The notes under the pieces: generated by a model | What the model saw: the letters and a program-made list of their open reading frames with translations, nothing else | Database searches by the model: none | Told to the model about the DNA's origin: nothing | Part shown: in pieces, positions 1-49,898 of the stretch | How positions within the stretch are numbered: the stretch's first letter is position 1 | How the letters are laid out: each line of letters opens with the position of its first letter | From: a virus | DNA: 49,898 nucleotides | Reading direction: 5' to 3' (one strand) | IMG/VR virus record: IMGVR_UViG_3300034012_002560 | Span: 1 to 49,898 of that record | Position numbers and translations under genes: made by a program

Positions 1-512
1 AGGAGCAGCACTCGGCGACGCTGGCAACCGTGGCCGAGTTGCGTTCAGCGCTGGAGGGCAGGGCGCGCGAGGTTGAAGAGTTGGTCCATACAAACCGCTG
101 TCTGCGGGTCGAGCTGAAGGAGCAGACCGCCAAGGCCTCACTCGTGCCTGGACTAACCGCGACACTCGACGAAGCGAGAGACCAAGTCAACACGCTCAAG
201 AACGGCCCGTCTGCGGCGTGGATCGCCGAGTACCAGCGCGATGGCACGCGATACGCGCGGCTTGCTGCGCAGATTCTCATTGAAGAGATCGGCGCGCCGG
301 GTCCTGAAAACGTAATAGAAACGGCCACACGAGCGAGGGACATTATCCGCACACTGCGCGGCCTGGATGAAGCTCCCCACGTCTGCCCTGGTTGCCACGC
401 CGTAGGTCCCGAGCGTTGCGCACCTGGCTGCATAGACGCGGAGATTGAAGCAGAGCACCGCGAGGCTATCGAGTCAGGCAACTACGACAACGGGAGCGAC
501 CACGATGAGTGA
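1..512 (+). CDS. Coiled-coil protein with C-terminal Cys cluster, 5' end cut by window
   Basis: The reading frame is already open at base 3, so the gene is probably 5'-truncated; an in-frame GTG at 30 is an alternative start that would give 160 residues. The N-terminal third is rich in Glu, Arg, Leu and Ala in heptad-like spacing, as in a coiled coil. Near the C-terminus lies a Cys/His cluster (CPGCHAVG followed by CAPGC) that could bind one metal. The stop overlaps the next start by eight bases (start at 505), suggesting cotranslation with the HTH gene and integrase. I do not recognise the family; a regulatory or accessory role is only inferred from position. Confidence 0.6.
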   Translation, partial: EQHSATLATVAELRSALEGRAREVEELVHTNRCLRVELKEQTAKASLVPGLTATLDEARDQVNTLKNGPSAAWIAEYQRDGTRYARLAAQILIEEIGAPGPENVIETATRARDIIRTLRGLDEAPHVCPGCHAVGPERCAPGCIDAEIEAEHREAIESGNYDNGSDHDE

Positions 513-885
513 CCTGTCGGCGAGCGACATCATGACGCGGCACAAGCTCTCGAGATCCGCGGCGTACGAGCACATGCGGCGAGCGGTCGGCCGCATCGAA
601 GGAGCGCGCGGTGCGCTGCGAGTAGACCCGGTGATCTGGGCTCAGTATTGGGAGGAGTTCCGAAGGTGCGGCTTTACAAGCGACGAACAAAGAGCGGCGA
701 GTGGGGCAAGATCTGGTGGATCAGCTACTACGACCACGGGACGAAGAGCTACCAGCGCGCAAGCTCGCGATGCACGGACAAGGCAGCAGCGGAGAGCGTC
801 GGCCGACGTCTCGAACGGGACAGCACGGATTCCGATGGGCAAGCCGCCCCGTCCGCGACCCTCGCAGGAGCGCTCGACACCGTGA
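505..885 (+). CDS. Small HTH protein, excisionase/AlpA-like
   Basis: Starts at the ATG that overlaps the previous stop, with GGGAGC about eight bases upstream. Residues about 5-50 look like a short winged/MerR-type helix-turn-helix: ASDIMTRHKLSRSAAYEHMRR, then a short strand region ending in WAQYWEEFRRCG. This fits AlpA/Xis-like DNA-binding proteins that help tyrosine integrases excise. The frame stays open to 885 and so overlaps the integrase start at 666 by 220 bases. The last ~70 residues are Thr/Arg/Ala-rich and read like an out-of-frame shadow of the integrase, so the functional protein may be only the first ~55 residues plus a tail. Excisionase role is inferred from fold and position. 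Confidence 0.5.
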   Translation: MSDLSASDIMTRHKLSRSAAYEHMRRAVGRIEGARGALRVDPVIWAQYWEEFRRCGFTSDEQRAASGARSGGSATTTTGRRATSAQARDARTRQQRRASADVSNGTARIPMGKPPRPRPSQERSTP

Positions 886-1961
886 TCGCCGAGTACGAGC
901 AGCGAGCGAAGGAGAAGCGGACAGCCAAGGAAACGGTGGAGTTCTACCGCAAGCGAGCAGGGCAAGTGCTGCGCATGGTCGCGGCTGGGCACCTCCCTGC
1001 CCTGCTCAACGACCTGCGCGCGAGGCATGTCGACGCGATGATTGATGCTCGGCGCGCCGAGGGCACGAGCCCATCAACGATCTCCAAGGACCTTATCGTA
1101 CTGCGGATCGCGCTCAAGCTGGCGAAGCGTCGCGAGGATTGGTCTGGAGACGTGGACGCCCTCATGCCGCATCGGTTCTCACCCGAGTACAAGCCGCGCG
1201 AACGCTGGCTCACGCACGCGGAATTGTGGCGCCTGCTGGGCGAGCTCCGGCCCGACCGTGCCGCCTGGGTCGCGTTTGCTGTGGCGACCGGGGCCAACCT
1301 CAGCGAGGCCGGGAAGGCGAGCGCTGAGGACGTCCAGCGCGCTTCTGTCCACGTGCGAGGCACCAAGACGACCGGCCGCGATCGCCGGGTGCCCTTCGTG
1401 CGTCGGTGGCAACGGCTCTTGCTTGAGGCCGCCCTGTCCGCTCTCCCGAGCGAGGGCGAGCTGTTCGCCTCCTGGACGAAGATTGACCGCGACCTGAAGT
1501 TGGCTGCAGCTCGAGCGGGTATCCAGCCGCTATCGTCAAACGACCTGCGCCGGACCTTCGCCACGTGGATGAGGGCGAGCGGCGTGCCCCTCGAAGTCCT
1601 GGCCCCGATGATGGGTCACACGGACACGCGCATGCTGCAGGTGGTGTACGCCCGGCTGGACGTGGACCAGCTCCGAGACCTGGCCTTGGGTGTGCGCGCG
1701 GTGTACGCGGAGCCGGAGGATGGAGCGCATCAGGCGCACCCCTCGGACTTGATGAGTGCGCCTGATTCCCTTGATTCTGGCTCCGACTGCAGGACTCGAA
1801 CCTGCGACCCGGTGATTAACAGGCCTCGGTCCGAAGCGGAGAATAGTAGCGTTTCCGTTGAGGGTGTGCCTCTGGTGCTCATCGGCCTCCGGAAGGCCGC
1901 CGCTGCGCTCGCCGAACCGGACGAGCTCGACTTCTGGCTGGCGGCAGGGGGTGAGCTGTGA
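666..1961 (+). CDS. int: Tyrosine site-specific integrase
   Basis: Phage integration/excision recombinase. The GTG at 666 is chosen because GGAGGAG lies eight bases upstream; an upstream in-frame TTG lacks one. Order: N-terminal arm-binding part (residues about 1-60), SAM-like core-binding domain (about 65-165), catalytic domain (about 180-340). Visible catalytic residues are Arg295 in NDLRR, His318 in MMGH and Tyr328 in VVYARLD. Two normally conserved positions differ: the box I Arg is Asn211 (TGANLSE) and the box II His is Asn292. Residues about 371-386 are encoded by a tRNA-Asn 3' half on the opposite strand (attP core). The stop overlaps the methyltransferase GTG, so the two are probably coupled. 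Confidence 0.9.
   Translation: MRLYKRRTKSGEWGKIWWISYYDHGTKSYQRASSRCTDKAAAESVGRRLERDSTDSDGQAAPSATLAGALDTVIAEYEQRAKEKRTAKETVEFYRKRAGQVLRMVAAGHLPALLNDLRARHVDAMIDARRAEGTSPSTISKDLIVLRIALKLAKRREDWSGDVDALMPHRFSPEYKPRERWLTHAELWRLLGELRPDRAAWVAFAVATGANLSEAGKASAEDVQRASVHVRGTKTTGRDRRVPFVRRWQRLLLEAALSALPSEGELFASWTKIDRDLKLAAARAGIQPLSSNDLRRTFATWMRASGVPLEVLAPMMGHTDTRMLQVVYARLDVDQLRDLALGVRAVYAEPEDGAHQAHPSDLMSAPDSLDSGSDCRTRTCDPVINRPRSEAENSSVSVEGVPLVLIGLRKAAAALAEPDELDFWLAAGGEL
1778..1822 (-). other. attP core: 3' half of a tRNA-Asn gene
   Basis: On the minus strand these 45 bases read from anticodon loop CTGTTAA (anticodon GTT, Asn) through the 3' anticodon arm, the T arm GCAGGTTCGAGTCCTGC and the 3' acceptor strand AGTCGGA, then G and CCA. 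The 5' half is missing: bases upstream do not pair with TCACC or AGTCGGA. A tRNA 3' half next to an integrase is the classic attachment core that restores the host tRNA on integration. Unusually it lies inside the integrase reading frame, after the catalytic Tyr. Confidence 0.85.
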
Positions 1962-3376
1962 TCGTCGACCTCTTTGCCGGCGGAGGCGGAGCCAGCACCG
2001 GAATCGAATGGGCCCTTGGTCGGTCGCCCGACGTCGCGATCAACCACAACCCCAAGGCGCTGGCGATGCACGTGGCCAACCACCCTCTCACGCAACACCT
2101 CTGCGGAGACGTCTGGCATTACGCGCCGCGCGACGTGACGCAGGGCCAACCAGTGGAGCTGCTGCACGCGAGCCCAACTTGCACCCACTTCTCGAAGGCC
2201 AAAGGTGGGGCGCTGCGAGACGCGAAGATCCGCAGCCTTGCCTGGGTCGTCGTGCGCTGGGCAAAGGAAGCTCGACCGCGGATCATCACGCTTGAGAACG
2301 TCGAAGAGTTCGCCGGCTGGGGAAGGCTCGACGCCGAGGGCAAGCCAGTCCCGTCGCGCAAGGGTGAGACCTTCCGCCGATGGGTGCGTGCGCTCGAAAA
2401 GCTCGGCTATCGTGTCGAGTGGAAAGAGCTTCGCGCCTGCGACTTTGGTGCTCCGACCACACGTAAGCGGCTGTTCCTCGTCGCACGGTGCGATGGAGAG
2501 CGCATCACCTGGCCAACTCCTACGCACGGACCAGGCCGAGCTCACCCCTACCGGTCTGCGGCGGAGTGCATCGACTGGAGCTTGCCGTGCCCGTCGATCT
2601 TCGGTCGTGAGAAGCCGCTCGCAGAAGCCACGCTGCGGCGCATTGCTCGAGGCGTGCGGAAGTTCGTGCTCGATGCGGCCTCGCCGTTCTTGATACCCGT
2701 TTCGCACTCTGGCGACGCTCGGGTCTACAGTGTAGACGACCCACTGCGCACGGTCACAAGCTCGAGCCGAAGTCCATTCGCGCTAATCTCGCCCTCCCTC
2801 ATCCACCAGAGCAACGGCGAACGACCTGGGCAAGCTCCGCGGATCTACGACATCACAGAGCCGCTCCGCACGGTTGTCGCGGGGGGAGTGAAGCAAGCCG
2901 TTGTTGCGGCCTTCCTCGAGAAGGCTTTCGGCGGCGAACGGCAGAGCGCTGGGCTCGACGTGCGTTCGCCTCTCGGCACCGTCACGACCGTCGACCATCA
3001 CCGGCTCGTCGAGGTCACCCTTGGCGATCGGCGCGAGGAGGTTCGTGCCTTCCTCACCAAGTTCTACGGAACGTCGACCGGCCAAGATCTGCAGCTGCCG
3101 CTGGGAACGGTAACGTCGGGCGGTTGGAAGCACGGGCTCGTGATGGTCCAAGGAGAGCCCTACGCGATCGCCGACATCGGTATGCGTATGCTGACGCCGC
3201 GGGAGCTGTTCCGCGCCCAGGGCTTCCCCGACTCGTACGCGATCGATCCGGCGTGCGATGGCAAGAGGCTATCGAAGACAGACCAGATCTCCATGTGCGG
3301 CAACAGCGTCGCGCCGCACGTCGAGGCAGCGATCCTGCGAGCCAACTTCCGAGAAGCATTGGCGGAGTGCGCATGA
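1958..3376 (+). CDS. DNA cytosine-5 methyltransferase
   Basis: Transfers a methyl group from S-adenosylmethionine to C5 of cytosine. Motif I is DLFAGGGGAS at residues 4-13, the catalytic loop is SPTCTHFSKAKGG with Cys75 (Thr replaces the usual Pro before Cys), motif VI is ENV at 113-115, motif VIII is RKRLFLVA, and motifs IX/X are RELFRAQGFP and MCGNSVAPH near the C-terminus. The target-recognition region holds four imperfect copies of PL(R/G)TV(T/V), at about residues 262, 305, 338 and 381. GTG start overlaps the integrase stop (GTGA) with GGGGGTGAG upstream. Likely self-protection against host restriction; no cognate nuclease is seen next to it. Confidence 0.9.
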   Translation: MIVDLFAGGGGASTGIEWALGRSPDVAINHNPKALAMHVANHPLTQHLCGDVWHYAPRDVTQGQPVELLHASPTCTHFSKAKGGALRDAKIRSLAWVVVRWAKEARPRIITLENVEEFAGWGRLDAEGKPVPSRKGETFRRWVRALEKLGYRVEWKELRACDFGAPTTRKRLFLVARCDGERITWPTPTHGPGRAHPYRSAAECIDWSLPCPSIFGREKPLAEATLRRIARGVRKFVLDAASPFLIPVSHSGDARVYSVDDPLRTVTSSSRSPFALISPSLIHQSNGERPGQAPRIYDITEPLRTVVAGGVKQAVVAAFLEKAFGGERQSAGLDVRSPLGTVTTVDHHRLVEVTLGDRREEVRAFLTKFYGTSTGQDLQLPLGTVTSGGWKHGLVMVQGEPYAIADIGMRMLTPRELFRAQGFPDSYAIDPACDGKRLSKTDQISMCGNSVAPHVEAAILRANFREALAECA

Positions 3377-3903
3377 GGCTCAACGAATTCTGCAGCGCTC
3401 GAAAGGCGTCGCTGAAGTACTCCGCCGACGCACCGAAGGACCCCGTCACGAACGTGGTGATCGAACTGGGTGCCGCGTCGCCCCGGTACCGCAACGACGC
3501 GTCGCTCGGTGATGGTGAAGACGCGTCGCCCACGCCGACGGCAAACGCGTCAGGCCTTCGCGTCGCTGCGGGCGCCGGACGACACACCCGAACTACCCAA
3601 GGGCGCCTCGTGGGATTGCACCTGCGTGGCCCAAGGACGAACGGATCGCGGGGACGTAGAGCGCTGCAAGAAGTGCTCTGGGGGTGGGTTGTGAGGGCGC
3701 TCCGACTGGCCAGACAGGAGCGCGCAGCCGAGCAGCGGCGCCGCCGGCGCGAGTGGCCGTTCGGCAAACAGGAGGCTTGGCAGCTGGTTGGCTTTCGCAT
3801 CCGCTGGCGGCTAGCGCTCTTCGTGTTGCGGGTCATCCACGTCGGGCTGGCGGTCGCTCGATTGCGTGAGCGCAGGCCGCTGTCTTTCGTAGCCGTAAGC
3901 TGA
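3373..3903 (+). CDS. Hypothetical protein downstream of C5 methyltransferase
   Basis: ATG overlaps the methyltransferase stop as ATGA, which supports the start. The first ~35 residues (MRLNEFCSARKASLKYSADA and on) look protein-like; the middle is Ser/Gly/Arg-rich and less convincing; the last ~70 residues, from an in-frame GTG at 3691 behind GGGGGTGG, form a basic helix (ARQERAAEQRRRRREW) followed by a hydrophobic stretch (LALFVLRVIHVGLAV). A second frame between 3512 and 3694 also looks coding. The locus may be two or three small genes instead of one 176-residue protein. No function recognised. Confidence 0.4.
   Translation: MRLNEFCSARKASLKYSADAPKDPVTNVVIELGAASPRYRNDASLGDGEDASPTPTANASGLRVAAGAGRHTRTTQGRLVGLHLRGPRTNGSRGRRALQEVLWGWVVRALRLARQERAAEQRRRRREWPFGKQEAWQLVGFRIRWRLALFVLRVIHVGLAVARLRERRPLSFVAVS
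3512..3694 (+). CDS. Possible small zinc-ribbon-like protein in another frame
   Basis: Sixty residues, +1 relative to the surrounding frame. The N-terminus is very basic (MVKTRRPRRRQTRQ); the C-terminal half is PELPKGASWDCTCVAQG followed by CKKCSGGG, giving two Cys-x-Cys/Cys-x-x-Cys pairs that could bind zinc. Its TGA overlaps a GTG (3691) of the following segment as GTGA, the overlap style used throughout this genome. No good SD is visible. Only one of the two frames need be real. Confidence 0.35.
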   Translation: MVKTRRPRRRQTRQAFASLRAPDDTPELPKGASWDCTCVAQGRTDRGDVERCKKCSGGGL

Positions 3904-4004
3904 AGCTCCAAGGTGCCACGGGTGAAGGTCTAGCTCGGTCGGTTCGTCGTCGAGGTTCATGTCTCTCTGTCACCCACCGGAGTTTGCAGTTGCTTCTGCA
4001 AGGC

Positions 4005-4045
4005 AAAAAAAAACCACGCCGAGCCCTTGAGGAGCTCGGCGTGGT
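4005..4045 (-). terminator. Intrinsic terminator, minus strand
   Basis: Perfect 12-bp stem (4013-4024 with 4034-4045, ACCACGCCGAGC on the + strand) around a 9-base loop, followed on the minus strand by nine T (4013-4005). It ends the short transcript of the 31-residue gene just upstream. In the + direction there is no T-tract, so it acts one way. Confidence 0.85.
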
Positions 4046-4054
4046 GACCGTATG

Positions 4055-4150
4055 TCAGTGCAGGTGAACGTGGATCGGTGTGCGGATGCCACGAATCGTG
4101 CGGATCACGATCGGGCGACCACAACAGCAGCGTCGACTGGTACAAACCAT
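4055..4150 (-). CDS. 31-residue Arg/Cys-rich small protein
   Basis: MVCTSRRCCCGRP, then I/R/H-rich sequence ending HVHLH; five of the first 13 residues are Arg or Cys-type (CCC run). The start has one of the best ribosome sites in the window, AAGGAGGT five bases before ATG, and the gene is followed ten bases later by a strong terminator, so it seems to be an independent transcription unit. It lies between the + strand integrase/methyltransferase operon and the repressor operon. A toxin, metal-binding peptide or small regulator are possible; nothing in the sequence decides. Confidence 0.5.
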   Translation of the reverse strand: MVCTSRRCCCGRPIVIRTIRGIRTPIHVHLH

Positions 4151-4292
4151 GGCGACCTCCTTGTGCGTCTAGATCCAAAACGCTTCCTACCGGGTCGCTC
4201 TGTGCTACTGTGACCTTGTAAGCGTCGCACGTTGCGAGCCCAAACCGGATTCAGAAAACGTTCGGGATGGTTGCGGAACTTGGGACTTCGAG

Positions 4293-4327
4293 GAGCTCTA
4301 CGAGTGGCATCGCAGGGCTCTTTTTTT
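4293..4327 (+). terminator. Intrinsic terminator, + strand
   Basis: GAGCTC (4293-4298) pairs with GGGCTC (4315-4320), an inner CGA/TCG extends the stem, and seven T follow. The T-tract runs into the stop codon of the convergent ImmA-like gene. It would end + strand transcripts from the integrase/methyltransferase operon, or a short RNA starting near 4212. The stretch 3904-4054 and 4151-4292 holds nothing else I can identify. Confidence 0.75.
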
Positions 4328-4940
4328 ATGGATTGGGGAACCTCCTTTCCATCTTCAAGCGACGCAGATGTGATCGAAGCATCTGCTCGCTAATCCGAAA
4401 AACGTAGGCCGCCTCACTCAGAGAGTGAGTGGAAAGAGTTTGCAGCATCGGCTGCGGAGCCAGTAGCTGGCCCCCGAGAGCCCAAGCCTGCCATTCTGGA
4501 TCCTCGAATGGTCGCAAGTCGGACCGACGGGCAAGCGAAGGCGTTGCCGCAGTCCGCATCTTTCGACGTAGAGTCGGCGCGTGAAGGATCGCGTGTGAAA
4601 GCTCGTGCGCAAAGGTTGCGCGAGCCATGTTGGATTTTGGACCGAGCTCAAATACAGCTGCCCAAGTCTCGGGACACAGCAAGATTTCAACGCCGGAGTC
4701 AGACGGAAAGGTCAAGCCATGGCAGGCGCCCATCTCCGCCCAAGAACCCTCAGCAACGAAGATTCCGTACAGAGCCAACTTCTTGTCTATCAGCTCCGTT
4801 ACGTTGAGCGGACGTGGGCGCTCAAGCATCTCGGGTGCAAGCTGCTCGAGCACAGATATTCCAACCTTAGCCAGCGCAGCCATTGAGGCTGGAGCTACTG
4901 CTGGAACGAGTTCAGCCAACAGATCGCGACGCTCAATCAT
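4326..4940 (-). CDS. ImmA/IrrE-type metallopeptidase
   Basis: Zinc peptidase of the kind that cleaves a partner HTH repressor to release phage or ICE genes. The gluzincin motif AHELSHAILH gives His112, Glu113 and His116; a downstream Glu in EWQAWALGGQLLAP is the probable third ligand. The C-terminal part is helical and could sense the inducing signal. The start overlaps the upstream HTH repressor gene by eight bases, the normal repressor-antirepressor pairing (ImmR-ImmA of ICEBs1 is the model). Length (204 residues) is usual. That it cleaves the neighbour is inferred from family and context. Confidence 0.85.
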   Translation of the reverse strand: MIERRDLLAELVPAVAPASMAALAKVGISVLEQLAPEMLERPRPLNVTELIDKKLALYGIFVAEGSWAEMGACHGLTFPSDSGVEILLCPETWAAVFELGPKSNMARATFAHELSHAILHAPTLRRKMRTAATPSLARRSDLRPFEDPEWQAWALGGQLLAPQPMLQTLSTHSLSEAAYVFRISEQMLRSHLRRLKMERRFPNP

Positions 4941-5301
4941 CTTCAGCCTCAGCGTTCAGGATGGCTCTGATCTTGGCGATCTCCCGGTCTTGAAGACCTG
5001 CGCCCTGAACGCGTCTAGCCAACGCGAGCATCAAATCACGGTAGCGCTCACGGTCCCCGCTGATTGGGATGGCGATCGCTTCCGACTTTTTGGCGATGAG
5101 TTTTCGCGCTTCGGCCGCAGAAAACCCTGGAATGGCGCGCTCCAGCGCCATCAAACGTTCCTCTTTCAGTCCCGACCGCAAACCTCGTTCAACTTCGCCG
5201 AGCGCAGAGTGGCTAATCCCAACGGCGTCGGCGACCTGACGGAGACTTAGGTCGGCACGCACCCTGACGGTGCGAAGATACTGGCCAAACGAAACCGACA
5301 T
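4933..5301 (-). CDS. XRE-family HTH repressor paired with ImmA-like protease
   Basis: Residues about 5-60 form a Cro/C1-type helix-turn-helix: YLRTVRVRADLSLRQVADAV then GISHSALGEVERG. The C-terminal half is charged and helical, the expected site for cleavage by the ImmA-like protease encoded next. The ATG at 5301 sits six bases after a near-consensus -10, so the message is probably leaderless and no SD is seen. It likely represses its own promoter or the + strand/early operons. This is one of two separate repressor-like loci in the window. Confidence 0.85.
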   Translation of the reverse strand: MSVSFGQYLRTVRVRADLSLRQVADAVGISHSALGEVERGLRSGLKEERLMALERAIPGFSAAEARKLIAKKSEAIAIPISGDRERYRDLMLALARRVQGAGLQDREIAKIRAILNAEAEDD

Positions 5302-5307
5302 ATTGGC

Positions 5308-5336
5308 ATCATAGAGCCAAACAGTCTACGTGGCAA
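5308..5336 (-). promoter_or_regulatory. Sigma-70 promoter of the HTH/ImmA operon
   Basis: On the minus strand: TTGCCA (-35, 5336-5331), a 17-base spacer and TATGAT (-10, 5313-5308). Six bases then separate the -10 from the ATG at 5301, so transcription should begin at or next to the start codon, giving a leaderless message. Confidence 0.75.
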
Positions 5337-5357
5337 GCACTGCTTTCCAGGTTTCTC

Positions 5358-5382
5358 AAAAAGGCATGAGAACCAATGCCTT
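5358..5382 (-). terminator. Intrinsic terminator at the end of the virion operon
   Basis: On the minus strand AAGGCAT (5382-5376) pairs with ATGCCTT (5367-5361) around an 8-base loop, then TTT. It lies just after the last gene of the long virion/lysis operon (stop at 5406) and before the repressor promoter. The stem is short, so moderate strength. Confidence 0.55.
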
Positions 5383-5387
5383 GCGCT

Positions 5388-5405
5388 TGTATGGTACACC
5401 ATACA
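5388..5405. promoter_or_regulatory. 18-bp palindrome, putative operator
   Basis: TGTATGGT, AC, ACCATACA: perfect 8-bp inverted repeat with a two-base centre, the size and symmetry bound by HTH repressor dimers. It abuts the stop codon of the last virion gene, about 50 bases upstream of the repressor -35. It lacks a T-tract, so it is not itself a terminator. Confidence 0.5.
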
Positions 5406-5696
5406 CTAGGCATCAACGTGAAAACTAACCTCAACCGTTCCAGCCGGCGAGGTCCCCACCCATCGCTCGGTCCAGCGGCCCGCCGACGTTGGGGTGTATT
5501 GCAGGTAGTATTCGCCCACTCCTGAGCGCTGGATGGTGCCTGGATAGAGCGCAGTTGCGAAGGTTGCTCCGCCTGGGTCGATCACTGTGAGTGTGAGGCT
5601 GGACGGGTCGGCCGGGTTGTAAACAACGTCGCGTGGGCGCGTGAGGTCGAGGCCTTTCACGGTGAGGATGGCCGTTCGTTGAGCTCCAAGTCTCAT
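5406..5696 (-). CDS. Small beta-rich virion-surface protein, last gene of virion operon
   Basis: Ninety-six residues with alternating hydrophobic pattern: RTAILTVKG, LTLTVIDPGG, YYLQYTPTSAGRWTERW, VEVSFHVDA. This resembles a single Ig/macroglobulin-like beta-sandwich of the kind found in phage fibre or decoration proteins. The start overlaps the upstream stop (ATGA). Exact role unknown; virion location is inferred from its place in the operon. Confidence 0.6.
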   Translation of the reverse strand: MRLGAQRTAILTVKGLDLTRPRDVVYNPADPSSLTLTVIDPGGATFATALYPGTIQRSGVGEYYLQYTPTSAGRWTERWVGTSPAGTVEVSFHVDA

Positions 5697-5986
5697 GCTG
5701 CTCCGAAGGCGTCAGTTCCGCCGGTGGCGAGGTAAAGCGAGGAAGGGGCACCGGTGGCTACCATCAGGGCCTCGGCCATCTCAGGAGTCGGACCTGCGGA
5801 ACCTGTTCCAGTTGCCACCAGCACGGCGCTGGGAGCGCCCTCCGCAATGAGGATGGCACTGGGAGCCCCTGCAATACCTAGGCGCGCCAACGGGCCGTTG
5901 AAGGCATTGGCGACGAACCCGTCGAGCGCTGCGATCCGCGAGGTCCAGCCCCGACCAGCAAGCACCACTGCACGATGGTTGATCAC
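5693..5986 (-). CDS. Small repeat protein of the tail-fibre cluster
   Basis: Ninety-seven residues with three imperfect copies of GAPS(A/S)xLxA(E/T)G in the middle and C-terminal part, separated by about 12-35 residues. The N-terminus MINHRAVVLAGRGW is not a signal peptide. ATGA overlaps on both sides. Probably a beta-strand repeat accessory to the adjacent fibre protein; I do not recognise the family. Confidence 0.6.
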   Translation of the reverse strand: MINHRAVVLAGRGWTSRIAALDGFVANAFNGPLARLGIAGAPSAILIAEGAPSAVLVATGTGSAGPTPEMAEALMVATGAPSSLYLATGGTDAFGAA

Positions 5987-6939
5987 GGGTCCTCCGTCGT
6001 CACGGTGGTGGTGTCGCCGACAGTGATCACCGTCTGGTCGATCAGCGAGCCGTCGGCAGGAACGCGGCGGCTTTCGCCGTCGGTCACCATCGGGTTCGCT
6101 GGGTCTAGTCCGGCAATGAGGAAGAGCTGGCGAAGCGCTTCGCCCATCGAGCCAGGCGTCGCATTGGCAGATGCCACCGCGGCCCAGACTTGTGCGGCAG
6201 ATGCACCACCGCCGCCGCCGCCGCCACCACCGCTATTGAGCGCCTCGCCCATGGTGCCGACGTTGTTGAAGCTCGCGGCGAGAGAGTTCCACACGGCCGC
6301 GGCGATGGCTTGGGGGGATAACTCTGTGAACGGCGTCAACTCGGCCGACACGAGGGCGTCAGCGCGCACGGCAGCAGCAATAGAACCGACTCCCGAGAGC
6401 GAGGCCACAGCTGACACGAGAGCGCCAAGAGCGGCCTGCGTAATGGCGCCTGACCCGTCGAGAGCAGCGCCGACCTGACCGATGGCCTCAACGATTGCAT
6501 CCATCGACCCCGTGCCCGAGAGGGAGGCGACGGCGGACATGATGAGGGCTGCCTGTGCACTGGAGATGGTGCCCGAGCCTGAAAGCGCAGCGACCGCCGA
6601 GACGACAAGAGCGGCCTGCGCAACGAGAGCTCCGTCACCACTCAGCGCGACCTCGAGCGACCCAACCGCGGAGAGCAGCGCGCTGACATCGCCAACTCCC
6701 GACATGGCAGCAGCGAGAGATTCGGTTGAAGCACCGTCCGACTCAGCGAGGTTCCACGCGTAAGGGTGCGTGTAGCTGTTCGGCGTTGCGCTCGTGGCAA
6801 GGTAGCCAGCGCCCGAGACGAACGCAGCGCGCTGCATGCCAGCCTTGTTCCAGGCCCCCGGCGTGTCACTGACGCTGGATCCGGACATGTCGCGCCCAGG
6901 GTTCTTCGTCAGCACGCTGTAGTTGCCGATGAGCGCCAC
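5983..6939 (-). CDS. Ala/Ser/Gly-rich repeat fibre protein
   Basis: 318 residues. Residues about 75-205 are five or more imperfect repeats of roughly 20-26 residues ending in (S/D)GxG (for example SAVASLSGTGS). A run of nine Gly follows near residue 236, then a segment ending in IDQTVITVGDTTTVTT, a strand pattern seen at the C-termini of many phage minor tail proteins. GTG start behind GGGGCTGATC. The hydrophobic repeats suggest an elongated, self-associating stalk with a flexible Gly hinge. Structural role is inferred from composition and neighbours. Confidence 0.65.
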   Translation of the reverse strand: MALIGNYSVLTKNPGRDMSGSSVSDTPGAWNKAGMQRAAFVSGAGYLATSATPNSYTHPYAWNLAESDGASTESLAAAMSGVGDVSALLSAVGSLEVALSGDGALVAQAALVVSAVAALSGSGTISSAQAALIMSAVASLSGTGSMDAIVEAIGQVGAALDGSGAITQAALGALVSAVASLSGVGSIAAAVRADALVSAELTPFTELSPQAIAAAVWNSLAASFNNVGTMGEALNSGGGGGGGGGASAAQVWAAVASANATPGSMGEALRQLFLIAGLDPANPMVTDGESRRVPADGSLIDQTVITVGDTTTVTTEDP

Positions 6940-6942
6940 CGA

Positions 6943-8076
6943 TCAGCCCCAGCCGAAGTCAAGATGACCGAAGAATCCCGAGCTAACTGGCGTGGCTGCG
7001 CCTGCGTACATGAGCCAGGTGAGGCAAGCCCCATCGTAGATGCGGGGGAGCGACGGAACTTGGTTCAACAAGTCCCGCTCGGCCGCGACTCCGAGCGTCG
7101 TCATGGGCAGCGAATAGAGCGGACGGCACAGCACGAGGTTCGTCGTCCCGCTGGTGTGCGTCACATTGTAGTTGAACTGCTCCACCGACCGAATGCCGCC
7201 ATCGCCAGCAGCGCGCGGGATAAACGGGCCGTACTTGCCCGCGCCTGTGCCCGAGTATTCGATCTGCCCGATCGGAGCCGTAGCGTTGCTGATGGGTAGT
7301 GTTGCTGGCGTTACGCGCGAGCCCACCCCGAGTTGATTTGTGTAGGTCAGTTGTATGTTCGGCGTGCCTGCGCCGAGCGCGACAGAAGGCGTTAGGAAGG
7401 CTTGGACGCCGACGCCATTGGATGGAGCACGGTCGATGTACATCGAGAGCGTGTGCGTGCCTGACCCTGCGTCTGTGATGTCGACGGCAGTACCAGCGAT
7501 CGCATCGGCGAGCGTGGCGCAAAGCTCGCCAGTCGTCGCGCTTGTCCGGGACCAGTAGAACGTCGTGTTGAGCGCTAGCCCAGCGGGCAAGGTCCCCGAC
7601 GTCGTGAGCCGCAGAGCTGTGCCTGTCTGAATGTCCCATCCGGCTGCGACAGTGACAAGATCAGTCCCAGGGTCGGCAGTGAAGGTTCGCGAGTTGACCA
7701 GAGCTTGGTTGCCGGTCGTCGTGGTCGTCGTGATCGGGTACCAGCCGAGCATATCAACGAGCATGAAGATCGCCGGCATGGTGGTCGGCGCCGCCGAGAA
7801 CGCCGACATGTTCAGAATGTGCTTCGTGTCGGGGGCAACGTCGCCACCGTGGAAGATGGAGCCAGCGAGGCGATCGTGCGCGGCGTGCCACGCGAGGTTT
7901 GTTCCCACCGCTCCGAGCGTCATGGCCCCGGGGTTACCTGCAGCATGTGGCAGCGCGTACCACGCGCCAGCTGCCTGCGCTCCAACCGCGTGCGTCAACT
8001 TGTTCCAGTCGGCTCGGTAAAACTTGCCGTTCGCTGAAATCTCGTCGGTGAGGTCGTCTTTCGAGCTGAAACCCAT
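6943..8076 (-). CDS. Virion surface protein, paralogue of the next gene, with inserted domain
   Basis: 377 residues. Aligns by eye with the gene at 8076-8951: both carry (G/S)IFHG, TKHxxxMxxF/L, a (M/L)PxxxxxDxLxxYP segment, YTNQxGVxxRVT and GxRSxE. This copy has about 80 extra residues (about 145-225) carrying a TSGTLPAGLALNTTFYW motif typical of a small beta domain inserted in phage fibres, also seen in the protein at 16482-17354. TAATG overlap with the upstream gene. Similar proteins occur as uncharacterised virion proteins in other tailed phages; function unknown. Confidence 0.7.
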   Translation of the reverse strand: MGFSSKDDLTDEISANGKFYRADWNKLTHAVGAQAAGAWYALPHAAGNPGAMTLGAVGTNLAWHAAHDRLAGSIFHGGDVAPDTKHILNMSAFSAAPTTMPAIFMLVDMLGWYPITTTTTTGNQALVNSRTFTADPGTDLVTVAAGWDIQTGTALRLTTSGTLPAGLALNTTFYWSRTSATTGELCATLADAIAGTAVDITDAGSGTHTLSMYIDRAPSNGVGVQAFLTPSVALGAGTPNIQLTYTNQLGVGSRVTPATLPISNATAPIGQIEYSGTGAGKYGPFIPRAAGDGGIRSVEQFNYNVTHTSGTTNLVLCRPLYSLPMTTLGVAAERDLLNQVPSLPRIYDGACLTWLMYAGAATPVSSGFFGHLDFGWG

Positions 8077-8951
8077 TAGCTACTCCAGATGAATTCGGCA
8101 GTGCCGAGTAGGTTCGCACCAGAGAGTGAGCCTCCAGCGTGCGCGATGAAGTTCAGGTAGGCGTCGTCCTCGACACGAGGCAGCGACATGCGGTCGAGCA
8201 TGAAGTCGACCTCGACGGGCGCATCAATGCCACGGATCGATATGTTGCCCAGCGGTCGCACAAGCACGAGCGTCAACAGTCCAACTTCGGGTAGGCCCGT
8301 GAACGTTACGCCCTCGATCGAGCGCACTCCTGTGTCACCAGCTTGCAGCGGAAGGAACGGAGCAAAGCGACTTGCGCCAACTCCGCCTGTTGCGATGGTG
8401 CCGTTGACCACCTGCGTTCCAAGCTGAGCGCTTGTGGTCACTCGGTTGGGAACGCCGTCCTGGTTGGTGTAGCGCACAGTGAAGAACGTACCCGTCCCAA
8501 CACCATGGCCAGCAACGACAACGGGCATGATTTGGACGCCATCGCCCGAGACTGACCGCGAAAGTACAACGCTGTTGTCCATCGTCTGCTCTTCATCGAT
8601 GAGCGACTCGTCCACGAACGGATAAAAAAGCAGGTAGTCGCAGAGGCGCATCGGCAGCGGAACACCGCCAGCGGTTGGGCAGAGCGCGACCAACGTCTTG
8701 AGGTGCTTCGTGCGAGGCGCAATTGAAGCCCCGTGGAAGATGCCTCCGTCTGTCGACTGCGCGAGACGCGAGGCAACAAGGGGAGCCGCGGCGTAGTAGT
8801 TCGGTCGCGGGTTCCCTGGGGACATCGACAGGTCCATCCAAAAGCCTGCCGAGGTCGCTACAACGGGAGTCTTTCGCCAGCTCGTGATGGAGACGGCTCC
8901 GTCGAACAGCATGCGATTGACGAGCGAGGCAACGCCGTTGAAGCCCGCCAT
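8076..8951 (-). CDS. Virion surface protein, shorter paralogue
   Basis: Start at ATG 8951 is preferred because AAGGAG lies eight bases upstream and it overlaps the previous stop (TGATG); a longer upstream extension reads like noise. 291 residues sharing the core motifs listed for its neighbour: GGIFHGASIAPRTKHL, LCDYLLFYPFVD, RYTNQDGVPNRVT, DTGVRSIEG. The tandem pair probably arose by duplication followed by domain gain in the other copy. Expected to be an exposed, beta-rich virion protein. Confidence 0.75.
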   Translation of the reverse strand: MAGFNGVASLVNRMLFDGAVSITSWRKTPVVATSAGFWMDLSMSPGNPRPNYYAAAPLVASRLAQSTDGGIFHGASIAPRTKHLKTLVALCPTAGGVPLPMRLCDYLLFYPFVDESLIDEEQTMDNSVVLSRSVSGDGVQIMPVVVAGHGVGTGTFFTVRYTNQDGVPNRVTTSAQLGTQVVNGTIATGGVGASRFAPFLPLQAGDTGVRSIEGVTFTGLPEVGLLTLVLVRPLGNISIRGIDAPVEVDFMLDRMSLPRVEDDAYLNFIAHAGGSLSGANLLGTAEFIWSS

Positions 8952-9160
8952 CAGCGTGACTCCTTGGCCGCGAGAACCAACGCGAAGAGCAGCGCAACCA
9001 TGGCCGCCACCTTTGCGCTGGTCTGCTCGACCTTCATCTCGGCGACACCAGCGCAAGCCGCTTTAGCATTTGCATCAATGGGCCCGTCGCAAGCGCACGC
9101 GCGCCACGCGACGCCATCGATAACGCCCGCCTCGGCCTTGCATCGAGCGCAACGGTACAC
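8951..9160 (-). CDS. Small zinc-ribbon protein with C-terminal membrane helix
   Basis: 69 residues, GTG start two bases after the upstream stop. N-terminal CARC and CAC pairs with Cys spacing suited to one zinc; C-terminal hydrophobic helix VAAMVALLFALVLA followed by KESR. Small proteins with an N-terminal CxxC knuckle beside fibre genes are common in tailed phages, normally without an assigned role; the membrane helix here is an added feature. Confidence 0.65.
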   Translation of the reverse strand: MYRCARCKAEAGVIDGVAWRACACDGPIDANAKAACAGVAEMKVEQTSAKVAAMVALLFALVLAAKESR

Positions 9161-9162
9161 GC

Positions 9163-9567
9163 TCAGTCCTCGGTAACCGTGATTGCGCCCGGCTCGAACT
9201 GGGGCCGGATCAAGTTTGCAATGCTAAGCGTAGCGGAGAGCGGTCCGCTGTACAGGATCTGCCCTGCGCCAGAGAGCGCCGTCCCGATCGAGACGTGCGT
9301 AAGATCCTGAGGTGCGCCGGTGCACTGCGCGAACTGGAGCAAGTTCGTGTTGCTGAAGACGCTGCCCGCCTCGGTCCAGTCCGCGACCGGAACAGGGATC
9401 CGCGCGTACCCTGTGTAGTTCGTTTCGCTGGTCGTTTGGTTTCCAGCCTCGCCAGGGTCAGCGGTGTGGAAGGCGAGATAGCGATTCGCTCCCGAGCGCC
9501 ACGCTGGATCGGTGCCCTTGAGGTTGGCTCGTAGAACGTCGACTTCGGTAGCGTTTGATTTGCTCAT
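9163..9567 (-). CDS. Small virion-associated protein of the fibre region
   Basis: 134 residues, SD GAGGAA before ATG. The pattern YLAFHTADPGEAG, TSETNYTGYARI, SIGTALSGAGQILYSGPL and the closing GAITVTED is that of a widespread phage protein found beside tail fibre genes and annotated as hypothetical or minor virion protein. Beta-rich throughout. Function not established; location in virion is inferred. Confidence 0.75.
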   Translation of the reverse strand: MSKSNATEVDVLRANLKGTDPAWRSGANRYLAFHTADPGEAGNQTTSETNYTGYARIPVPVADWTEAGSVFSNTNLLQFAQCTGAPQDLTHVSIGTALSGAGQILYSGPLSATLSIANLIRPQFEPGAITVTED

Positions 9568-9607
9568 AGTTCCTCACGAATGTGCGCTGCGTAGCTCCTG
9601 CCGAAAA

Positions 9608-10879
9608 TCAGCGCGCTGTAGACGCTTTGCTCCAAGCGGCATCAACAGCCGCCCTTGTTTTGGGTCCGACGATGCCGTCGGCGGCGAGTGGCGGATGTGC
9701 TGACTGGAAGTCTTTGACGCTGGAGAACCCGAGCTCGCGGATCTTCTCCTCGTGCGTGAGCACGCGCCGCGGTGGGTCTGTCGCGGGATGAGGCTCAAGG
9801 CCCATGTTGATCCGGACGGCCGCAAGAAACTCCTGCATCGGGAAGCCCGGGCCCGGGTCGGTGTGATTCGACTTGCGGAAGGCCCTCGACACGTCCCCAT
9901 GTGTGGTGATGCCCTTGGCCCCGCCAAGGAGGCCAGACGCATCCACCAACTGAGGCGGGAGGTTGTGCCGACGGCAGAGGTCCGCAACCAAGGCCGCGGT
10001 GCGGTCAAGCATCGCCACGGAGTATGGGTCTGCCCACTCCGCAGGGGTCTGGCGAGCGAAGCCAGCCATCTCGATATGGATGCCGTCGTGGTTCGCACCG
10101 GGCGCAGTAAAGGCCGTATCCGCCTCGGGAACGCACTGCACGATGGAGTCGGAGTCTACGCAGTAGTGAGCGCTCACCTGCGGCTTGGCGACGGTGGCGA
10201 AGTATTGCGCGCACCGCTCGGCGGCCGCTGCGATCTCCACGATCTCGATGGTGTGGAGAACGATGAGGCGAACGGGCGCGAGCCGACCACCGCGAAAGTT
10301 GCGCGCACGCACGAACGGGATGAGGGGGATGGGAGCGTCGACCGCTGACGAGGAGCGCTGCAACAGAGTGGTGGTGCCGTCGTCGAAGTGCTTCCGGTTG
10401 TGCGCCACAGCAGAGCCCTGCCAGAACGCTACGCCAGGGCCGTCTCCGTCCTTGTCCCAGCCCATCAATCGCGACTTGCCTTCGGGCGCGCCAGCAATCC
10501 AGTGCTTGCCAGCGTTGGCCACCGGGGCGAGCCCGTTCCAGCGTCGAGCCGTCAACTGCTCCCACACGTCGCGGTCATGCTGCTTTGAGTGCTCGAGCTC
10601 ATTCTCCGCTCGGGGCGTCCCCAAGTAGGGAAGGAGACCAAGCGCGCGCCTCGAGCCGTCCTGAGTCAGACGCTGCAACTCGATTACGGTTTCCTCGTGC
10701 ACCAGCTCAGCCCCTTCGCGAGCGGCTACCTCGAGAGCGCTGTCGTAGTCCAGACGAGCAAAGAGCCCCTCGTGCTGGGTGTCGACCAGGGGAAGCTTGG
10801 TGACTTCAACCCCCGAAGGGAGACGTACCCAGCCAGAGCTATGAACCTGGGCTTGTGCTGCGACCGTGCGATGAATCAT
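9608..10879 (-). CDS. N-acetylmuramoyl-L-alanine amidase endolysin
   Basis: Cleaves the amide bond between MurNAc and the peptide stem. ATG 10879 has GGAGG five bases upstream and overlaps the previous stop; 423 residues. Three parts: an N-terminal ~190-residue region I do not recognise (HEGLFARLDYDSALEVAA, VWEQLTARRWNGLAPVANAG); an Amidase_2 domain at about 205-360 with zinc ligands expected at His209 (LHTIE), His327 (THGDV) and the HTDPGPGFP motif at 339; and a C-terminal peptidoglycan-binding repeat (FQSAHPPLAADGIVGPKTRAAV). No signal peptide, so it needs a holin; several small membrane proteins are encoded upstream. Confidence 0.85.
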   Translation of the reverse strand: MIHRTVAAQAQVHSSGWVRLPSGVEVTKLPLVDTQHEGLFARLDYDSALEVAAREGAELVHEETVIELQRLTQDGSRRALGLLPYLGTPRAENELEHSKQHDRDVWEQLTARRWNGLAPVANAGKHWIAGAPEGKSRLMGWDKDGDGPGVAFWQGSAVAHNRKHFDDGTTTLLQRSSSAVDAPIPLIPFVRARNFRGGRLAPVRLIVLHTIEIVEIAAAAERCAQYFATVAKPQVSAHYCVDSDSIVQCVPEADTAFTAPGANHDGIHIEMAGFARQTPAEWADPYSVAMLDRTAALVADLCRRHNLPPQLVDASGLLGGAKGITTHGDVSRAFRKSNHTDPGPGFPMQEFLAAVRINMGLEPHPATDPPRRVLTHEEKIRELGFSSVKDFQSAHPPLAADGIVGPKTRAAVDAAWSKASTAR

Positions 10880-11079
10880 TGACGCCTCCACCAACAAAGA
10901 AACCCGATGAACATGGCGAGCCACCACGCGAGGACAGCCCCGACAAAGAGCGCCAGGATGGTGAGCCCGCTCATGTGTTCGTTACGGCGCCGCTCAGTCA
11001 GCATCTCGACGAACACGACCAGCGCGCCAAACGCGTAGAGCGCAACGTTCAGCGCTGCGAGCTCTTGATACGGAGTCAT
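10876..11079 (-). CDS. Two-helix membrane protein, holin candidate
   Basis: 67 residues starting at MTPYQELAALNV, with AGAGAGG-like SD (GAGAGG) four bases upstream. Two hydrophobic helices, about 11-28 (VALYAFGALVVFVEML) and 42-64 (LALFVGAVLAWWLAMFIGF), joined by a short charged ERRRNEHM loop, N-in or N-out undecided. It directly precedes and overlaps the endolysin gene, the usual holin position. A second holin-like gene lies at 12023-12349, so which one is the holin and which the antiholin or spanin partner is open. Confidence 0.65.
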   Translation of the reverse strand: MTPYQELAALNVALYAFGALVVFVEMLTERRRNEHMSGLTILALFVGAVLAWWLAMFIGFLCWWRRQ

Positions 11080-11150
11080 TCGGCCTCTCTGCGCGGCAGC
11101 GATCCACGGCCATCGGCGCCTCATCGGTACCGACCGCAGACCTTCTTGGT

Positions 11151-11429
11151 TCAAACCTCGTCCGGCCAGAGCCAGCAGTTCCCTTGCGGGAGCCCCTGGG
11201 ACTTGCCGTGAGACGCAGACGACTGACGGGCGATCTGCCGACCGTACGGGTCCTGCTTTGCTTCGTCGTTCGTCACGAACACCACGTTGACGCAAGGCCA
11301 TAAGCCGTACTTCGCGAAGTGCTCGTTCGCGTCGCCCTGCGAGTGCACCGCCGTCACGAGAGCGCTTAGGCGTTCCCGGTCCGGAGTGACGAACACGACG
11401 TGCGAACCAATCTCAAGATTCTTATCCAT
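11151..11429 (-). CDS. Conserved phage hypothetical protein
   Basis: 92 residues from MDKNLEIGSHVVFVTP. The arrangement VVFVTPD...SALVTAVH...CVNVVFVTNDEAKQDPYGRQI...SASHGKSQ matches a family I know from other tailed phages, where it sits in the virion/lysis region without a known function. Beta-rich N-terminal half, polar C-terminus. A weak AAGGCAG precedes the start. About 70 bases downstream, before the next gene, show nothing recognisable. Confidence 0.65.
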   Translation of the reverse strand: MDKNLEIGSHVVFVTPDRERLSALVTAVHSQGDANEHFAKYGLWPCVNVVFVTNDEAKQDPYGRQIARQSSASHGKSQGLPQGNCWLWPDEV

Positions 11430-11478
11430 GACTGCCTTGTGCCTTCTGCGGCTCGATGCCGCGCAGAGAGGCCGAACC

Positions 11479-11655
11479 TTATTTGTGCAGTCGACGCCAC
11501 TCTGCTCCGAGGTCTGGGGGCAGGTCGCGCGCAAGTAGCGCAGCCACAGCCTTCTCCTCTGCCGCCTTGCGCTGCTCGTCGGAGAGCATACCGCCCTCTA
11601 CCAGTGCGCCGATCACACGACGCGCCGCAAACTCAGCCAATGAAAGAGCGCTCAC
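11479..11655 (-). CDS. 58-residue helical protein in the lysis cluster
   Basis: GTG at 11655 overlaps the stop of the lipoprotein gene (GTGA). The product, VSALSLAEFAARRVIGALVE then LSDEQRKAAEEKAVAALLARD and a short tail, is an amphipathic, charged helical protein without membrane segment. It is short and easily missed, but coupling, codon use and the lack of any competing frame support it. Function unknown. Confidence 0.7.
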   Translation of the reverse strand: MSALSLAEFAARRVIGALVEGGMLSDEQRKAAEEKAVAALLARDLPPDLGAEWRRLHK

Positions 11656-12026
11656 TTTGCCCCCATTCTGGAAAGCTGCTCGAACAGCCTCTTTGCTGAC
11701 GCAACCAACTCGATCCCGAGCCGTTGAAGTTCCGCAGTGTCGTCGAGCTTCAGAGCCAGCTTCGTTGCTGCGATGCTCGCCCGAACAAAGTCATACGACG
11801 CGATGATTGGATCGCAGCGCGTGTCCAGCTCGACCATGGTCTTCTGGTCGCCTGCACTTAGCGCGTTCGAGTAGGGCAGCACGCATTCCTGTCGGATGGT
11901 TACGGACGCTTCGTCCGCAATGTCAGAGGCCGCCAAGGCACCTTCAGCTGCGATGTGTCGCGCCGATAGTCCGCAGCCACTCACGAGGAGCAACAGCGCA
12001 AGTAGCGCCAGCCATGCGGCTTTCAT
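11652..12026 (-). CDS. Lipoprotein, o-spanin-like candidate
   Basis: 124 residues. N-terminal signal peptide AAWLALLALLLLVSGCG with a lipobox VSGC, so Cys18 should be lipidated and the mature part exported. The mature protein is helical, with two further Cys (RQECVLPY, TRCDPII). In lysis clusters of Gram-negative phages such lipoproteins commonly act as outer-membrane spanin subunits. It is longer than classical Rz1 proteins and not Pro-rich, so the spanin label is an inference. ATGA overlap with the membrane protein upstream. Confidence 0.7.
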   Translation of the reverse strand: MKAAWLALLALLLLVSGCGLSARHIAAEGALAASDIADEASVTIRQECVLPYSNALSAGDQKTMVELDTRCDPIIASYDFVRASIAATKLALKLDDTAELQRLGIELVASAKRLFEQLSRMGAK

Positions 12027-12349
12027 TGTGCACCTGGGAACGCCTGAGAGTTGCTTGGTGGGTCTGTTGGTCGGTCATCGGCTGCGACCTCCAAGACCAC
12101 AGGCTTGGCCGAGAACTTCCCAATGCCGGCCTCGATTGCAACAGCTCCCAGCGCCGTAGCTCCAACCTTTTGAAGGTACAGCGAGAGCACGAATGCGCCG
12201 TTGTGCTCGACCGCTACGACCGCCGCAGACAGGGCCACGACCAGCAAGAGCACGAGCCAGCCGTCCAACTTGGGCAGCCTGTTCCGAAGCCATTGAGTCA
12301 GGCCAAAGACATAGCCTGCCCACACAATCACGAGAGGATTGTCCAACAT
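12023..12349 (-). CDS. Membrane protein, holin-like
   Basis: 108 residues with hydrophobic helices at about 5-18 (VIVWAGYVFGLTQWL), 30-47 (WLVLLLVVALSAAVVAV) and a weaker one at 50-72 (AFVLSLYLQKVGATALGAV), then a polar tail rich in Pro and Asp. This size and topology fit class I holins. It is flanked by the coiled-coil membrane protein and the lipoprotein genes. A small GGCGG/CCGCC hairpin (12362-12376) lies just before its start. Confidence 0.65.
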   Translation of the reverse strand: MLDNPLVIVWAGYVFGLTQWLRNRLPKLDGWLVLLLVVALSAAVVAVEHNGAFVLSLYLQKVGATALGAVAIEAGIGKFSAKPVVLEVAADDRPTDPPSNSQAFPGAQ

Positions 12350-12398
12350 GGTGTTCTTTCTGGCGGACGAACCGCCTCAAACTAGTAAGGGGTGGCGC

Positions 12399-12872
12399 TC
12401 AGCACTTCGACAAGACGAAGGTGAGGACGGCGATCACAGTCGTTCCGCCACCGACGGCCTTGAGAACCTGAATCGAGTAGCGTCTCCACTCGCGAGCGTT
12501 CTCTCGCCGCAGCTCTTCACCGTCGGACTTGGCGACGGCCATGGAAGCCTCGAAGCTGAGGTCTCCCTCGATCTCCGAGACACGCCGGTCGGCTGCTGCG
12601 GCTAGCCGATGCGCCCCGCTGGCCTTTGCTAGCGCTGAGTCGAGTTTGGTCTCGAAGTTCTTTAGATAGTTATTGAGCGCTCGACCTTGAGCGGCGAGCG
12701 TCGACTCGATCCTGTCGAGGCGCAACTCCAGATTGTCGAGCCGAACCATCGTCTCGCGGTGGAACTCGCGCTGGAGTCTGGCGAGGCCGCGTACGTCGAC
12801 GATCGCAGCGTCGGCCCGGTCCTCGGCGCGTTCAATGCGGCCCTCGAGGCTGTGGACGTCGCCTGCGCTCAT
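12399..12872 (-). CDS. Coiled-coil protein with C-terminal membrane anchor (XhlA-like architecture)
   Basis: 157 residues: long charged coiled coil over about residues 8-130 (RIERAEDRADAA, VRLDNLELRLDRIESTLA), then one C-terminal hydrophobic helix (VGGGTTVIAVLTFVLSKC). The layout is that of XhlA/hemolysin-type holin accessory proteins, though longer. Lies between the alpha/beta hydrolase gene and the holin-like gene. An inner-membrane spanin would normally have the opposite topology (N-terminal anchor), so accessory holin is the better guess. Confidence 0.65.
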   Translation of the reverse strand: MSAGDVHSLEGRIERAEDRADAAIVDVRGLARLQREFHRETMVRLDNLELRLDRIESTLAAQGRALNNYLKNFETKLDSALAKASGAHRLAAAADRRVSEIEGDLSFEASMAVAKSDGEELRRENAREWRRYSIQVLKAVGGGTTVIAVLTFVLSKC

Positions 12873-14050
12873 GTGACCTCCAAAGTCGCGAGCGTTCCCG
12901 CTCCGATTGTTGCTGTCGTGCTCACGCCTGCTCGATTCTCTACGCGCACGCGCATCGCCCCGGTCTGCGGTTGCAGGACGAAGCGCGCGGTACCAGTGCG
13001 GGGCACGCTGTAATCGAGCAGCGCAACTTCGGCTTTGCCTGACGAGATCTCGGTGCGCGGATTCGTCGCACTAGTCGGGCCGAGCCACACGCTCCAACCA
13101 CCGACAGACCGAAGGAAGCCCTTCACCAAAACCCTGCCAGTCGGAGGCATCTCCCACGGCTCAGCGTCGAGCGCGCGGCCCACCCACTTGCGCTCCAGCC
13201 ATAGCGGGCCAGGCGCAGGAAAGCCGCTATCAGGCTCAGGGGTGCCGTGGTTCGCCCGCTGGTCTAGCGGTCGGTCCGTCGTGGTCTCCCGATAGTCGAG
13301 CCGGTCACCTACGGAACCAACGGCCGTCACGAGATCCCGCGAGTGCGCGACCACCACAGTAGCGTCTGCGGTATCGTGGGTGAGCCAAACCACAGGCCCG
13401 GGCCGTCGATTGCCACCAAGGCGAAGCACGTAGGGCACTGCATCACGAGGGCTGCGAGCGGCGTAAGCCAAGGGGACAGCAGCCGGAGTTCCGCCAACCG
13501 CCGTCTCAAGATAGGACTTGAAAAGTGCGCCCGTCTCGCCGTGCCAAATCGCGTAGTCGGTAATCGGGAAGTGCGGCGCGTAGAAGCTGAAGAGGTCGGG
13601 GAACTTGATAAGCGAGCAAAGCGTGTGACAGCCGCCATCGCTATATCCGACCATCGCGCCCTTACCTGGTCGCATATCGATCTTGTCGCCGTGGTTGGTG
13701 CGCGCCCATTGCACCATGTCCCAGAGGTCATGCATTTCGCGCGCGGACATGTCGACGGTGCCGCCCGATGAGCCGTAGCCACGCAAGTCTGGGATCAGAA
13801 CGAAGAACCCGCGCTTAGCGAAGCGCTCGACAACGAGCGTTCCCATCTCGGCGTTCGAGCCCGAGTAGCTATGCATCATCACGAGGATCGGGCGATTGCG
13901 GAAGCCATCCGCCCAAGCGATGCGACCGCGCAGCGTGGTGATCCCCGTGTCGATCGTGGACGAGTAGACGACCGCCGAGATCGTGACGGCGCCAGCGCGA
14001 CCCGGCACACGTCGAGCCTGCGCCAATCTGCCAGCGGTAGTGATGCTCAC
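12869..14050 (-). CDS. Alpha/beta hydrolase, tail-associated esterase candidate
   Basis: GTG at 14050 overlaps the previous stop (GTGA); 393 residues. Catalytic alpha/beta-hydrolase fold over about residues 30-290: oxyanion region MMHSYSGSNAEM, strand FFVLIPDLRGYGSSGG, nucleophile elbow GYSDGG with Ser137, acid probably Asp in THDTADATVVV, base probably His in RANHGTPE. The last ~110 residues are beta-rich (LVKGFLRSVGGWSVWLGP), like a fibre or carbohydrate-binding module. Hydrolases of this type appear in phage tail clusters and may deacetylate or cleave surface polymers. No signal peptide. Confidence 0.75.
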   Translation of the reverse strand: MSITTAGRLAQARRVPGRAGAVTISAVVYSSTIDTGITTLRGRIAWADGFRNRPILVMMHSYSGSNAEMGTLVVERFAKRGFFVLIPDLRGYGSSGGTVDMSAREMHDLWDMVQWARTNHGDKIDMRPGKGAMVGYSDGGCHTLCSLIKFPDLFSFYAPHFPITDYAIWHGETGALFKSYLETAVGGTPAAVPLAYAARSPRDAVPYVLRLGGNRRPGPVVWLTHDTADATVVVAHSRDLVTAVGSVGDRLDYRETTTDRPLDQRANHGTPEPDSGFPAPGPLWLERKWVGRALDAEPWEMPPTGRVLVKGFLRSVGGWSVWLGPTSATNPRTEISSGKAEVALLDYSVPRTGTARFVLQPQTGAMRVRVENRAGVSTTATIGAGTLATLEVT

Positions 14051-15756
14051 AGTCCGTACCTCGACGCAACGTAGCCATCCCACGAGGTAGCTTCGGGCGA
14101 GGTTAGGGTGCGGCCGATGTAGCGAAGTTCTGCGAGTTCTCCGTTCATCTGTCCGTACGTTCCAACTGCCTCAAGTCCGATCCGAATGCCCTTTAGTGGC
14201 GGGGTGTCCGCTACACTGTTCCAGTTGCCTCCGTCGTCCGTTTGCAGGACTCCGTTGATCCACATCCGACGCTGAGCTTGCGTAATCTCAAAGCGGAACT
14301 CGTTCCATCCTGTCGACGAGAACGCCTTCAGTGCCTGAGACGCAGCTCCAGGTGCGAAGACCTTCATGTTGGCCACCTCCAACAGAATCAGGATGCCCTC
14401 AAAGATTGTCGCCGGTGAGTCAGGGAACGCAGAGAAAAGGCTCTCGGCTGTGGTCGTGTCAAACTTGACGACGGCTAGAATCGTGTAGCTGTTGAGGTCG
14501 GTTGGCTCGGCGCCTCCGATCTTGATGTCGTAGTTCGCCAAGAAATCGTCGGTGCCGTCGAAGTTTACGGACGGGTGACCGTTGATCCTACTGGCAAGCA
14601 AGCCGGGTTGCTGGATGGCGACTAGGTTGTTGACGTGGTTTCCCTCGCCTGACCTATCGGTCATTGCGGATACCACACCACCGGACTCTACGACGCTATC
14701 GGAGCGCCAATATCCGATGGTGTTGGAGAACACGACGCCGTCCGCTTGGTTCAGGATTGCTTCAGTATCCGCGCCAGACGCCACGCCGTTGAGGTCTCGG
14801 AATGCGCCTGCCGCGAGCACGACCTCCGCAACCTCGGTGCCAACCCAATCGCCGCTCATGTCGAGCACGATTGTCGTGGTGCCGTTACCTGACTCGAGCG
14901 CTGTGATGGTGCGTGGAGTACCTGAGCTAAATGTGAGTGTGACGCTTGCGAGATTTGCGAGGACAACAGGCTCGGCGAAAGTCAGCTCCAGGCCGTCTTT
15001 GTTGGACTCTCGCACAGTCGCAGAGACCAGCGTGGGAGCCGCTGCATCGCGTGCTGGGACGACCTCGAGCGAACCGGAGAAGTGGGTGCCGTAACACGAT
15101 GCGAATACGTGGCAGCGCTGCGCAGGGTCGAAGGCTGCGGCGTTGGCGATGTTGAGGTCCGGAGCGAGGATGATCTTTTCGGGAGCGTCGACGGTGTTGG
15201 CCGGGATGACGAGCGTTTTGCTGACGCCGCTCACGTGACCGCTGGGCGCAAGAGCCCAGACGATTCTTCCATCGCTGTTAGCGACTGCTGTTTGGATAGC
15301 GTCTCGTTCAAAAACAACCACGGAGGCGTATGGTTCGGCGATGCCACCTAGCACTCGAATTGCCGCATTAAATGCCCCAGCCCAGCCCATATAGGGGTCG
15401 AATTGAGTTGTCTCGCTTGGCAGGATCTTCCTGATCCCTGCATCAGTCGTGACCGCAACAATGCGCTCAAAAACCTCTCGCTTGGTCCGCGGCCCCTCTT
15501 GATAGGTAACCTCACAGCGCAACATGAAGCTGTCGAAGTCTGTCGCCGGAAGGGTGATGTCGAGGTCACCCGTAACCGGGGAGAGCTGGCCACTGTTCTC
15601 CACGGTTGGGTCTCCGCCAGTGGTCGACACGACGTCGAAGGTTGCGGTCTGCACCGTTGGGTCCTCGAGCCGCACGGTCAGCACCTGACCAGAGGTCGCG
15701 ACGAAGCCACGGTTGACCGAGGGGTCACCGTTAATCGTGAATCCGGCTTTGCTCAT
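14047..15756 (-). CDS. Tail fibre/adhesin with Ig-like and LamG-like domains
   Basis: 569 residues, start chosen at MSKAGFTING where stop and start overlap as TAATG. The N-terminal 230 residues are beta-rich; about 240-330 is a bacterial Ig/SwmB-like repeat (APTLVSATVRESNKDGLELTFAEPV, PRTITALESGNG); about 360-569 is a concanavalin/LamG-like lectin fold (HPSVNFDGTDDFL, SYTILAVVKFD, QRRMWINGVLQ, ELAELRYIGRTL). Such C-terminal lectin domains bind host-surface sugars. Likely a receptor-binding fibre. Confidence 0.75.
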   Translation of the reverse strand: MSKAGFTINGDPSVNRGFVATSGQVLTVRLEDPTVQTATFDVVSTTGGDPTVENSGQLSPVTGDLDITLPATDFDSFMLRCEVTYQEGPRTKREVFERIVAVTTDAGIRKILPSETTQFDPYMGWAGAFNAAIRVLGGIAEPYASVVVFERDAIQTAVANSDGRIVWALAPSGHVSGVSKTLVIPANTVDAPEKIILAPDLNIANAAAFDPAQRCHVFASCYGTHFSGSLEVVPARDAAAPTLVSATVRESNKDGLELTFAEPVVLANLASVTLTFSSGTPRTITALESGNGTTTIVLDMSGDWVGTEVAEVVLAAGAFRDLNGVASGADTEAILNQADGVVFSNTIGYWRSDSVVESGGVVSAMTDRSGEGNHVNNLVAIQQPGLLASRINGHPSVNFDGTDDFLANYDIKIGGAEPTDLNSYTILAVVKFDTTTAESLFSAFPDSPATIFEGILILLEVANMKVFAPGAASQALKAFSSTGWNEFRFEITQAQRRMWINGVLQTDDGGNWNSVADTPPLKGIRIGLEAVGTYGQMNGELAELRYIGRTLTSPEATSWDGYVASRYGL

Positions 15757-16085
15757 TAGGCCTCTTGGGCTGTGATGGTTAGGCGACCCCACCACCGATT
15801 GTGGAAGCGCTCTCTCAGGATCAGGAGGTGCGTCCCAGGCTCATCAATTCGGACGACGAGGGACTGCGGAACGAAGCGCCGAAACGTGCGCACCGTGCGA
15901 TTGTCGACAGTTGGAGGGGCAAGAATGAGGTCGAGTGGGAGCACCAGACCGCTCGGTCCGACTGCCCCATAGGACACAAAGACGTCGAGGTTTGCGTGCG
16001 CTCGTATGATGGCGTCGGGCGCCACGGACAGCGAGATCCGCTCCTCACCAACGAAGGGAGGGCATAGTTCGTCGAGGTCAGCCAA
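15756..16085 (-). CDS. Beta-rich virion protein, unknown
   Basis: 109 residues, start eight bases inside the previous gene's end. Alternating hydrophobic strands (ISLSVAP, LDVFVSYG, SLVVRIDEPGTHLLILRERF, WGRLTITAQ) suggest a single beta-sandwich. No family recognised. Its place among fibre genes suggests an assembly or decoration role. Confidence 0.6.
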   Translation of the reverse strand: MADLDELCPPFVGEERISLSVAPDAIIRAHANLDVFVSYGAVGPSGLVLPLDLILAPPTVDNRTVRTFRRFVPQSLVVRIDEPGTHLLILRERFHNRWWGRLTITAQEA

Positions 16086-16485
16086 TCGCTACCTCCAGCG
16101 GGATTGAGGCCGCGCCATTGTCGGCGCGCCAGCAGGTCAGAAGCCAAAGGCCGACATGGCGCTCGTCGACGTTGAAGACCACTTGCGCACTCGACACGGG
16201 ATTGGTCAGCGGCGGCGCCGGCTCAGCTCCCTCGATGCCCCACGACCATTGGTAGAGCTTGCCCCCAAGTGCAGCATCAAGAGGAGGGGTCGAAGAAGTG
16301 AAGGGACACGCCTGCGCGTCAACCCCGAGTTGCGGTCTGTCGCCCACAGCAGTCATTGGCGGCACCACAATTCGCCAGTGGCGCTGCAACTCCTGCGGCC
16401 CGTGGTTGAGGCGCTGATGCACGTCGCCCGTCACCGTCAAGGCAATGCCAGCAGCTGGCACGATGCGAATACGATGCGTGCTCAC
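16078..16485 (-). CDS. Beta-rich virion protein, unknown
   Basis: GTG at 16485 overlaps the previous stop (GTGA); 135 residues. Strands such as RIRIVPAAGIALTVTGDV and SAQVVFNVDERHVGLWLLTCW suggest an Ig-like domain similar in style to the downstream neighbour. It has no signal peptide or recognised motif. Probably a structural accessory of the distal tail. Confidence 0.6.
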   Translation of the reverse strand: MSTHRIRIVPAAGIALTVTGDVHQRLNHGPQELQRHWRIVVPPMTAVGDRPQLGVDAQACPFTSSTPPLDAALGGKLYQWSWGIEGAEPAPPLTNPVSSAQVVFNVDERHVGLWLLTCWRADNGAASIPLEVAIG

Positions 16486-17354
16486 TTGATCATGCGCATC
16501 TGCAGGGAGACCTGGGCCGTGCCGCTCCACGTGTTTGAGCCGCCAGCCGGGCGACAGCGAAAGCGCACCTTTCCACCACGGAATCGGTTGGCGTTGGCTC
16601 CTACAAAGATGCCGTCGCGGCTGACCAGGATGCCACGCTCGATTGGCGTCACGCCGAAGGGCGGGGTTCCGTCATTGGTGATGTTGACGGCGGCTCCACC
16701 GATGGTCGTGGAGATCTCCAGGTTCTCCGTCCCAATGCCTCGCTTGTAGTAGCGACCAGCAACCAGTCCGGCTGGAAGCGTGCCCGTTCTGGAGTGGACA
16801 GCGATGGGCTCGTCGGGAGCAATTCCGTGAGACCACCCCTGCGTTCCAAAGGGCGTGAATAGGTCAAAAGCGTTTTGGGCAGTCAGCTCAACTGCGCCAT
16901 CGAAGGCACGGTGAGGACACTCGACGTTGTCGGTGCCAGAGTCGACCTGCCAAGCTCGCAGGCCGAAGACCGAAGGCTGTGTGTCCGAGTCATAGGCTCC
17001 TCCTGAGAAGAACTGCTCCATGAGCATGCCTTGCGCGAGCGTGAGCCACCAGCCGCTGCCAGGTTTGCGCTCGATCTCCACGCTCACACGCATTGCTTGA
17101 GGAACGCCGTCCTGCGCCCAGTCGGTCTGCAGTGCTATCACGGCGCCTTCGATCACGTACTCGCCCACCGTTGGAGTGCGCCAGAACTCGATCCATCGGT
17201 CACCAGTGCCAGCGGCAAACGTCAGACGTCGCGTGACGCCCGCAGCAGCTCCAGCAAAGTGACCGTCGTTGCTGACGTCATCGGGCGGGAACTCCTTCGA
17301 GTGCAGCCGTGGGTCATACAGCCCATCGTCGAATCCTCTCGTGGGAATACGCAT
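16482..17354 (-). CDS. Tail fibre protein
   Basis: 290 residues. Begins MRIPTRGFDDGLYDPR and has a long beta-rich body (DRWIEFWRTPTVGEYVIEGAV, MRVSVEIERKPGSGWWLTL). Residues about 195-255 contain SRTGTLPAGLVAGRYYKRG...AAVNITNDG, the small beta domain also found in the protein at 6943-8076. Receptor-binding or connector fibre is likely from its position after the gp48-like gene. Confidence 0.65.
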   Translation of the reverse strand: MRIPTRGFDDGLYDPRLHSKEFPPDDVSNDGHFAGAAAGVTRRLTFAAGTGDRWIEFWRTPTVGEYVIEGAVIALQTDWAQDGVPQAMRVSVEIERKPGSGWWLTLAQGMLMEQFFSGGAYDSDTQPSVFGLRAWQVDSGTDNVECPHRAFDGAVELTAQNAFDLFTPFGTQGWSHGIAPDEPIAVHSRTGTLPAGLVAGRYYKRGIGTENLEISTTIGGAAVNITNDGTPPFGVTPIERGILVSRDGIFVGANANRFRGGKVRFRCRPAGGSNTWSGTAQVSLQMRMIK

Positions 17355-17890
17355 TAGCTAGCCTTGTAGGTGCCCATGTTTTTGACGTGCACAATCAGTC
17401 CGCCGTCGTCGGGGTCATTGACTCCGCGCAGGTCGAACCGGGTAACGGCCTCGGCGTTTGCATCGTTGTCGACGCAGTTGTCGCCCAGTCCGATGCGGCA
17501 ATTGGCGCTCCAGGTCAGCGACAGAACCCGGTTCTGTCCGTCGACCTTCTTCACGAGCACGCTGCCCATGTCGCCTTCGCGCGGGTTCGTGACGGTGAAG
17601 TTCACCACCTGGTCAGTGGCCTGAGCCGCAACCTTCACGAACCGGTGATTGGTTACGTTGAAGTCGACAGTGATGGCGTGGGGGCCCGCCCCGCTCGTCG
17701 TTGTCGCCAGCGACTTCTCGGTCAGGTGGGATGCCTTCAGGCCTCCAAACTCGCACGAACCCGTGTGCGTCGACCCATCGGTAGCGTTCGGGAGCTTGGG
17801 CAGCGCTGCATCGATGTACTCGATCGCGCTCGAGGGCAGAGCGCCATTGCTGGGTGCTCCGCTCGGGAATTGTCTAGTTAGGTTGGCCAT
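17354..17890 (-). CDS. Putative tail fibre/collar protein
   Basis: 178 residues: N-terminal 40 residues polar (PSGAPSNGALPSSAIEYIDAA), then beta-rich sequence (HAITVDFNVTNHRFVKVAAQA, VVNFTVTNPREGDMGSVLVKKV). It directly follows the gp48-like baseplate gene, where fibre attachment proteins are usual. No specific family recognised. Confidence 0.6.
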   Translation of the reverse strand: MANLTRQFPSGAPSNGALPSSAIEYIDAALPKLPNATDGSTHTGSCEFGGLKASHLTEKSLATTTSGAGPHAITVDFNVTNHRFVKVAAQATDQVVNFTVTNPREGDMGSVLVKKVDGQNRVLSLTWSANCRIGLGDNCVDNDANAEAVTRFDLRGVNDPDDGGLIVHVKNMGTYKAS

Positions 17891-18549
17891 CAGTAGATCC
17901 TGGTTTGGTCCATGCGACTGTCGTTGAAGCCATCCATGTAGAGGGCCGCTCCTTCATCCACGAGCTCGTAGGTCTCCCACGCGTCCATGCGATCCTGCAT
18001 GACGCGCTCAACCTCGCGACGAATGGCCACGGGTATCTCTGTCTCGGTGCCCAGTTCGTACTGGACCCGCCAGACGTAGGCGTCTGCGAAGGACATGCAC
18101 CTCAGGAATCGGTCGTCCTGGAAGAACATCCCGAACTGCCCCACTCGCTCACGATCGCGGTTGGGTGCCACGAGCGATAGTTTCGGCGAGAGGGCGGCTA
18201 ACTCCTCTTCGAGAGAGGGGAAGTCCGCGCGTGGTGACGTCGCCTCGAGCAGGACAACGCGCTGCCGGCGTTCCTCATCGTAACCCTCAGGAATGATGCC
18301 AAGGAGTTCCTCCCAGCGCTCGAGCCCGACGGTAGCAATCTGTGGAAACGCTTGGGCAACTGCCACTTCCACCAAAGAGTTGGCGCAGTCGATCACGATG
18401 GCCTCGGCCTTGCGCCACAAGTCATCAATCCCACCTTCGGGCGGCGGAACGTTTCCGAGCGCTCCACGCAGCGCCACCAGGATCTCTTCGGCCGTTGAGT
18501 CTCCGCCCCCAAACTCGAAGGGCCAGCCGCCGCCGAAGCCGTAGCTCAC
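17890..18549 (-). CDS. Baseplate protein, Mu gp48 / tail protein I-like
   Basis: GTG at 18549 overlaps the upstream stop (GTGA), giving 219 residues. Motifs LERWEELLGIIPEGYDEERRQRVV and the following beta-alpha segment LSPKLSLVAPNR match the YmfQ/gp48 class of baseplate proteins that link baseplate to fibres. Gene order J-like, small protein, this gene, then fibres supports the call. A longer start upstream gives low-complexity sequence and was rejected. Confidence 0.75.
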   Translation of the reverse strand: MSYGFGGGWPFEFGGGDSTAEEILVALRGALGNVPPPEGGIDDLWRKAEAIVIDCANSLVEVAVAQAFPQIATVGLERWEELLGIIPEGYDEERRQRVVLLEATSPRADFPSLEEELAALSPKLSLVAPNRDRERVGQFGMFFQDDRFLRCMSFADAYVWRVQYELGTETEIPVAIRREVERVMQDRMDAWETYELVDEGAALYMDGFNDSRMDQTRIY

Positions 18550-19022
18550 TGGACCTCGAGCAGGAAGGTTCCATCGGTCGCGGCGCCCGCCGCATCCCAC
18601 AGCCGCACCTGAACAGTTCGACCGTTGGCGTCGACCGATTGAGCGGCGCGCAGGAAGGTCGTGGACTGCGGGGTGACCCTTGCTGCGCGCAACGCGGTGG
18701 GAACCACCGCTCCAGCTTCGTCGAGGTAGGAGGTCGCGTAGCTGACTGCGTACACGCCAGCGCTCGTTCGCTCCACCGTAGGCACGGCGAAGGTTTGGTC
18801 ATCGGGGCGCCAGGCGGACCAGGCGGCGATGATGGTGGCGGTGCCGCCGATGATGGTGCACCCCGCGAGCGGCGCGGTGATTCCAAGTCCGGTCACCTGC
18901 CAAAACAGGAGCTCGGCGACCTTGGGGTCAAGCTCTTGGTCCACCGACTTCGTTGGACGTCGAGCGCGAAGAGCCAGCGGGCCCAGAGCCAACCTGCCCA
19001 TGCGTGAGGGGAATCCGCTCAA
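18546..19022 (-). CDS. Small baseplate-cluster protein, unknown
   Basis: 158 residues between the J-like and gp48-like genes with four-base overlaps on both sides. Basic N-terminus (RMGRLALGPLALRARRP), a Gly/Ala/Ile-rich stretch (TGLGITAPLAGCTIIGGTATIIAAW) and a beta-rich C-terminus. No homologue in the standard Mu baseplate order that I recognise; possibly an adaptor for fibres. Confidence 0.6.
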   Translation of the reverse strand: MSGFPSRMGRLALGPLALRARRPTKSVDQELDPKVAELLFWQVTGLGITAPLAGCTIIGGTATIIAAWSAWRPDDQTFAVPTVERTSAGVYAVSYATSYLDEAGAVVPTALRAARVTPQSTTFLRAAQSVDANGRTVQVRLWDAAGAATDGTFLLEVQ

Positions 19023-20578
19023 GGTGTCCTCGGATAGACGCCAACGGCGCCCAAGATGAATTTGGTGGGACCCAGGGTTGGGTTTACCGGCACGGCTGGA
19101 AGAGCCGGCGGCGAACCAATCTCAATCACGCGGATCCCAAGCTGCCCAATCGCTGGGCCCATGGTCTCCTTCATCGTTGATGCGAGCTCGGTCTCGGAGA
19201 AGGCAGCGGGCCAAGCGACCGAAGCGTCAGGGAATCGGTAGGCTCGACCGAGCCGTTCGTCGTCAACCAACTGCCCCGGGCCCAAAGCGTCGAAGTAGGC
19301 CTCCAGGGAGTCCTCCAACTGTCCTCGTCGAGCAGCAGGGAGCGATGGCGAGATGAACATTCCAACCGCAAGCGTCGTCTCGGGCGCATCGGTCAGGGTC
19401 ACCGTGTAGTCGGAGCCCGACAGGAACACGACACTGGCCACCTTCAAGGCTTCGAAGGCGCTGTTCGCCTCGTCCCAAACCATCAGGGCGGGGGTGGCGC
19501 TGGGGAGAGCTACCCGAGAGGCTGTTCGAAGCGTGAAGGAGGTCTGCGACGCCACGGCTTGAATCTGCGGCAGGACATCGGCCACGCTGGGCTGAGGCCA
19601 GGGCGTTCCATCCGCGAAGAGCGTGTCGATTTCCAAGCCGAAGTCGCGGCTCACAGGAATGGGGGCGGTCACCACCACCACGGGTTGGCCTGGGACCTCA
19701 CGAGAGCCAGGGGGCACGATCGCAGCTCGGACGACCGCCACCGTTCCCGCCGCCGGGATGAGCGCAGAGGGGCCAAGCACCGAGTCACGCTTCCCAAGCA
19801 ACGCAACGTGCACCGACCCGGCGTGATAGGCCGCGGAGTAGATGAAGGCGTCCGCAACAGCTGGATCGGCCTGTCGCGCCAACGCACGCAATCGAGCTCG
19901 GTTGGCAGATGTCTGCTTGTACCGGGTAGCGTCAGCGATGCGCCTGCCGAGCTCTTGGTCCGTCTCAGCTGGAGACCCACCCTTGAACTGGGCGTCAACG
20001 GCGAAGTCCTCGGCTCCCAACGGTGCGCGGCCCCATCGCAGGCGCGAGTTCGCTAGCAGGTTCGTGTCGCGGCCCGTGTCGATAGCCTTAAGGTCGAGGG
20101 TGACCTTCCCGGTCCCTGGAACCGTTTCGGTGAAGACCACCTGGTAGCGCTTCCCCTTGTCGTCGAGCGCGTAGTGCGCCGCAGCGTCTGGGATGGTCGT
20201 GGACCCGACGAAAACAGAGCCAGCAGGAGCGTTTCCCGTGGCCCTTCCAGCGCCTCCAGAGGCGGGCAGAGGAGCGAGCCCACGCAAAGGCGCATGCCGT
20301 TCACGGAGCCACGTGGAGGCCGCGCGGTCAGGCCAAATCTGGTCTGTGGTCCAGAGCCCACGCGACTGCAACGCGAGCAGGACAACGTCGAGAGCGTTCG
20401 CCTTGGCCCACCAGTTGGTTGGCTCAGAGGTGGCGAAGGCGATCTCTTCCTCGGTGAACGGGAGCCCCGTATCCGGGTTGACCATCTGTCGCAGGCCGTT
20501 GCGGAAGTAGGCGAGCAGTTCATCACGCAACTCCCCGACCTCAAAGACCGGAAACTGGCGTTCGGAGGTTTCGCTCAT
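19019..20578 (-). CDS. Baseplate wedge protein J-like (Mu gp47)
   Basis: 519 residues, close to the family size. N-terminal ELRDELLAYFRNGLRQM and helical part, then beta-rich core typical of Baseplate_J (GSVFVGSTTIPDAAAHYAL, KVTLDLKAIDTGRDTNL, RRIADATRYKQTSANRARLRALAR, DAFIYSAAYHAGSVHVALLG). Forms the baseplate wedge that changes shape at sheath contraction. Overlaps gp46-like upstream and a small gene downstream (ATGA). Confidence 0.85.
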   Translation of the reverse strand: MSETSERQFPVFEVGELRDELLAYFRNGLRQMVNPDTGLPFTEEEIAFATSEPTNWWAKANALDVVLLALQSRGLWTTDQIWPDRAASTWLRERHAPLRGLAPLPASGGAGRATGNAPAGSVFVGSTTIPDAAAHYALDDKGKRYQVVFTETVPGTGKVTLDLKAIDTGRDTNLLANSRLRWGRAPLGAEDFAVDAQFKGGSPAETDQELGRRIADATRYKQTSANRARLRALARQADPAVADAFIYSAAYHAGSVHVALLGKRDSVLGPSALIPAAGTVAVVRAAIVPPGSREVPGQPVVVVTAPIPVSRDFGLEIDTLFADGTPWPQPSVADVLPQIQAVASQTSFTLRTASRVALPSATPALMVWDEANSAFEALKVASVVFLSGSDYTVTLTDAPETTLAVGMFISPSLPAARRGQLEDSLEAYFDALGPGQLVDDERLGRAYRFPDASVAWPAAFSETELASTMKETMGPAIGQLGIRVIEIGSPPALPAVPVNPTLGPTKFILGAVGVYPRTP

Positions 20579-21012
20579 CGCACCACCTGAGTCGTTACCT
20601 GGCTGGTCCGCGTGTTTCGGTATCTCACCAGAGCTGCGCCCATGTCGGTCGTGGCCTCCTCGGCGCGCACTTGCTCGAGTCGAATGTGGCCACCGTCGAC
20701 CAATGGCTTGTAGGTGCGGCGGAGCTCGTTCTCGGTCTCCGCTGGGTACGTGTCGTTGAGCTTTCGAATGGTGTGGAGCTTGTGGCCCTGATCTCCGAGC
20801 CCCGGCCCAGACCCGAAACGTGCGCGGGCCAAGTGCGCAACGGCCGCATCAACAGGGTGCGGAGCCTTGGTCAGGCTGGTGATCTCCCCCGTCAGCGGAT
20901 CCACCGCATCGCAGAGCAAGGCCGGGGGCGGCCGAAGCTCCGCATTGAAGACCTCGTAGCCGACAGGGGCCGCCACACCGGCGGGGAACACGAACGGGCC
21001 TACAAAGGACAT
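20575..21012 (-). CDS. Baseplate wedge protein, Mu gp46 / GpW-like
   Basis: 145 residues immediately before the J-like gene, the standard position for gp46/gp25-like wedge proteins. Contains LRPPPALLCDAVDPLTGEITSL and a C-terminal strand region EATTDMGAALVRYRNTRTSQ. Start overlaps the proline-rich gene by 13 bases. Assignment rests on order and size more than on motifs. Confidence 0.6.
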   Translation of the reverse strand: MSFVGPFVFPAGVAAPVGYEVFNAELRPPPALLCDAVDPLTGEITSLTKAPHPVDAAVAHLARARFGSGPGLGDQGHKLHTIRKLNDTYPAETENELRRTYKPLVDGGHIRLEQVRAEEATTDMGAALVRYRNTRTSQVTTQVVR

Positions 21013-21308
21013 GGGATGCTCGGGATGGCTGGGATCTGTGGAATGGCAGGTAGCGGAGGGAGCGGAATCGGCAGCGACGGAATGGCCAGGAGCGGCAAAC
21101 CCGGGAGGCTAGGCAGGGAGGGGATGCCGGGAATGCTGGGCAGAGATGGCAGCGCCGGGAGCGGGATGTTGAACCCAGGAATCACCAGGGGCGGCAGGCC
21201 TGGCAGACCCGGCAACGATGGAATCCCTGGGATGCTGGGGAGCGCCGGAAGCGGTGGGAGTGGGAGGGCGAACGCTGGGATCGCGAGCGGCGGAAACGCG
21301 CAGCTCAC
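21000..21308 (-). CDS. Proline-rich repeat protein beside the tail spike
   Basis: 102 residues, almost wholly built from P-x-(L/I)-P units: LPSIPGIPSLPGLPGLPPL, LPSLPSIPGIPSLPSLPGLP, LPAIPQIPAIPSIP. Only two or three Cys at the ends (MSC, SIPCPL). No charged residues in the body. Overlaps the spike gene stop and the gp46-like start, so it is a full member of the baseplate operon. It could form a polyproline-type rod or spike-tip needle; I know no assigned function. Confidence 0.7.
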   Translation of the reverse strand: MSCAFPPLAIPAFALPLPPLPALPSIPGIPSLPGLPGLPPLVIPGFNIPLPALPSLPSIPGIPSLPSLPGLPLLAIPSLPIPLPPLPAIPQIPAIPSIPCPL

Positions 21309-22324
21309 GAATAGACAAAGGCCGACAGTGAGGGGGCGCCTGAGACGCCTGTGATGCCGCGGAGGACCGCGGAGAGCGGAACTGGAACCGTTGGGATGGC
21401 GGCCAACGTAGGACCAATCGCAAACTGTCCAGCGCCTGGCGGACCAACTCCAAAGAGAGCGCTGCCCTGAACCTTCAGGTTGCCGTTCAGGAAGAGGCCG
21501 TCTTCGTCGAGGGTGAGCACGGTTCCGCCGAGGGCGGACTTCATCACGATCTGGCCGACCGAGTTCATGAAGATGCTGGCGCCCGTACGATGCAAGAGCG
21601 TCATTGAGCCGTCAGAGTTCTCAACGCTGATGGCGTGCGCCTGCGTGTTGTTCTCGTTGGGTACGTAGAGAATGAAACTGCCCGTGTAGGCGAAGACGTT
21701 CGGGGCCGAGAGCTTCACCTGCTGGTCGTTGACCTCGACGAAGCTGCCGCCGACCGACTTCATCACAGCTCCGTCAGCGGTGAGCGTCAGGGCCGAACCG
21801 TCCTGCTGAACGAGGGCGCACGCGCCTTGGGCAGGGTCCAACATGAGCGCGTTGGCCTTCTCCGTCGTGCCGTCTGCGCTGAGGTGGGGGGCGTAGAGAG
21901 TGGCGAGGGTTCCTCGGCCGTCGGACGCGTCCTCGAGACTGAGGAAGCCCCCGCCATACTGCGCAAAAAACAGCTGCCCCTCTTTGGGGTTCACCTTCGC
22001 GTTGATGCGCAGATCTCTGCAGCCCATGGGGGCGAAGGAGTCGCCGAAACGACCGCCAATCACTTCGCAGTAACCAGCTGGATTGGTGCCAGAGGCCTCG
22101 TTGGCTCGCACCGTTTTCTTGGGTCGACCGACCAGACCGAGAGCGCTCCAAATGCCCTCGCCCTCGGAATCCTCGTGGTCCTCGTCAACATCTCCCTCGA
22201 GTCCGCGGATCGACAACAACACAGCTTTGGCCGCGCCTTCGACGCGGGAGGCAACCACGCGACCAAAGCCGAGGACGTAGTCCACCGCCTTGGCTTGAGC
22301 GCGACGAGGTCGAAAAAGGCTCAA
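21305..22324 (-). CDS. Baseplate spike protein, gpV/Mu gp45-like
   Basis: 339 residues. The N-terminal half carries an OB-like/beta region (RDLRINAKVNPKEGQLFFAQYGGGF), and the C-terminal half repeats short beta units (GSFVEVNDQQVKLSAPNVFAYTG, NSDGSMTLLHRTGASIFMN, ALGGTVLTLDEDGLFLNG) as in triple-stranded beta-helix membrane-puncturing spikes. Sits between the gp44-like hub gene and the proline-rich gene. Terminal residues are Gly/Pro/Ala-rich. Confidence 0.8.
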   Translation of the reverse strand: MSLFRPRRAQAKAVDYVLGFGRVVASRVEGAAKAVLLSIRGLEGDVDEDHEDSEGEGIWSALGLVGRPKKTVRANEASGTNPAGYCEVIGGRFGDSFAPMGCRDLRINAKVNPKEGQLFFAQYGGGFLSLEDASDGRGTLATLYAPHLSADGTTEKANALMLDPAQGACALVQQDGSALTLTADGAVMKSVGGSFVEVNDQQVKLSAPNVFAYTGSFILYVPNENNTQAHAISVENSDGSMTLLHRTGASIFMNSVGQIVMKSALGGTVLTLDEDGLFLNGNLKVQGSALFGVGPPGAGQFAIGPTLAAIPTVPVPLSAVLRGITGVSGAPSLSAFVYS

Positions 22325-23457
22325 GCTGCAGCTCCAAAGTCGATGAGGTCGGCCCGTGTCATCTCGAGAGAGGAGACCGTCCCGTTTTCGTCGGAAACGA
22401 TCCGCACGTGGTGGCAGAAGTAGTCGGCGTCTTGCGTGCCCTCGACATCCACGTTGATGATGGTGCCAGGGCAGAACTGGACCTCCTTCTCACCGTCGAA
22501 GTAGCCAGCGCCGTCTGTGTCGATGGTCCAAGCGTCTTGGCGCCGCCGCAGGTTGCTCATCTCTCGACGCGCCTTGTTGCGAGCCTGTTCCGCGGTGCGG
22601 AGTTGGTTCTGCACTTGAATAACGCGGCGAGCGAACATGCCCGTCTCGGAGAACCTGGCCTGCACCTCGTCATTGGTGACCTTGGCGAAGATGGGGGCCT
22701 TCTCGAGCTCTGCGCCCCACGTGACGCCGTACACCACCACCTCGCTCGGACTCTCAGACCAGTCGAGCGAAGGTCGCGCGCGCAAGATGTTGTTCGCCTG
22801 AGTCTCAGGACCAGACCGACGCAGGAAGAATCGGTAGTGTGGGTCTGCCTTCAGGTCTGGCCGATAGATTTGGATCCGGCCATCTGGATGGTCGAGCAGC
22901 AGCAGGCCGTGCCGCTCCAGGTGACGTGAGGCAGCCTCAAAGATGGTCTCACCTGGCGAAACCTTGGCTGCCTTGGCGTCGATTGGCTCGAGTGTGGTTG
23001 AAGCCTTTGAGACCTTCGACTTCTTGCCGCTCATCAGGTCGACGCGGGTGGAACCCTCGAAGATGAAGTCCTCGCGCTTGTATCCAATCTGAGCAAACAG
23101 CTGGACGATGAAGTCCTCGATGGACGTGTCGTAGACCCTGGTCGAGGTCGAAGCGCTTGCGTACTGAGCATCCGAGAGCTTCGTCTTGATCGTCAGGCCG
23201 ACCTTGATCCCGGACTCATCGGCGGGCCAATCGAAGACCTCGACGCGACCAGCCAGCTGAAGGGCGTTGCCAATCCACAACGACCACTTTGAGCCTGGGC
23301 GCATTGTGGAGAGCATCTGCGAGTACGCCCCGTCGTCACCAAGCGCGATGGTCGCAACAGACGGCGAAGAGAGGTCGTGGGTGATCTCGACGCGTTCGAA
23401 TAGCTCCCACTCGCCGGCGTCCCCGACGATCGTGATCCGGTCAATGGGTCGCTTCAT
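22321..23457 (-). CDS. Baseplate hub protein, Mu gp44 (gpP)-like
   Basis: ATG 23457 overlaps the previous stop (ATGA); 378 residues starting MKRPIDRITIVGDAGEWE. Beta-rich with hub hallmarks: WSLWIGNALQLAGRVEVFDW, YDTSIEDFIVQLFAQIGY, GETIFEAASRHLERHGLLLLDHPDGRIQIY, and a C-terminal region FCPGTIINVDVEGTQDADYF. This is the trimeric hub joining tube and spike. Order gp43-like, gp44-like, gp45-like is as in Mu. Confidence 0.85.
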   Translation of the reverse strand: MKRPIDRITIVGDAGEWELFERVEITHDLSSPSVATIALGDDGAYSQMLSTMRPGSKWSLWIGNALQLAGRVEVFDWPADESGIKVGLTIKTKLSDAQYASASTSTRVYDTSIEDFIVQLFAQIGYKREDFIFEGSTRVDLMSGKKSKVSKASTTLEPIDAKAAKVSPGETIFEAASRHLERHGLLLLDHPDGRIQIYRPDLKADPHYRFFLRRSGPETQANNILRARPSLDWSESPSEVVVYGVTWGAELEKAPIFAKVTNDEVQARFSETGMFARRVIQVQNQLRTAEQARNKARREMSNLRRRQDAWTIDTDGAGYFDGEKEVQFCPGTIINVDVEGTQDADYFCHHVRIVSDENGTVSSLEMTRADLIDFGAAA

Positions 23458-24416
23458 TGATTGCGCGGTAGCGTCGAAACCTTGGTGCCTGGGAGGATCT
23501 CGAACGGGTCGAGCCCAGGGTTGGCGGCTAGAAGGTCCGCCATACGCGTGTTGGTCTCTGTCGCGATGGCCATCAAGGTCATGGGCCTGTTCCAAGTGCG
23601 ACTAACAACGACCGGGCGTCCTCGAGTCGATTCCTTCAAGGCTGCCGGCATTTGGTCGCGCAACCTCAACAGGCGCCGAATGGTTACGTGCTGCGCCGGA
23701 GACGGCTGCTCTGCTCGGTCTTCTGGCGCTGGCTGGTCGGCCGGTGCGGTGAACTTGTCGACGAAGGCTCGCTCGATGGCTTCAAGGCCTGCGTATATGT
23801 CGAGCGTGTGCTGAACGAGCGCTTGCCCAATCAGCTCTTCTGGAAGTGGGTTCTTCAGCGTTTCGGCGACCTTGGCTAACTCGGTTGCTGCGTCAGAGCC
23901 CCAACCATCGGAGTCCATGCTCGCCTTCAGCTTCTCGAGTTTCGGGACAGCTGAGCGGACGGTGGTGGTCTGGTACTTCTCGGGCGAGGTGTCGTCCTCG
24001 TTATCCTCGACCCAAACGGCCTCAACAACAGTGTGGTCGCGCTCGTCAGTCGATTCCACCCGCCGGTAGTTTGAGGCTGCGGCTCGGATGATGCCCCTGG
24101 TCGGCAGTTGCAGGTTGCCGGTCTCGTTGGCGTCGAAGGATGCGAGAAACAGCGGCAGAATGGCGGAGCGCAGCGGCTTACCCGCGGTGGTCTGCTCCAA
24201 CACCGCTGGTTCGTCGCACGCGTCGAAGAACTCGAGCTTGCATGTGTAGACGCGCTCGTTCGCCCCGACATGGTCGACTCTCGCCCCGTTGCGATAGAGG
24301 CGACGGTGCTTCCCGAGGCGCTTCTCCAAGCTCTCAGAGATGTCGAAGCACGAGAGAAACATCTTCTCTCCTCCGACCTCCCAGAAGAACGGCGGAGCTG
24401 CCTCAAACTGTCCCAT
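23454..24416 (-). CDS. DNA circularization protein N-like (Mu gp43) with LysM-like end
   Basis: 320 residues. N-terminal domain (about 1-110) has the pattern EVGGEKMFLSCFDISESLEKRL, HRRLYRNGARVDHVGANERVYTCKLEFF, GKPLRSAILPLF of the DNA_circ_N family, which in contractile tails is a tail/baseplate component despite its name. The last ~50 residues (MTLMAIATETNTRMADLLAANPGL then ILPGTKV) resemble a LysM repeat, which could touch peptidoglycan. ATG directly follows the tape measure stop. Confidence 0.8.
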   Translation of the reverse strand: MGQFEAAPPFFWEVGGEKMFLSCFDISESLEKRLGKHRRLYRNGARVDHVGANERVYTCKLEFFDACDEPAVLEQTTAGKPLRSAILPLFLASFDANETGNLQLPTRGIIRAAASNYRRVESTDERDHTVVEAVWVEDNEDDTSPEKYQTTTVRSAVPKLEKLKASMDSDGWGSDAATELAKVAETLKNPLPEELIGQALVQHTLDIYAGLEAIERAFVDKFTAPADQPAPEDRAEQPSPAQHVTIRRLLRLRDQMPAALKESTRGRPVVVSRTWNRPMTLMAIATETNTRMADLLAANPGLDPFEILPGTKVSTLPRNQ

Positions 24417-26305
24417 TAGCCACCCGAGGGCGTGTTACCGCCGATTTCTACTTGGCCAATGACCTGCACCTGCACGATTCCCTCGGTCCGCACGCGCTGA
24501 AGCTTGTCCGCCGATATTTGAGCACGAAGAAGGTCGTGCAAAGCCTTGGTTGAGTCGTTGTTCTGCTGTCCACCACCAGCCCGGGACGATGGGTAGAGGT
24601 CCCGAAGAAGAGGGGGCCTCGGAGCGTCATACCCAGGCTTCCTCATTGGAGAGAGCTCAAGGTCTGGGTTTCGGATCATGGGCGAGAGATTGTCGAAGGA
24701 CTCCGCGTCGCGCTCCGCCGACTTCGACTTCACGTATCGCTGCAACTGCTTCGCGATAGAGTTCTCACTGCTGGACTTGCCGAAGCGATCACCGCCATAG
24801 GCGATCGCGCGCTCGCTATCGCGAATGGTGTCAACTTGCCGTTCGCCTTGGGCGTCGATGTATTCGTAGGCCCGCGCTGGGCCCTTCTCTCCCCATCCCG
24901 TGCGGCTTTTCCATTCGAACTCCATCGCGTCGAGCGGGTTATCAAAGTTTCCTAAAAGGGCATCCGACTCCTTTCCCTTGTAGGCCTGCACAGGGGCAAC
25001 GGTCTCTCCTTCTGGAGTTGGGCTGCCGCCTATCTCTGGGAACGTCTCCTCATAGAGCTTCCTGGCCGCTCGGATTGGATTCCAGTCCATCTGAGGACCC
25101 TTGCCTCTTGCATTGGGGTCCTTGTCTGGATCTTTGGCCAGCGCATTGATCATATCAACCAGCGCCTTGGTTGCTGGTGGAATAGCCGCGGCAAAAAGGG
25201 CGATGGCCTCAGCCACAGCATCAGACTGAAATGCCAGCTCGAGCTTCGACATGGCCGCTTCAAACTTTGCACCTGGCTTATCCAAGTTCTTGGCCGCCAT
25301 CTCCTGCATCGTTGAAGCGGACATTGCGGACCGCGAGAGCTGGTCAAGGCTCTCCTTCAGCTTCTTTCGGCCTTGCTCCCCGCCGCCAGCATCACGAACG
25401 ACGTCGCTCAGCGCGACAAGGAGCTTACCCTCAGGGCCCGCGCCAAAGGCTTGGGTGAGTTTCTCCCCGCTGTTCTTGCCGGCGAGGTCAACGAGGATGT
25501 CTTCAAAGCCCTGGCCCTTAGACATGGACGCCTTGACGTCGACGCCTAGGCCCATGGCCTTCGTCTGGAAGTCTTTGGCCGATAGACCTGCCACGAGTTT
25601 GTTGGTGGCCTCAACGGCTTGTTCGGTCGAGCCCAGTTGGTCCGAGGCGAAGTTAGCGAAGCCGATGATTCGCTTAAGGCCTTGTTCGCCGTCGAGCCCA
25701 GCCGCTTTTGCTGAGGCACCAAGCTTGGCGATCGTTCCGGACATATCGTTGAAGGTCAGGCCGCCTTGGTGGCTCATTGAGAGCACCGTTGCTAGAGCGC
25801 CTTCCATCTCGCCAGCAGAGATACCGAACTTCTCGCCGAGGTCTCCTGCTAGGCCACCCATGGCGTCGAGGTCCTCACCGGACGCTCGAGCAGCCATCGC
25901 AACGGCGTCTAGAGTGTCTCGCACGAATTCGAGGTCACCCGAGCCGTCGTGCAGGGTCTGCATCGTCGTCGACAGCTTGCTCATGCCGTAGCCCCACTTT
26001 TCGCTGGACGCTGCGGCCATCGATTGCAGGCGGCCCATGTCGACCAGCGAACCTGAGCCAGCCTGCACAGAGAACTGCAGCTTGTCGAATTGGGCTCGGG
26101 TCTGGATAGCCTGTTGCGTCAGGGCCACCAGGCCCACGCTGGCCCCAGTAATGCCAGCAATGGCGCCAAGGCCTCCAGCGGCGGGAGAAAGAGCGCTAGC
26201 CAGACTGCTGCCGGCGGACTGCGCTCCCTTGGTCAGTCGAGCAATGGCTCCTTCGGCTCCGCGACCGTCAATCCCGAGTCGGATCTTTGCTTCGCGTGTG
26301 CTCAT
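24416..26305 (-). CDS. Tail tape measure protein
   Basis: 629 residues, the longest tail gene, after the chaperone frameshift region. N-terminal helical IRLGIDGRGAEGAIARLTKG, hydrophobic/Gly-rich AAGGLGAIAGITGASVGLVALTQQAIQ, then a TMP core (YGMSKLSTTMQTLHDGSGD, AARASGEDLDAMGGLAGDLGEKFGI) and a second hydrophobic helix near residue 375. At about 1.5 angstrom per residue the tail would be near 95 nm. ATG overlaps the end of the frameshift extension (ATGA). Confidence 0.9.
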   Translation of the reverse strand: MSTREAKIRLGIDGRGAEGAIARLTKGAQSAGSSLASALSPAAGGLGAIAGITGASVGLVALTQQAIQTRAQFDKLQFSVQAGSGSLVDMGRLQSMAAASSEKWGYGMSKLSTTMQTLHDGSGDLEFVRDTLDAVAMAARASGEDLDAMGGLAGDLGEKFGISAGEMEGALATVLSMSHQGGLTFNDMSGTIAKLGASAKAAGLDGEQGLKRIIGFANFASDQLGSTEQAVEATNKLVAGLSAKDFQTKAMGLGVDVKASMSKGQGFEDILVDLAGKNSGEKLTQAFGAGPEGKLLVALSDVVRDAGGGEQGRKKLKESLDQLSRSAMSASTMQEMAAKNLDKPGAKFEAAMSKLELAFQSDAVAEAIALFAAAIPPATKALVDMINALAKDPDKDPNARGKGPQMDWNPIRAARKLYEETFPEIGGSPTPEGETVAPVQAYKGKESDALLGNFDNPLDAMEFEWKSRTGWGEKGPARAYEYIDAQGERQVDTIRDSERAIAYGGDRFGKSSSENSIAKQLQRYVKSKSAERDAESFDNLSPMIRNPDLELSPMRKPGYDAPRPPLLRDLYPSSRAGGGQQNNDSTKALHDLLRAQISADKLQRVRTEGIVQVQVIGQVEIGGNTPSGG

Positions 26306-26418
26306 TTGGCCTTCTTGCTCATTGCGAGCCGTGTCTCGAAGTTGGACGAGTCAAACATCCAGGCCCAATCGGTTGAGTCAACCAGGCCCGCGTCGATGTC
26401 GTCGGTGAGCGCGATCAG
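26302..26418 (-). CDS. -1 frame extension of the tail assembly chaperone (T part)
   Basis: This frame has no convincing start of its own but reads through LIALTDDIDAGLVDSTDWAW and a basic end RLAMSKKAK, stopping exactly at the tape measure start (ATGA). It lies -1 (equivalently +2) to the upstream chaperone gene. In most long-tailed phages a low-rate frameshift joins these two parts into a G-T-type fusion that chaperones the tape measure. The -1 frame is open some distance upstream, so the slip may occur anywhere in the last ~80 bases. Confidence 0.7.
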   Translation of the reverse strand: MIALTDDIDAGLVDSTDWAWMFDSSNFETRLAMSKKAK

Positions 26419-27011
26419 TTTTTGAGCGTCAGAAAGTTCGAGAGCCGGACGGCCATAGAGACAATGAAGTCTCTCTGCGTGCCTTCTGACATACCGACTA
26501 AAGGGGAGAGGTTCCGCCTCTTCGCGATGATGCGCACGACCTCATCAGACTCCTGCGCGCTCATGTCATGAGTCCCGAAGTCCTCGGACGCAGACAGGAA
26601 CGCGACACGCCGCCACACGTCGTAGACCGTAGCCCTCGGGACGACCTCGAGAAAGAACTCAGGCAGCATCCAGCGGCGCGGCTTTTCCTCCCGCGTCAGC
26701 ACCGCCTGGGAGGCAGCGCAGTAGAGGTCGATCTCGTTCCAGGCGGACACTCCAAGGAGCGCGATCGCTTGGTCCTCTCGCTCGATGTCCTTGCGCGACA
26801 CCTCACGAACCCAAGCAAGCGCCTCGCATCGAGCGAGGGCTGACTCTGCAACGCTTGGTACGCGCAGATAGACCTCCACGTCGATCGTCTTCTTCGCGTC
26901 GCTGGGGTCAACGCGTCGGATCTTGTCCGGGTAGATGATGCGTTGCCCCAGCTCGATGCGCTCGATGTCCTCCAGCGCCTTGCCGGCGAACCATTCAGCG
27001 GCTGTCGTCAT
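26415..27011 (-). CDS. Tail assembly chaperone (G part)
   Basis: 198 residues between the tube and tape measure genes, the constant place of this chaperone. N-terminal strand (RIIYPDKIRRVDPSDAKKTIDVEVYLR) and a helical remainder. The gene ends CTC AAA AAC TGA; C-AAA-AAC at 26424-26418 directly before the stop is a candidate slip site for making the longer fusion ending at 26302. Function by position and architecture. Confidence 0.8.
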   Translation of the reverse strand: MTTAAEWFAGKALEDIERIELGQRIIYPDKIRRVDPSDAKKTIDVEVYLRVPSVAESALARCEALAWVREVSRKDIEREDQAIALLGVSAWNEIDLYCAASQAVLTREEKPRRWMLPEFFLEVVPRATVYDVWRRVAFLSASEDFGTHDMSAQESDEVVRIIAKRRNLSPLVGMSEGTQRDFIVSMAVRLSNFLTLKN

Positions 27012-27412
27012 GACGAGGTCTTAACGAAGGCCGTTTTGCGCCCAATGAAGGTGCACGCGTACTTGACCGCGTCCTCCATCGAAACCGTGAACTGAACGCT
27101 CTTGATGACAACCTCGAGGACGAGCCCTGCGCCGGGGACCTCAACGCGTGCTTGTACGACAGCGTTCTCGTCGCTCTCGAGCAGTGTGAAGTAGTCGCGC
27201 TCCATCCCGCTCTTGGGGATCTCGGCGTTGAAGCTTCCCTGGAGGTCGTTGACCGACTTGGAGAATCCGCTCGGTGAGCGAGCGAGGGAGTGCTTGAGCT
27301 TTGCGCCGTTGTCTGCGGTTACGCTGAGGTCGGTCACCTGATTCAGACGACCGCCAGCACCCAGAGACAGTTGGCCGCGTGGATAGAACTCGAGAGGCTT
27401 AGGGGTGGCCAT
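27008..27412 (-). CDS. Tail tube protein
   Basis: 134 residues, the expected size of Mu-type and P2-type tube proteins, directly after the sheath gene. Beta-rich (LNQVTDLSVTADNGAKL, ARVEVPGAGLVLEVVIKSVQFTVSMEDAVKYACTF). Forms the inner rigid channel for DNA. Stop overlaps the chaperone start (ATGA). Confidence 0.85.
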   Translation of the reverse strand: MATPKPLEFYPRGQLSLGAGGRLNQVTDLSVTADNGAKLKHSLARSPSGFSKSVNDLQGSFNAEIPKSGMERDYFTLLESDENAVVQARVEVPGAGLVLEVVIKSVQFTVSMEDAVKYACTFIGRKTAFVKTSS

Positions 27413-27420
27413 TGGTTACC

Positions 27421-28935
27421 TCAGGTGGACAGCACCGCGAGCGACTGCTTCGCGAGGTGCGATACGATTTTGGTGGGTACGACGTAATCAACCTGCGTCG
27501 AATCCGTCGGGTTGATCCGCACGATGAAGGAGCCATCGCTGACCGCCTTGGCGAACTTGTCGCGCCGGACGATGCCAAGGCGGATGTGCACGTCCATGCG
27601 GCCGATCACGCGTTCGCGCACTTCAGCAATGGCCACGCAGTTGTCCGGGAGCTCTTCGCCATCAGCAAGTGCCTCAATGAGGTTGAGCCCCTTGAAGGTC
27701 GTGGCAATGAAGGTCCGTAGGTCCTTGGCGACGAAGTCGCATCCATCAACGCGGGTGTCGTCGAGGACGCGGTCGTCGGCTTCGCCAGTGCCGAGCTTGA
27801 AGTAGCTGGTGATGGGCCTCGTTACGTAGGCCAGCCCGCTCTCGTCGTACGAGACGCAGGTGATGCCGCTGTTGAGGTCGTCCTCAACCTCCGGGACAGT
27901 GGGCGTTCCGCTTACGAGGTCGGCGGGACCGTAGAGCGCAGCAATCGCGGTCATGCCGATGCGGTTGGTGTTCGCGTTGTTTGCGATCTCGCGAAGCCGC
28001 TGACCGATGGCCCACCCCATGATCTCGCAGGGCAGAGACTCAGCGTCTCGAGCGAGCCAGTAGCAGGAGCGGTCATGGTTCACGGCGGCGACGCCCGTCT
28101 TCAGCGAGGCGTTGGTGCTGTCAGTGCAGCCGTGCATCGCCTGCTGCAGCTTTGCCCCGAGCCCGCTCTTGTAGAGATCGATGTGAGCCTTGGCTCGCGC
28201 AGGGGCGGTCCCTGTCGTTTGCGCGATGTCGAAGTTTGAGGCGACGAACCCGATGTAGTCGTATTCACGGCCTGCAACGAGGGCGAGGACGTTGGTCCAA
28301 TCCGGGTCGGCCGTGCCGCCCGCAAGTTTGGCCGCGCTCACCGCAACGGTTCCGCCTGCCCCGCCGATCAGTTGAGCTGCGAGGGTAATGTCGTTGCCAA
28401 TCCGCCCCAGCGCCTTCGACGTGAAGGTGATGACGCCGGCGACGTTGGCTGCCGTCACGGGCATGTTGTCGGTCTTTGCATTGACCGCCGCCACGTGACG
28501 AGCTGCGGCCACAGTTACCGATTCGCCAGACGCCCAGACCGTCTCAGTTATCCGGCCAGAGACGCGACTTCGCACCGTTCGAGCTTCGGTCACCGAACCG
28601 GCCAAGGTCATCGTGGCAGAGGCTGCGATGCTGGCGGCTGCGGCAGCACATGCGAGGTCGACTCGAGCGGAGCCGAGCTCCTCAAACAGGCGCTTGGCTG
28701 CAAGGTGCGTCGGACCTCCCACGCCAGCATAGAGACCAACGTCCGACTCGCCGGCCACCGCCTGCACAAGTTGGGTGTCAGGCGTGATCGTCGAGCCTGA
28801 GCTGTTGATGCAGCCCAGCAGCAACGCGCGCTTAGCGCCAGTGCCAGGAGAGGTTGACCCGGCCTTCAGGTCAACGAGAAGGCCAACGCCCGGCGAGCGG
28901 GACGAGGGAGCGAGAGCAAGGGGGACACCGGGCAC
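27421..28935 (-). CDS. Contractile tail sheath protein
   Basis: 504 residues. N-terminus MPGVPLALAPSSRSPGVGLLVDLKAG, an Ala/Thr-rich beta insertion (about 90-215), and the conserved C-terminal half with LYKSGLGAKLQQAMHGCTDST, ITCVSYDESGLAYVTRPITSY, DGCDFVAKDLRTFIATTFKG and a final beta region with IVRINPTD. Fits Mu gpL/FI-like sheaths; proves a contractile (myovirus) tail. Closely linked to tube gene. Confidence 0.9.
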   Translation of the reverse strand: MPGVPLALAPSSRSPGVGLLVDLKAGSTSPGTGAKRALLLGCINSSGSTITPDTQLVQAVAGESDVGLYAGVGGPTHLAAKRLFEELGSARVDLACAAAAASIAASATMTLAGSVTEARTVRSRVSGRITETVWASGESVTVAAARHVAAVNAKTDNMPVTAANVAGVITFTSKALGRIGNDITLAAQLIGGAGGTVAVSAAKLAGGTADPDWTNVLALVAGREYDYIGFVASNFDIAQTTGTAPARAKAHIDLYKSGLGAKLQQAMHGCTDSTNASLKTGVAAVNHDRSCYWLARDAESLPCEIMGWAIGQRLREIANNANTNRIGMTAIAALYGPADLVSGTPTVPEVEDDLNSGITCVSYDESGLAYVTRPITSYFKLGTGEADDRVLDDTRVDGCDFVAKDLRTFIATTFKGLNLIEALADGEELPDNCVAIAEVRERVIGRMDVHIRLGIVRRDKFAKAVSDGSFIVRINPTDSTQVDYVVPTKIVSHLAKQSLAVLST

Positions 28936-28937
28936 GA

Positions 28938-29219
28938 TTATTCACCGTCTTTCTGAGCTTCTGAAACCTTGGCGGATTCAGACTCTTCTTCGGCCTGTAG
29001 GTAGGACTCAAAGTCCTCTTGAGTGCGCGCCGTCAGATCTCCAGCGCGCAGATGTTTCTCGTAGGTCGGCGCGTAGCGCTCCCACTCAGCTTGGCCAATT
29101 GCGACCACAACTTTCTCGTCGAACTGTGGGCCTTCGGCGGTCATCTGAGCGCCAATGAACACGGTGGTTCCGAGGCGAGTAACGAGCCGCCCAGGAACAC
29201 ACGAAACGAATTTGTGCAT
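28938..29219 (-). CDS. Small protein before sheath gene
   Basis: 93 residues. Starts MHKFVSCVPGRLVTRLGTTVFIGAQ (short beta part) and ends in an acidic helix (FESYLQAEEESESAKVSEA). Small genes at this spot in Mu-like phages (gp38-like/DUF2635 type) are of unknown role; this one is longer. One base pair separates it from the sheath gene. Confidence 0.65.
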   Translation of the reverse strand: MHKFVSCVPGRLVTRLGTTVFIGAQMTAEGPQFDEKVVVAIGQAEWERYAPTYEKHLRAGDLTARTQEDFESYLQAEEESESAKVSEAQKDGE

Positions 29220-29225
29220 AGGACC

Positions 29226-30083
29226 TCAGGAAGTCATGTCGATCCGGTTGTCGACCACGACAGGGATGGTGTCGCTGGGTGTCTCGCCGGTGGACACATC
29301 CACACGAGACAGATTCCAGGGAGAGCCAGAAACCAGCGAGCGCCGAACGGCGATCCGCGAGGTTTCAAACTCGATTAAATAGACGTAGACCTGCGGCGTT
29401 ACCGCGAGGCGACCACGTCGAGCGATTCGGATCGGATGCCGCGAAACGACCAGACCGTCGTACCCAGTGCGCTGCACGAGCAGCTCTTCCAGGTCGTCCA
29501 GGATGTCGAGCCCTTCACGCGTTCGGCGCTCGGTTGCGTCGAGTCGGCTCACGACCACGTAGGCGATCCAGCCGTCGACGTTGGAGTCCGCACCATTCTG
29601 CGTGAACTCGTATTGGTCGGAGTCGTTCCACGAGAGGACGATCGCTGGGTAGCGAGTGATCTTCCCGCTGAAGAGGTCGCGTGCGGCGCTGGCCCCAAGC
29701 TGCTCGTAGTACGAGACCTGTTTGACCTCTCCACCCGTTGCTCCGGAGACAGCCGTCTCGATCGTCGCAGTGGGGTTGAGCCCTGCAATTGGTGGGTCGA
29801 AGCGGGTGACTGTTCCGATAGGAAACGTTTGCTCGGTGCCGCCCAGGACCGTCACAACCGGGACCAAGGTCCCAGCGCCAGAGGCTACCGTGGTGGTTGC
29901 ACTGACGATGAGCAGGCGCTGATAGTCGGCCTGCCCATTGGCGATGGGGACAAGATACTCGCCCTTCTCGAGGATGACGGGAGCCCCGGTGGCGATGGCT
30001 CGCACAGCTCCTGCTCCTCTCGTGCCAGACAGCAACGAGAAGAGACCCAGCAGTCGGCGAGCGACGGTGTTGGTGATGCTCAC
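29226..30083 (-). CDS. Tail terminator-region protein, Mu gp37-like with N-terminal extension
   Basis: 285 residues. The C-terminal half (FSGKITRYPAIVLSWNDSD, VDGWIAYVVVSRLDATERRT, LDILDDLEELLVQR, RRGRLAVTPQVYVYLIEFET) fits the gp37/DUF1834-type protein placed between virion morphogenesis and sheath genes. The N-terminal ~130 residues are an extra beta-rich domain (VILEKGEYLVPI, GTLVPVVTVLGGTEQTFPIG), which is unusual in length. ATGA overlap upstream. Confidence 0.7.
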   Translation of the reverse strand: MSITNTVARRLLGLFSLLSGTRGAGAVRAIATGAPVILEKGEYLVPIANGQADYQRLLIVSATTTVASGAGTLVPVVTVLGGTEQTFPIGTVTRFDPPIAGLNPTATIETAVSGATGGEVKQVSYYEQLGASAARDLFSGKITRYPAIVLSWNDSDQYEFTQNGADSNVDGWIAYVVVSRLDATERRTREGLDILDDLEELLVQRTGYDGLVVSRHPIRIARRGRLAVTPQVYVYLIEFETSRIAVRRSLVSGSPWNLSRVDVSTGETPSDTIPVVVDNRIDMTS

Positions 30084-30529
30084 TGGAACCCGGCGGCCTC
30101 CAGGATTCCGTCCACAATGGTGTCGGCGGCAGCGTTGAGGGCGGCCTCGTCAATGTCGAGGAAGTCTCGACGCTGCATCCTCGAGGTCCCGGTCACGTGG
30201 TACATGCCGTATGCCGTGTCCGTTGTGACCTCGACATGTGAAGCCCCAACGTCAGCGTGAATCGAGGCCCGAAGGCGTCCAGTGTCCACCAGGATTTGAG
30301 CCCCGGTGCCGCGTCGTTTCAGGGTGCTTTCAGCAAGCCCAGGCCATCGGCCGTGCCCCTGCGTCGCGAAGTTTTCTTGGACCCCATCCATGAGGTCCTC
30401 GGCTGCCAACTGCATGACATCCGCCCCAGGCTTGGCCGCGGCTTCACCGAGGTCCTGAAACGCAGCGATGAGCTCGTGGAGGTCAACCGAGATTGCCCCG
30501 CCGCGAGCGGTTGTGGGGGCGGGCCTCAA
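30080..30529 (-). CDS. Virion morphogenesis / tail completion protein (Mu gpG, P2 gpS-like)
   Basis: 149 residues. Motifs AAEDLMDGVQENFATQGHGRWPGLAESTLKRRG and LVDTGRLRASIHADVG are diagnostic of the phage_tail_S/virion morphogenesis family needed at the head-tail joint. TTG start overlaps the upstream stop as TTGA. Both neighbours are connector-type genes. Confidence 0.85.
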   Translation of the reverse strand: MRPAPTTARGGAISVDLHELIAAFQDLGEAAAKPGADVMQLAAEDLMDGVQENFATQGHGRWPGLAESTLKRRGTGAQILVDTGRLRASIHADVGASHVEVTTDTAYGMYHVTGTSRMQRRDFLDIDEAALNAAADTIVDGILEAAGFQ

Positions 30530-31008
30530 AACCCACCCCGCCCGCTGGGGTACTGCGCCGACGGGGCAAAGATGGGAACGGCCTCCGCGTTGACCGTGAG
30601 CGGTCCGCGGGTTCTCATCATTGGGTTGGCGGTTGTCGTTGCCTCCGACGAGAGGCGTTGAATTCCCTTGGCCGCATTGTCGAGACGCTTCTCAGCGTCT
30701 TTGCGCTGCGACTCGTAAGGCCAGGTGCCATCCGGCAGCATCCACTCTTGTCGCGTCATTGCGCGTCGTGAGATGGCGACCAGTGCAATGGTGTACTGAT
30801 AGTGCTCGTTTGCTCGGATCTGGTCGAGCGTCGACTCGCTGAACGACATCGCCAGATCGTCACGCACTGAGCGCGTAGCAATCTTGAGGAACCGTTCGAC
30901 GAGCGTTGCATCGGCAGCCCCGCTGCCATCGTCATCGAAGTAGCGGGCCACTGTTGCCGCACCGATGGCCTCCTCAAAGAAGGCCTGATCGATGTCGGGG
31001 GTGGTCAT
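30526..31008 (-). CDS. Head-tail connector protein, Mu gp36 / DUF1320-like
   Basis: 160 residues, mostly helical with ADATLVERFLKIATRSVRDDL, ANEHYQYTIALVAISRRAMTRQEW and a C-terminal tail of Arg/Gly/Pro. Position after the capsid and a small gene, before the morphogenesis gene, is that of Mu gp36. Likely adaptor at the portal. Directly abuts the gene before. Confidence 0.75.
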   Translation of the reverse strand: MTTPDIDQAFFEEAIGAATVARYFDDDGSGAADATLVERFLKIATRSVRDDLAMSFSESTLDQIRANEHYQYTIALVAISRRAMTRQEWMLPDGTWPYESQRKDAEKRLDNAAKGIQRLSSEATTTANPMMRTRGPLTVNAEAVPIFAPSAQYPSGRGGF

Positions 31009-31241
31009 CAGCCGATGAACCCACGCTCAAGCATGAGCGCGTGCTCGTCGCACTTCACGAGCAAAGGGCCACGCTCGAACAGCGTTCGCACGCCATCAGA
31101 GGTGCTCTGAAAGCGCTCGAAGACGAAGACCTCGGACGAACCAACAGAGGCCTCCACAGAGGGCGAGGCCTCCGGCGGGGACGCTTCTGCCGGCGGCTCA
31201 GTGGTCACGGTCGGATTCTGATTCTTGTTTTTCTCAGCCAT
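31008..31241 (-). CDS. Small protein between capsid and connector genes
   Basis: 77 residues: N-terminal 35 are Pro/Glu/Ser/Thr-rich and disordered (TTEPPAEASPPEASPSVEAS); C-terminal 40 are structured (VFVFERFQ, LFERGPLLVKCDEHALML). Corresponds by place to the small gp35-like protein of Mu-like phages. Role unknown. Confidence 0.65.
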   Translation of the reverse strand: MAEKNKNQNPTVTTEPPAEASPPEASPSVEASVGSSEVFVFERFQSTSDGVRTLFERGPLLVKCDEHALMLERGFIG

Positions 31242-31290
31242 TGATTTCCTCGAACGAGAACGAAGGGGAACCAGGCGAGCCGTCCGTCAA

Positions 31291-31306
31291 GACGGCTCAA
31301 GCCGTC
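31291..31306 (-). other. Stem-loop at the major capsid gene stop
   Basis: GACGGC/GCCGTC perfect 6-bp stem with a TCAA (+ strand) loop, overlapping the stop codon region of the capsid gene. No strong T-tract follows (TTG only), so it more likely stabilises the 3' end of the abundant capsid message than terminates it. Confidence 0.45.
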
Positions 31307-32408
31307 ACTGGTAGCAAGCGAAGATCTGGTAGCCGACCTTCGGGCCCGTCATCAGCGCGATGTCAGCCTGACTGACCACGACCATCGTGCCGCCTCGAGG
31401 ACCACGGCCCTCCACGCGGAACTGGCGAGTGTCCCAGCCCGCATTGGACAGGCCCTTGCGGCGGTACGTGTACGAGGTGGCGATGTCGTCGCCGTTGGTG
31501 GGCACGCCCGGCGGTCGACGGATGAGCGTGCAGTTGTCGGGCAGGATGAGGGCAGCGGCAGACGCGCTGCTGCTCTTGCTCTTTGCCACGCTGACGTGGA
31601 ACTTGATGCCGAAGAGTCCAGGCACCGTGAACTCGAAGGCGCCGGAGTCGGCCGAGTCGTAGAAGCTCTTCAGGACGGTGTCGGCGCCCCTCATGCCGAG
31701 GTGCATCGTCAGATGATTGCGCACCGCGGTATTGGCGAAGAATGCGTTGGCGACCTTCAGGTTCATGAAGCCGTCGGTGAGGCCACCGAGGGACGCAAGC
31801 ATCGCGGTCTGGATGTCGGCGATCGGGTCGGAGGCAGAGCCTGCGTTCCACTTCGCGGTGGCGCCCAGGGTCACGCGCACAGACGAGTCCCAGTTGCCCG
31901 AGGTCTGGAACAGGCCGCCGGTGCCAAAGACGTCGTGCTCGCGATCGAGCAGGATCTTGTTCGCGCAGGCCTTCGCCAGCTGCTGCCGGGCGTCGTACGC
32001 CGTTGCGTTCTGCTGGGTGATGTCGTCAACGAAACCGCCGATGAAGCGGTCCACCACCGTGTAGGGAGCGAGAGAGCTGCCGATGTCGATCTCGGGGATG
32101 GCGCCCTGGCGCGAACCCTTCACATCGGCTCGCAGGTAGGTGTTGTCCTCGGAGAAGGTCCGGTACTTGTCGTTGTCGGTCTCGCGCAAAATCGGAGGCG
32201 AACCCATGTCTGCCATGAACTCGCCGTTGCGGTAGCCGGCCAGGTACCCGGGGATCTCCGTCGGGTCGTGCACGTCGTCAGGCGTGAGGGCGAGCATGAC
32301 GGTCGAGCCAACGGCTACGTCGAGCCGTCGGGCGTCCTCCGGCTGGATGATGGTGAGCGGGACTTGGCCACCCCGGAACTCGGGAGAGAAGATGTTTTGC
32401 GGCTGCAT
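31305..32408 (-). CDS. Major capsid protein
   Basis: ATG 32408 has GGAG six bases upstream; a longer upstream frame runs into the hairpin and was rejected. 367 residues, HK97-fold type by order and pattern: N-arm (IFSPEFRGGQVPLTIIQ), GSRQGAIPEIDIGSSLAPYTVVDRFIGGFVDD, spine-helix region TAYDARQQLAKACANKILLDREHDVF, and a C-terminal FKFHVSVAKSK-like region. Preceded by decoration gene and a conserved hairpin module; main shell protein. Confidence 0.85.
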   Translation of the reverse strand: MQPQNIFSPEFRGGQVPLTIIQPEDARRLDVAVGSTVMLALTPDDVHDPTEIPGYLAGYRNGEFMADMGSPPILRETDNDKYRTFSEDNTYLRADVKGSRQGAIPEIDIGSSLAPYTVVDRFIGGFVDDITQQNATAYDARQQLAKACANKILLDREHDVFGTGGLFQTSGNWDSSVRVTLGATAKWNAGSASDPIADIQTAMLASLGGLTDGFMNLKVANAFFANTAVRNHLTMHLGMRGADTVLKSFYDSADSGAFEFTVPGLFGIKFHVSVAKSKSSSASAAALILPDNCTLIRRPPGVPTNGDDIATSYTYRRKGLSNAGWDTRQFRVEGRGPRGGTMVVVSQADIALMTGPKVGYQIFACYQ

Positions 32409-32410
32409 TA

Positions 32411-32447
32411 GAGCTCCAAATGAGAAAAGGCCCCGCACTGCGGAGCC
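32411..32447 (-). promoter_or_regulatory. Hairpin/U-tract/SD module before the capsid gene
   Basis: On the minus strand GGCTCCGC, loop AGT, GCGGGGCC (32447-32429, one G-U pair), then CTTTTCTCATTT and the SD GGAG. Looks like a weak intrinsic terminator or processing site directly joined to the ribosome site. The same design occurs at 32883-32914. Confidence 0.6.
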
Positions 32448-32481
32448 CTCTGCTGGGTTGGGTTGTTGGTTGTTCTCGCGC

Positions 32482-32874
32482 TCAGGTCGCGCCGAAGTTC
32501 ATGGGACCGGAGAGGATGACTTCGATGTCTTCATCCGCGCCGGCGGCGGCGTTCTTCGCCTGTCCGAGGATTGCGTTGCCAGCTGCGGCAACAAACGTGA
32601 TGGCTTTGCCGGCAGTGTTCGCCATGAGCGTGGCGCCCGCCGCTACGGCTGCCCCACTGGTCACGATGGCGATGCCGCGCGTCTGCACATCGCCCCACTT
32701 GGATGCTCCAATCGGGGTAAAGGTAACGCCCAGCAAGCCGTCGGTGCTGGCTGCTGGTAGAGCGACTTGGTCGCCATCGGTTGCGTTCTTCTTAACCGCC
32801 AGTTTTGCGGCAATGGCCGAGCCAGGATTGAAGGCGGAGACGATGGACTCCGGAATTGCGCGTCGCTGAGGCAT
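32482..32874 (-). CDS. Head decoration / stabilisation protein
   Basis: 130 residues between protease/scaffold and capsid genes, the place of lambda gpD-like or Mu-type decoration proteins. Beta-rich with many Ala/Gly (AIAAKLAVKKNATDGDQVAL, GVTFTPIGASKWGDVQTRGIAIVTSG, AVAAGATLMANTAGKAI), like DUF2190/decoration family members. Preceded by its own hairpin/SD module. Probably sits on the outside of the shell. Confidence 0.75.
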   Translation of the reverse strand: MPQRRAIPESIVSAFNPGSAIAAKLAVKKNATDGDQVALPAASTDGLLGVTFTPIGASKWGDVQTRGIAIVTSGAAVAAGATLMANTAGKAITFVAAAGNAILGQAKNAAAGADEDIEVILSGPMNFGAT

Positions 32875-32882
32875 GATGATTC

Positions 32883-32914
32883 TCCAAATGAGAAAAGCCC
32901 CGCGAGTGCGAGGC
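32883..32914 (-). promoter_or_regulatory. Hairpin/U-tract/SD module before the decoration gene
   Basis: Minus strand GCCTCGC, loop ACTC, GCGGGGC (32914-32897), then TTTTCTCATTT and GGAG. Same stem logic, same T-tract and same SD context as the module before the capsid gene, with the G-U pair at the same place. Confidence 0.6.
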
Positions 32915-32943
32915 CTTGAAGGTTTCGGGGTTGGGTTGGTGCG

Positions 32944-33678
32944 TCAGGACGCAGTCGCGAACATCTCGGGAATGTCGACGATCGAGTGGGGGATGCCGTG
33001 CGTGGTCAGCATGACGCACGCAGCCTTGTGGGCCTGCTCGTGCGTGAGCTTGTCACCCCCGGGTTGAGCCTTCACAAAGCCGATGGCTCGCTCGTGCTTG
33101 TTGTTACCCGGCACGGCCAGCAGCTTCATGGCGAACTCCTGAGCGTTCGAGTTGCGCGCTTGCTCGTTACCGCCGAGGACGAGTCGCCCTGCGGAATCGA
33201 GTCGCACGCCGTTGATTGGGGCGGTCGTGCGAGCAGGGGCGGCCTGCCCGTTGACCAAGTCACTCACGCGGCTGGTGAGCATCGGGTTGATCTGTTGAGC
33301 CGGGTCGGCCTTGGGGTAAGCCTTGGCGAAGTCGGCCGGCTGAAACATGCGAAACGAGAGCAACATCGGTTGCAGTTTCGGATCGAGGCGGTGCGCTGCA
33401 ATAGCCTCCCGCACGTCGCCCTCTGCGTCCTTCTTCCGCATGCCATCGACAGCCGAGCAGATTTCATCGTCGGTGGCAGTGACAGCCAGACCGAGGCTCG
33501 ACATGAGTCGATCTCGCAAGCTGGGGGGAGCGGGAGCTGGAGCGGACGTGGGAGCGGGGGCCGATGCCGTCATCGGAGTCCCCTTGGCAATCGCGGCGAC
33601 GACATCATCTTCGCTCGCGTCGGCGGACAGTTTGAGGTTCGAGCGAAGGACAGCGAGCAGAAGAGCGGAGGTAGCCAT
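32944..33678 (-). CDS. Nested scaffolding protein from internal start
   Basis: An in-frame ATG at 33678 is preceded by AAGGA eight bases upstream and starts MATSALLLAVLRSNLKLSADA, exactly after the protease domain. It would make a separate 244-residue scaffold sharing the protease C-terminus, as in Mu I/Z and lambda C/Nu3. The internal ribosome site is visible; expression is inferred. Confidence 0.65.
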   Translation of the reverse strand: MATSALLLAVLRSNLKLSADASEDDVVAAIAKGTPMTASAPAPTSAPAPAPPSLRDRLMSSLGLAVTATDDEICSAVDGMRKKDAEGDVREAIAAHRLDPKLQPMLLSFRMFQPADFAKAYPKADPAQQINPMLTSRVSDLVNGQAAPARTTAPINGVRLDSAGRLVLGGNEQARNSNAQEFAMKLLAVPGNNKHERAIGFVKAQPGGDKLTHEQAHKAACVMLTTHGIPHSIVDIPEMFATAS

Positions 33679-34224
33679 GTCGGTTTCCTTGGAGGTTGGG
33701 AGGTTGGCCGCACTCGCGGCAATCGGCGGAGCAAGGTCCGTCAGGAATGGTTGGTTGGTGAATGCGACCGAGGTCAGTTTGCAGCCGATGGGCTTCTTCG
33801 AGACGGCGTCTGTAGCCTGCAGCTGAAAGGCTCCTGAAACGCCAGCGATGTGGCCGCCCTTGACCCACCGCTTTGCGGTCTCGAGATACTCAGTCAGTGC
33901 CCACAACTCATCACGCCCGCTAGCTCCAGGACGAACCTCGAGCTCGTGGACCCAGGCGTGAGCCAGGGTCATCTCGATGGGCGACGAGAGGGGCATCTCC
34001 GACGCGTGGTGAAGGTCGTAGGCGACCACACGGCCGTGGTTTGCTTTGTTTTGGTAGCGAGGCTCAGAGCGGAAGTTGCGAACGCACTCGTCGAATCGTT
34101 CGCGCGTGAGCTCGAAGGCGCCCGCTCGGTGCCCTTGCCACGAGCCGGTGTGTGCAATGTTCACCCATTGCAGACCGCTCTTGGTGGTCGGGCCGTCGGT
34201 GAGAAGAACGAACGTGCGATACAT
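32944..34224 (-). CDS. Prohead protease/scaffold, Mu gpI-like
   Basis: ATG 34224 has GGAG four bases upstream; 426 residues. N-terminal protease domain, about 1-175 (HRAGAFELTRERFDECVRNF, RVVAYDLHHASEM, AWVHELEVRPG, VSGAFQLQATDA, CKLTSVAFTNQPFLTDLAP), matches the Mu-like prophage I protein family. The C-terminal part is helical with a Pro/Ala linker (TASAPAPTSAPAPAPPS), the scaffold. Cleaves scaffold and perhaps capsid during prohead maturation. Follows portal-MuF. Confidence 0.85.
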   Translation of the reverse strand: MYRTFVLLTDGPTTKSGLQWVNIAHTGSWQGHRAGAFELTRERFDECVRNFRSEPRYQNKANHGRVVAYDLHHASEMPLSSPIEMTLAHAWVHELEVRPGASGRDELWALTEYLETAKRWVKGGHIAGVSGAFQLQATDAVSKKPIGCKLTSVAFTNQPFLTDLAPPIAASAANLPTSKETDMATSALLLAVLRSNLKLSADASEDDVVAAIAKGTPMTASAPAPTSAPAPAPPSLRDRLMSSLGLAVTATDDEICSAVDGMRKKDAEGDVREAIAAHRLDPKLQPMLLSFRMFQPADFAKAYPKADPAQQINPMLTSRVSDLVNGQAAPARTTAPINGVRLDSAGRLVLGGNEQARNSNAQEFAMKLLAVPGNNKHERAIGFVKAQPGGDKLTHEQAHKAACVMLTTHGIPHSIVDIPEMFATAS

Positions 34225-34234
34225 GTGGCTCCAA

Positions 34235-37162
34235 CTACTCGGCCGGTTCTGCCGGCGCGGTATCGTCTTCGGGGGTTGGTGGCGGGGTAACGCCTTCGGT
34301 GGTCGGCTCGGCGATCTCCGACGCAGTCTCCACGTCGACAGGCGCAGGCTCGACGATAGGTGTGGGATCAACAGCCAGTTCATCGCTCGCGACGGCCGCC
34401 TCAGCCGGCTCATCGCCCACCGCAACATCAAGCCCGGCATCGTGCTCGGGCGCCATGTAGAGCGGCGGACCATCAGCCCCCTCAAGAAGAATCCGGCGCG
34501 CCTCGTCAAGGTCGGCGAGGTCCCCCTCTTCTTCGACGGCAGACAGACCAAAGCCCTCGTCAGGTAGCGCGGCAAAGGCTGGGTGATCGCCCGTGACGAT
34601 GTTGCCCCTGGCCTCAGCTTGCTCGGCTGTGAGGTTGCGGATAAGGCAGCGGCATTGGTGCCCCGCGGGGCAACGAACACGCTGCCACATTGGATCGTCA
34701 GCTCGTACGACGAGCCCGTTGGCCGCCGCGTGCGTCTTTCGTGCTCGCCCGTCAGTCGTCACCGCGACCCACATCCAGTAGGGGCGCTTCTCGACGATCT
34801 TGGGGGAGGACATGACCGCTCGGCGCGTCTCGCCGTAGGCCGTCATCACGTTCGTCCTGAAAACGTTCTCAAGATGGTGCTTCGCTAGCTTGGTGGCCCC
34901 GAGCTCCTCAAACTTCGCGTCCAAGTGGGCTCGAAAGGCGCGAACGTCCATCCCTTGGCCTACCGCGTCGGTCAGTACGGCCTGAGCCGCCTCAAGAACT
35001 CGAGCTTGCTCAATGCCGGCGATGGTGAACGCTCGGCGCCGAGCCTCCCCCGTCATGGCAGCGAACTGCTCCTTGGGGACAGCCAAACGCTGGACGATGT
35101 TCTCGATCGCTTCCTGGTTTGGCATGCGGTCGAGCAGGAGATCGGCCATGCCGTAGCTATTGAGCCGGGTCGGAGCTAGACCGAGCTCGTGGTCGCTCCA
35201 GGCATCGAGGGCGGCTCTCAGGAGCATCTCCTCAACGACCATCGCCATAGCGGCACCGTCGACCGAGAGTCGTAGGCCACCAGAGGGGGCGAAGATCGGG
35301 CCCGTGCCAGCATGCGCCTCGACAGACTCCAGGAGTCCCCTCTTCCACTCGTCGACCACTTCGACGCCCTGGCGAGCGAATCTGTCAGCGAGGCGAACAC
35401 GTCGATCGTTGGCTGGGTCGGCCAGCAGAGCGCTCGCGGTGGAGAGCCAAAGAGAGGCCTCATCCTCGTCGATATCGCGCTGGACTGGCGCAGGAGCTTC
35501 CTCAGCCGGGACCGCCGTTGCGGCCACTTGGCCCGGCTCCTCAGGAGCTACGGGCGGCGGCGGGACAGGTGCGGCTCCTGAGGGGGCTGGTGGTTCTTGA
35601 GACTCATCGGAAGGGGCGGGCGGGGGTCCTTCACTTGTTGGCGGTTCGCCCATGCCAGACAGCCCCTGCATTGCCTGCTGGGCAGCTTCGGCCTGGGCTG
35701 CCGCTGCGGCCTTTGCGGCCATAGCCTCCTGGTAGGAGGCGTAGATTTTACCGTCGAGGAGGACTTCCTCATCCTCGCTGGGCTTTCGGAAACCGCTGAG
35801 CTCATAAACTTGGTCCACCGAGAGCGGTACACCGAGACCAGCAACAGTCGTCGCTCGAGCGAGGTCATCCGTTCGATTTGGTGACTTGTCGGCCTTGATG
35901 GCAAAGGTGGGGGTGTACGCCTCAACAGCGTCGTCATTCTCAAGGCCTAGTCGCGCTGCGTTAAAGCGGACGATATCCGCCACGATTCCCGTCTGGATTA
36001 CGGTCGAAAGCTCGCGGGCGTCACGGGCGAGGTAGATGTCTTGTTGGCGCTCACCCGTCTCGCTCTGGCTGCGATTCGCCGAGTCTTCGAGGGTCGTGAG
36101 AGCTTGACCCAGCAACATGCGACTGAGCTGGGCATCAACCGCGTCGATGATCTCCTTGTGGATTCCGCCCGATTCTGGATGCGGCCACGGAACATTGAGG
36201 CGCATTCCTTTGGGCAGTTGTGCGGTCTGGATGCCTGTTCCAGCTCCCAGAGCATCCACCTGAGCAAAGGCGTCACTGAGTTCTTCGGCAGAAAGCTGTG
36301 CGTCCTTATCGATCTCCGGGATCTTCCAGGGGCGACCGAAGATCTCCATGAGGACGTTGCGCTCGCGGGCACTGCAGCGCTTGAAGAACGCCCAGTACAT
36401 ACAACGCGGTGCGTAACCCTCGCGCTCGGGGTACTCACGAAAGAGACGGGGCAGGAAGGTGAGGAACTTCCCCTCTTGTTCGGAGAGGTCGAGACCAACG
36501 GCCTGAAAGTCACCGGCCTGGTACCAGGTATCGATGAGCCTAGGCTCACGCATGGGGCCAAACGAAACGCGGCGCGGGTGAACCCAGGGCAGCTCCCCGA
36601 TCGCCCAGTCGACGCCACGACTTGCGGAGCGGACCGGCATCCAAACCTTCTCGTGAACGCTGCGGCCGTCCCAGTATGCCCAGGCCACCGAGCCGACGAG
36701 CGGAATCGGACCGGCTCCAGCAACAGGTCGCTCCCCACCGAGAGAGGGCGCAGGCAGCAGCCGAAGTTCACGCGCGACGGTGTCGCTGACTCGCTTGGCC
36801 TTGGCCTTTTCGAGCCCCTCTCCCTGTGCCTGAGTCATCCCCCAGCCACAGGACTCGATCTGCCAGAGTCGCCGCTGAAGCAGTGAGGCTAGGGTGGGGT
36901 CGAGGTCGAGGACCTTTCCGGAGAGGTCCGTCATCTCCACCATTCGGCCCTGCTCGGCGTTCCGTACGGCGGCAGCGATGGTGTCGAGGTTGATGTTACG
37001 ACCTGGGTCGTAGCGCCACTTCTCGGACTCGGGAATCTTGGGGTCAATCAGCCGACGACGTAGAACAGACGCATCTGTGCGCACCCCATCCACGAGCTGC
37101 AAAGGGCCGCGCTTGTCTCCGAGTACGAAGACCTTCGATTGGGTGGTGTTCAATGGGTGCAC
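34235..37162 (-). CDS. Portal protein fused to MuF head-morphogenesis domain
   Basis: About 975 residues. Portal part (Mu gp29/DUF935 type) at about 1-480: LLQRRLWQIESCGWGM, WIPV-like segment MPVRSASRGVDWA, YPEREGYAPRCMYWAFFKR, MEIFGRPWKIPEID, QTGIVADIVRFNAARLG. A Pro/Ala/Glu-rich linker (about 505-565) leads to a MuF domain at about 690-850 (HHLENVFRTNVMTAYGETRR, WVAVTTDGRARKTHAA, RCPAGHQCRCLIRNL). The C-terminal 80 residues are acidic and low complexity. An upstream GTG at 37171 falls inside the terminator hairpin, so GTG 37162 is preferred. Mu encodes these as separate genes. Confidence 0.85.
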   Translation of the reverse strand: MHPLNTTQSKVFVLGDKRGPLQLVDGVRTDASVLRRRLIDPKIPESEKWRYDPGRNINLDTIAAAVRNAEQGRMVEMTDLSGKVLDLDPTLASLLQRRLWQIESCGWGMTQAQGEGLEKAKAKRVSDTVARELRLLPAPSLGGERPVAGAGPIPLVGSVAWAYWDGRSVHEKVWMPVRSASRGVDWAIGELPWVHPRRVSFGPMREPRLIDTWYQAGDFQAVGLDLSEQEGKFLTFLPRLFREYPEREGYAPRCMYWAFFKRCSARERNVLMEIFGRPWKIPEIDKDAQLSAEELSDAFAQVDALGAGTGIQTAQLPKGMRLNVPWPHPESGGIHKEIIDAVDAQLSRMLLGQALTTLEDSANRSQSETGERQQDIYLARDARELSTVIQTGIVADIVRFNAARLGLENDDAVEAYTPTFAIKADKSPNRTDDLARATTVAGLGVPLSVDQVYELSGFRKPSEDEEVLLDGKIYASYQEAMAAKAAAAAQAEAAQQAMQGLSGMGEPPTSEGPPPAPSDESQEPPAPSGAAPVPPPPVAPEEPGQVAATAVPAEEAPAPVQRDIDEDEASLWLSTASALLADPANDRRVRLADRFARQGVEVVDEWKRGLLESVEAHAGTGPIFAPSGGLRLSVDGAAMAMVVEEMLLRAALDAWSDHELGLAPTRLNSYGMADLLLDRMPNQEAIENIVQRLAVPKEQFAAMTGEARRRAFTIAGIEQARVLEAAQAVLTDAVGQGMDVRAFRAHLDAKFEELGATKLAKHHLENVFRTNVMTAYGETRRAVMSSPKIVEKRPYWMWVAVTTDGRARKTHAAANGLVVRADDPMWQRVRCPAGHQCRCLIRNLTAEQAEARGNIVTGDHPAFAALPDEGFGLSAVEEEGDLADLDEARRILLEGADGPPLYMAPEHDAGLDVAVGDEPAEAAVASDELAVDPTPIVEPAPVDVETASEIAEPTTEGVTPPPTPEDDTAPAEPAE

Positions 37163-37211
37163 AAAAGCCACCCGCCCCGGCGAATCTCCGAAGAGACTCA
37201 GCCAGGGCGGG
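37163..37211 (-). terminator. UUCG-capped hairpin with T-tract before portal gene
   Basis: Minus strand: CCCGCCCTGGC (37211-37201) pairs with GCCGGGGCGGG (37181-37171, one wobble); inside, GAGTCTC-TTCG-GAGATTC forms a second stem with a UUCG tetraloop; TTTT follows at 37166-37163. It has the shape of a strong intrinsic terminator, yet the portal gene starts at its foot, so it may be a regulated terminator between early/packaging and virion operons. Confidence 0.7.
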
Positions 37212-37275
37212 CGTTCGGTCCGAGGGGATCACGTCCGATGCTGCCTCAGATTAGGCTGGTTTTTGGCTTGCGCTA

Positions 37276-37338
37276 GCGGACACGTGCGGACAGGTTCGGC
37301 ACTAGGCGCAATCGGACAAGCGCGGACACTTGCGGACA
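37276..37338. repeat. Phased GCGGACA direct repeats
   Basis: GCGGACA occurs at 37276, 37286, 37322 and 37332, with CGGACA at 37313 and degenerate copies between (TCGGCAC at 37295). Neighbouring units are 10 bp apart, one helical turn. They lie between the minus-strand virion operon and the + strand gene at 37380, so a multi-site regulator binding region is likely. The remainder of 37212-37379 shows no gene. Confidence 0.7.
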
Positions 37339-37379
37339 CTTGGGTGTCAGATGCATCCGCTGTCGAGCGTGAGAGGGGC

Positions 37380-37721
37380 ATGAGCAAGCCTGACGCTGGG
37401 GATACCGTTCACGAACTCTTGCCGCTTCCGACTGAGCCCGCCGAGATTCGACAACTCACTGGTGTGCGCCAACTTGCCGCAGTGCTCGCCGTCAAGGGAG
37501 AGCACCTTGTGCACGACGCCAAGGCCCACGCGGCGCACCCAACGCTGACGTTTCTGTTTTGCCGCACGCAAGGTCTAGCGCTCGTGGTGGCGTGGTTCCT
37601 CGGCCCGACGTGCTCCGTGCGCAAGGCTGAGCGCATCCTCTACGTCGAAGAAGACGGGACTGAGTCGGAATCGTGGATGCTTGCGGCCGACGACCGACCG
37701 GTCGACCTATCGGTCAACTGA
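37380..37721 (+). CDS. Accessory (moron-like) protein, + strand
   Basis: 113 residues starting MSKPDAGDTVHELLPLPTEP after GAGAGGGGC. Sequence is protein-like to the end (VRQLAAVLAVKGEHLVHDAKAHA, GLALVVAWFLGPTCSVRKAER, ILYVEEDGTESESWML). It is read against the neighbouring genes and overlaps the 3' end of the convergent zinc-ribbon gene by 82 bases. No family recognised. An independently expressed lysogeny or superinfection gene is a reasonable guess from orientation. Confidence 0.6.
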   Translation: MSKPDAGDTVHELLPLPTEPAEIRQLTGVRQLAAVLAVKGEHLVHDAKAHAAHPTLTFLFCRTQGLALVVAWFLGPTCSVRKAERILYVEEDGTESESWMLAADDRPVDLSVN

Positions 37722-37948
37722 ATCGGCGGATGAACCTTGTTGACGTGCGCAAAGAACGCAGGCTTCGCGGGCTTCCCACGTCGAGCTGGAACGGGTCCGC
37801 GGTTCGTCCACCGCTCGAGCCAGTGCCCAAACTCCAGCGTGCAACGCCAGCACACCACGAAGCCGGGCGAATAAACGCAACCGGTCGCAGGGTGCGACAC
37901 GCCGCCGCAAGTTGGGCACCAAAGCGTTTCGTAGTCCATGAGGCTCAC
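37640..37948 (-). CDS. Small zinc-ribbon protein
   Basis: 102 residues, GTG start overlapping the upstream stop (GTGA); an internal ATG at 37939 is also possible. Zinc-ribbon ligands: WCPTCGG and, 20 residues on, CWRC. The following helix is CTLEFGHWLERW. The last ~25 residues (DRSTGRSSAASIHDSDS) are encoded antisense to the + strand gene and look disordered. Possibly a nucleic-acid-binding protein of the packaging region. Confidence 0.6.
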   Translation of the reverse strand: MSLMDYETLWCPTCGGVSHPATGCVYSPGFVVCWRCTLEFGHWLERWTNRGPVPARRGKPAKPAFFAHVNKVHPPIQLTDRSTGRSSAASIHDSDSVPSSST

Positions 37949-38172
37949 GCTCGACTTGGGCGCTTGCTGCGCATCTCTGCGGCGAGCTTCCTGCGCTCGT
38001 GACGGTTGAGAATCGGCAGGGAACTCTCTTGCTGAATGGCGCCGGTGGAGACTTTCAGCAGCTTCTCCTTCACCTCAGGCGACACGAAGACGTGGTCGGG
38101 GTTGATGGGGACCGACCACGCCGCCTCAATAGCGTCCCGGATGTCGTCGATGGGATTCGCGTGACAGGTCAC
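37945..38172 (-). CDS. Small helical protein, unknown
   Basis: 75 residues, GTG start overlapping the upstream stop. Begins VTCHANPIDDIRDAIEAAWS, then VFVSPEVKEKLLKVSTGA and a basic end RHERRKLAAEMRSKRPS. Upstream in-frame codons give low-quality sequence. No function recognised; belongs to the run of small genes after the terminase. Confidence 0.6.
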   Translation of the reverse strand: MTCHANPIDDIRDAIEAAWSVPINPDHVFVSPEVKEKLLKVSTGAIQQESSLPILNRHERRKLAAEMRSKRPSRA

Positions 38173-38411
38173 GACGCCGCCCGCGCGCCCGCGTGGATCA
38201 TCTGCCTCTCGACCCACGCGTCTAGCTTGCCCCGCGTTGAAACAAGCCGGCCCATGAATCTCCACACGGGTAGCGGGTCCCGTCGGCGGTTGAGCCAGCG
38301 GCGGGCGGTCCGCTCGCTCACCGCAACATTCAGTGCAGCGAGCGCACCGAGGATCTCTTTCCAGCCTTCCACTTGGTCCTTCGTCTTCTTCGGCATGTCC
38401 ACTGTGATCAC
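38169..38411 (-). CDS. Small HTH DNA-binding protein
   Basis: 80 residues from GTG 38411, which overlaps the stop of the 54-residue gene (GTGA); ATG 38396 is a second candidate. ILGALAALNVAVSERTARRWLNRRRDPLPVWRFMGRLVSTRG is a helix-turn-helix of the kind that recognises DNA through SERTARRWL. It may be a transcription regulator for this region, or a packaging accessory; the role is not decided by sequence. Confidence 0.65.
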   Translation of the reverse strand: MITVDMPKKTKDQVEGWKEILGALAALNVAVSERTARRWLNRRRDPLPVWRFMGRLVSTRGKLDAWVERQMIHAGARAAS

Positions 38412-38572
38412 CCGTCCTTGGCTGCAGCTGTCTGCTTGGTAGTCTCTGGCTGTTGTGGAAAGCGCGCGTTGAGCTCCGCGGCTCGCTTCCGCATTTGCTC
38501 GATGCATTGACGTCGAGTCAGGGTCGGGTTCTTCGCCATCCAGGCGCGAAGACGGCGTTCTTGCTTGTCCAT
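38408..38572 (-). CDS. 54-residue basic helical protein
   Basis: MDKQERRLRAWMAKNPTLTR followed by RQCIEQMRKRAAELNARF and a polar tail. ATG 38572 follows the upstream stop by three bases (TGAACGATG) and its stop overlaps the next GTG. Too short for many gene callers but well supported by coupling and composition. Function unknown; possibly DNA-binding because of its basic helix. Confidence 0.7.
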   Translation of the reverse strand: MDKQERRLRAWMAKNPTLTRRQCIEQMRKRAAELNARFPQQPETTKQTAAAKDG

Positions 38573-38575
38573 CGT

Positions 38576-39484
38576 TCACCAGTCCGCGACCAGCGCGGGC
38601 CTTTCCTCGGTTAGTGGTCGTCGCTTCCGCTCGATTGGCGCAATGAGTTCGCGCTGCACAAGCACATCAAAGAGTCTCGCGCGCGCCCGCCGCAGCACCT
38701 CTCGGACTACGCGGTCGGACACCCCGGCTGCAGATGCGATGGTGGGGACGGTCTGCCGCACGAGCTCGTGCTGGTTGCGCTTCTCCTCGCCAAGAGCTGC
38801 GCGCTTGGGAACTCGCACCCAAGTCCCAACGTGGAAGGCTCTCAGCCAGTCGAGTGCTCGCTCGTGAATCTCGCCGACGTTCGCTGCCCGGATGGCAGCA
38901 TCGCAGGTCAGCTCCAGGTGAATGGCGTCCACGCCTCGTGGCTCTCGTCCACCTGATCGAGTCGGACTGACGGGCAGAAATTCAACTCCGGCAGATCGCA
39001 GTCGCCTTCGCTCGGCAAGGTCTTCGTTGCGGTCCTCAGCAACTGCGAGCGACATCGATCCACCGCCAAGAATGGTCGAACAGCTGGCCCGGTCGAGAAA
39101 CTCAGCGAGCGATGCGAACGGGAACTTGCGGTTGCGCGCTCGGCCAACCACAGCGAGCTCTCCCATGCCAGAGAGGCGGCGCGCCTCGTCCCAGGCTGAT
39201 ACCGCCAGCCCTTGTGCAATCGCCTGCAGAACCTCGCTCTCCTCGAGCCTCGCAAGGTGAACGCAGAGCGCGCGCACCTCTCGGTCCAGAGAGGTCACAC
39301 GTCGAAGTGTTCGACCAATGGCCTCGTCCAGCGCAGCGTCAGCTTGCTCCTTCCAGCGCTCAAAGTCGCCGGACCGATGAAAGCCATCCACCTCCAGGTT
39401 CTCCCACGACTGGGCTCCGCTTGGTCTTGCGGTGCCACGCCATGCACGATCGGCCAGCTCTTGATCCCACGGACGATTTGTCAA
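38576..39484 (-). CDS. Unknown protein downstream of terminase, C-terminal HTH
   Basis: 302 residues. TTG 39484 overlaps the terminase stop (TTGA) behind GGAGGTGGG, while upstream codons are antisense noise. The N-terminal half is helical and charged (VTSLDREVRALCVHLARLEESEVLQAIAQ), the middle is mixed (FASLAEFLDRASCSTI, DLAERRRLRSAGVEFLPVS, DAIHLELTCDAAI), and the C-terminus has HELVRQTVPTIASAAGVSDRVVREVLRRARARLF, a sigma/winged HTH-like segment. I do not recognise the family; a regulator of late genes is conceivable. Confidence 0.65.
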   Translation of the reverse strand: MTNRPWDQELADRAWRGTARPSGAQSWENLEVDGFHRSGDFERWKEQADAALDEAIGRTLRRVTSLDREVRALCVHLARLEESEVLQAIAQGLAVSAWDEARRLSGMGELAVVGRARNRKFPFASLAEFLDRASCSTILGGGSMSLAVAEDRNEDLAERRRLRSAGVEFLPVSPTRSGGREPRGVDAIHLELTCDAAIRAANVGEIHERALDWLRAFHVGTWVRVPKRAALGEEKRNQHELVRQTVPTIASAAGVSDRVVREVLRRARARLFDVLVQRELIAPIERKRRPLTEERPALVADW

Positions 39485-41163
39485 AACCCACCTCCAACAG
39501 CACGATCCCTCGGCGCTACCTGCGGTCTCGGTCGGTTGGCCAAGTTCCGAGGCTCGGTCATCTCCACACGAGCAGACGTAAGAACGCAGGCCATCGCGAG
39601 GTCGCCGTGCGACGCCCCGATCGTTGGCATGAGGATCTTCGTTCCGCCCCCAGGCACGGGCTTCGACGTCACGCGCGAGAGCTGCATAATCAGCCGCGGA
39701 TCGTCTGGCAGCTCCAGCCACCCCTCGCTCATCATGCGACGCACGAGCGTGAACTGCGTCTCGGTCCATTCGGTGGTTGTGGCTATGCCGACGTATTGCA
39801 CCGCCCGCTCTCGCCCCTGCCAGTCGCGTCCCTTCGTCTTCGGGAACTCCTCGAGGGCGGTCGCAAGCGCGTGGATGTCCCCAAGGAAGCTCCAGGCCTG
39901 GTACTCGGCACACTTGCGCGCGAATCCGCTGCACACCTCGCTCGGCTTGAGCGGACTGCCACGCTCGGGCTTCACCTCCTCGAGATAGGCGAGCACCACT
40001 CTGCGCCCCTCCTTCGCTTCGTCTGGAGTCGCCCGACGAGCGATGCCCATAGCGCTGCTGTTCCGGACGAACCCAAGGTCTCCTGCGGCCCAGTGCTCGA
40101 AGTTCTGCATGGGCGCCTTCGTTCGCTCGCGATTCCGGTTGACCGCCTTGGCGAGCACTTCAGGCGAGAAGAAGATCTTGCTGCCGGCGGGATACGGGAT
40201 GGCGTCGATCTCGCGCGCCGCGTTGTCCGGATCGGTGGCGCGCATGTGGCGCTCGATCGTGCGGTCTGGATCCCACGTCGGGTTCAGGTCACGAGTCGGA
40301 GCTTGGCAGATGAGCGCCTCTGCGTGGATGCCCCAATCGCGAGCGATCTCTCCCTCCATCCGCCCGTAGCCGGCGATGAAGGGCGTGCTGAACATGAAGA
40401 GCTGCGCACCTGGAACGATGCGCTGGATGGCCGCCTGGAAGAGGGCGTTGTCGTTGGCGACCTTGTCGTCCTCGGCTTGGAAAAAACAGGCCTCGTCGAA
40501 ACCGCAGAACACCAACGTCTTGCCGCGCGCCCACTTGCCGCCAGCGCTCGCTACGCCGACTCGGATATCCACGAGCTTCCCATCATGCGGACGCCGGACG
40601 GTTATGACCTCCGTGGTTCCCACTCGCTCCGTCTCACCCTTGCGAGCGCGGTACTTGTTGACCACACAAGCCAACAGCCGAGGGTTCGCCTCGAAGTACC
40701 CACGCACAAACGAAAGCGCCTGCGCCGCTAGCGTCTTGTCAGGCGCAACGATGAGCGACCAGGCATGCTCTCCACGAGCCAACGTCGGCAGCGGCACGGT
40801 GAAGGACGCATGAATTGACTTTCCGGCGAGGAGTCGCGACGTCTTGCCCGCGCGACCGCCTGCACGGCACACCACGACGCGCCGCGGTTCGGGCGGTAGC
40901 GAGTCGCGGTCACATCCGAAGTGCTTCTGGCACTCATCATCGGATAGGTGTGGAGACCGGCCCTCTGAAGCATCCGCAATCCCAGCCATGAGCGGCGAGA
41001 GGCGAAGCGGGCCCCCGGAGTCGAACAGTTCCGTCGACATGAACTGCGCGAGCGGCACGTCGAACGGGTTGTTTGGCTTCCTCGGTCCGCCTCCCCTGAG
41101 CATGCGCAAGCGGGCGTTGGCACGCGACACGAGCAACGGGTCAAGGGTTCGAGCCGCGCTCAT
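39481..41163 (-). CDS. Terminase large subunit
   Basis: Packages DNA into the prohead using ATP. 560 residues. Walker A is GGRAGKTS at about 102-109, Walker B TLVFCGFDEA at about 216-225, coupling region FMFSTPF near 256. The C-terminal RNase H-like nuclease starts with GDLG (Asp362) and includes GASHGDLAMA near the end. Start overlaps the small terminase stop (ATGA). The Mu-like portal supports a gp28-type terminase, but the sequence does not tell headful from cos packaging. Confidence 0.9.
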   Translation of the reverse strand: MSAARTLDPLLVSRANARLRMLRGGGPRKPNNPFDVPLAQFMSTELFDSGGPLRLSPLMAGIADASEGRSPHLSDDECQKHFGCDRDSLPPEPRRVVVCRAGGRAGKTSRLLAGKSIHASFTVPLPTLARGEHAWSLIVAPDKTLAAQALSFVRGYFEANPRLLACVVNKYRARKGETERVGTTEVITVRRPHDGKLVDIRVGVASAGGKWARGKTLVFCGFDEACFFQAEDDKVANDNALFQAAIQRIVPGAQLFMFSTPFIAGYGRMEGEIARDWGIHAEALICQAPTRDLNPTWDPDRTIERHMRATDPDNAAREIDAIPYPAGSKIFFSPEVLAKAVNRNRERTKAPMQNFEHWAAGDLGFVRNSSAMGIARRATPDEAKEGRRVVLAYLEEVKPERGSPLKPSEVCSGFARKCAEYQAWSFLGDIHALATALEEFPKTKGRDWQGRERAVQYVGIATTTEWTETQFTLVRRMMSEGWLELPDDPRLIMQLSRVTSKPVPGGGTKILMPTIGASHGDLAMACVLTSARVEMTEPRNLANRPRPQVAPRDRAVGGGF

Positions 41164-41732
41164 GATTCCTCAGCAGGGCCATCCAAACCCATGAGCCGCT
41201 TCATCGTCTCTGCGGAATGCACGCGACACCCACTCAGGCCGCAATCGTCGGGAGCAACGTCAACAAAGTGCTTCAACTCGTGCTCGTCGAAGGAATCCAG
41301 CTCCGGTTCCACGCGCATCTGCACACGCACAACCTTCGCGAACATTGCCTCGGTCGCACGCAGCGCCTTCGTCTGCGCCTCGAGCCGAGGAATGAGCGGC
41401 AGGGCCTCCGCCTTCGCAGCTCCATCGAAGATGCTCAGCGCTAGCAGCTCCCTGCGCTTCAGCAGCTCTTCGTCTCCTCCACGAAGGCGAGCTCCGGCAA
41501 CGTCCGCATCTTCCTTAATTCGTCGTGGGGACAGGCCCCACACTCGAGCGAGCGCCTTGTGGGTGATGCGTCGCCAGCGCCGGTCGACCATCAAGCGCAT
41601 GATGATGCGGATTCGGTCGTCTCGAGTCGCAGGCCGCTCGTGCTCGTGCTCGAGCAGAGCAGAAGCGGCATCAACCATGCGCTTCTCGCGACGCTCGGGA
41701 GAGTCTCCCCAGGTTGTTCGGGGCTTGGGCAT
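41160..41732 (-). CDS. Terminase small subunit candidate
   Basis: 190 residues from MPKPRTTWGDSPERREKRMV; GTG codons at 41735 and 41741 are alternative starts. Contains an HTH (ITHKALARVWGLSPRRIKEDADVAG) followed by a long helical segment (LLKRRELLALSIFDGAAKAEA, LIPRLEAQTKALRATEAMFAKVV), matching the DNA-recognising and oligomerising layout of small terminases. It immediately precedes the large subunit. Identity is by architecture and place. Confidence 0.7.
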   Translation of the reverse strand: MPKPRTTWGDSPERREKRMVDAASALLEHEHERPATRDDRIRIIMRLMVDRRWRRITHKALARVWGLSPRRIKEDADVAGARLRGGDEELLKRRELLALSIFDGAAKAEALPLIPRLEAQTKALRATEAMFAKVVRVQMRVEPELDSFDEHELKHFVDVAPDDCGLSGCRVHSAETMKRLMGLDGPAEES

Positions 41733-41772
41733 CACGTCCACCCATGGGCACAGCTCGTGCTTTGCGTGAGAG

Positions 41773-42525
41773 TCACGAGGCCACCCCCGCCAAACCGAAC
41801 TGAACCGGGCCAAAAGCCGTGATGACTCGGTTTCGCTCACACAGCCTGCGCTTCGTGGCGTCGCCATATCGAGCCGCTAGCCCCGCCTCAGTGAGCCCGC
41901 TGGTCGGAAGGGTCGTGAGACCCGCGTTGTAGCGAGCTTGCATGAGTGTCGAGACGACGGGCGCAACACCGGCGCGCGGTTCGTGTTCAAACCCAATCTC
42001 GTCGAGGATGAGCAGGGTGGCCTTGAGCGCCGATCTCATCAGCGGGCCGTCATCGGTTGCCGACAGCGGCAATCGGTCGCGCTCAAGCTGCAGTTCCGGG
42101 GCGGAGACGAACCGGATTCCCGCAGCAATCTTCACCTCGGCGGCGCTCTTCGCGATGCTGAGACGGTGTCGAGCGAGCGCCACAACGAGCGTGGTCTTCC
42201 CCGCTCCAGTCGACCCGAGCAGGGTTAGCCCCTCGCCCGAAGATGCGCTCCACGGAGTTGGCTGGTTGATGCCGGCGAGCAAGCGATGGTCCACCGACCA
42301 ACGAAGCGAGGGACCAAGCACCGCGTGAGGCATCGCTGGGAGCGACCGCAGAGCCTTGCCCAGCACGATCTCGCGCATGGACTCCGCGTCCACCACAGCG
42401 CAGTCGTGGCAGAGCTCCAGACGCTCAGGGACGACCTCACCGCATCGGCAGCGGAACACCAGCTCGCCATCCAGCTCGACCATGTTTGCGCTCAAACGTC
42501 GAATTTCGGCCAGACTTAGCAACAT
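41773..42525 (-). CDS. DnaC-like helicase loader ATPase
   Basis: 250 residues. N-terminal Cys pairs CRCGE and CHDC (about 26-42) form a probable zinc knuckle; AAA+ part has Walker A GSTGAGKTT at about 103-111 and Walker B LLILDEIG at about 171-178, then MQARYNAGLTTLPTSGLTEAGLAARYG with sensor/Arg-finger-like KRRLCERN. Loads the host DnaB helicase at the phage origin. Start ATG 42525 overlaps the replication protein stop (TGATG), behind CAGGTG. Confidence 0.85.
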   Translation of the reverse strand: MLLSLAEIRRLSANMVELDGELVFRCRCGEVVPERLELCHDCAVVDAESMREIVLGKALRSLPAMPHAVLGPSLRWSVDHRLLAGINQPTPWSASSGEGLTLLGSTGAGKTTLVVALARHRLSIAKSAAEVKIAAGIRFVSAPELQLERDRLPLSATDDGPLMRSALKATLLILDEIGFEHEPRAGVAPVVSTLMQARYNAGLTTLPTSGLTEAGLAARYGDATKRRLCERNRVITAFGPVQFGLAGVAS

Positions 42526-43520
42526 CAAAACACCTGCCCATGTTCGTCGGGGACGAGCCCCAGTTCCCGCTGCTTTCGCGCGTTCTCCGCGATGAACTCC
42601 GCGCGCTTTCGTTCCTCGGTCGGCTGGTACTCAGGGCTCCGCTGGACGGGACGCGACCCACGGGGCGGAAGGGGCGCTGACGGTCCTCGCCCAAACTCAG
42701 CAGCCTTCGCCCTCCACGTTCGCCAAGCCGCACTCCAGTCGACGAACCGCGAGTCTTTTGCGGCGTGCCAGTCGAGGAACTTCTGAACTTCGGAGCCCCA
42801 GGTCGGGTCCTGGGTTTGGGGGATTCCCCAACCGTGGAGCCAGTCAGCGACGATGCCGTCGGCGGGCTGCCGAGTCGCTGGTCGCTTCCGGTCAGGCTTG
42901 TGAGCCTTCGGTTCCCCCTCTGGGGTGGGAGCCGCTTGCGGCGATGACTGGTCCGGGCCCAGCTCGGCCTCCGCGCGCTCTCTATCTTTGCTCTGCTCTG
43001 CTCTGCTCTGCTCAGAGTGACCGGCGGTGACAGCTGGTGACCGCGTGTGACTATCGGTCACGTTTTGTGACTGGCCGTCACGCTGCGTGACTAGATGTCC
43101 GGTTTCGTCACCAGGAGTCACAGCGCGTCCAGTTTCGTCACCGGATGTCACCGGGCGGGCGGAGCGGAGACGGTCAGCGGCGTCGCGTGACCGCTGCTCT
43201 TGCTTGCGAAGCTTGTCCGAGCTTCGGGCCTGCTGCGCCTCGACGTAGTTCGGCAGGGCTAGGCCTCCGTCTACCTCCACCACGCAGCCGTCAGCCAACA
43301 GCCCGTCTTCGCCTCGCAGGGCCAGCTCGACGACATCGGGAGGCATGCGGACCAGGAGCGCCAGACCGCGAGTACCAGCCTTGCCAACGGCCACGAAGCC
43401 GGACAGGTCGACCTTGCGAAGTAGCTCCCAAAGAAGAGCGCGGGCCTGCCACGAAAGCAGGCAAAGCTCGGTCGTGTCGCGCTTGTAGATGCGCACATAA
43501 GGTTCGTCCGGCCACCTCAT
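42525..43520 (-). CDS. Replication initiation protein (lambda O/DnaT-like), carries repeat array
   Basis: 331 residues. N-terminal ~105 residues form a winged-helix replication domain (RDTTELCLLSWQARALLWELLRK, GLALLVRMPPDVVELAL). A repetitive hydrophilic linker of ten-residue units (VTSGDETGRA, VTPGDETGHL) covers about 122-165; then Pro/Lys-rich linker; C-terminal DnaD/DnaT-like region ending WGSEVQKFLDWHAAKDSRFVDWSAAWRTWRAKA. Directly upstream of the helicase loader gene, as O before P in lambda. The linker's DNA is a 10-bp-period array, a candidate origin inside the gene. Confidence 0.8.
   Translation of the reverse strand: MRWPDEPYVRIYKRDTTELCLLSWQARALLWELLRKVDLSGFVAVGKAGTRGLALLVRMPPDVVELALRGEDGLLADGCVVEVDGGLALPNYVEAQQARSSDKLRKQEQRSRDAADRLRSARPVTSGDETGRAVTPGDETGHLVTQRDGQSQNVTDSHTRSPAVTAGHSEQSRAEQSKDRERAEAELGPDQSSPQAAPTPEGEPKAHKPDRKRPATRQPADGIVADWLHGWGIPQTQDPTWGSEVQKFLDWHAAKDSRFVDWSAAWRTWRAKAAEFGRGPSAPLPPRGSRPVQRSPEYQPTEERKRAEFIAENARKQRELGLVPDEHGQVF
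42991..43013. repeat. CTCTG pentanucleotide tract
   Basis: Four exact CTCTG units plus CTC, encoding EQSRAEQS in the replication protein linker. It abuts the GTSAC array and gives a purine/pyrimidine-asymmetric strand, which may help unwinding next to initiator sites. Could also be simple slippage in a tolerant linker. Confidence 0.6.
43017..43151. repeat. Array of 14 GT(G/C)AC units at exact 10-bp period, putative origin iterons
   Basis: GTGAC or GTCAC begins at 43017, 43027, 43037, 43047, 43057, 43067, 43077, 43087, 43107, 43117, 43137 and 43147; the units at 43097 and 43127 are GTCC. Each unit is on the same face of the helix. Located inside the replication protein gene, like lambda iterons inside O. 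The array's phase forces a ten-residue protein repeat. Confidence 0.85.
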
Positions 43521-44212
43521 GCGGCTGGCCCTACCGCGAGAGTGAGTTGAGGTGGGTTGCGCTTCAGCTCTTCGGCTTCGATGCGGGACAGCTCAAGATC
43601 GAACTCGGGCCAGAAGCGGGCCGGCAAGCGGTCCCAAGCTCCAGACAACGGCGCGCCGCATCGCTCGCGAAGGTTGTTCGAGATTTCCCGATGCTTGCTG
43701 CGCCACGACGGAGACAGCCGAGAGAGAGCGCGGATGCGAGCCTTGAGTTGTCGCGCTCGACGCGGTCCAATGGTCTCGGAGTTGGCCTGAGCCTGCAGCA
43801 GCATCGTCTGCATCACAGGAAGAAGTTCGTGCGCCACTGCTCTAACGATGGACGCGACGTCGTTCGCCTGAGGAGCGAGCCGACCGTCGACAGCGGCGAA
43901 GAAGACGTCCGTCACCTCGTCCTGGACACGATCGGCCGTTTCCGTCTCGGAGCGCATGCACACCTTGAGCACCTGCCGACGGTTGAGCAGGTACACGGTT
44001 GCCGGCCGGCCACCATTTTGCCGCACCGTGCGGCAAAGCTCGTTTTCATTGAACATTCTGGCTACTAGTTCACGAACGGCTCGTGGTCGCTCGAACCCTA
44101 GGCGTCGGCCCAACTCCTCGTCCTCGATGAGCGGTTCGCCATCAACGAAGACCACCGGCCAACCCCTGAAGGTCTCGGTCCTGTCGACCTTGACGATCTC
44201 GTTTCTATTCAT
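43517..44212 (-). CDS. Phage antirepressor/regulatory protein
   Basis: 231 residues. N-terminal domain EPLIEDEELGRRLGFERPRAV, LVARMFNENELCRTV, GGRPATVYLLNRRQVLKVCMRSETE is typical of phage antirepressor/ORF6N-Rha-type proteins (a BRO-like small beta-alpha fold). C-terminal part is helical with ISNNLRERCGAPLSGAWDRLPA, as in related phage proteins. May relieve repression or act in early regulation. Lies between the resolvase and replication genes with ATGA-type overlaps. Confidence 0.8.
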   Translation of the reverse strand: MNRNEIVKVDRTETFRGWPVVFVDGEPLIEDEELGRRLGFERPRAVRELVARMFNENELCRTVRQNGGRPATVYLLNRRQVLKVCMRSETETADRVQDEVTDVFFAAVDGRLAPQANDVASIVRAVAHELLPVMQTMLLQAQANSETIGPRRARQLKARIRALSRLSPSWRSKHREISNNLRERCGAPLSGAWDRLPARFWPEFDLELSRIEAEELKRNPPQLTLAVGPAA

Positions 44213-44769
44213 CGCTCCTCCGTACTGAGCGCCCGCCTACCCTCGAGGGTGCGAGCCCAAATCAAGCCATGGCGCGCCAGGCCAATCGCATCGCGCTCGT
44301 GCGCGTTCGACCGTCCCAACGAGGGATAGAGACCGCGAATCGCTCTAGCGATCACAGCGTCCGATGGTGAAGACACGCCAACCAAGCCACGCCTCCACAC
44401 GGCAGCGGGAACCTCAAGCACGGTCTCGCAGAGAGGACGCAGCGCCGCGCGAATCTCCACTGCGCACTCCGTGGAGTGGACAAGTGCGCTCGCCATCTTT
44501 GAGCTGATGCCCTTCACGTTCTTGCGCTGGACTGGGAACACCTTCTCGACGCGCTCCACCACGCCGATGGCCCAGGGAGCCGGCGTTTTCTGGTCAAGAA
44601 ATGCGAACCAACCAGCAATGACGGAGTTCGCTTCAGCCCAGCCGCGAACCGATGCCTTCTCGACAAAGCTGACGCTGCGCGAGCGGACGCCACTTGGTGA
44701 CGAATGCCTCATCAGCGCTAGCCCAACCGTCGATCCTGGGTCGACTCCGATACACCAGTAGTCTCTCAT
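44209..44769 (-). CDS. RuvC-like Holliday junction resolvase
   Basis: 186 residues, RNase H fold. Catalytic acids visible: Asp10 in IGVDPGSTVG, Glu72 in VVERVE, and Asp in HERDAIGLARHG near residue 160. Resolves branched replication and recombination intermediates before packaging. Start overlaps the upstream stop (ATGA). Confidence 0.8.
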   Translation of the reverse strand: MRDYWCIGVDPGSTVGLALMRHSSPSGVRSRSVSFVEKASVRGWAEANSVIAGWFAFLDQKTPAPWAIGVVERVEKVFPVQRKNVKGISSKMASALVHSTECAVEIRAALRPLCETVLEVPAAVWRRGLVGVSSPSDAVIARAIRGLYPSLGRSNAHERDAIGLARHGLIWARTLEGRRALSTEER

Positions 44770-45059
44770 CGTGCCATCGCAGCGCGCAGCAAGGCGCGCC
44801 CTCCATCGTCAAGGGCCTCGAGCGAATCGATAGGCAGGTAGCGCGTCTTGTTGCTCCAGAAGGCAACAACGCACGGCTGCGGGAACTCACGACTGGCCAG
44901 TTCGCGAAGTCGGTCGCGCTCGAAGGCGTCGGGGATCACGAGGGTGAGCTCCTCGCCTACCGGAATGCTGGGAGCGCCGACAAAGTCCATGGACTTGGTC
45001 GCTCGCGCGAGTCCGCCGGTGGGTCTGCTGCTGCGCCCATCTGTGGCTACGGAACTCAT
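44766..45059 (-). CDS. Unknown early protein
   Basis: 97 residues: disordered basic N-terminus (RSSRPTGGLARATKS), then a compact part with ELTLVIPDAFERDRLREL, PCVVAFWSNKTRYLPIDSLEAL. No family recognised. Operon position between sigma-like HTH and resolvase suggests DNA metabolism. Confidence 0.6.
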   Translation of the reverse strand: MSSVATDGRSSRPTGGLARATKSMDFVGAPSIPVGEELTLVIPDAFERDRLRELASREFPQPCVVAFWSNKTRYLPIDSLEALDDGGRALLRAAMAR

Positions 45060-45313
45060 GTCACCACCGCGTTGATTCGCTCGGCAAACTTCCTCAGCGC
45101 CGCCTCTTCGAGGTCGCGAACGCGAGGCTGGCTAATGCCAAGTGCGAGCGCGGATTCCTGCAGAGTGAATCCGTTGTTTCGCTCAGCGATAGCCATGAGC
45201 AGAACCCCGCAATGGTGGGCTCCGTTCATTACCAACTCGCGGCAATCCCCACAGCGAAGCGCCGAGAAGAGCGCGCCGGAACGAGCGCACGGGACCACGC
45301 CGCGCGCAGTCAT
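45056..45313 (-). CDS. Sigma-70 region 4-like HTH protein
   Basis: 85 residues. N-terminal Cys (VVPCARSG, CGDCREL, HHC) could bind zinc; C-terminal GFTLQESALALGISQPRVRDLEEAALRKF is the sigma region 4 type HTH that contacts -35 elements. Might direct host polymerase to late or early phage promoters, but small HTH proteins of this kind can also be simple regulators. Confidence 0.65.
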   Translation of the reverse strand: MTARGVVPCARSGALFSALRCGDCRELVMNGAHHCGVLLMAIAERNNGFTLQESALALGISQPRVRDLEEAALRKFAERINAVVT

Positions 45314-46032
45314 AGAGCCACCAATCGCTTGCTAGCGAGGTCGACAGCATTGCCACTAATGTCGAATCCGAGGAACCGACGGCCATTCAGAAGGGCAGCT
45401 TCACCGGTGGAACCGGACCCCGAGAACGGGTCCAGAACGATGTCGCCATCCACCGAGCTTTGACGAATGAGCGTTTGGAGCAAGCTTGGAGGCTTCTCTG
45501 TTGGGTACCCATCACGGACCGGCTCGAAGTTCAGGACGTCGGGAATGCCGAGGTCATGCAGCTTGCGCTTGCCCTTCTCAAAGAAGAGGACGAGCTCATA
45601 CCTGGCTCTATAGTGGTATCCCAAGCCAATCCGGCCCTTGTCCCAGATGAGCGGCTTCCAGAATGTGAAGCCAGCTCGCTCGCCCATCGGCTTGATGGCG
45701 AACATGGTCTCCTGGTCGCAAAGCACGTAGCAGTGCGAGTTCGGTCTGAGGACGCGGAACAGCTCGCGGAACAGCTCAGGGAATCGAGCGTTCGGGAAGA
45801 TCGGAAACCAGTCGTTGCTGGAAGACTTCGAGTGCGCGAGCCTCGTTGTTGTGCCCTTCGCCCGATGCTTCTCGAGCGATTCGTAGGCGGGGTCAGTGAC
45901 AACGAGGCCCACACTCTCAGGAGGGAGCCGACGGAGCGCTTCAACCGCATCAGCGCGTTCGACAGCCCACCGGACGCCTGGACGTAGCGCGTCGACAGTC
46001 AGCATCGTTTGTTGCGATCCGTCGGCAGCCAT
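45310..46032 (-). CDS. Beta-class DNA methyltransferase (N6-adenine or N4-cytosine)
   Basis: 240 residues. ATG 46032 is chosen over GTG 46038 because GGGGAG lies eight bases upstream of it. Catalytic motif IV DPAY at 47-50 comes first and the SAM-binding motif I DPFSGSGS at 201-208 last, the beta-class order. FWKPLIWDKG and YRARYELVLFFEKG lie between. DPAY instead of DPPY/SPPY fits several phage enzymes. Probably protects phage DNA; complements the C5 enzyme at 1958. Confidence 0.85.
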   Translation of the reverse strand: MAADGSQQTMLTVDALRPGVRWAVERADAVEALRRLPPESVGLVVTDPAYESLEKHRAKGTTTRLAHSKSSSNDWFPIFPNARFPELFRELFRVLRPNSHCYVLCDQETMFAIKPMGERAGFTFWKPLIWDKGRIGLGYHYRARYELVLFFEKGKRKLHDLGIPDVLNFEPVRDGYPTEKPPSLLQTLIRQSSVDGDIVLDPFSGSGSTGEAALLNGRRFLGFDISGNAVDLASKRLVAL

Positions 46033-46034
46033 GG

Positions 46035-46910
46035 TCACGGCTCCCCGAAGTAGACAGGGCAGATTTTAGCGGACTTGAGGGTCTTGCCGATGTCGCCGAT
46101 AGCGTCGCGCTTGACCGCAGAGAGGCGCCACGGCTCCAACGTCCACGACAGCACGCCTTCCTTGTGCCGATAGCGCAGGCGAACCGGCACCTGATAGAGA
46201 GTGCCATCGCGGAAGACGGGAAGGGTGAGCAGGAAGAGCCCAGGGACTTTAAGAGGTTTGCCTGCCTCGTCCTGATGCTCGGCCGAATATGCGATAGCGC
46301 CCTCGCCCGAGCCAAGGTTCGTAACCTGCGCAACCTTCGAGGCGACGCGGATCGATAGGCCGCGGGAAAGCTCCATGAGGCGCTGAGCCGAAGCAAACTC
46401 AGCGCCGACGAGGCCGGCGTACTTCTTTGAAGACTCGAGCGCATTCTCGCCATTGGTGACGTCAACGATTCGCGACTCAAGCAACTCAGCGAACTGCTGC
46501 ACGGACAAGGCCCGGCTGAAGGCACTGTTCCAGGCCTCCCACTCATCGGAGAACGGCAAGGAGTACTTGGCTCGGTGACGTTGCCAGTCAGGCGTATTGA
46601 TCGTTCCGTAGTCGTAGATCGCTACAACTTCGGTATCAGCGACGAAGATTGCACTGTTGATGTCGGTGGCAAACCGGCGCGCGTGGTCGATGAACGACTC
46701 AAGGGTCGTAGCCTCAAACGGACCTTCGTTGCCATGCAGCAGGGGCCTTTCCCGATAGGGAGCTAGCGCCGCCTCCAAAGGCAAGGCGCCTGCATTGGTA
46801 ACTAGGACCGGGAACGAGGCGCCGGTTCGAGGGTCGCTTACCATCTCGACGCGGCTCTGAACCGCAGCCTTGCGCGCCAATTCAGCGACAACTTCAGCTT
46901 CTGAACTCAT
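46035..46910 (-). CDS. DUF2303 (YfdQ-like) phage protein
   Basis: 291 residues. Pattern LESFIDHARRFATDINSAIFVAD, VVAIYDYGT, SDEWEAWNSAFSRALSVQQFAELLESRI, SSKKYAGLVGAEFASAQRLMELSRGLSI and VRLRYRHKEGVLSW matches the DUF2303 family found in early operons of many temperate phages. Function unknown, though the conserved link to recombination/replication genes suggests DNA metabolism. Start overlaps the gene before. Confidence 0.85.
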   Translation of the reverse strand: MSSEAEVVAELARKAAVQSRVEMVSDPRTGASFPVLVTNAGALPLEAALAPYRERPLLHGNEGPFEATTLESFIDHARRFATDINSAIFVADTEVVAIYDYGTINTPDWQRHRAKYSLPFSDEWEAWNSAFSRALSVQQFAELLESRIVDVTNGENALESSKKYAGLVGAEFASAQRLMELSRGLSIRVASKVAQVTNLGSGEGAIAYSAEHQDEAGKPLKVPGLFLLTLPVFRDGTLYQVPVRLRYRHKEGVLSWTLEPWRLSAVKRDAIGDIGKTLKSAKICPVYFGEP

Positions 46911-47320
46911 TAGATAACCTCTTTCGGTGCGCTGATTTCCTCAGCAAGTTCTTTGACCTCTTGCCGCCCGCCAACGTCTCGCAGCGGGAGCTTCGTTTGC
47001 TTGGGATTGGAGGTCTCGAGCACTCCGCCCGGACCAACCCAGAAGATCGACCTTCCGCGTTTGCGCTTCGGGAGTTTGGTACTGACGGTCCCAACAACCT
47101 CAACCGTTCCACGCTCGTCGTGGGTGATTGATAGTTTGACGCTGAGTTCGCCCTTCACCTTGCAGTCGCCGTCGACTGCCAGCTCAGCCAACTTCTCGTT
47201 GACCGTCGCCAACTCGCGACCGAGTTCAGCGTTGAGTTCGCCGTCCTCTACTTGCGAGAGGAAGACCCCGAAGTTGCGAGCGATAAGAGCGCTCGCATCG
47301 ATGGTTTTGACCTTGCTCAT
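46910..47320 (-). CDS. Early protein preceding DUF2303 gene
   Basis: 136 residues from MSKVKTIDASALIARNFGVF, ATGA overlap upstream. Helical N-terminal half (ELNAELGRELATVNEKLAEL) then a beta half (KGELSVKLSITHDERGTVEVVGTVSTKLPKRKRGRSIFWV). Proteins of this shape regularly accompany DUF2303 genes in phages; no activity known. A longer upstream frame is antisense noise. Confidence 0.7.
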   Translation of the reverse strand: MSKVKTIDASALIARNFGVFLSQVEDGELNAELGRELATVNEKLAELAVDGDCKVKGELSVKLSITHDERGTVEVVGTVSTKLPKRKRGRSIFWVGPGGVLETSNPKQTKLPLRDVGGRQEVKELAEEISAPKEVI

Positions 47321-47736
47321 AGGTTCTTCCCCCCATGGCGGTGCTCGCGGCCAGCGTTGAAGCTGTGCTTGTCGCGGATCAACGCGCCAACGTCGACGCC
47401 GACAGCGCACGCAAGGTCGAAGCATCGGATGATGACGTCGGCGAGCTCCACACCAAAGCCCTCCGGCTTGAGCCGCGGGCCCGAGTGCTTGACCTCCCGA
47501 ATATCGGCAAGGCTTCCACACTCGCGCAGAGCTTCGAGAGCCTCTGAAGCCTCCGAGTGGATGAGCGCGATCTTCGCGCCAATGGTGTTCACGCGCTGGT
47601 CGTTGGCCATCGTCGGCAGCTCAACAAGCTCAGGCCACCAGCCCTTTTCTCTCGCCAGTTGATGGCAAGCTCTTGCTGCGTCTGAGATGGCCTCAGCCAT
47701 GTCGGCGGTAACTCTCGTGTCGGTTTCGGTATTCAT
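47317..47736 (-). CDS. MazG-like nucleotide pyrophosphohydrolase
   Basis: 139 residues, all-alpha NTP-PPase pattern: KIALIHSEASEALEALRE with acidic pair, GFGVELADVIIRCFDLACAVGV carrying the ExxD metal-binding motif, and a C-terminal NAGREHRHGGK. Hydrolyses NTPs or dNTPs to NMPs, in phages thought to adjust nucleotide or alarmone pools. ATGA overlap on both sides. Confidence 0.8.
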   Translation of the reverse strand: MNTETDTRVTADMAEAISDAARACHQLAREKGWWPELVELPTMANDQRVNTIGAKIALIHSEASEALEALRECGSLADIREVKHSGPRLKPEGFGVELADVIIRCFDLACAVGVDVGALIRDKHSFNAGREHRHGGKNL

Positions 47737-47933
47737 GTTCTTCTCGGTTCCCTCGGTCGTTCGGTTACGGTGTTGGAATGCGTCGTGTTGTCAGAGAGAC
47801 GCCACTTGGGCGTGTGGTTGTGGAGTACGAAGATGGGCAGATGCGTGTGCTCGTGGAGCCAAAGAGCGCCTCGAACGGAGGCAAGCCCGAGGCCTCGAAA
47901 GAGCCAGTCAAGGAAGAACCTCGGGTCGTTCAC
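47733..47933 (-). CDS. Small minus-strand gene (competes with antisense gene)
   Basis: 66 residues with hydrophobic start (FFLDWLFRGLGLASVRGALWLH) and polar end. GTG start overlaps the gene before, and its stop overlaps the MazG-like start as ATGA, which favours a real operon member. However, the + strand holds a convincing 52-residue frame over the same bases. SD is weak. Confidence 0.4.
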   Translation of the reverse strand: MNDPRFFLDWLFRGLGLASVRGALWLHEHTHLPIFVLHNHTPKWRLSDNTTHSNTVTERPREPRRT

Positions 47934-47936
47934 TAG
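47778..47936 (+). CDS. Small + strand gene antisense to early operon
   Basis: 52 residues: MRRVVRETPLGRVVVEYEDG, QMRVLVEP, then a Lys/Glu/Pro-rich tail (EASKEPVKEEPRVVH). Beta strands followed by a charged tail look natural, more so than the minus frame in places. Ribosome site is weak (TTGGA). It would be a lone + strand gene in the early region. Confidence 0.4.
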   Translation: MRRVVRETPLGRVVVEYEDGQMRVLVEPKSASNGGKPEASKEPVKEEPRVVH

Positions 47937-48165
47937 GCCGCTCGAGGTTGCGGACGCGTCGTCGAATACGGCTCGAACGCTCGCGGCTGATTCGCTGGGC
48001 TCGCTTCAGGCGCAGGCAGAACTCAGCGTTTCGGAAGAGGTGCCGGGCGTGCAGACGCGTCGAATAGGCGTTGAACTGCTCGCAAGCGCCTATGCGGTTC
48101 GACAGCCAATCAAACGCAATGGCCAGTAGGACCAGGCACGTGGCAAAGATGGTCTCGGCAATCAT
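47908..48165 (-). CDS. Small membrane protein with basic tail
   Basis: 85 residues: N-terminal hydrophobic helix ETIFATCLVLLAIAFDWL, then a strongly Arg-rich cytoplasmic-type tail (LRLKRAQRISRERSSRIRRRVRN). ATGA overlap with the previous gene. One-helix inner-membrane proteins in early operons often affect host or superinfection, but nothing specific is seen. Confidence 0.6.
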   Translation of the reverse strand: MIAETIFATCLVLLAIAFDWLSNRIGACEQFNAYSTRLHARHLFRNAEFCLRLKRAQRISRERSSRIRRRVRNLERPSERPEVLP

Positions 48166-48332
48166 CGCGACTGCTCGTGCTTCGCAAGGTCCACGAACTC
48201 GACAGCGCGCTTGCTAAGCTCGTCCGGGTCAACGCCCATCGCTCGCAGTTGCGAGTCGACTTCGACCTCAACCATCTCAAAGAGGGCGTCGAAGTCGTTG
48301 GCGGAGTGGTCTAGTTGGGTATCGGGAAACAT
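48162..48332 (-). CDS. Small acidic protein
   Basis: 56 residues, ATG 48332 behind GAGG; MFPDTQLDHSANDFDALFEM, then LRAMGVDPDELSKRAVEFVDLA. Acidic amphipathic helices, no membrane segment. Overlaps the end of the preceding frame by 56 bases, whose tail may be spurious. Function unknown. Confidence 0.6.
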   Translation of the reverse strand: MFPDTQLDHSANDFDALFEMVEVEVDSQLRAMGVDPDELSKRAVEFVDLAKHEQSR

Positions 48333-48888
48333 GAATCCTCGTGCTGGTCGGTAGATCGGGTTCGTGCTGCTCACCTGGTGAGCTCTTGTTGCGTCTCGTG
48401 CTGCTCGCTTGCGCGGCCCGTACTGCACGGCAGGCCCTGTTTCGCGGCGGATGCCTTGGGGACATCCTGAGTGCATGACGAGTTCTGGCCGCGGGCGGAG
48501 CGTCCAAGTCCGCGAGGCAAACAAGGCTCGCGTCGAGGTTCGTCAGCGCGAGTTGCACGCGAAGGCGCGTCTTGTCGTCGAGGTCCTGTTCCAACTCCGA
48601 GAGCAGCCTGCGCCGCATCAGTTGCAGCATCGTCTTCGCGGCTGCCCCAAGTGGCAGAAGCAGTGCGACTTCGCCGGGCGTCAGAACTACCGCGCCAGTC
48701 TTCGCCTGCGCCCCGGCCTGCTCACCGCCGAGCAGCGCTCCGAGTCGACCGTTGGAGAGCCCGACAGAGGCCTCCGATATCGCCTGAACGGTTGCCTCAC
48801 GGGCGTAGATCCGCGAGGCGAGGCGCAGCTTTCCCAACGTCTTCGCTCGCAGTGGAGGAAGCTGAGCGGGGCGAGGTACGGCAGCCAC
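48277..48888 (-). CDS. Helical early protein, unknown
   Basis: 203 residues. GTG directly after the repressor stop, behind GGAAGGTGG. Residues about 25-135 are convincing (ATVQAISEASVGLSNGRLG, LLPLGAAAKTMLQLMRRRLLSELEQDLDD, LRVQLALTNLDASLVCLADL). From about 140 the sequence becomes Arg/Pro-rich and overlaps the next gene, so a sequencing frameshift or readthrough tail is possible. First gene after the repressor-like regulator in this operon. Confidence 0.6.
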   Translation of the reverse strand: MAAVPRPAQLPPLRAKTLGKLRLASRIYAREATVQAISEASVGLSNGRLGALLGGEQAGAQAKTGAVVLTPGEVALLLPLGAAAKTMLQLMRRRLLSELEQDLDDKTRLRVQLALTNLDASLVCLADLDAPPAARTRHALRMSPRHPPRNRACRAVRAAQASSTRRNKSSPGEQHEPDLPTSTRIHVSRYPTRPLRQRLRRPL

Positions 48889-49161
48889 TTAGGCCACCTT
48901 CCGAGCGGCAGCGTTGCGAGCGGACGCCACTGCGCGACGCACCTTAGCTGGCGTTGGTCCTTCTCCTGTCCCATCGATCAACCACTCGAGGGTCATGCCC
49001 AAGACCTTTGCGATGCGCGAAGCCGTGCTCGCCTCAAGGTTCTCTCGACGGCCAGACTCGATCATTCCGACATGTCCCTCGGACAAGCCAGCCAATCGAT
49101 CCAGATCTCGCTGAGACAATTCGCTGAGGGCCCGCGCTTCCTGAACTCTTTGGGAAACCAT
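48889..49161 (-). CDS. XRE-family HTH regulator at the divergent switch
   Basis: 90 residues from MVSQRVQEARAL. Cro/C1-type HTH at about 10-55 (LSQRDLDRLAGLSEGHVGMIESGRRENLEASTASRIAKVLG), C-terminal basic tail. A TTGACA-type promoter places transcription start at or within two bases of the ATG, so a leaderless message; an ATG at 49170 would fall in the -10. It is the first gene of the leftward early operon, so Cro-like or early regulator, facing the + strand regulator at 49247. Confidence 0.75.
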   Translation of the reverse strand: MVSQRVQEARALSELSQRDLDRLAGLSEGHVGMIESGRRENLEASTASRIAKVLGMTLEWLIDGTGEGPTPAKVRRAVASARNAAARKVA

Positions 49162-49174
49162 GATTACCATGGTT
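49156..49174. promoter_or_regulatory. Palindromic operator over the start of the HTH gene
   Basis: AACCATG-ATTAC-CATGGTT, perfect 7-bp inverted repeats with a five-base centre, covering the -10 and start codon of the minus-strand HTH gene. A related half-site (AACCACGG) lies at 49199-49206. Expected binding site for one of the two divergent HTH proteins. Confidence 0.55.
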
Positions 49175-49197
49175 AGCGCATTGTTAGCGGATGTCAA
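49169..49197 (-). promoter_or_regulatory. Leftward early promoter
   Basis: Minus strand TTGACA (49197-49192, consensus -35), 17 bases, AACCAT (or TAACCA with 16) as -10. Transcription should start within a base or two of the ATG at 49161. Overlaps the palindromic operator. I see no equally good + strand promoter in 49175-49246. Confidence 0.65.
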
Positions 49198-49246
49198 TAA
49201 CCACGGTCAGCGCCAACTAAAGTTGTCACCGTGCGAGCATCAAAAC

Positions 49247-49816
49247 GTGGAAACGTACGGTCAGCGCGTCCAATGGCTCATCGACAACGTCGCCTCTGGA
49301 AACGCCAGAGAGTTGGGGCGCCGAGCTGGACTCAAGAACGAAGGGAACATTTCGGTGTTCATGCAGCGGTCGCGACTTAAGCCATCGGCGAAACTTGACC
49401 CTGAGAGCATCGACCTTTTCGTGCAAAATCTCGGTGTGCGACGAGAGTGGCTTATGACCGGTCTTGGCCCTCCACTGCGCGAAGGCGAAGAACTGGAGCC
49501 AAGCCCGTTGGGGTTTAGTCCCGATGCCACAACTACCCGGACTGGGCCAGGTCGATGGCAGCGCTACGCCGAGCGTTATTGGCAGTTCTCCGCGCAAGCG
49601 ACCGTGGCGCTTGCGCGAGGCATTCCACCAGCCGCCCTCGATGCAGCCTCAGACTACTTGGGGGCGCAGAAGGGAGACGGCCCGACCGAGGCCGATGCGA
49701 GCGAAGCTATCAAGCGTTACGCTCGGCAGATCGCGGCTGAAGAGCCAGCGGGCCATGAGGCAAGCGACGACGAGTTCGAGGTACCGAAGACGATGGCCAA
49801 AAAGGGGAAACGATGA
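49247..49816 (+). CDS. Repressor-like HTH regulator, + strand
   Basis: 189 residues from GTG 49247; the frame is open upstream but crosses the operator. N-terminal HTH-like region TYGQRVQWLIDNVASGNARELGRRAGLKNEGNISVF and SIDLFVQNLGVRREWLMTG, common to phage CI-like proteins. No S24 peptidase domain is visible, the C-terminal half is Ala/Glu-rich and charged. Faces the minus-strand HTH gene across a shared operator region; likely the maintenance repressor, or its antagonist. Confidence 0.7.
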   Translation: METYGQRVQWLIDNVASGNARELGRRAGLKNEGNISVFMQRSRLKPSAKLDPESIDLFVQNLGVRREWLMTGLGPPLREGEELEPSPLGFSPDATTTRTGPGRWQRYAERYWQFSAQATVALARGIPPAALDAASDYLGAQKGDGPTEADASEAIKRYARQIAAEEPAGHEASDDEFEVPKTMAKKGKR

Positions 49817-49898
49817 AGTCAGCGAACGTGTGGGTGGTAGGGCTGCTGGTCTTTGTGGGGATCATGTGGTTCGCCCTTGGGTCGAAACAGTCGAAGTC
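49813..49898 (+). CDS. Small membrane protein, cut by window end
   Basis: ATG overlaps the repressor-like stop (ATGA). The 28 visible residues include one hydrophobic helix (VWVVGLLVFVGIMWFAL) followed by GSKQSK. The 3' end lies outside the window. Confidence 0.6.
   Translation, partial: MKSANVWVVGLLVFVGIMWFALGSKQSK

Follow-up and report, generated by a model that had tools for sequence, protein, structure and literature searches.

The phage analysed here very probably starts its replication inside its own initiator gene, at a lambda-like origin made of helix-phased 5-bp half-sites; many related genes keep the phased row of words, and the word changes together with a handful of initiator residues, which is why we favour a replication start site. 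The window, i.e. the whole stretch of 49,898 nucleotides that was analysed (IMG/VR virus record IMGVR_UViG_3300034012_002560), carries on the minus strand, at 43017-43151, an array of 14 slots in 10-bp steps, with GTSAC at 43017 + 10k (k = 0-7, 9, 10, 12 and 13). Twelve of the 14 slots are exact and the remaining two are GTCC variants (GTCCG at 43097 and GTCCA at 43127); a recount returned the very slots that the initial annotation had described as an exact 10-bp array of twelve GTGAC/GTCAC units plus two GTCC variants. In the sense of the gene, with x for a variant slot, the order is GTGAC GTGAC x GTGAC GTGAC x GTCAC GTGAC GTCAC GTGAC GTCAC GTCAC GTCAC GTCAC. An alternating block of GTCAC-N5-GTGAC dyads (43057-43091, minus strand), the conserved upstream half of the layout described below, is followed by a tract-proximal block of four head-to-tail GTCAC (43017-43051, minus strand), and a lone in-register GTCAC (sense; GTGAC as displayed) lies four slots upstream of the array, at 43187-43191 on the same strand. 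The probability of 12 GTSAC out of 14 in one register by chance is about 1e-24 after correction for starts and periods, the phased maximum reached at most three in 40 Markov simulations, and GTSAC shows no enrichment window-wide (103 observed, 107 expected). The spacers of the array are diverse. GC skew across the window gave no origin signal, being uninformative as a marker.

The array is located some 330-500 nt into the initiator gene. This gene (42525-43520, minus strand), as defined by its ORF, profile match and model, encodes 331 amino acids arranged as a winged helix, a basic helix, a disordered linker and C-terminal helices; the protein matches PHROG 1032 'replication initiation protein' weakly (E 0.0018) and has no Pfam match. 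Its winged-helix domain (aa 17-97; 43230-43472, minus strand), delimited by the alignment and by an AlphaFold2 pLDDT mostly above 90, resembles phage replisome organizers in a Foldseek comparison with viral models, sequence and fold searches of the PDB retrieved only generic winged-helix proteins, and the N-terminal part led to no relatives in named phages. In the AlphaFold2 model a disordered linker (121-220) precedes the C-terminal helices, and the array-encoded residues (aa 124-168) fall within it. Directly downstream, with a 4-bp overlap, lies a DnaC/IstB-like helicase loader gene (41773-42528, minus strand; PHROG 50 'DnaC-like helicase loader', E 5.6e-11; Pfam IstB, E 4.5e-6). ORF, profile matches and model thus bear out the earlier placement of the array in the linker of a replication gene next to a helicase loader gene. 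Other neighbours (43517-44769, 45310-46038 and 39481-41163) include Bro-N/antirepressor-like, Holliday-junction-resolvase-like, DNA methyltransferase and terminase large subunit genes.

Relatives were gathered by the winged-helix domain only, thereby avoiding selection on DNA, and comprise class I, to which the window belongs (n = 43 loci), and class II (n = 53). At least four GTSAC stand in one register at 23 of the 43 class I loci; the other 20 have fewer than four, a few of them being truncated or using another word or spacing. Neighbouring units are exactly 10 bp apart in 142 of about 258 class I spacings, with 21 bp as the next commonest distance, so that the 10-bp period, whose conservation in related phages had been proposed as a check, is found at loci recovered by protein alone. 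Some class II loci have GTCAC and many have 10-bp repeats of GTAACGCC, GCAACGCC or GAAACGCC, followed by a purine tract such as CCTAGAGGAGAGGAGAG and read in two frames, and some class II genes are without a clear array. A third initiator family (L462-L476) uses the further words GTCGC, GTCCC, GTCAGC, GTTAGC and GTAAGC, and its tracts are 6-nt repeats, e.g. ATACAG or GTAGAT.

A survey of 2.9 million viral contigs, in which five exact phased GTSAC units were required, returned 98 stretches at period 10 before the spacer filter. Arrays with diverse spacers numbered 49 at period 10, 2 at period 9 and 6 at period 11, and the control pentamer GASTC yielded none at period 10 in the same contigs. Five of the six period-11 arrays (L202, L210, L214, L215 and L221) look like real initiator linkers and appear to be a sister form of the 10-bp array. 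Most arrays are found midway along genes for replication initiators, which belong to several families, with a short-repeat tract directly after the array; many of the 50 array ORFs scanned match PHROGs annotated as replication initiation, replisome organizer, primosomal, O-like or DnaD-like, and a loose Walker-A pattern occurs downstream in 33 of the 50. A layout of alternating GTCAC/GTGAC, then a GTCAC run, then the tract recurs in sense orientation, as in the window, at L004, L033, L049, L080, L089, L094, L371, L383, L385 and L405, and the final eight slots in the window (<><><<<<, where < is GTCAC and > is GTGAC) are identical to those of L089, L094 and L405. The orientation switch within the array is conserved among relatives, which fits the earlier suggestion that orientation may set polarity. 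What looks like an inserted GIY-YIG/T5orf172-MUG113-type domain separates the DNA-binding part from the linker in the initiators L028:1732-3231, L390, L391 and Mx8 p19 (L478:1249-2430); Pfam matches to such an insert were obtained for one of the 50 array ORFs, L390, L391 and Mx8 being recognised by eye.

The CTCTG tract noted earlier beside the array was confirmed, and it is a conserved partner of the array, not an incidental neighbour. Delimited by TRF and autocorrelation at 42980-43016 (minus strand; sense TCTGAGCAGAGCAGAGCAGAGCAGAG...), this candidate unwinding or single-strand element contains five perfect TGCTC copies (42989-43013, TRF) directly downstream of the array in gene sense, and is purine-rich and not clearly A+T-rich. 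Tract autocorrelation at lags 5, 10 and 15 exceeds the synonymous null in all three sets, and the units are usually of 5 nt (6 nt in one family). In bacterial oriC, with DnaA boxes and DnaA-trios, and at the DnaD recognition element, double-strand sites abut a short-period single-strand element (PMC10201434). The phage tract differs from DnaA-trios in its period of 5 (6 in one family) instead of 3 and in an initiator other than DnaA; a DnaA-trio element, with its 3-nt repeats, was rejected on the autocorrelation, which in class I and the pattern set has peaks at 5, 10 and 15 but none at 3.

The predicted reader of the words is the basic helix of aa 102-120 (D102, R105, K106, Q109 and R110; 43161-43217, minus strand), as suggested by the model, in which it is continuous, and by co-variation. 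R105 and R110 are invariant in 25 homologs. Among about 105 class II columns, mutual information with the word is highest at 106 (z 15.2), 109 (10.7) and 102 (10.7), three positions that share one face with R105 and R110 on an ideal helix. In this class K106 accompanies GTCAC (14/14), V106 the NAAC words GTAAC/GAAAC (16/16), S106 GCAAC (4/4), T106 GTGAC (3/3) and A106 CGAAC (2/2). The word changed repeatedly on the class II tree, and about five of five independent pairs on well-supported branches agree with none opposed, the resulting p of 0.0625 being the floor of the test. T106 with GTGAC and M106 with GTWAC were seen again in class I; in the third family, inspected after the word/residue rule had been written down, RKxxQR goes with GTCAC (3/3, including one query) and RVxxHR with GTAAC (2/2). 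Agreement between classes is not fully independent, since the classes may be remote homologs. The window protein has K106/Q109, the pair that accompanies GTCAC. The orientation that goes with T106 has two exceptions, L036 and L069, which combine T106/W109 with sense-strand GTCAC. Residue and word thus co-vary, and we infer that the words are read by the basic helix C-terminal to the winged helix, with 102, 106 and 109 setting the word.

Basic regions of eukaryotic bZIP proteins presumably provide a parallel, having variable helix positions 0, 4 and 7 and an arginine at 8 as in the phage helix, a likeness of position matching only; the half-sites of GCN4, C/EBP and Pap1, which we take to resemble the words GTCA, GCAA and GTAA, are a lead only. 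The phage helix differs from that of bZIP in having arginine, not alanine, at position 3, in the lack of a leucine zipper and in the attached winged helix. A bZIP domain proper (NxxAAxxSR plus leucine zipper) was rejected: the arginine at position 3 is invariant, and the helix stops at residue 120, beyond which lies the disordered linker.

E. coli prophages encode a distant, class II-like homolog ('phage replisome organizer'), with five linker GTCAC in 10/11-bp steps, and 2055 of the 5426 complete E. coli genomes (~38%) match this prophage region. Every linker GTCAC is kept in the nine copies compared, spacers and tract copy number being variable, and the 11-bp step changes place between variants with all linker GTCAC retained. 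E. coli prophage replisome organizers (L477:1616-1652 and L480-L487) also bear a second phased GTCAC set in the part coding for the winged helix, this upstream set having four or six phased units. The K-12 Rac gene ydaU (YdaU, DUF1376) contains no GTSAC. The named phages to which the class II queries led were Cyanophage Cy-LDV1, with an S106-type motif and GCAAC words in agreement with the code, and two phages of Microcystis, one of which (Mwe-JY25) is without an evident array. Mx8 p19 is devoid of GTSAC and has GTCC/GGAC words and a GGAGAT repeat beside a DnaC-like gene, which is no more than suggestive.

The initial annotation had contrasted the ~18-bp repeats of lambda with a one-turn array, a contrast that proved overstated. 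In the lambda record each 18-bp iteron consists of a CCCTC-like half-site, 5 nt and a GAGGG-like half-site, the two 5-bp half-sites being 10 bp apart; the window array therefore repeats the lambda half-site geometry at almost every turn, using a different word. The lambda origin binds O dimers and opens the adjoining A+T-rich region (PMC5043065), and a helicase-recruiting gene lies next to the initiator gene that bears it (PMC5043065, PMC7466680). Both systems have an array in the initiator gene (gene O in lambda, site of the O-some), half-sites in a 5-N5-5 arrangement and a purine-rich tract directly downstream; as in lambda, the repeats of the window lie between the DNA-binding and C-terminal parts of the initiator, and the gene directly downstream (DnaC/IstB-like, 4-bp overlap) is a helicase-loading one. 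Lambda has four separate dyads, 20-24 bp apart, and then a purine-rich, A+T-rich tract, whereas the window has single half-sites at nearly every turn, its GTCAC-N5-GTGAC dyads being mixed with many head-to-tail half-sites, a tract of 5-nt repeats and, as predicted reader, a basic helix C-terminal to the winged helix. An iteron plasmid origin (direct repeats of ~17-22 bp bound by a Rep monomer) was rejected on the unit, here 5 bp in a 10-bp step. Replisome organizers of the Phage_rep_org_N, DUF1376 and related types share the predicted winged-helix fold of the window protein with weak sequence similarity. A search of open-access papers found no account of these arrays.

An autoregulatory operator, at which binding of the initiator to the array would repress the initiator's operon or set its pace, the array having no role as an origin, would yield the same binding and co-variation data. 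We consider it unlikely, however, since the array is hundreds of nucleotides into the gene (~330-500 nt) and not at a promoter, adjoins a conserved tract of short repeats for which an operator has no need, and matches the location of the lambda origin. Short helix-phased repeats nucleate protein filaments in the ParR/parC and TubR systems, and a centromere-like or partition site could be phased in the same way; it is nonetheless highly improbable here, the partner genes being a helicase loader or helicase, with no ParM, ParA or TubZ among the neighbours examined. Selection on a ten-residue protein repeat, of which the DNA array would be a mere echo, deserves hardly more than a trace of credence. 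Three GTCACN5 units do translate as VTxxHxxSxx, and those residues recur; but 10 is not a multiple of three, so that successive units fall in three frames, the last array unit occupies all three across relatives, and the moving 11-bp step alters the frame. Moreover, synonymous-codon permutation of the window gene left a mean of 5.4 phased units and a maximum of 9, as against 12 observed (0/300), other words encode other residues with the 10-bp step unchanged, and the linker is predicted to be disordered (AlphaFold2). Homologs keeping the protein repeat with GTSAC scrambled by synonymous codons had been named as what would speak against an origin; no relatives were seen that keep VTxxHxxSxx with scrambled codons, and loss of the array in shuffles together with the use of three frames points the opposite way. 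The array is, as judged from these comparisons, under selection as a DNA-level element rather than an echo of a protein repeat. A minisatellite or functionless chance repeat was rejected with near certainty: a scan of genome contigs did retrieve mostly near-identical tandem repeats (excluded from host-range use), but spacers are diverse in the window and vary between relatives with the words constant, the layout is common to several families, and the Markov simulations and the period, pentamer and synonymous controls contradict it.

The initial annotation had read the array as an origin with dense initiator sites, and this reading is well backed by the DNA-level constraint, the conservation in several initiator families and the word/residue co-variation, all of them comparative lines of support. 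At such an origin, initiator protomers would occupy one 5-bp half-site after another, at intervals of one helical turn, via the basic helix, with R105 and R110 as fixed contacts and 102, 106 and 109 choosing the word. GTCAC-N5-GTGAC pairs may serve as dyads for initiator dimers, and on the head-to-tail GTCAC run beside the tract a cooperative, one-sided assembly would form, whose strain could open the adjoining short-repeat tract. The C-terminal domain and the DnaC-like loader would then place the replicative helicase at the opened tract, and the array may give the process its polarity. It is tempting to speculate, tentatively, that several phage initiator families read their origins through a bZIP-like basic helix with a simple three-residue code, one protomer being stacked per turn, and that their 5-/6-nt tract works as a strand-specific unwinding ladder like DnaA-trios; the sequence would then predict origins and their specificity in many phages.

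Replication origins are known for a few phages only. If the origin reading is true, sequence would reveal an origin in many phages that are still uncharacterised, as well as in the prophage gene present in ~38% of complete E. coli genomes, and a short residue code would tie each initiator to its origin word. The arrays would also offer a compact system in which to study the phased assembly of initiators and the opening of DNA.
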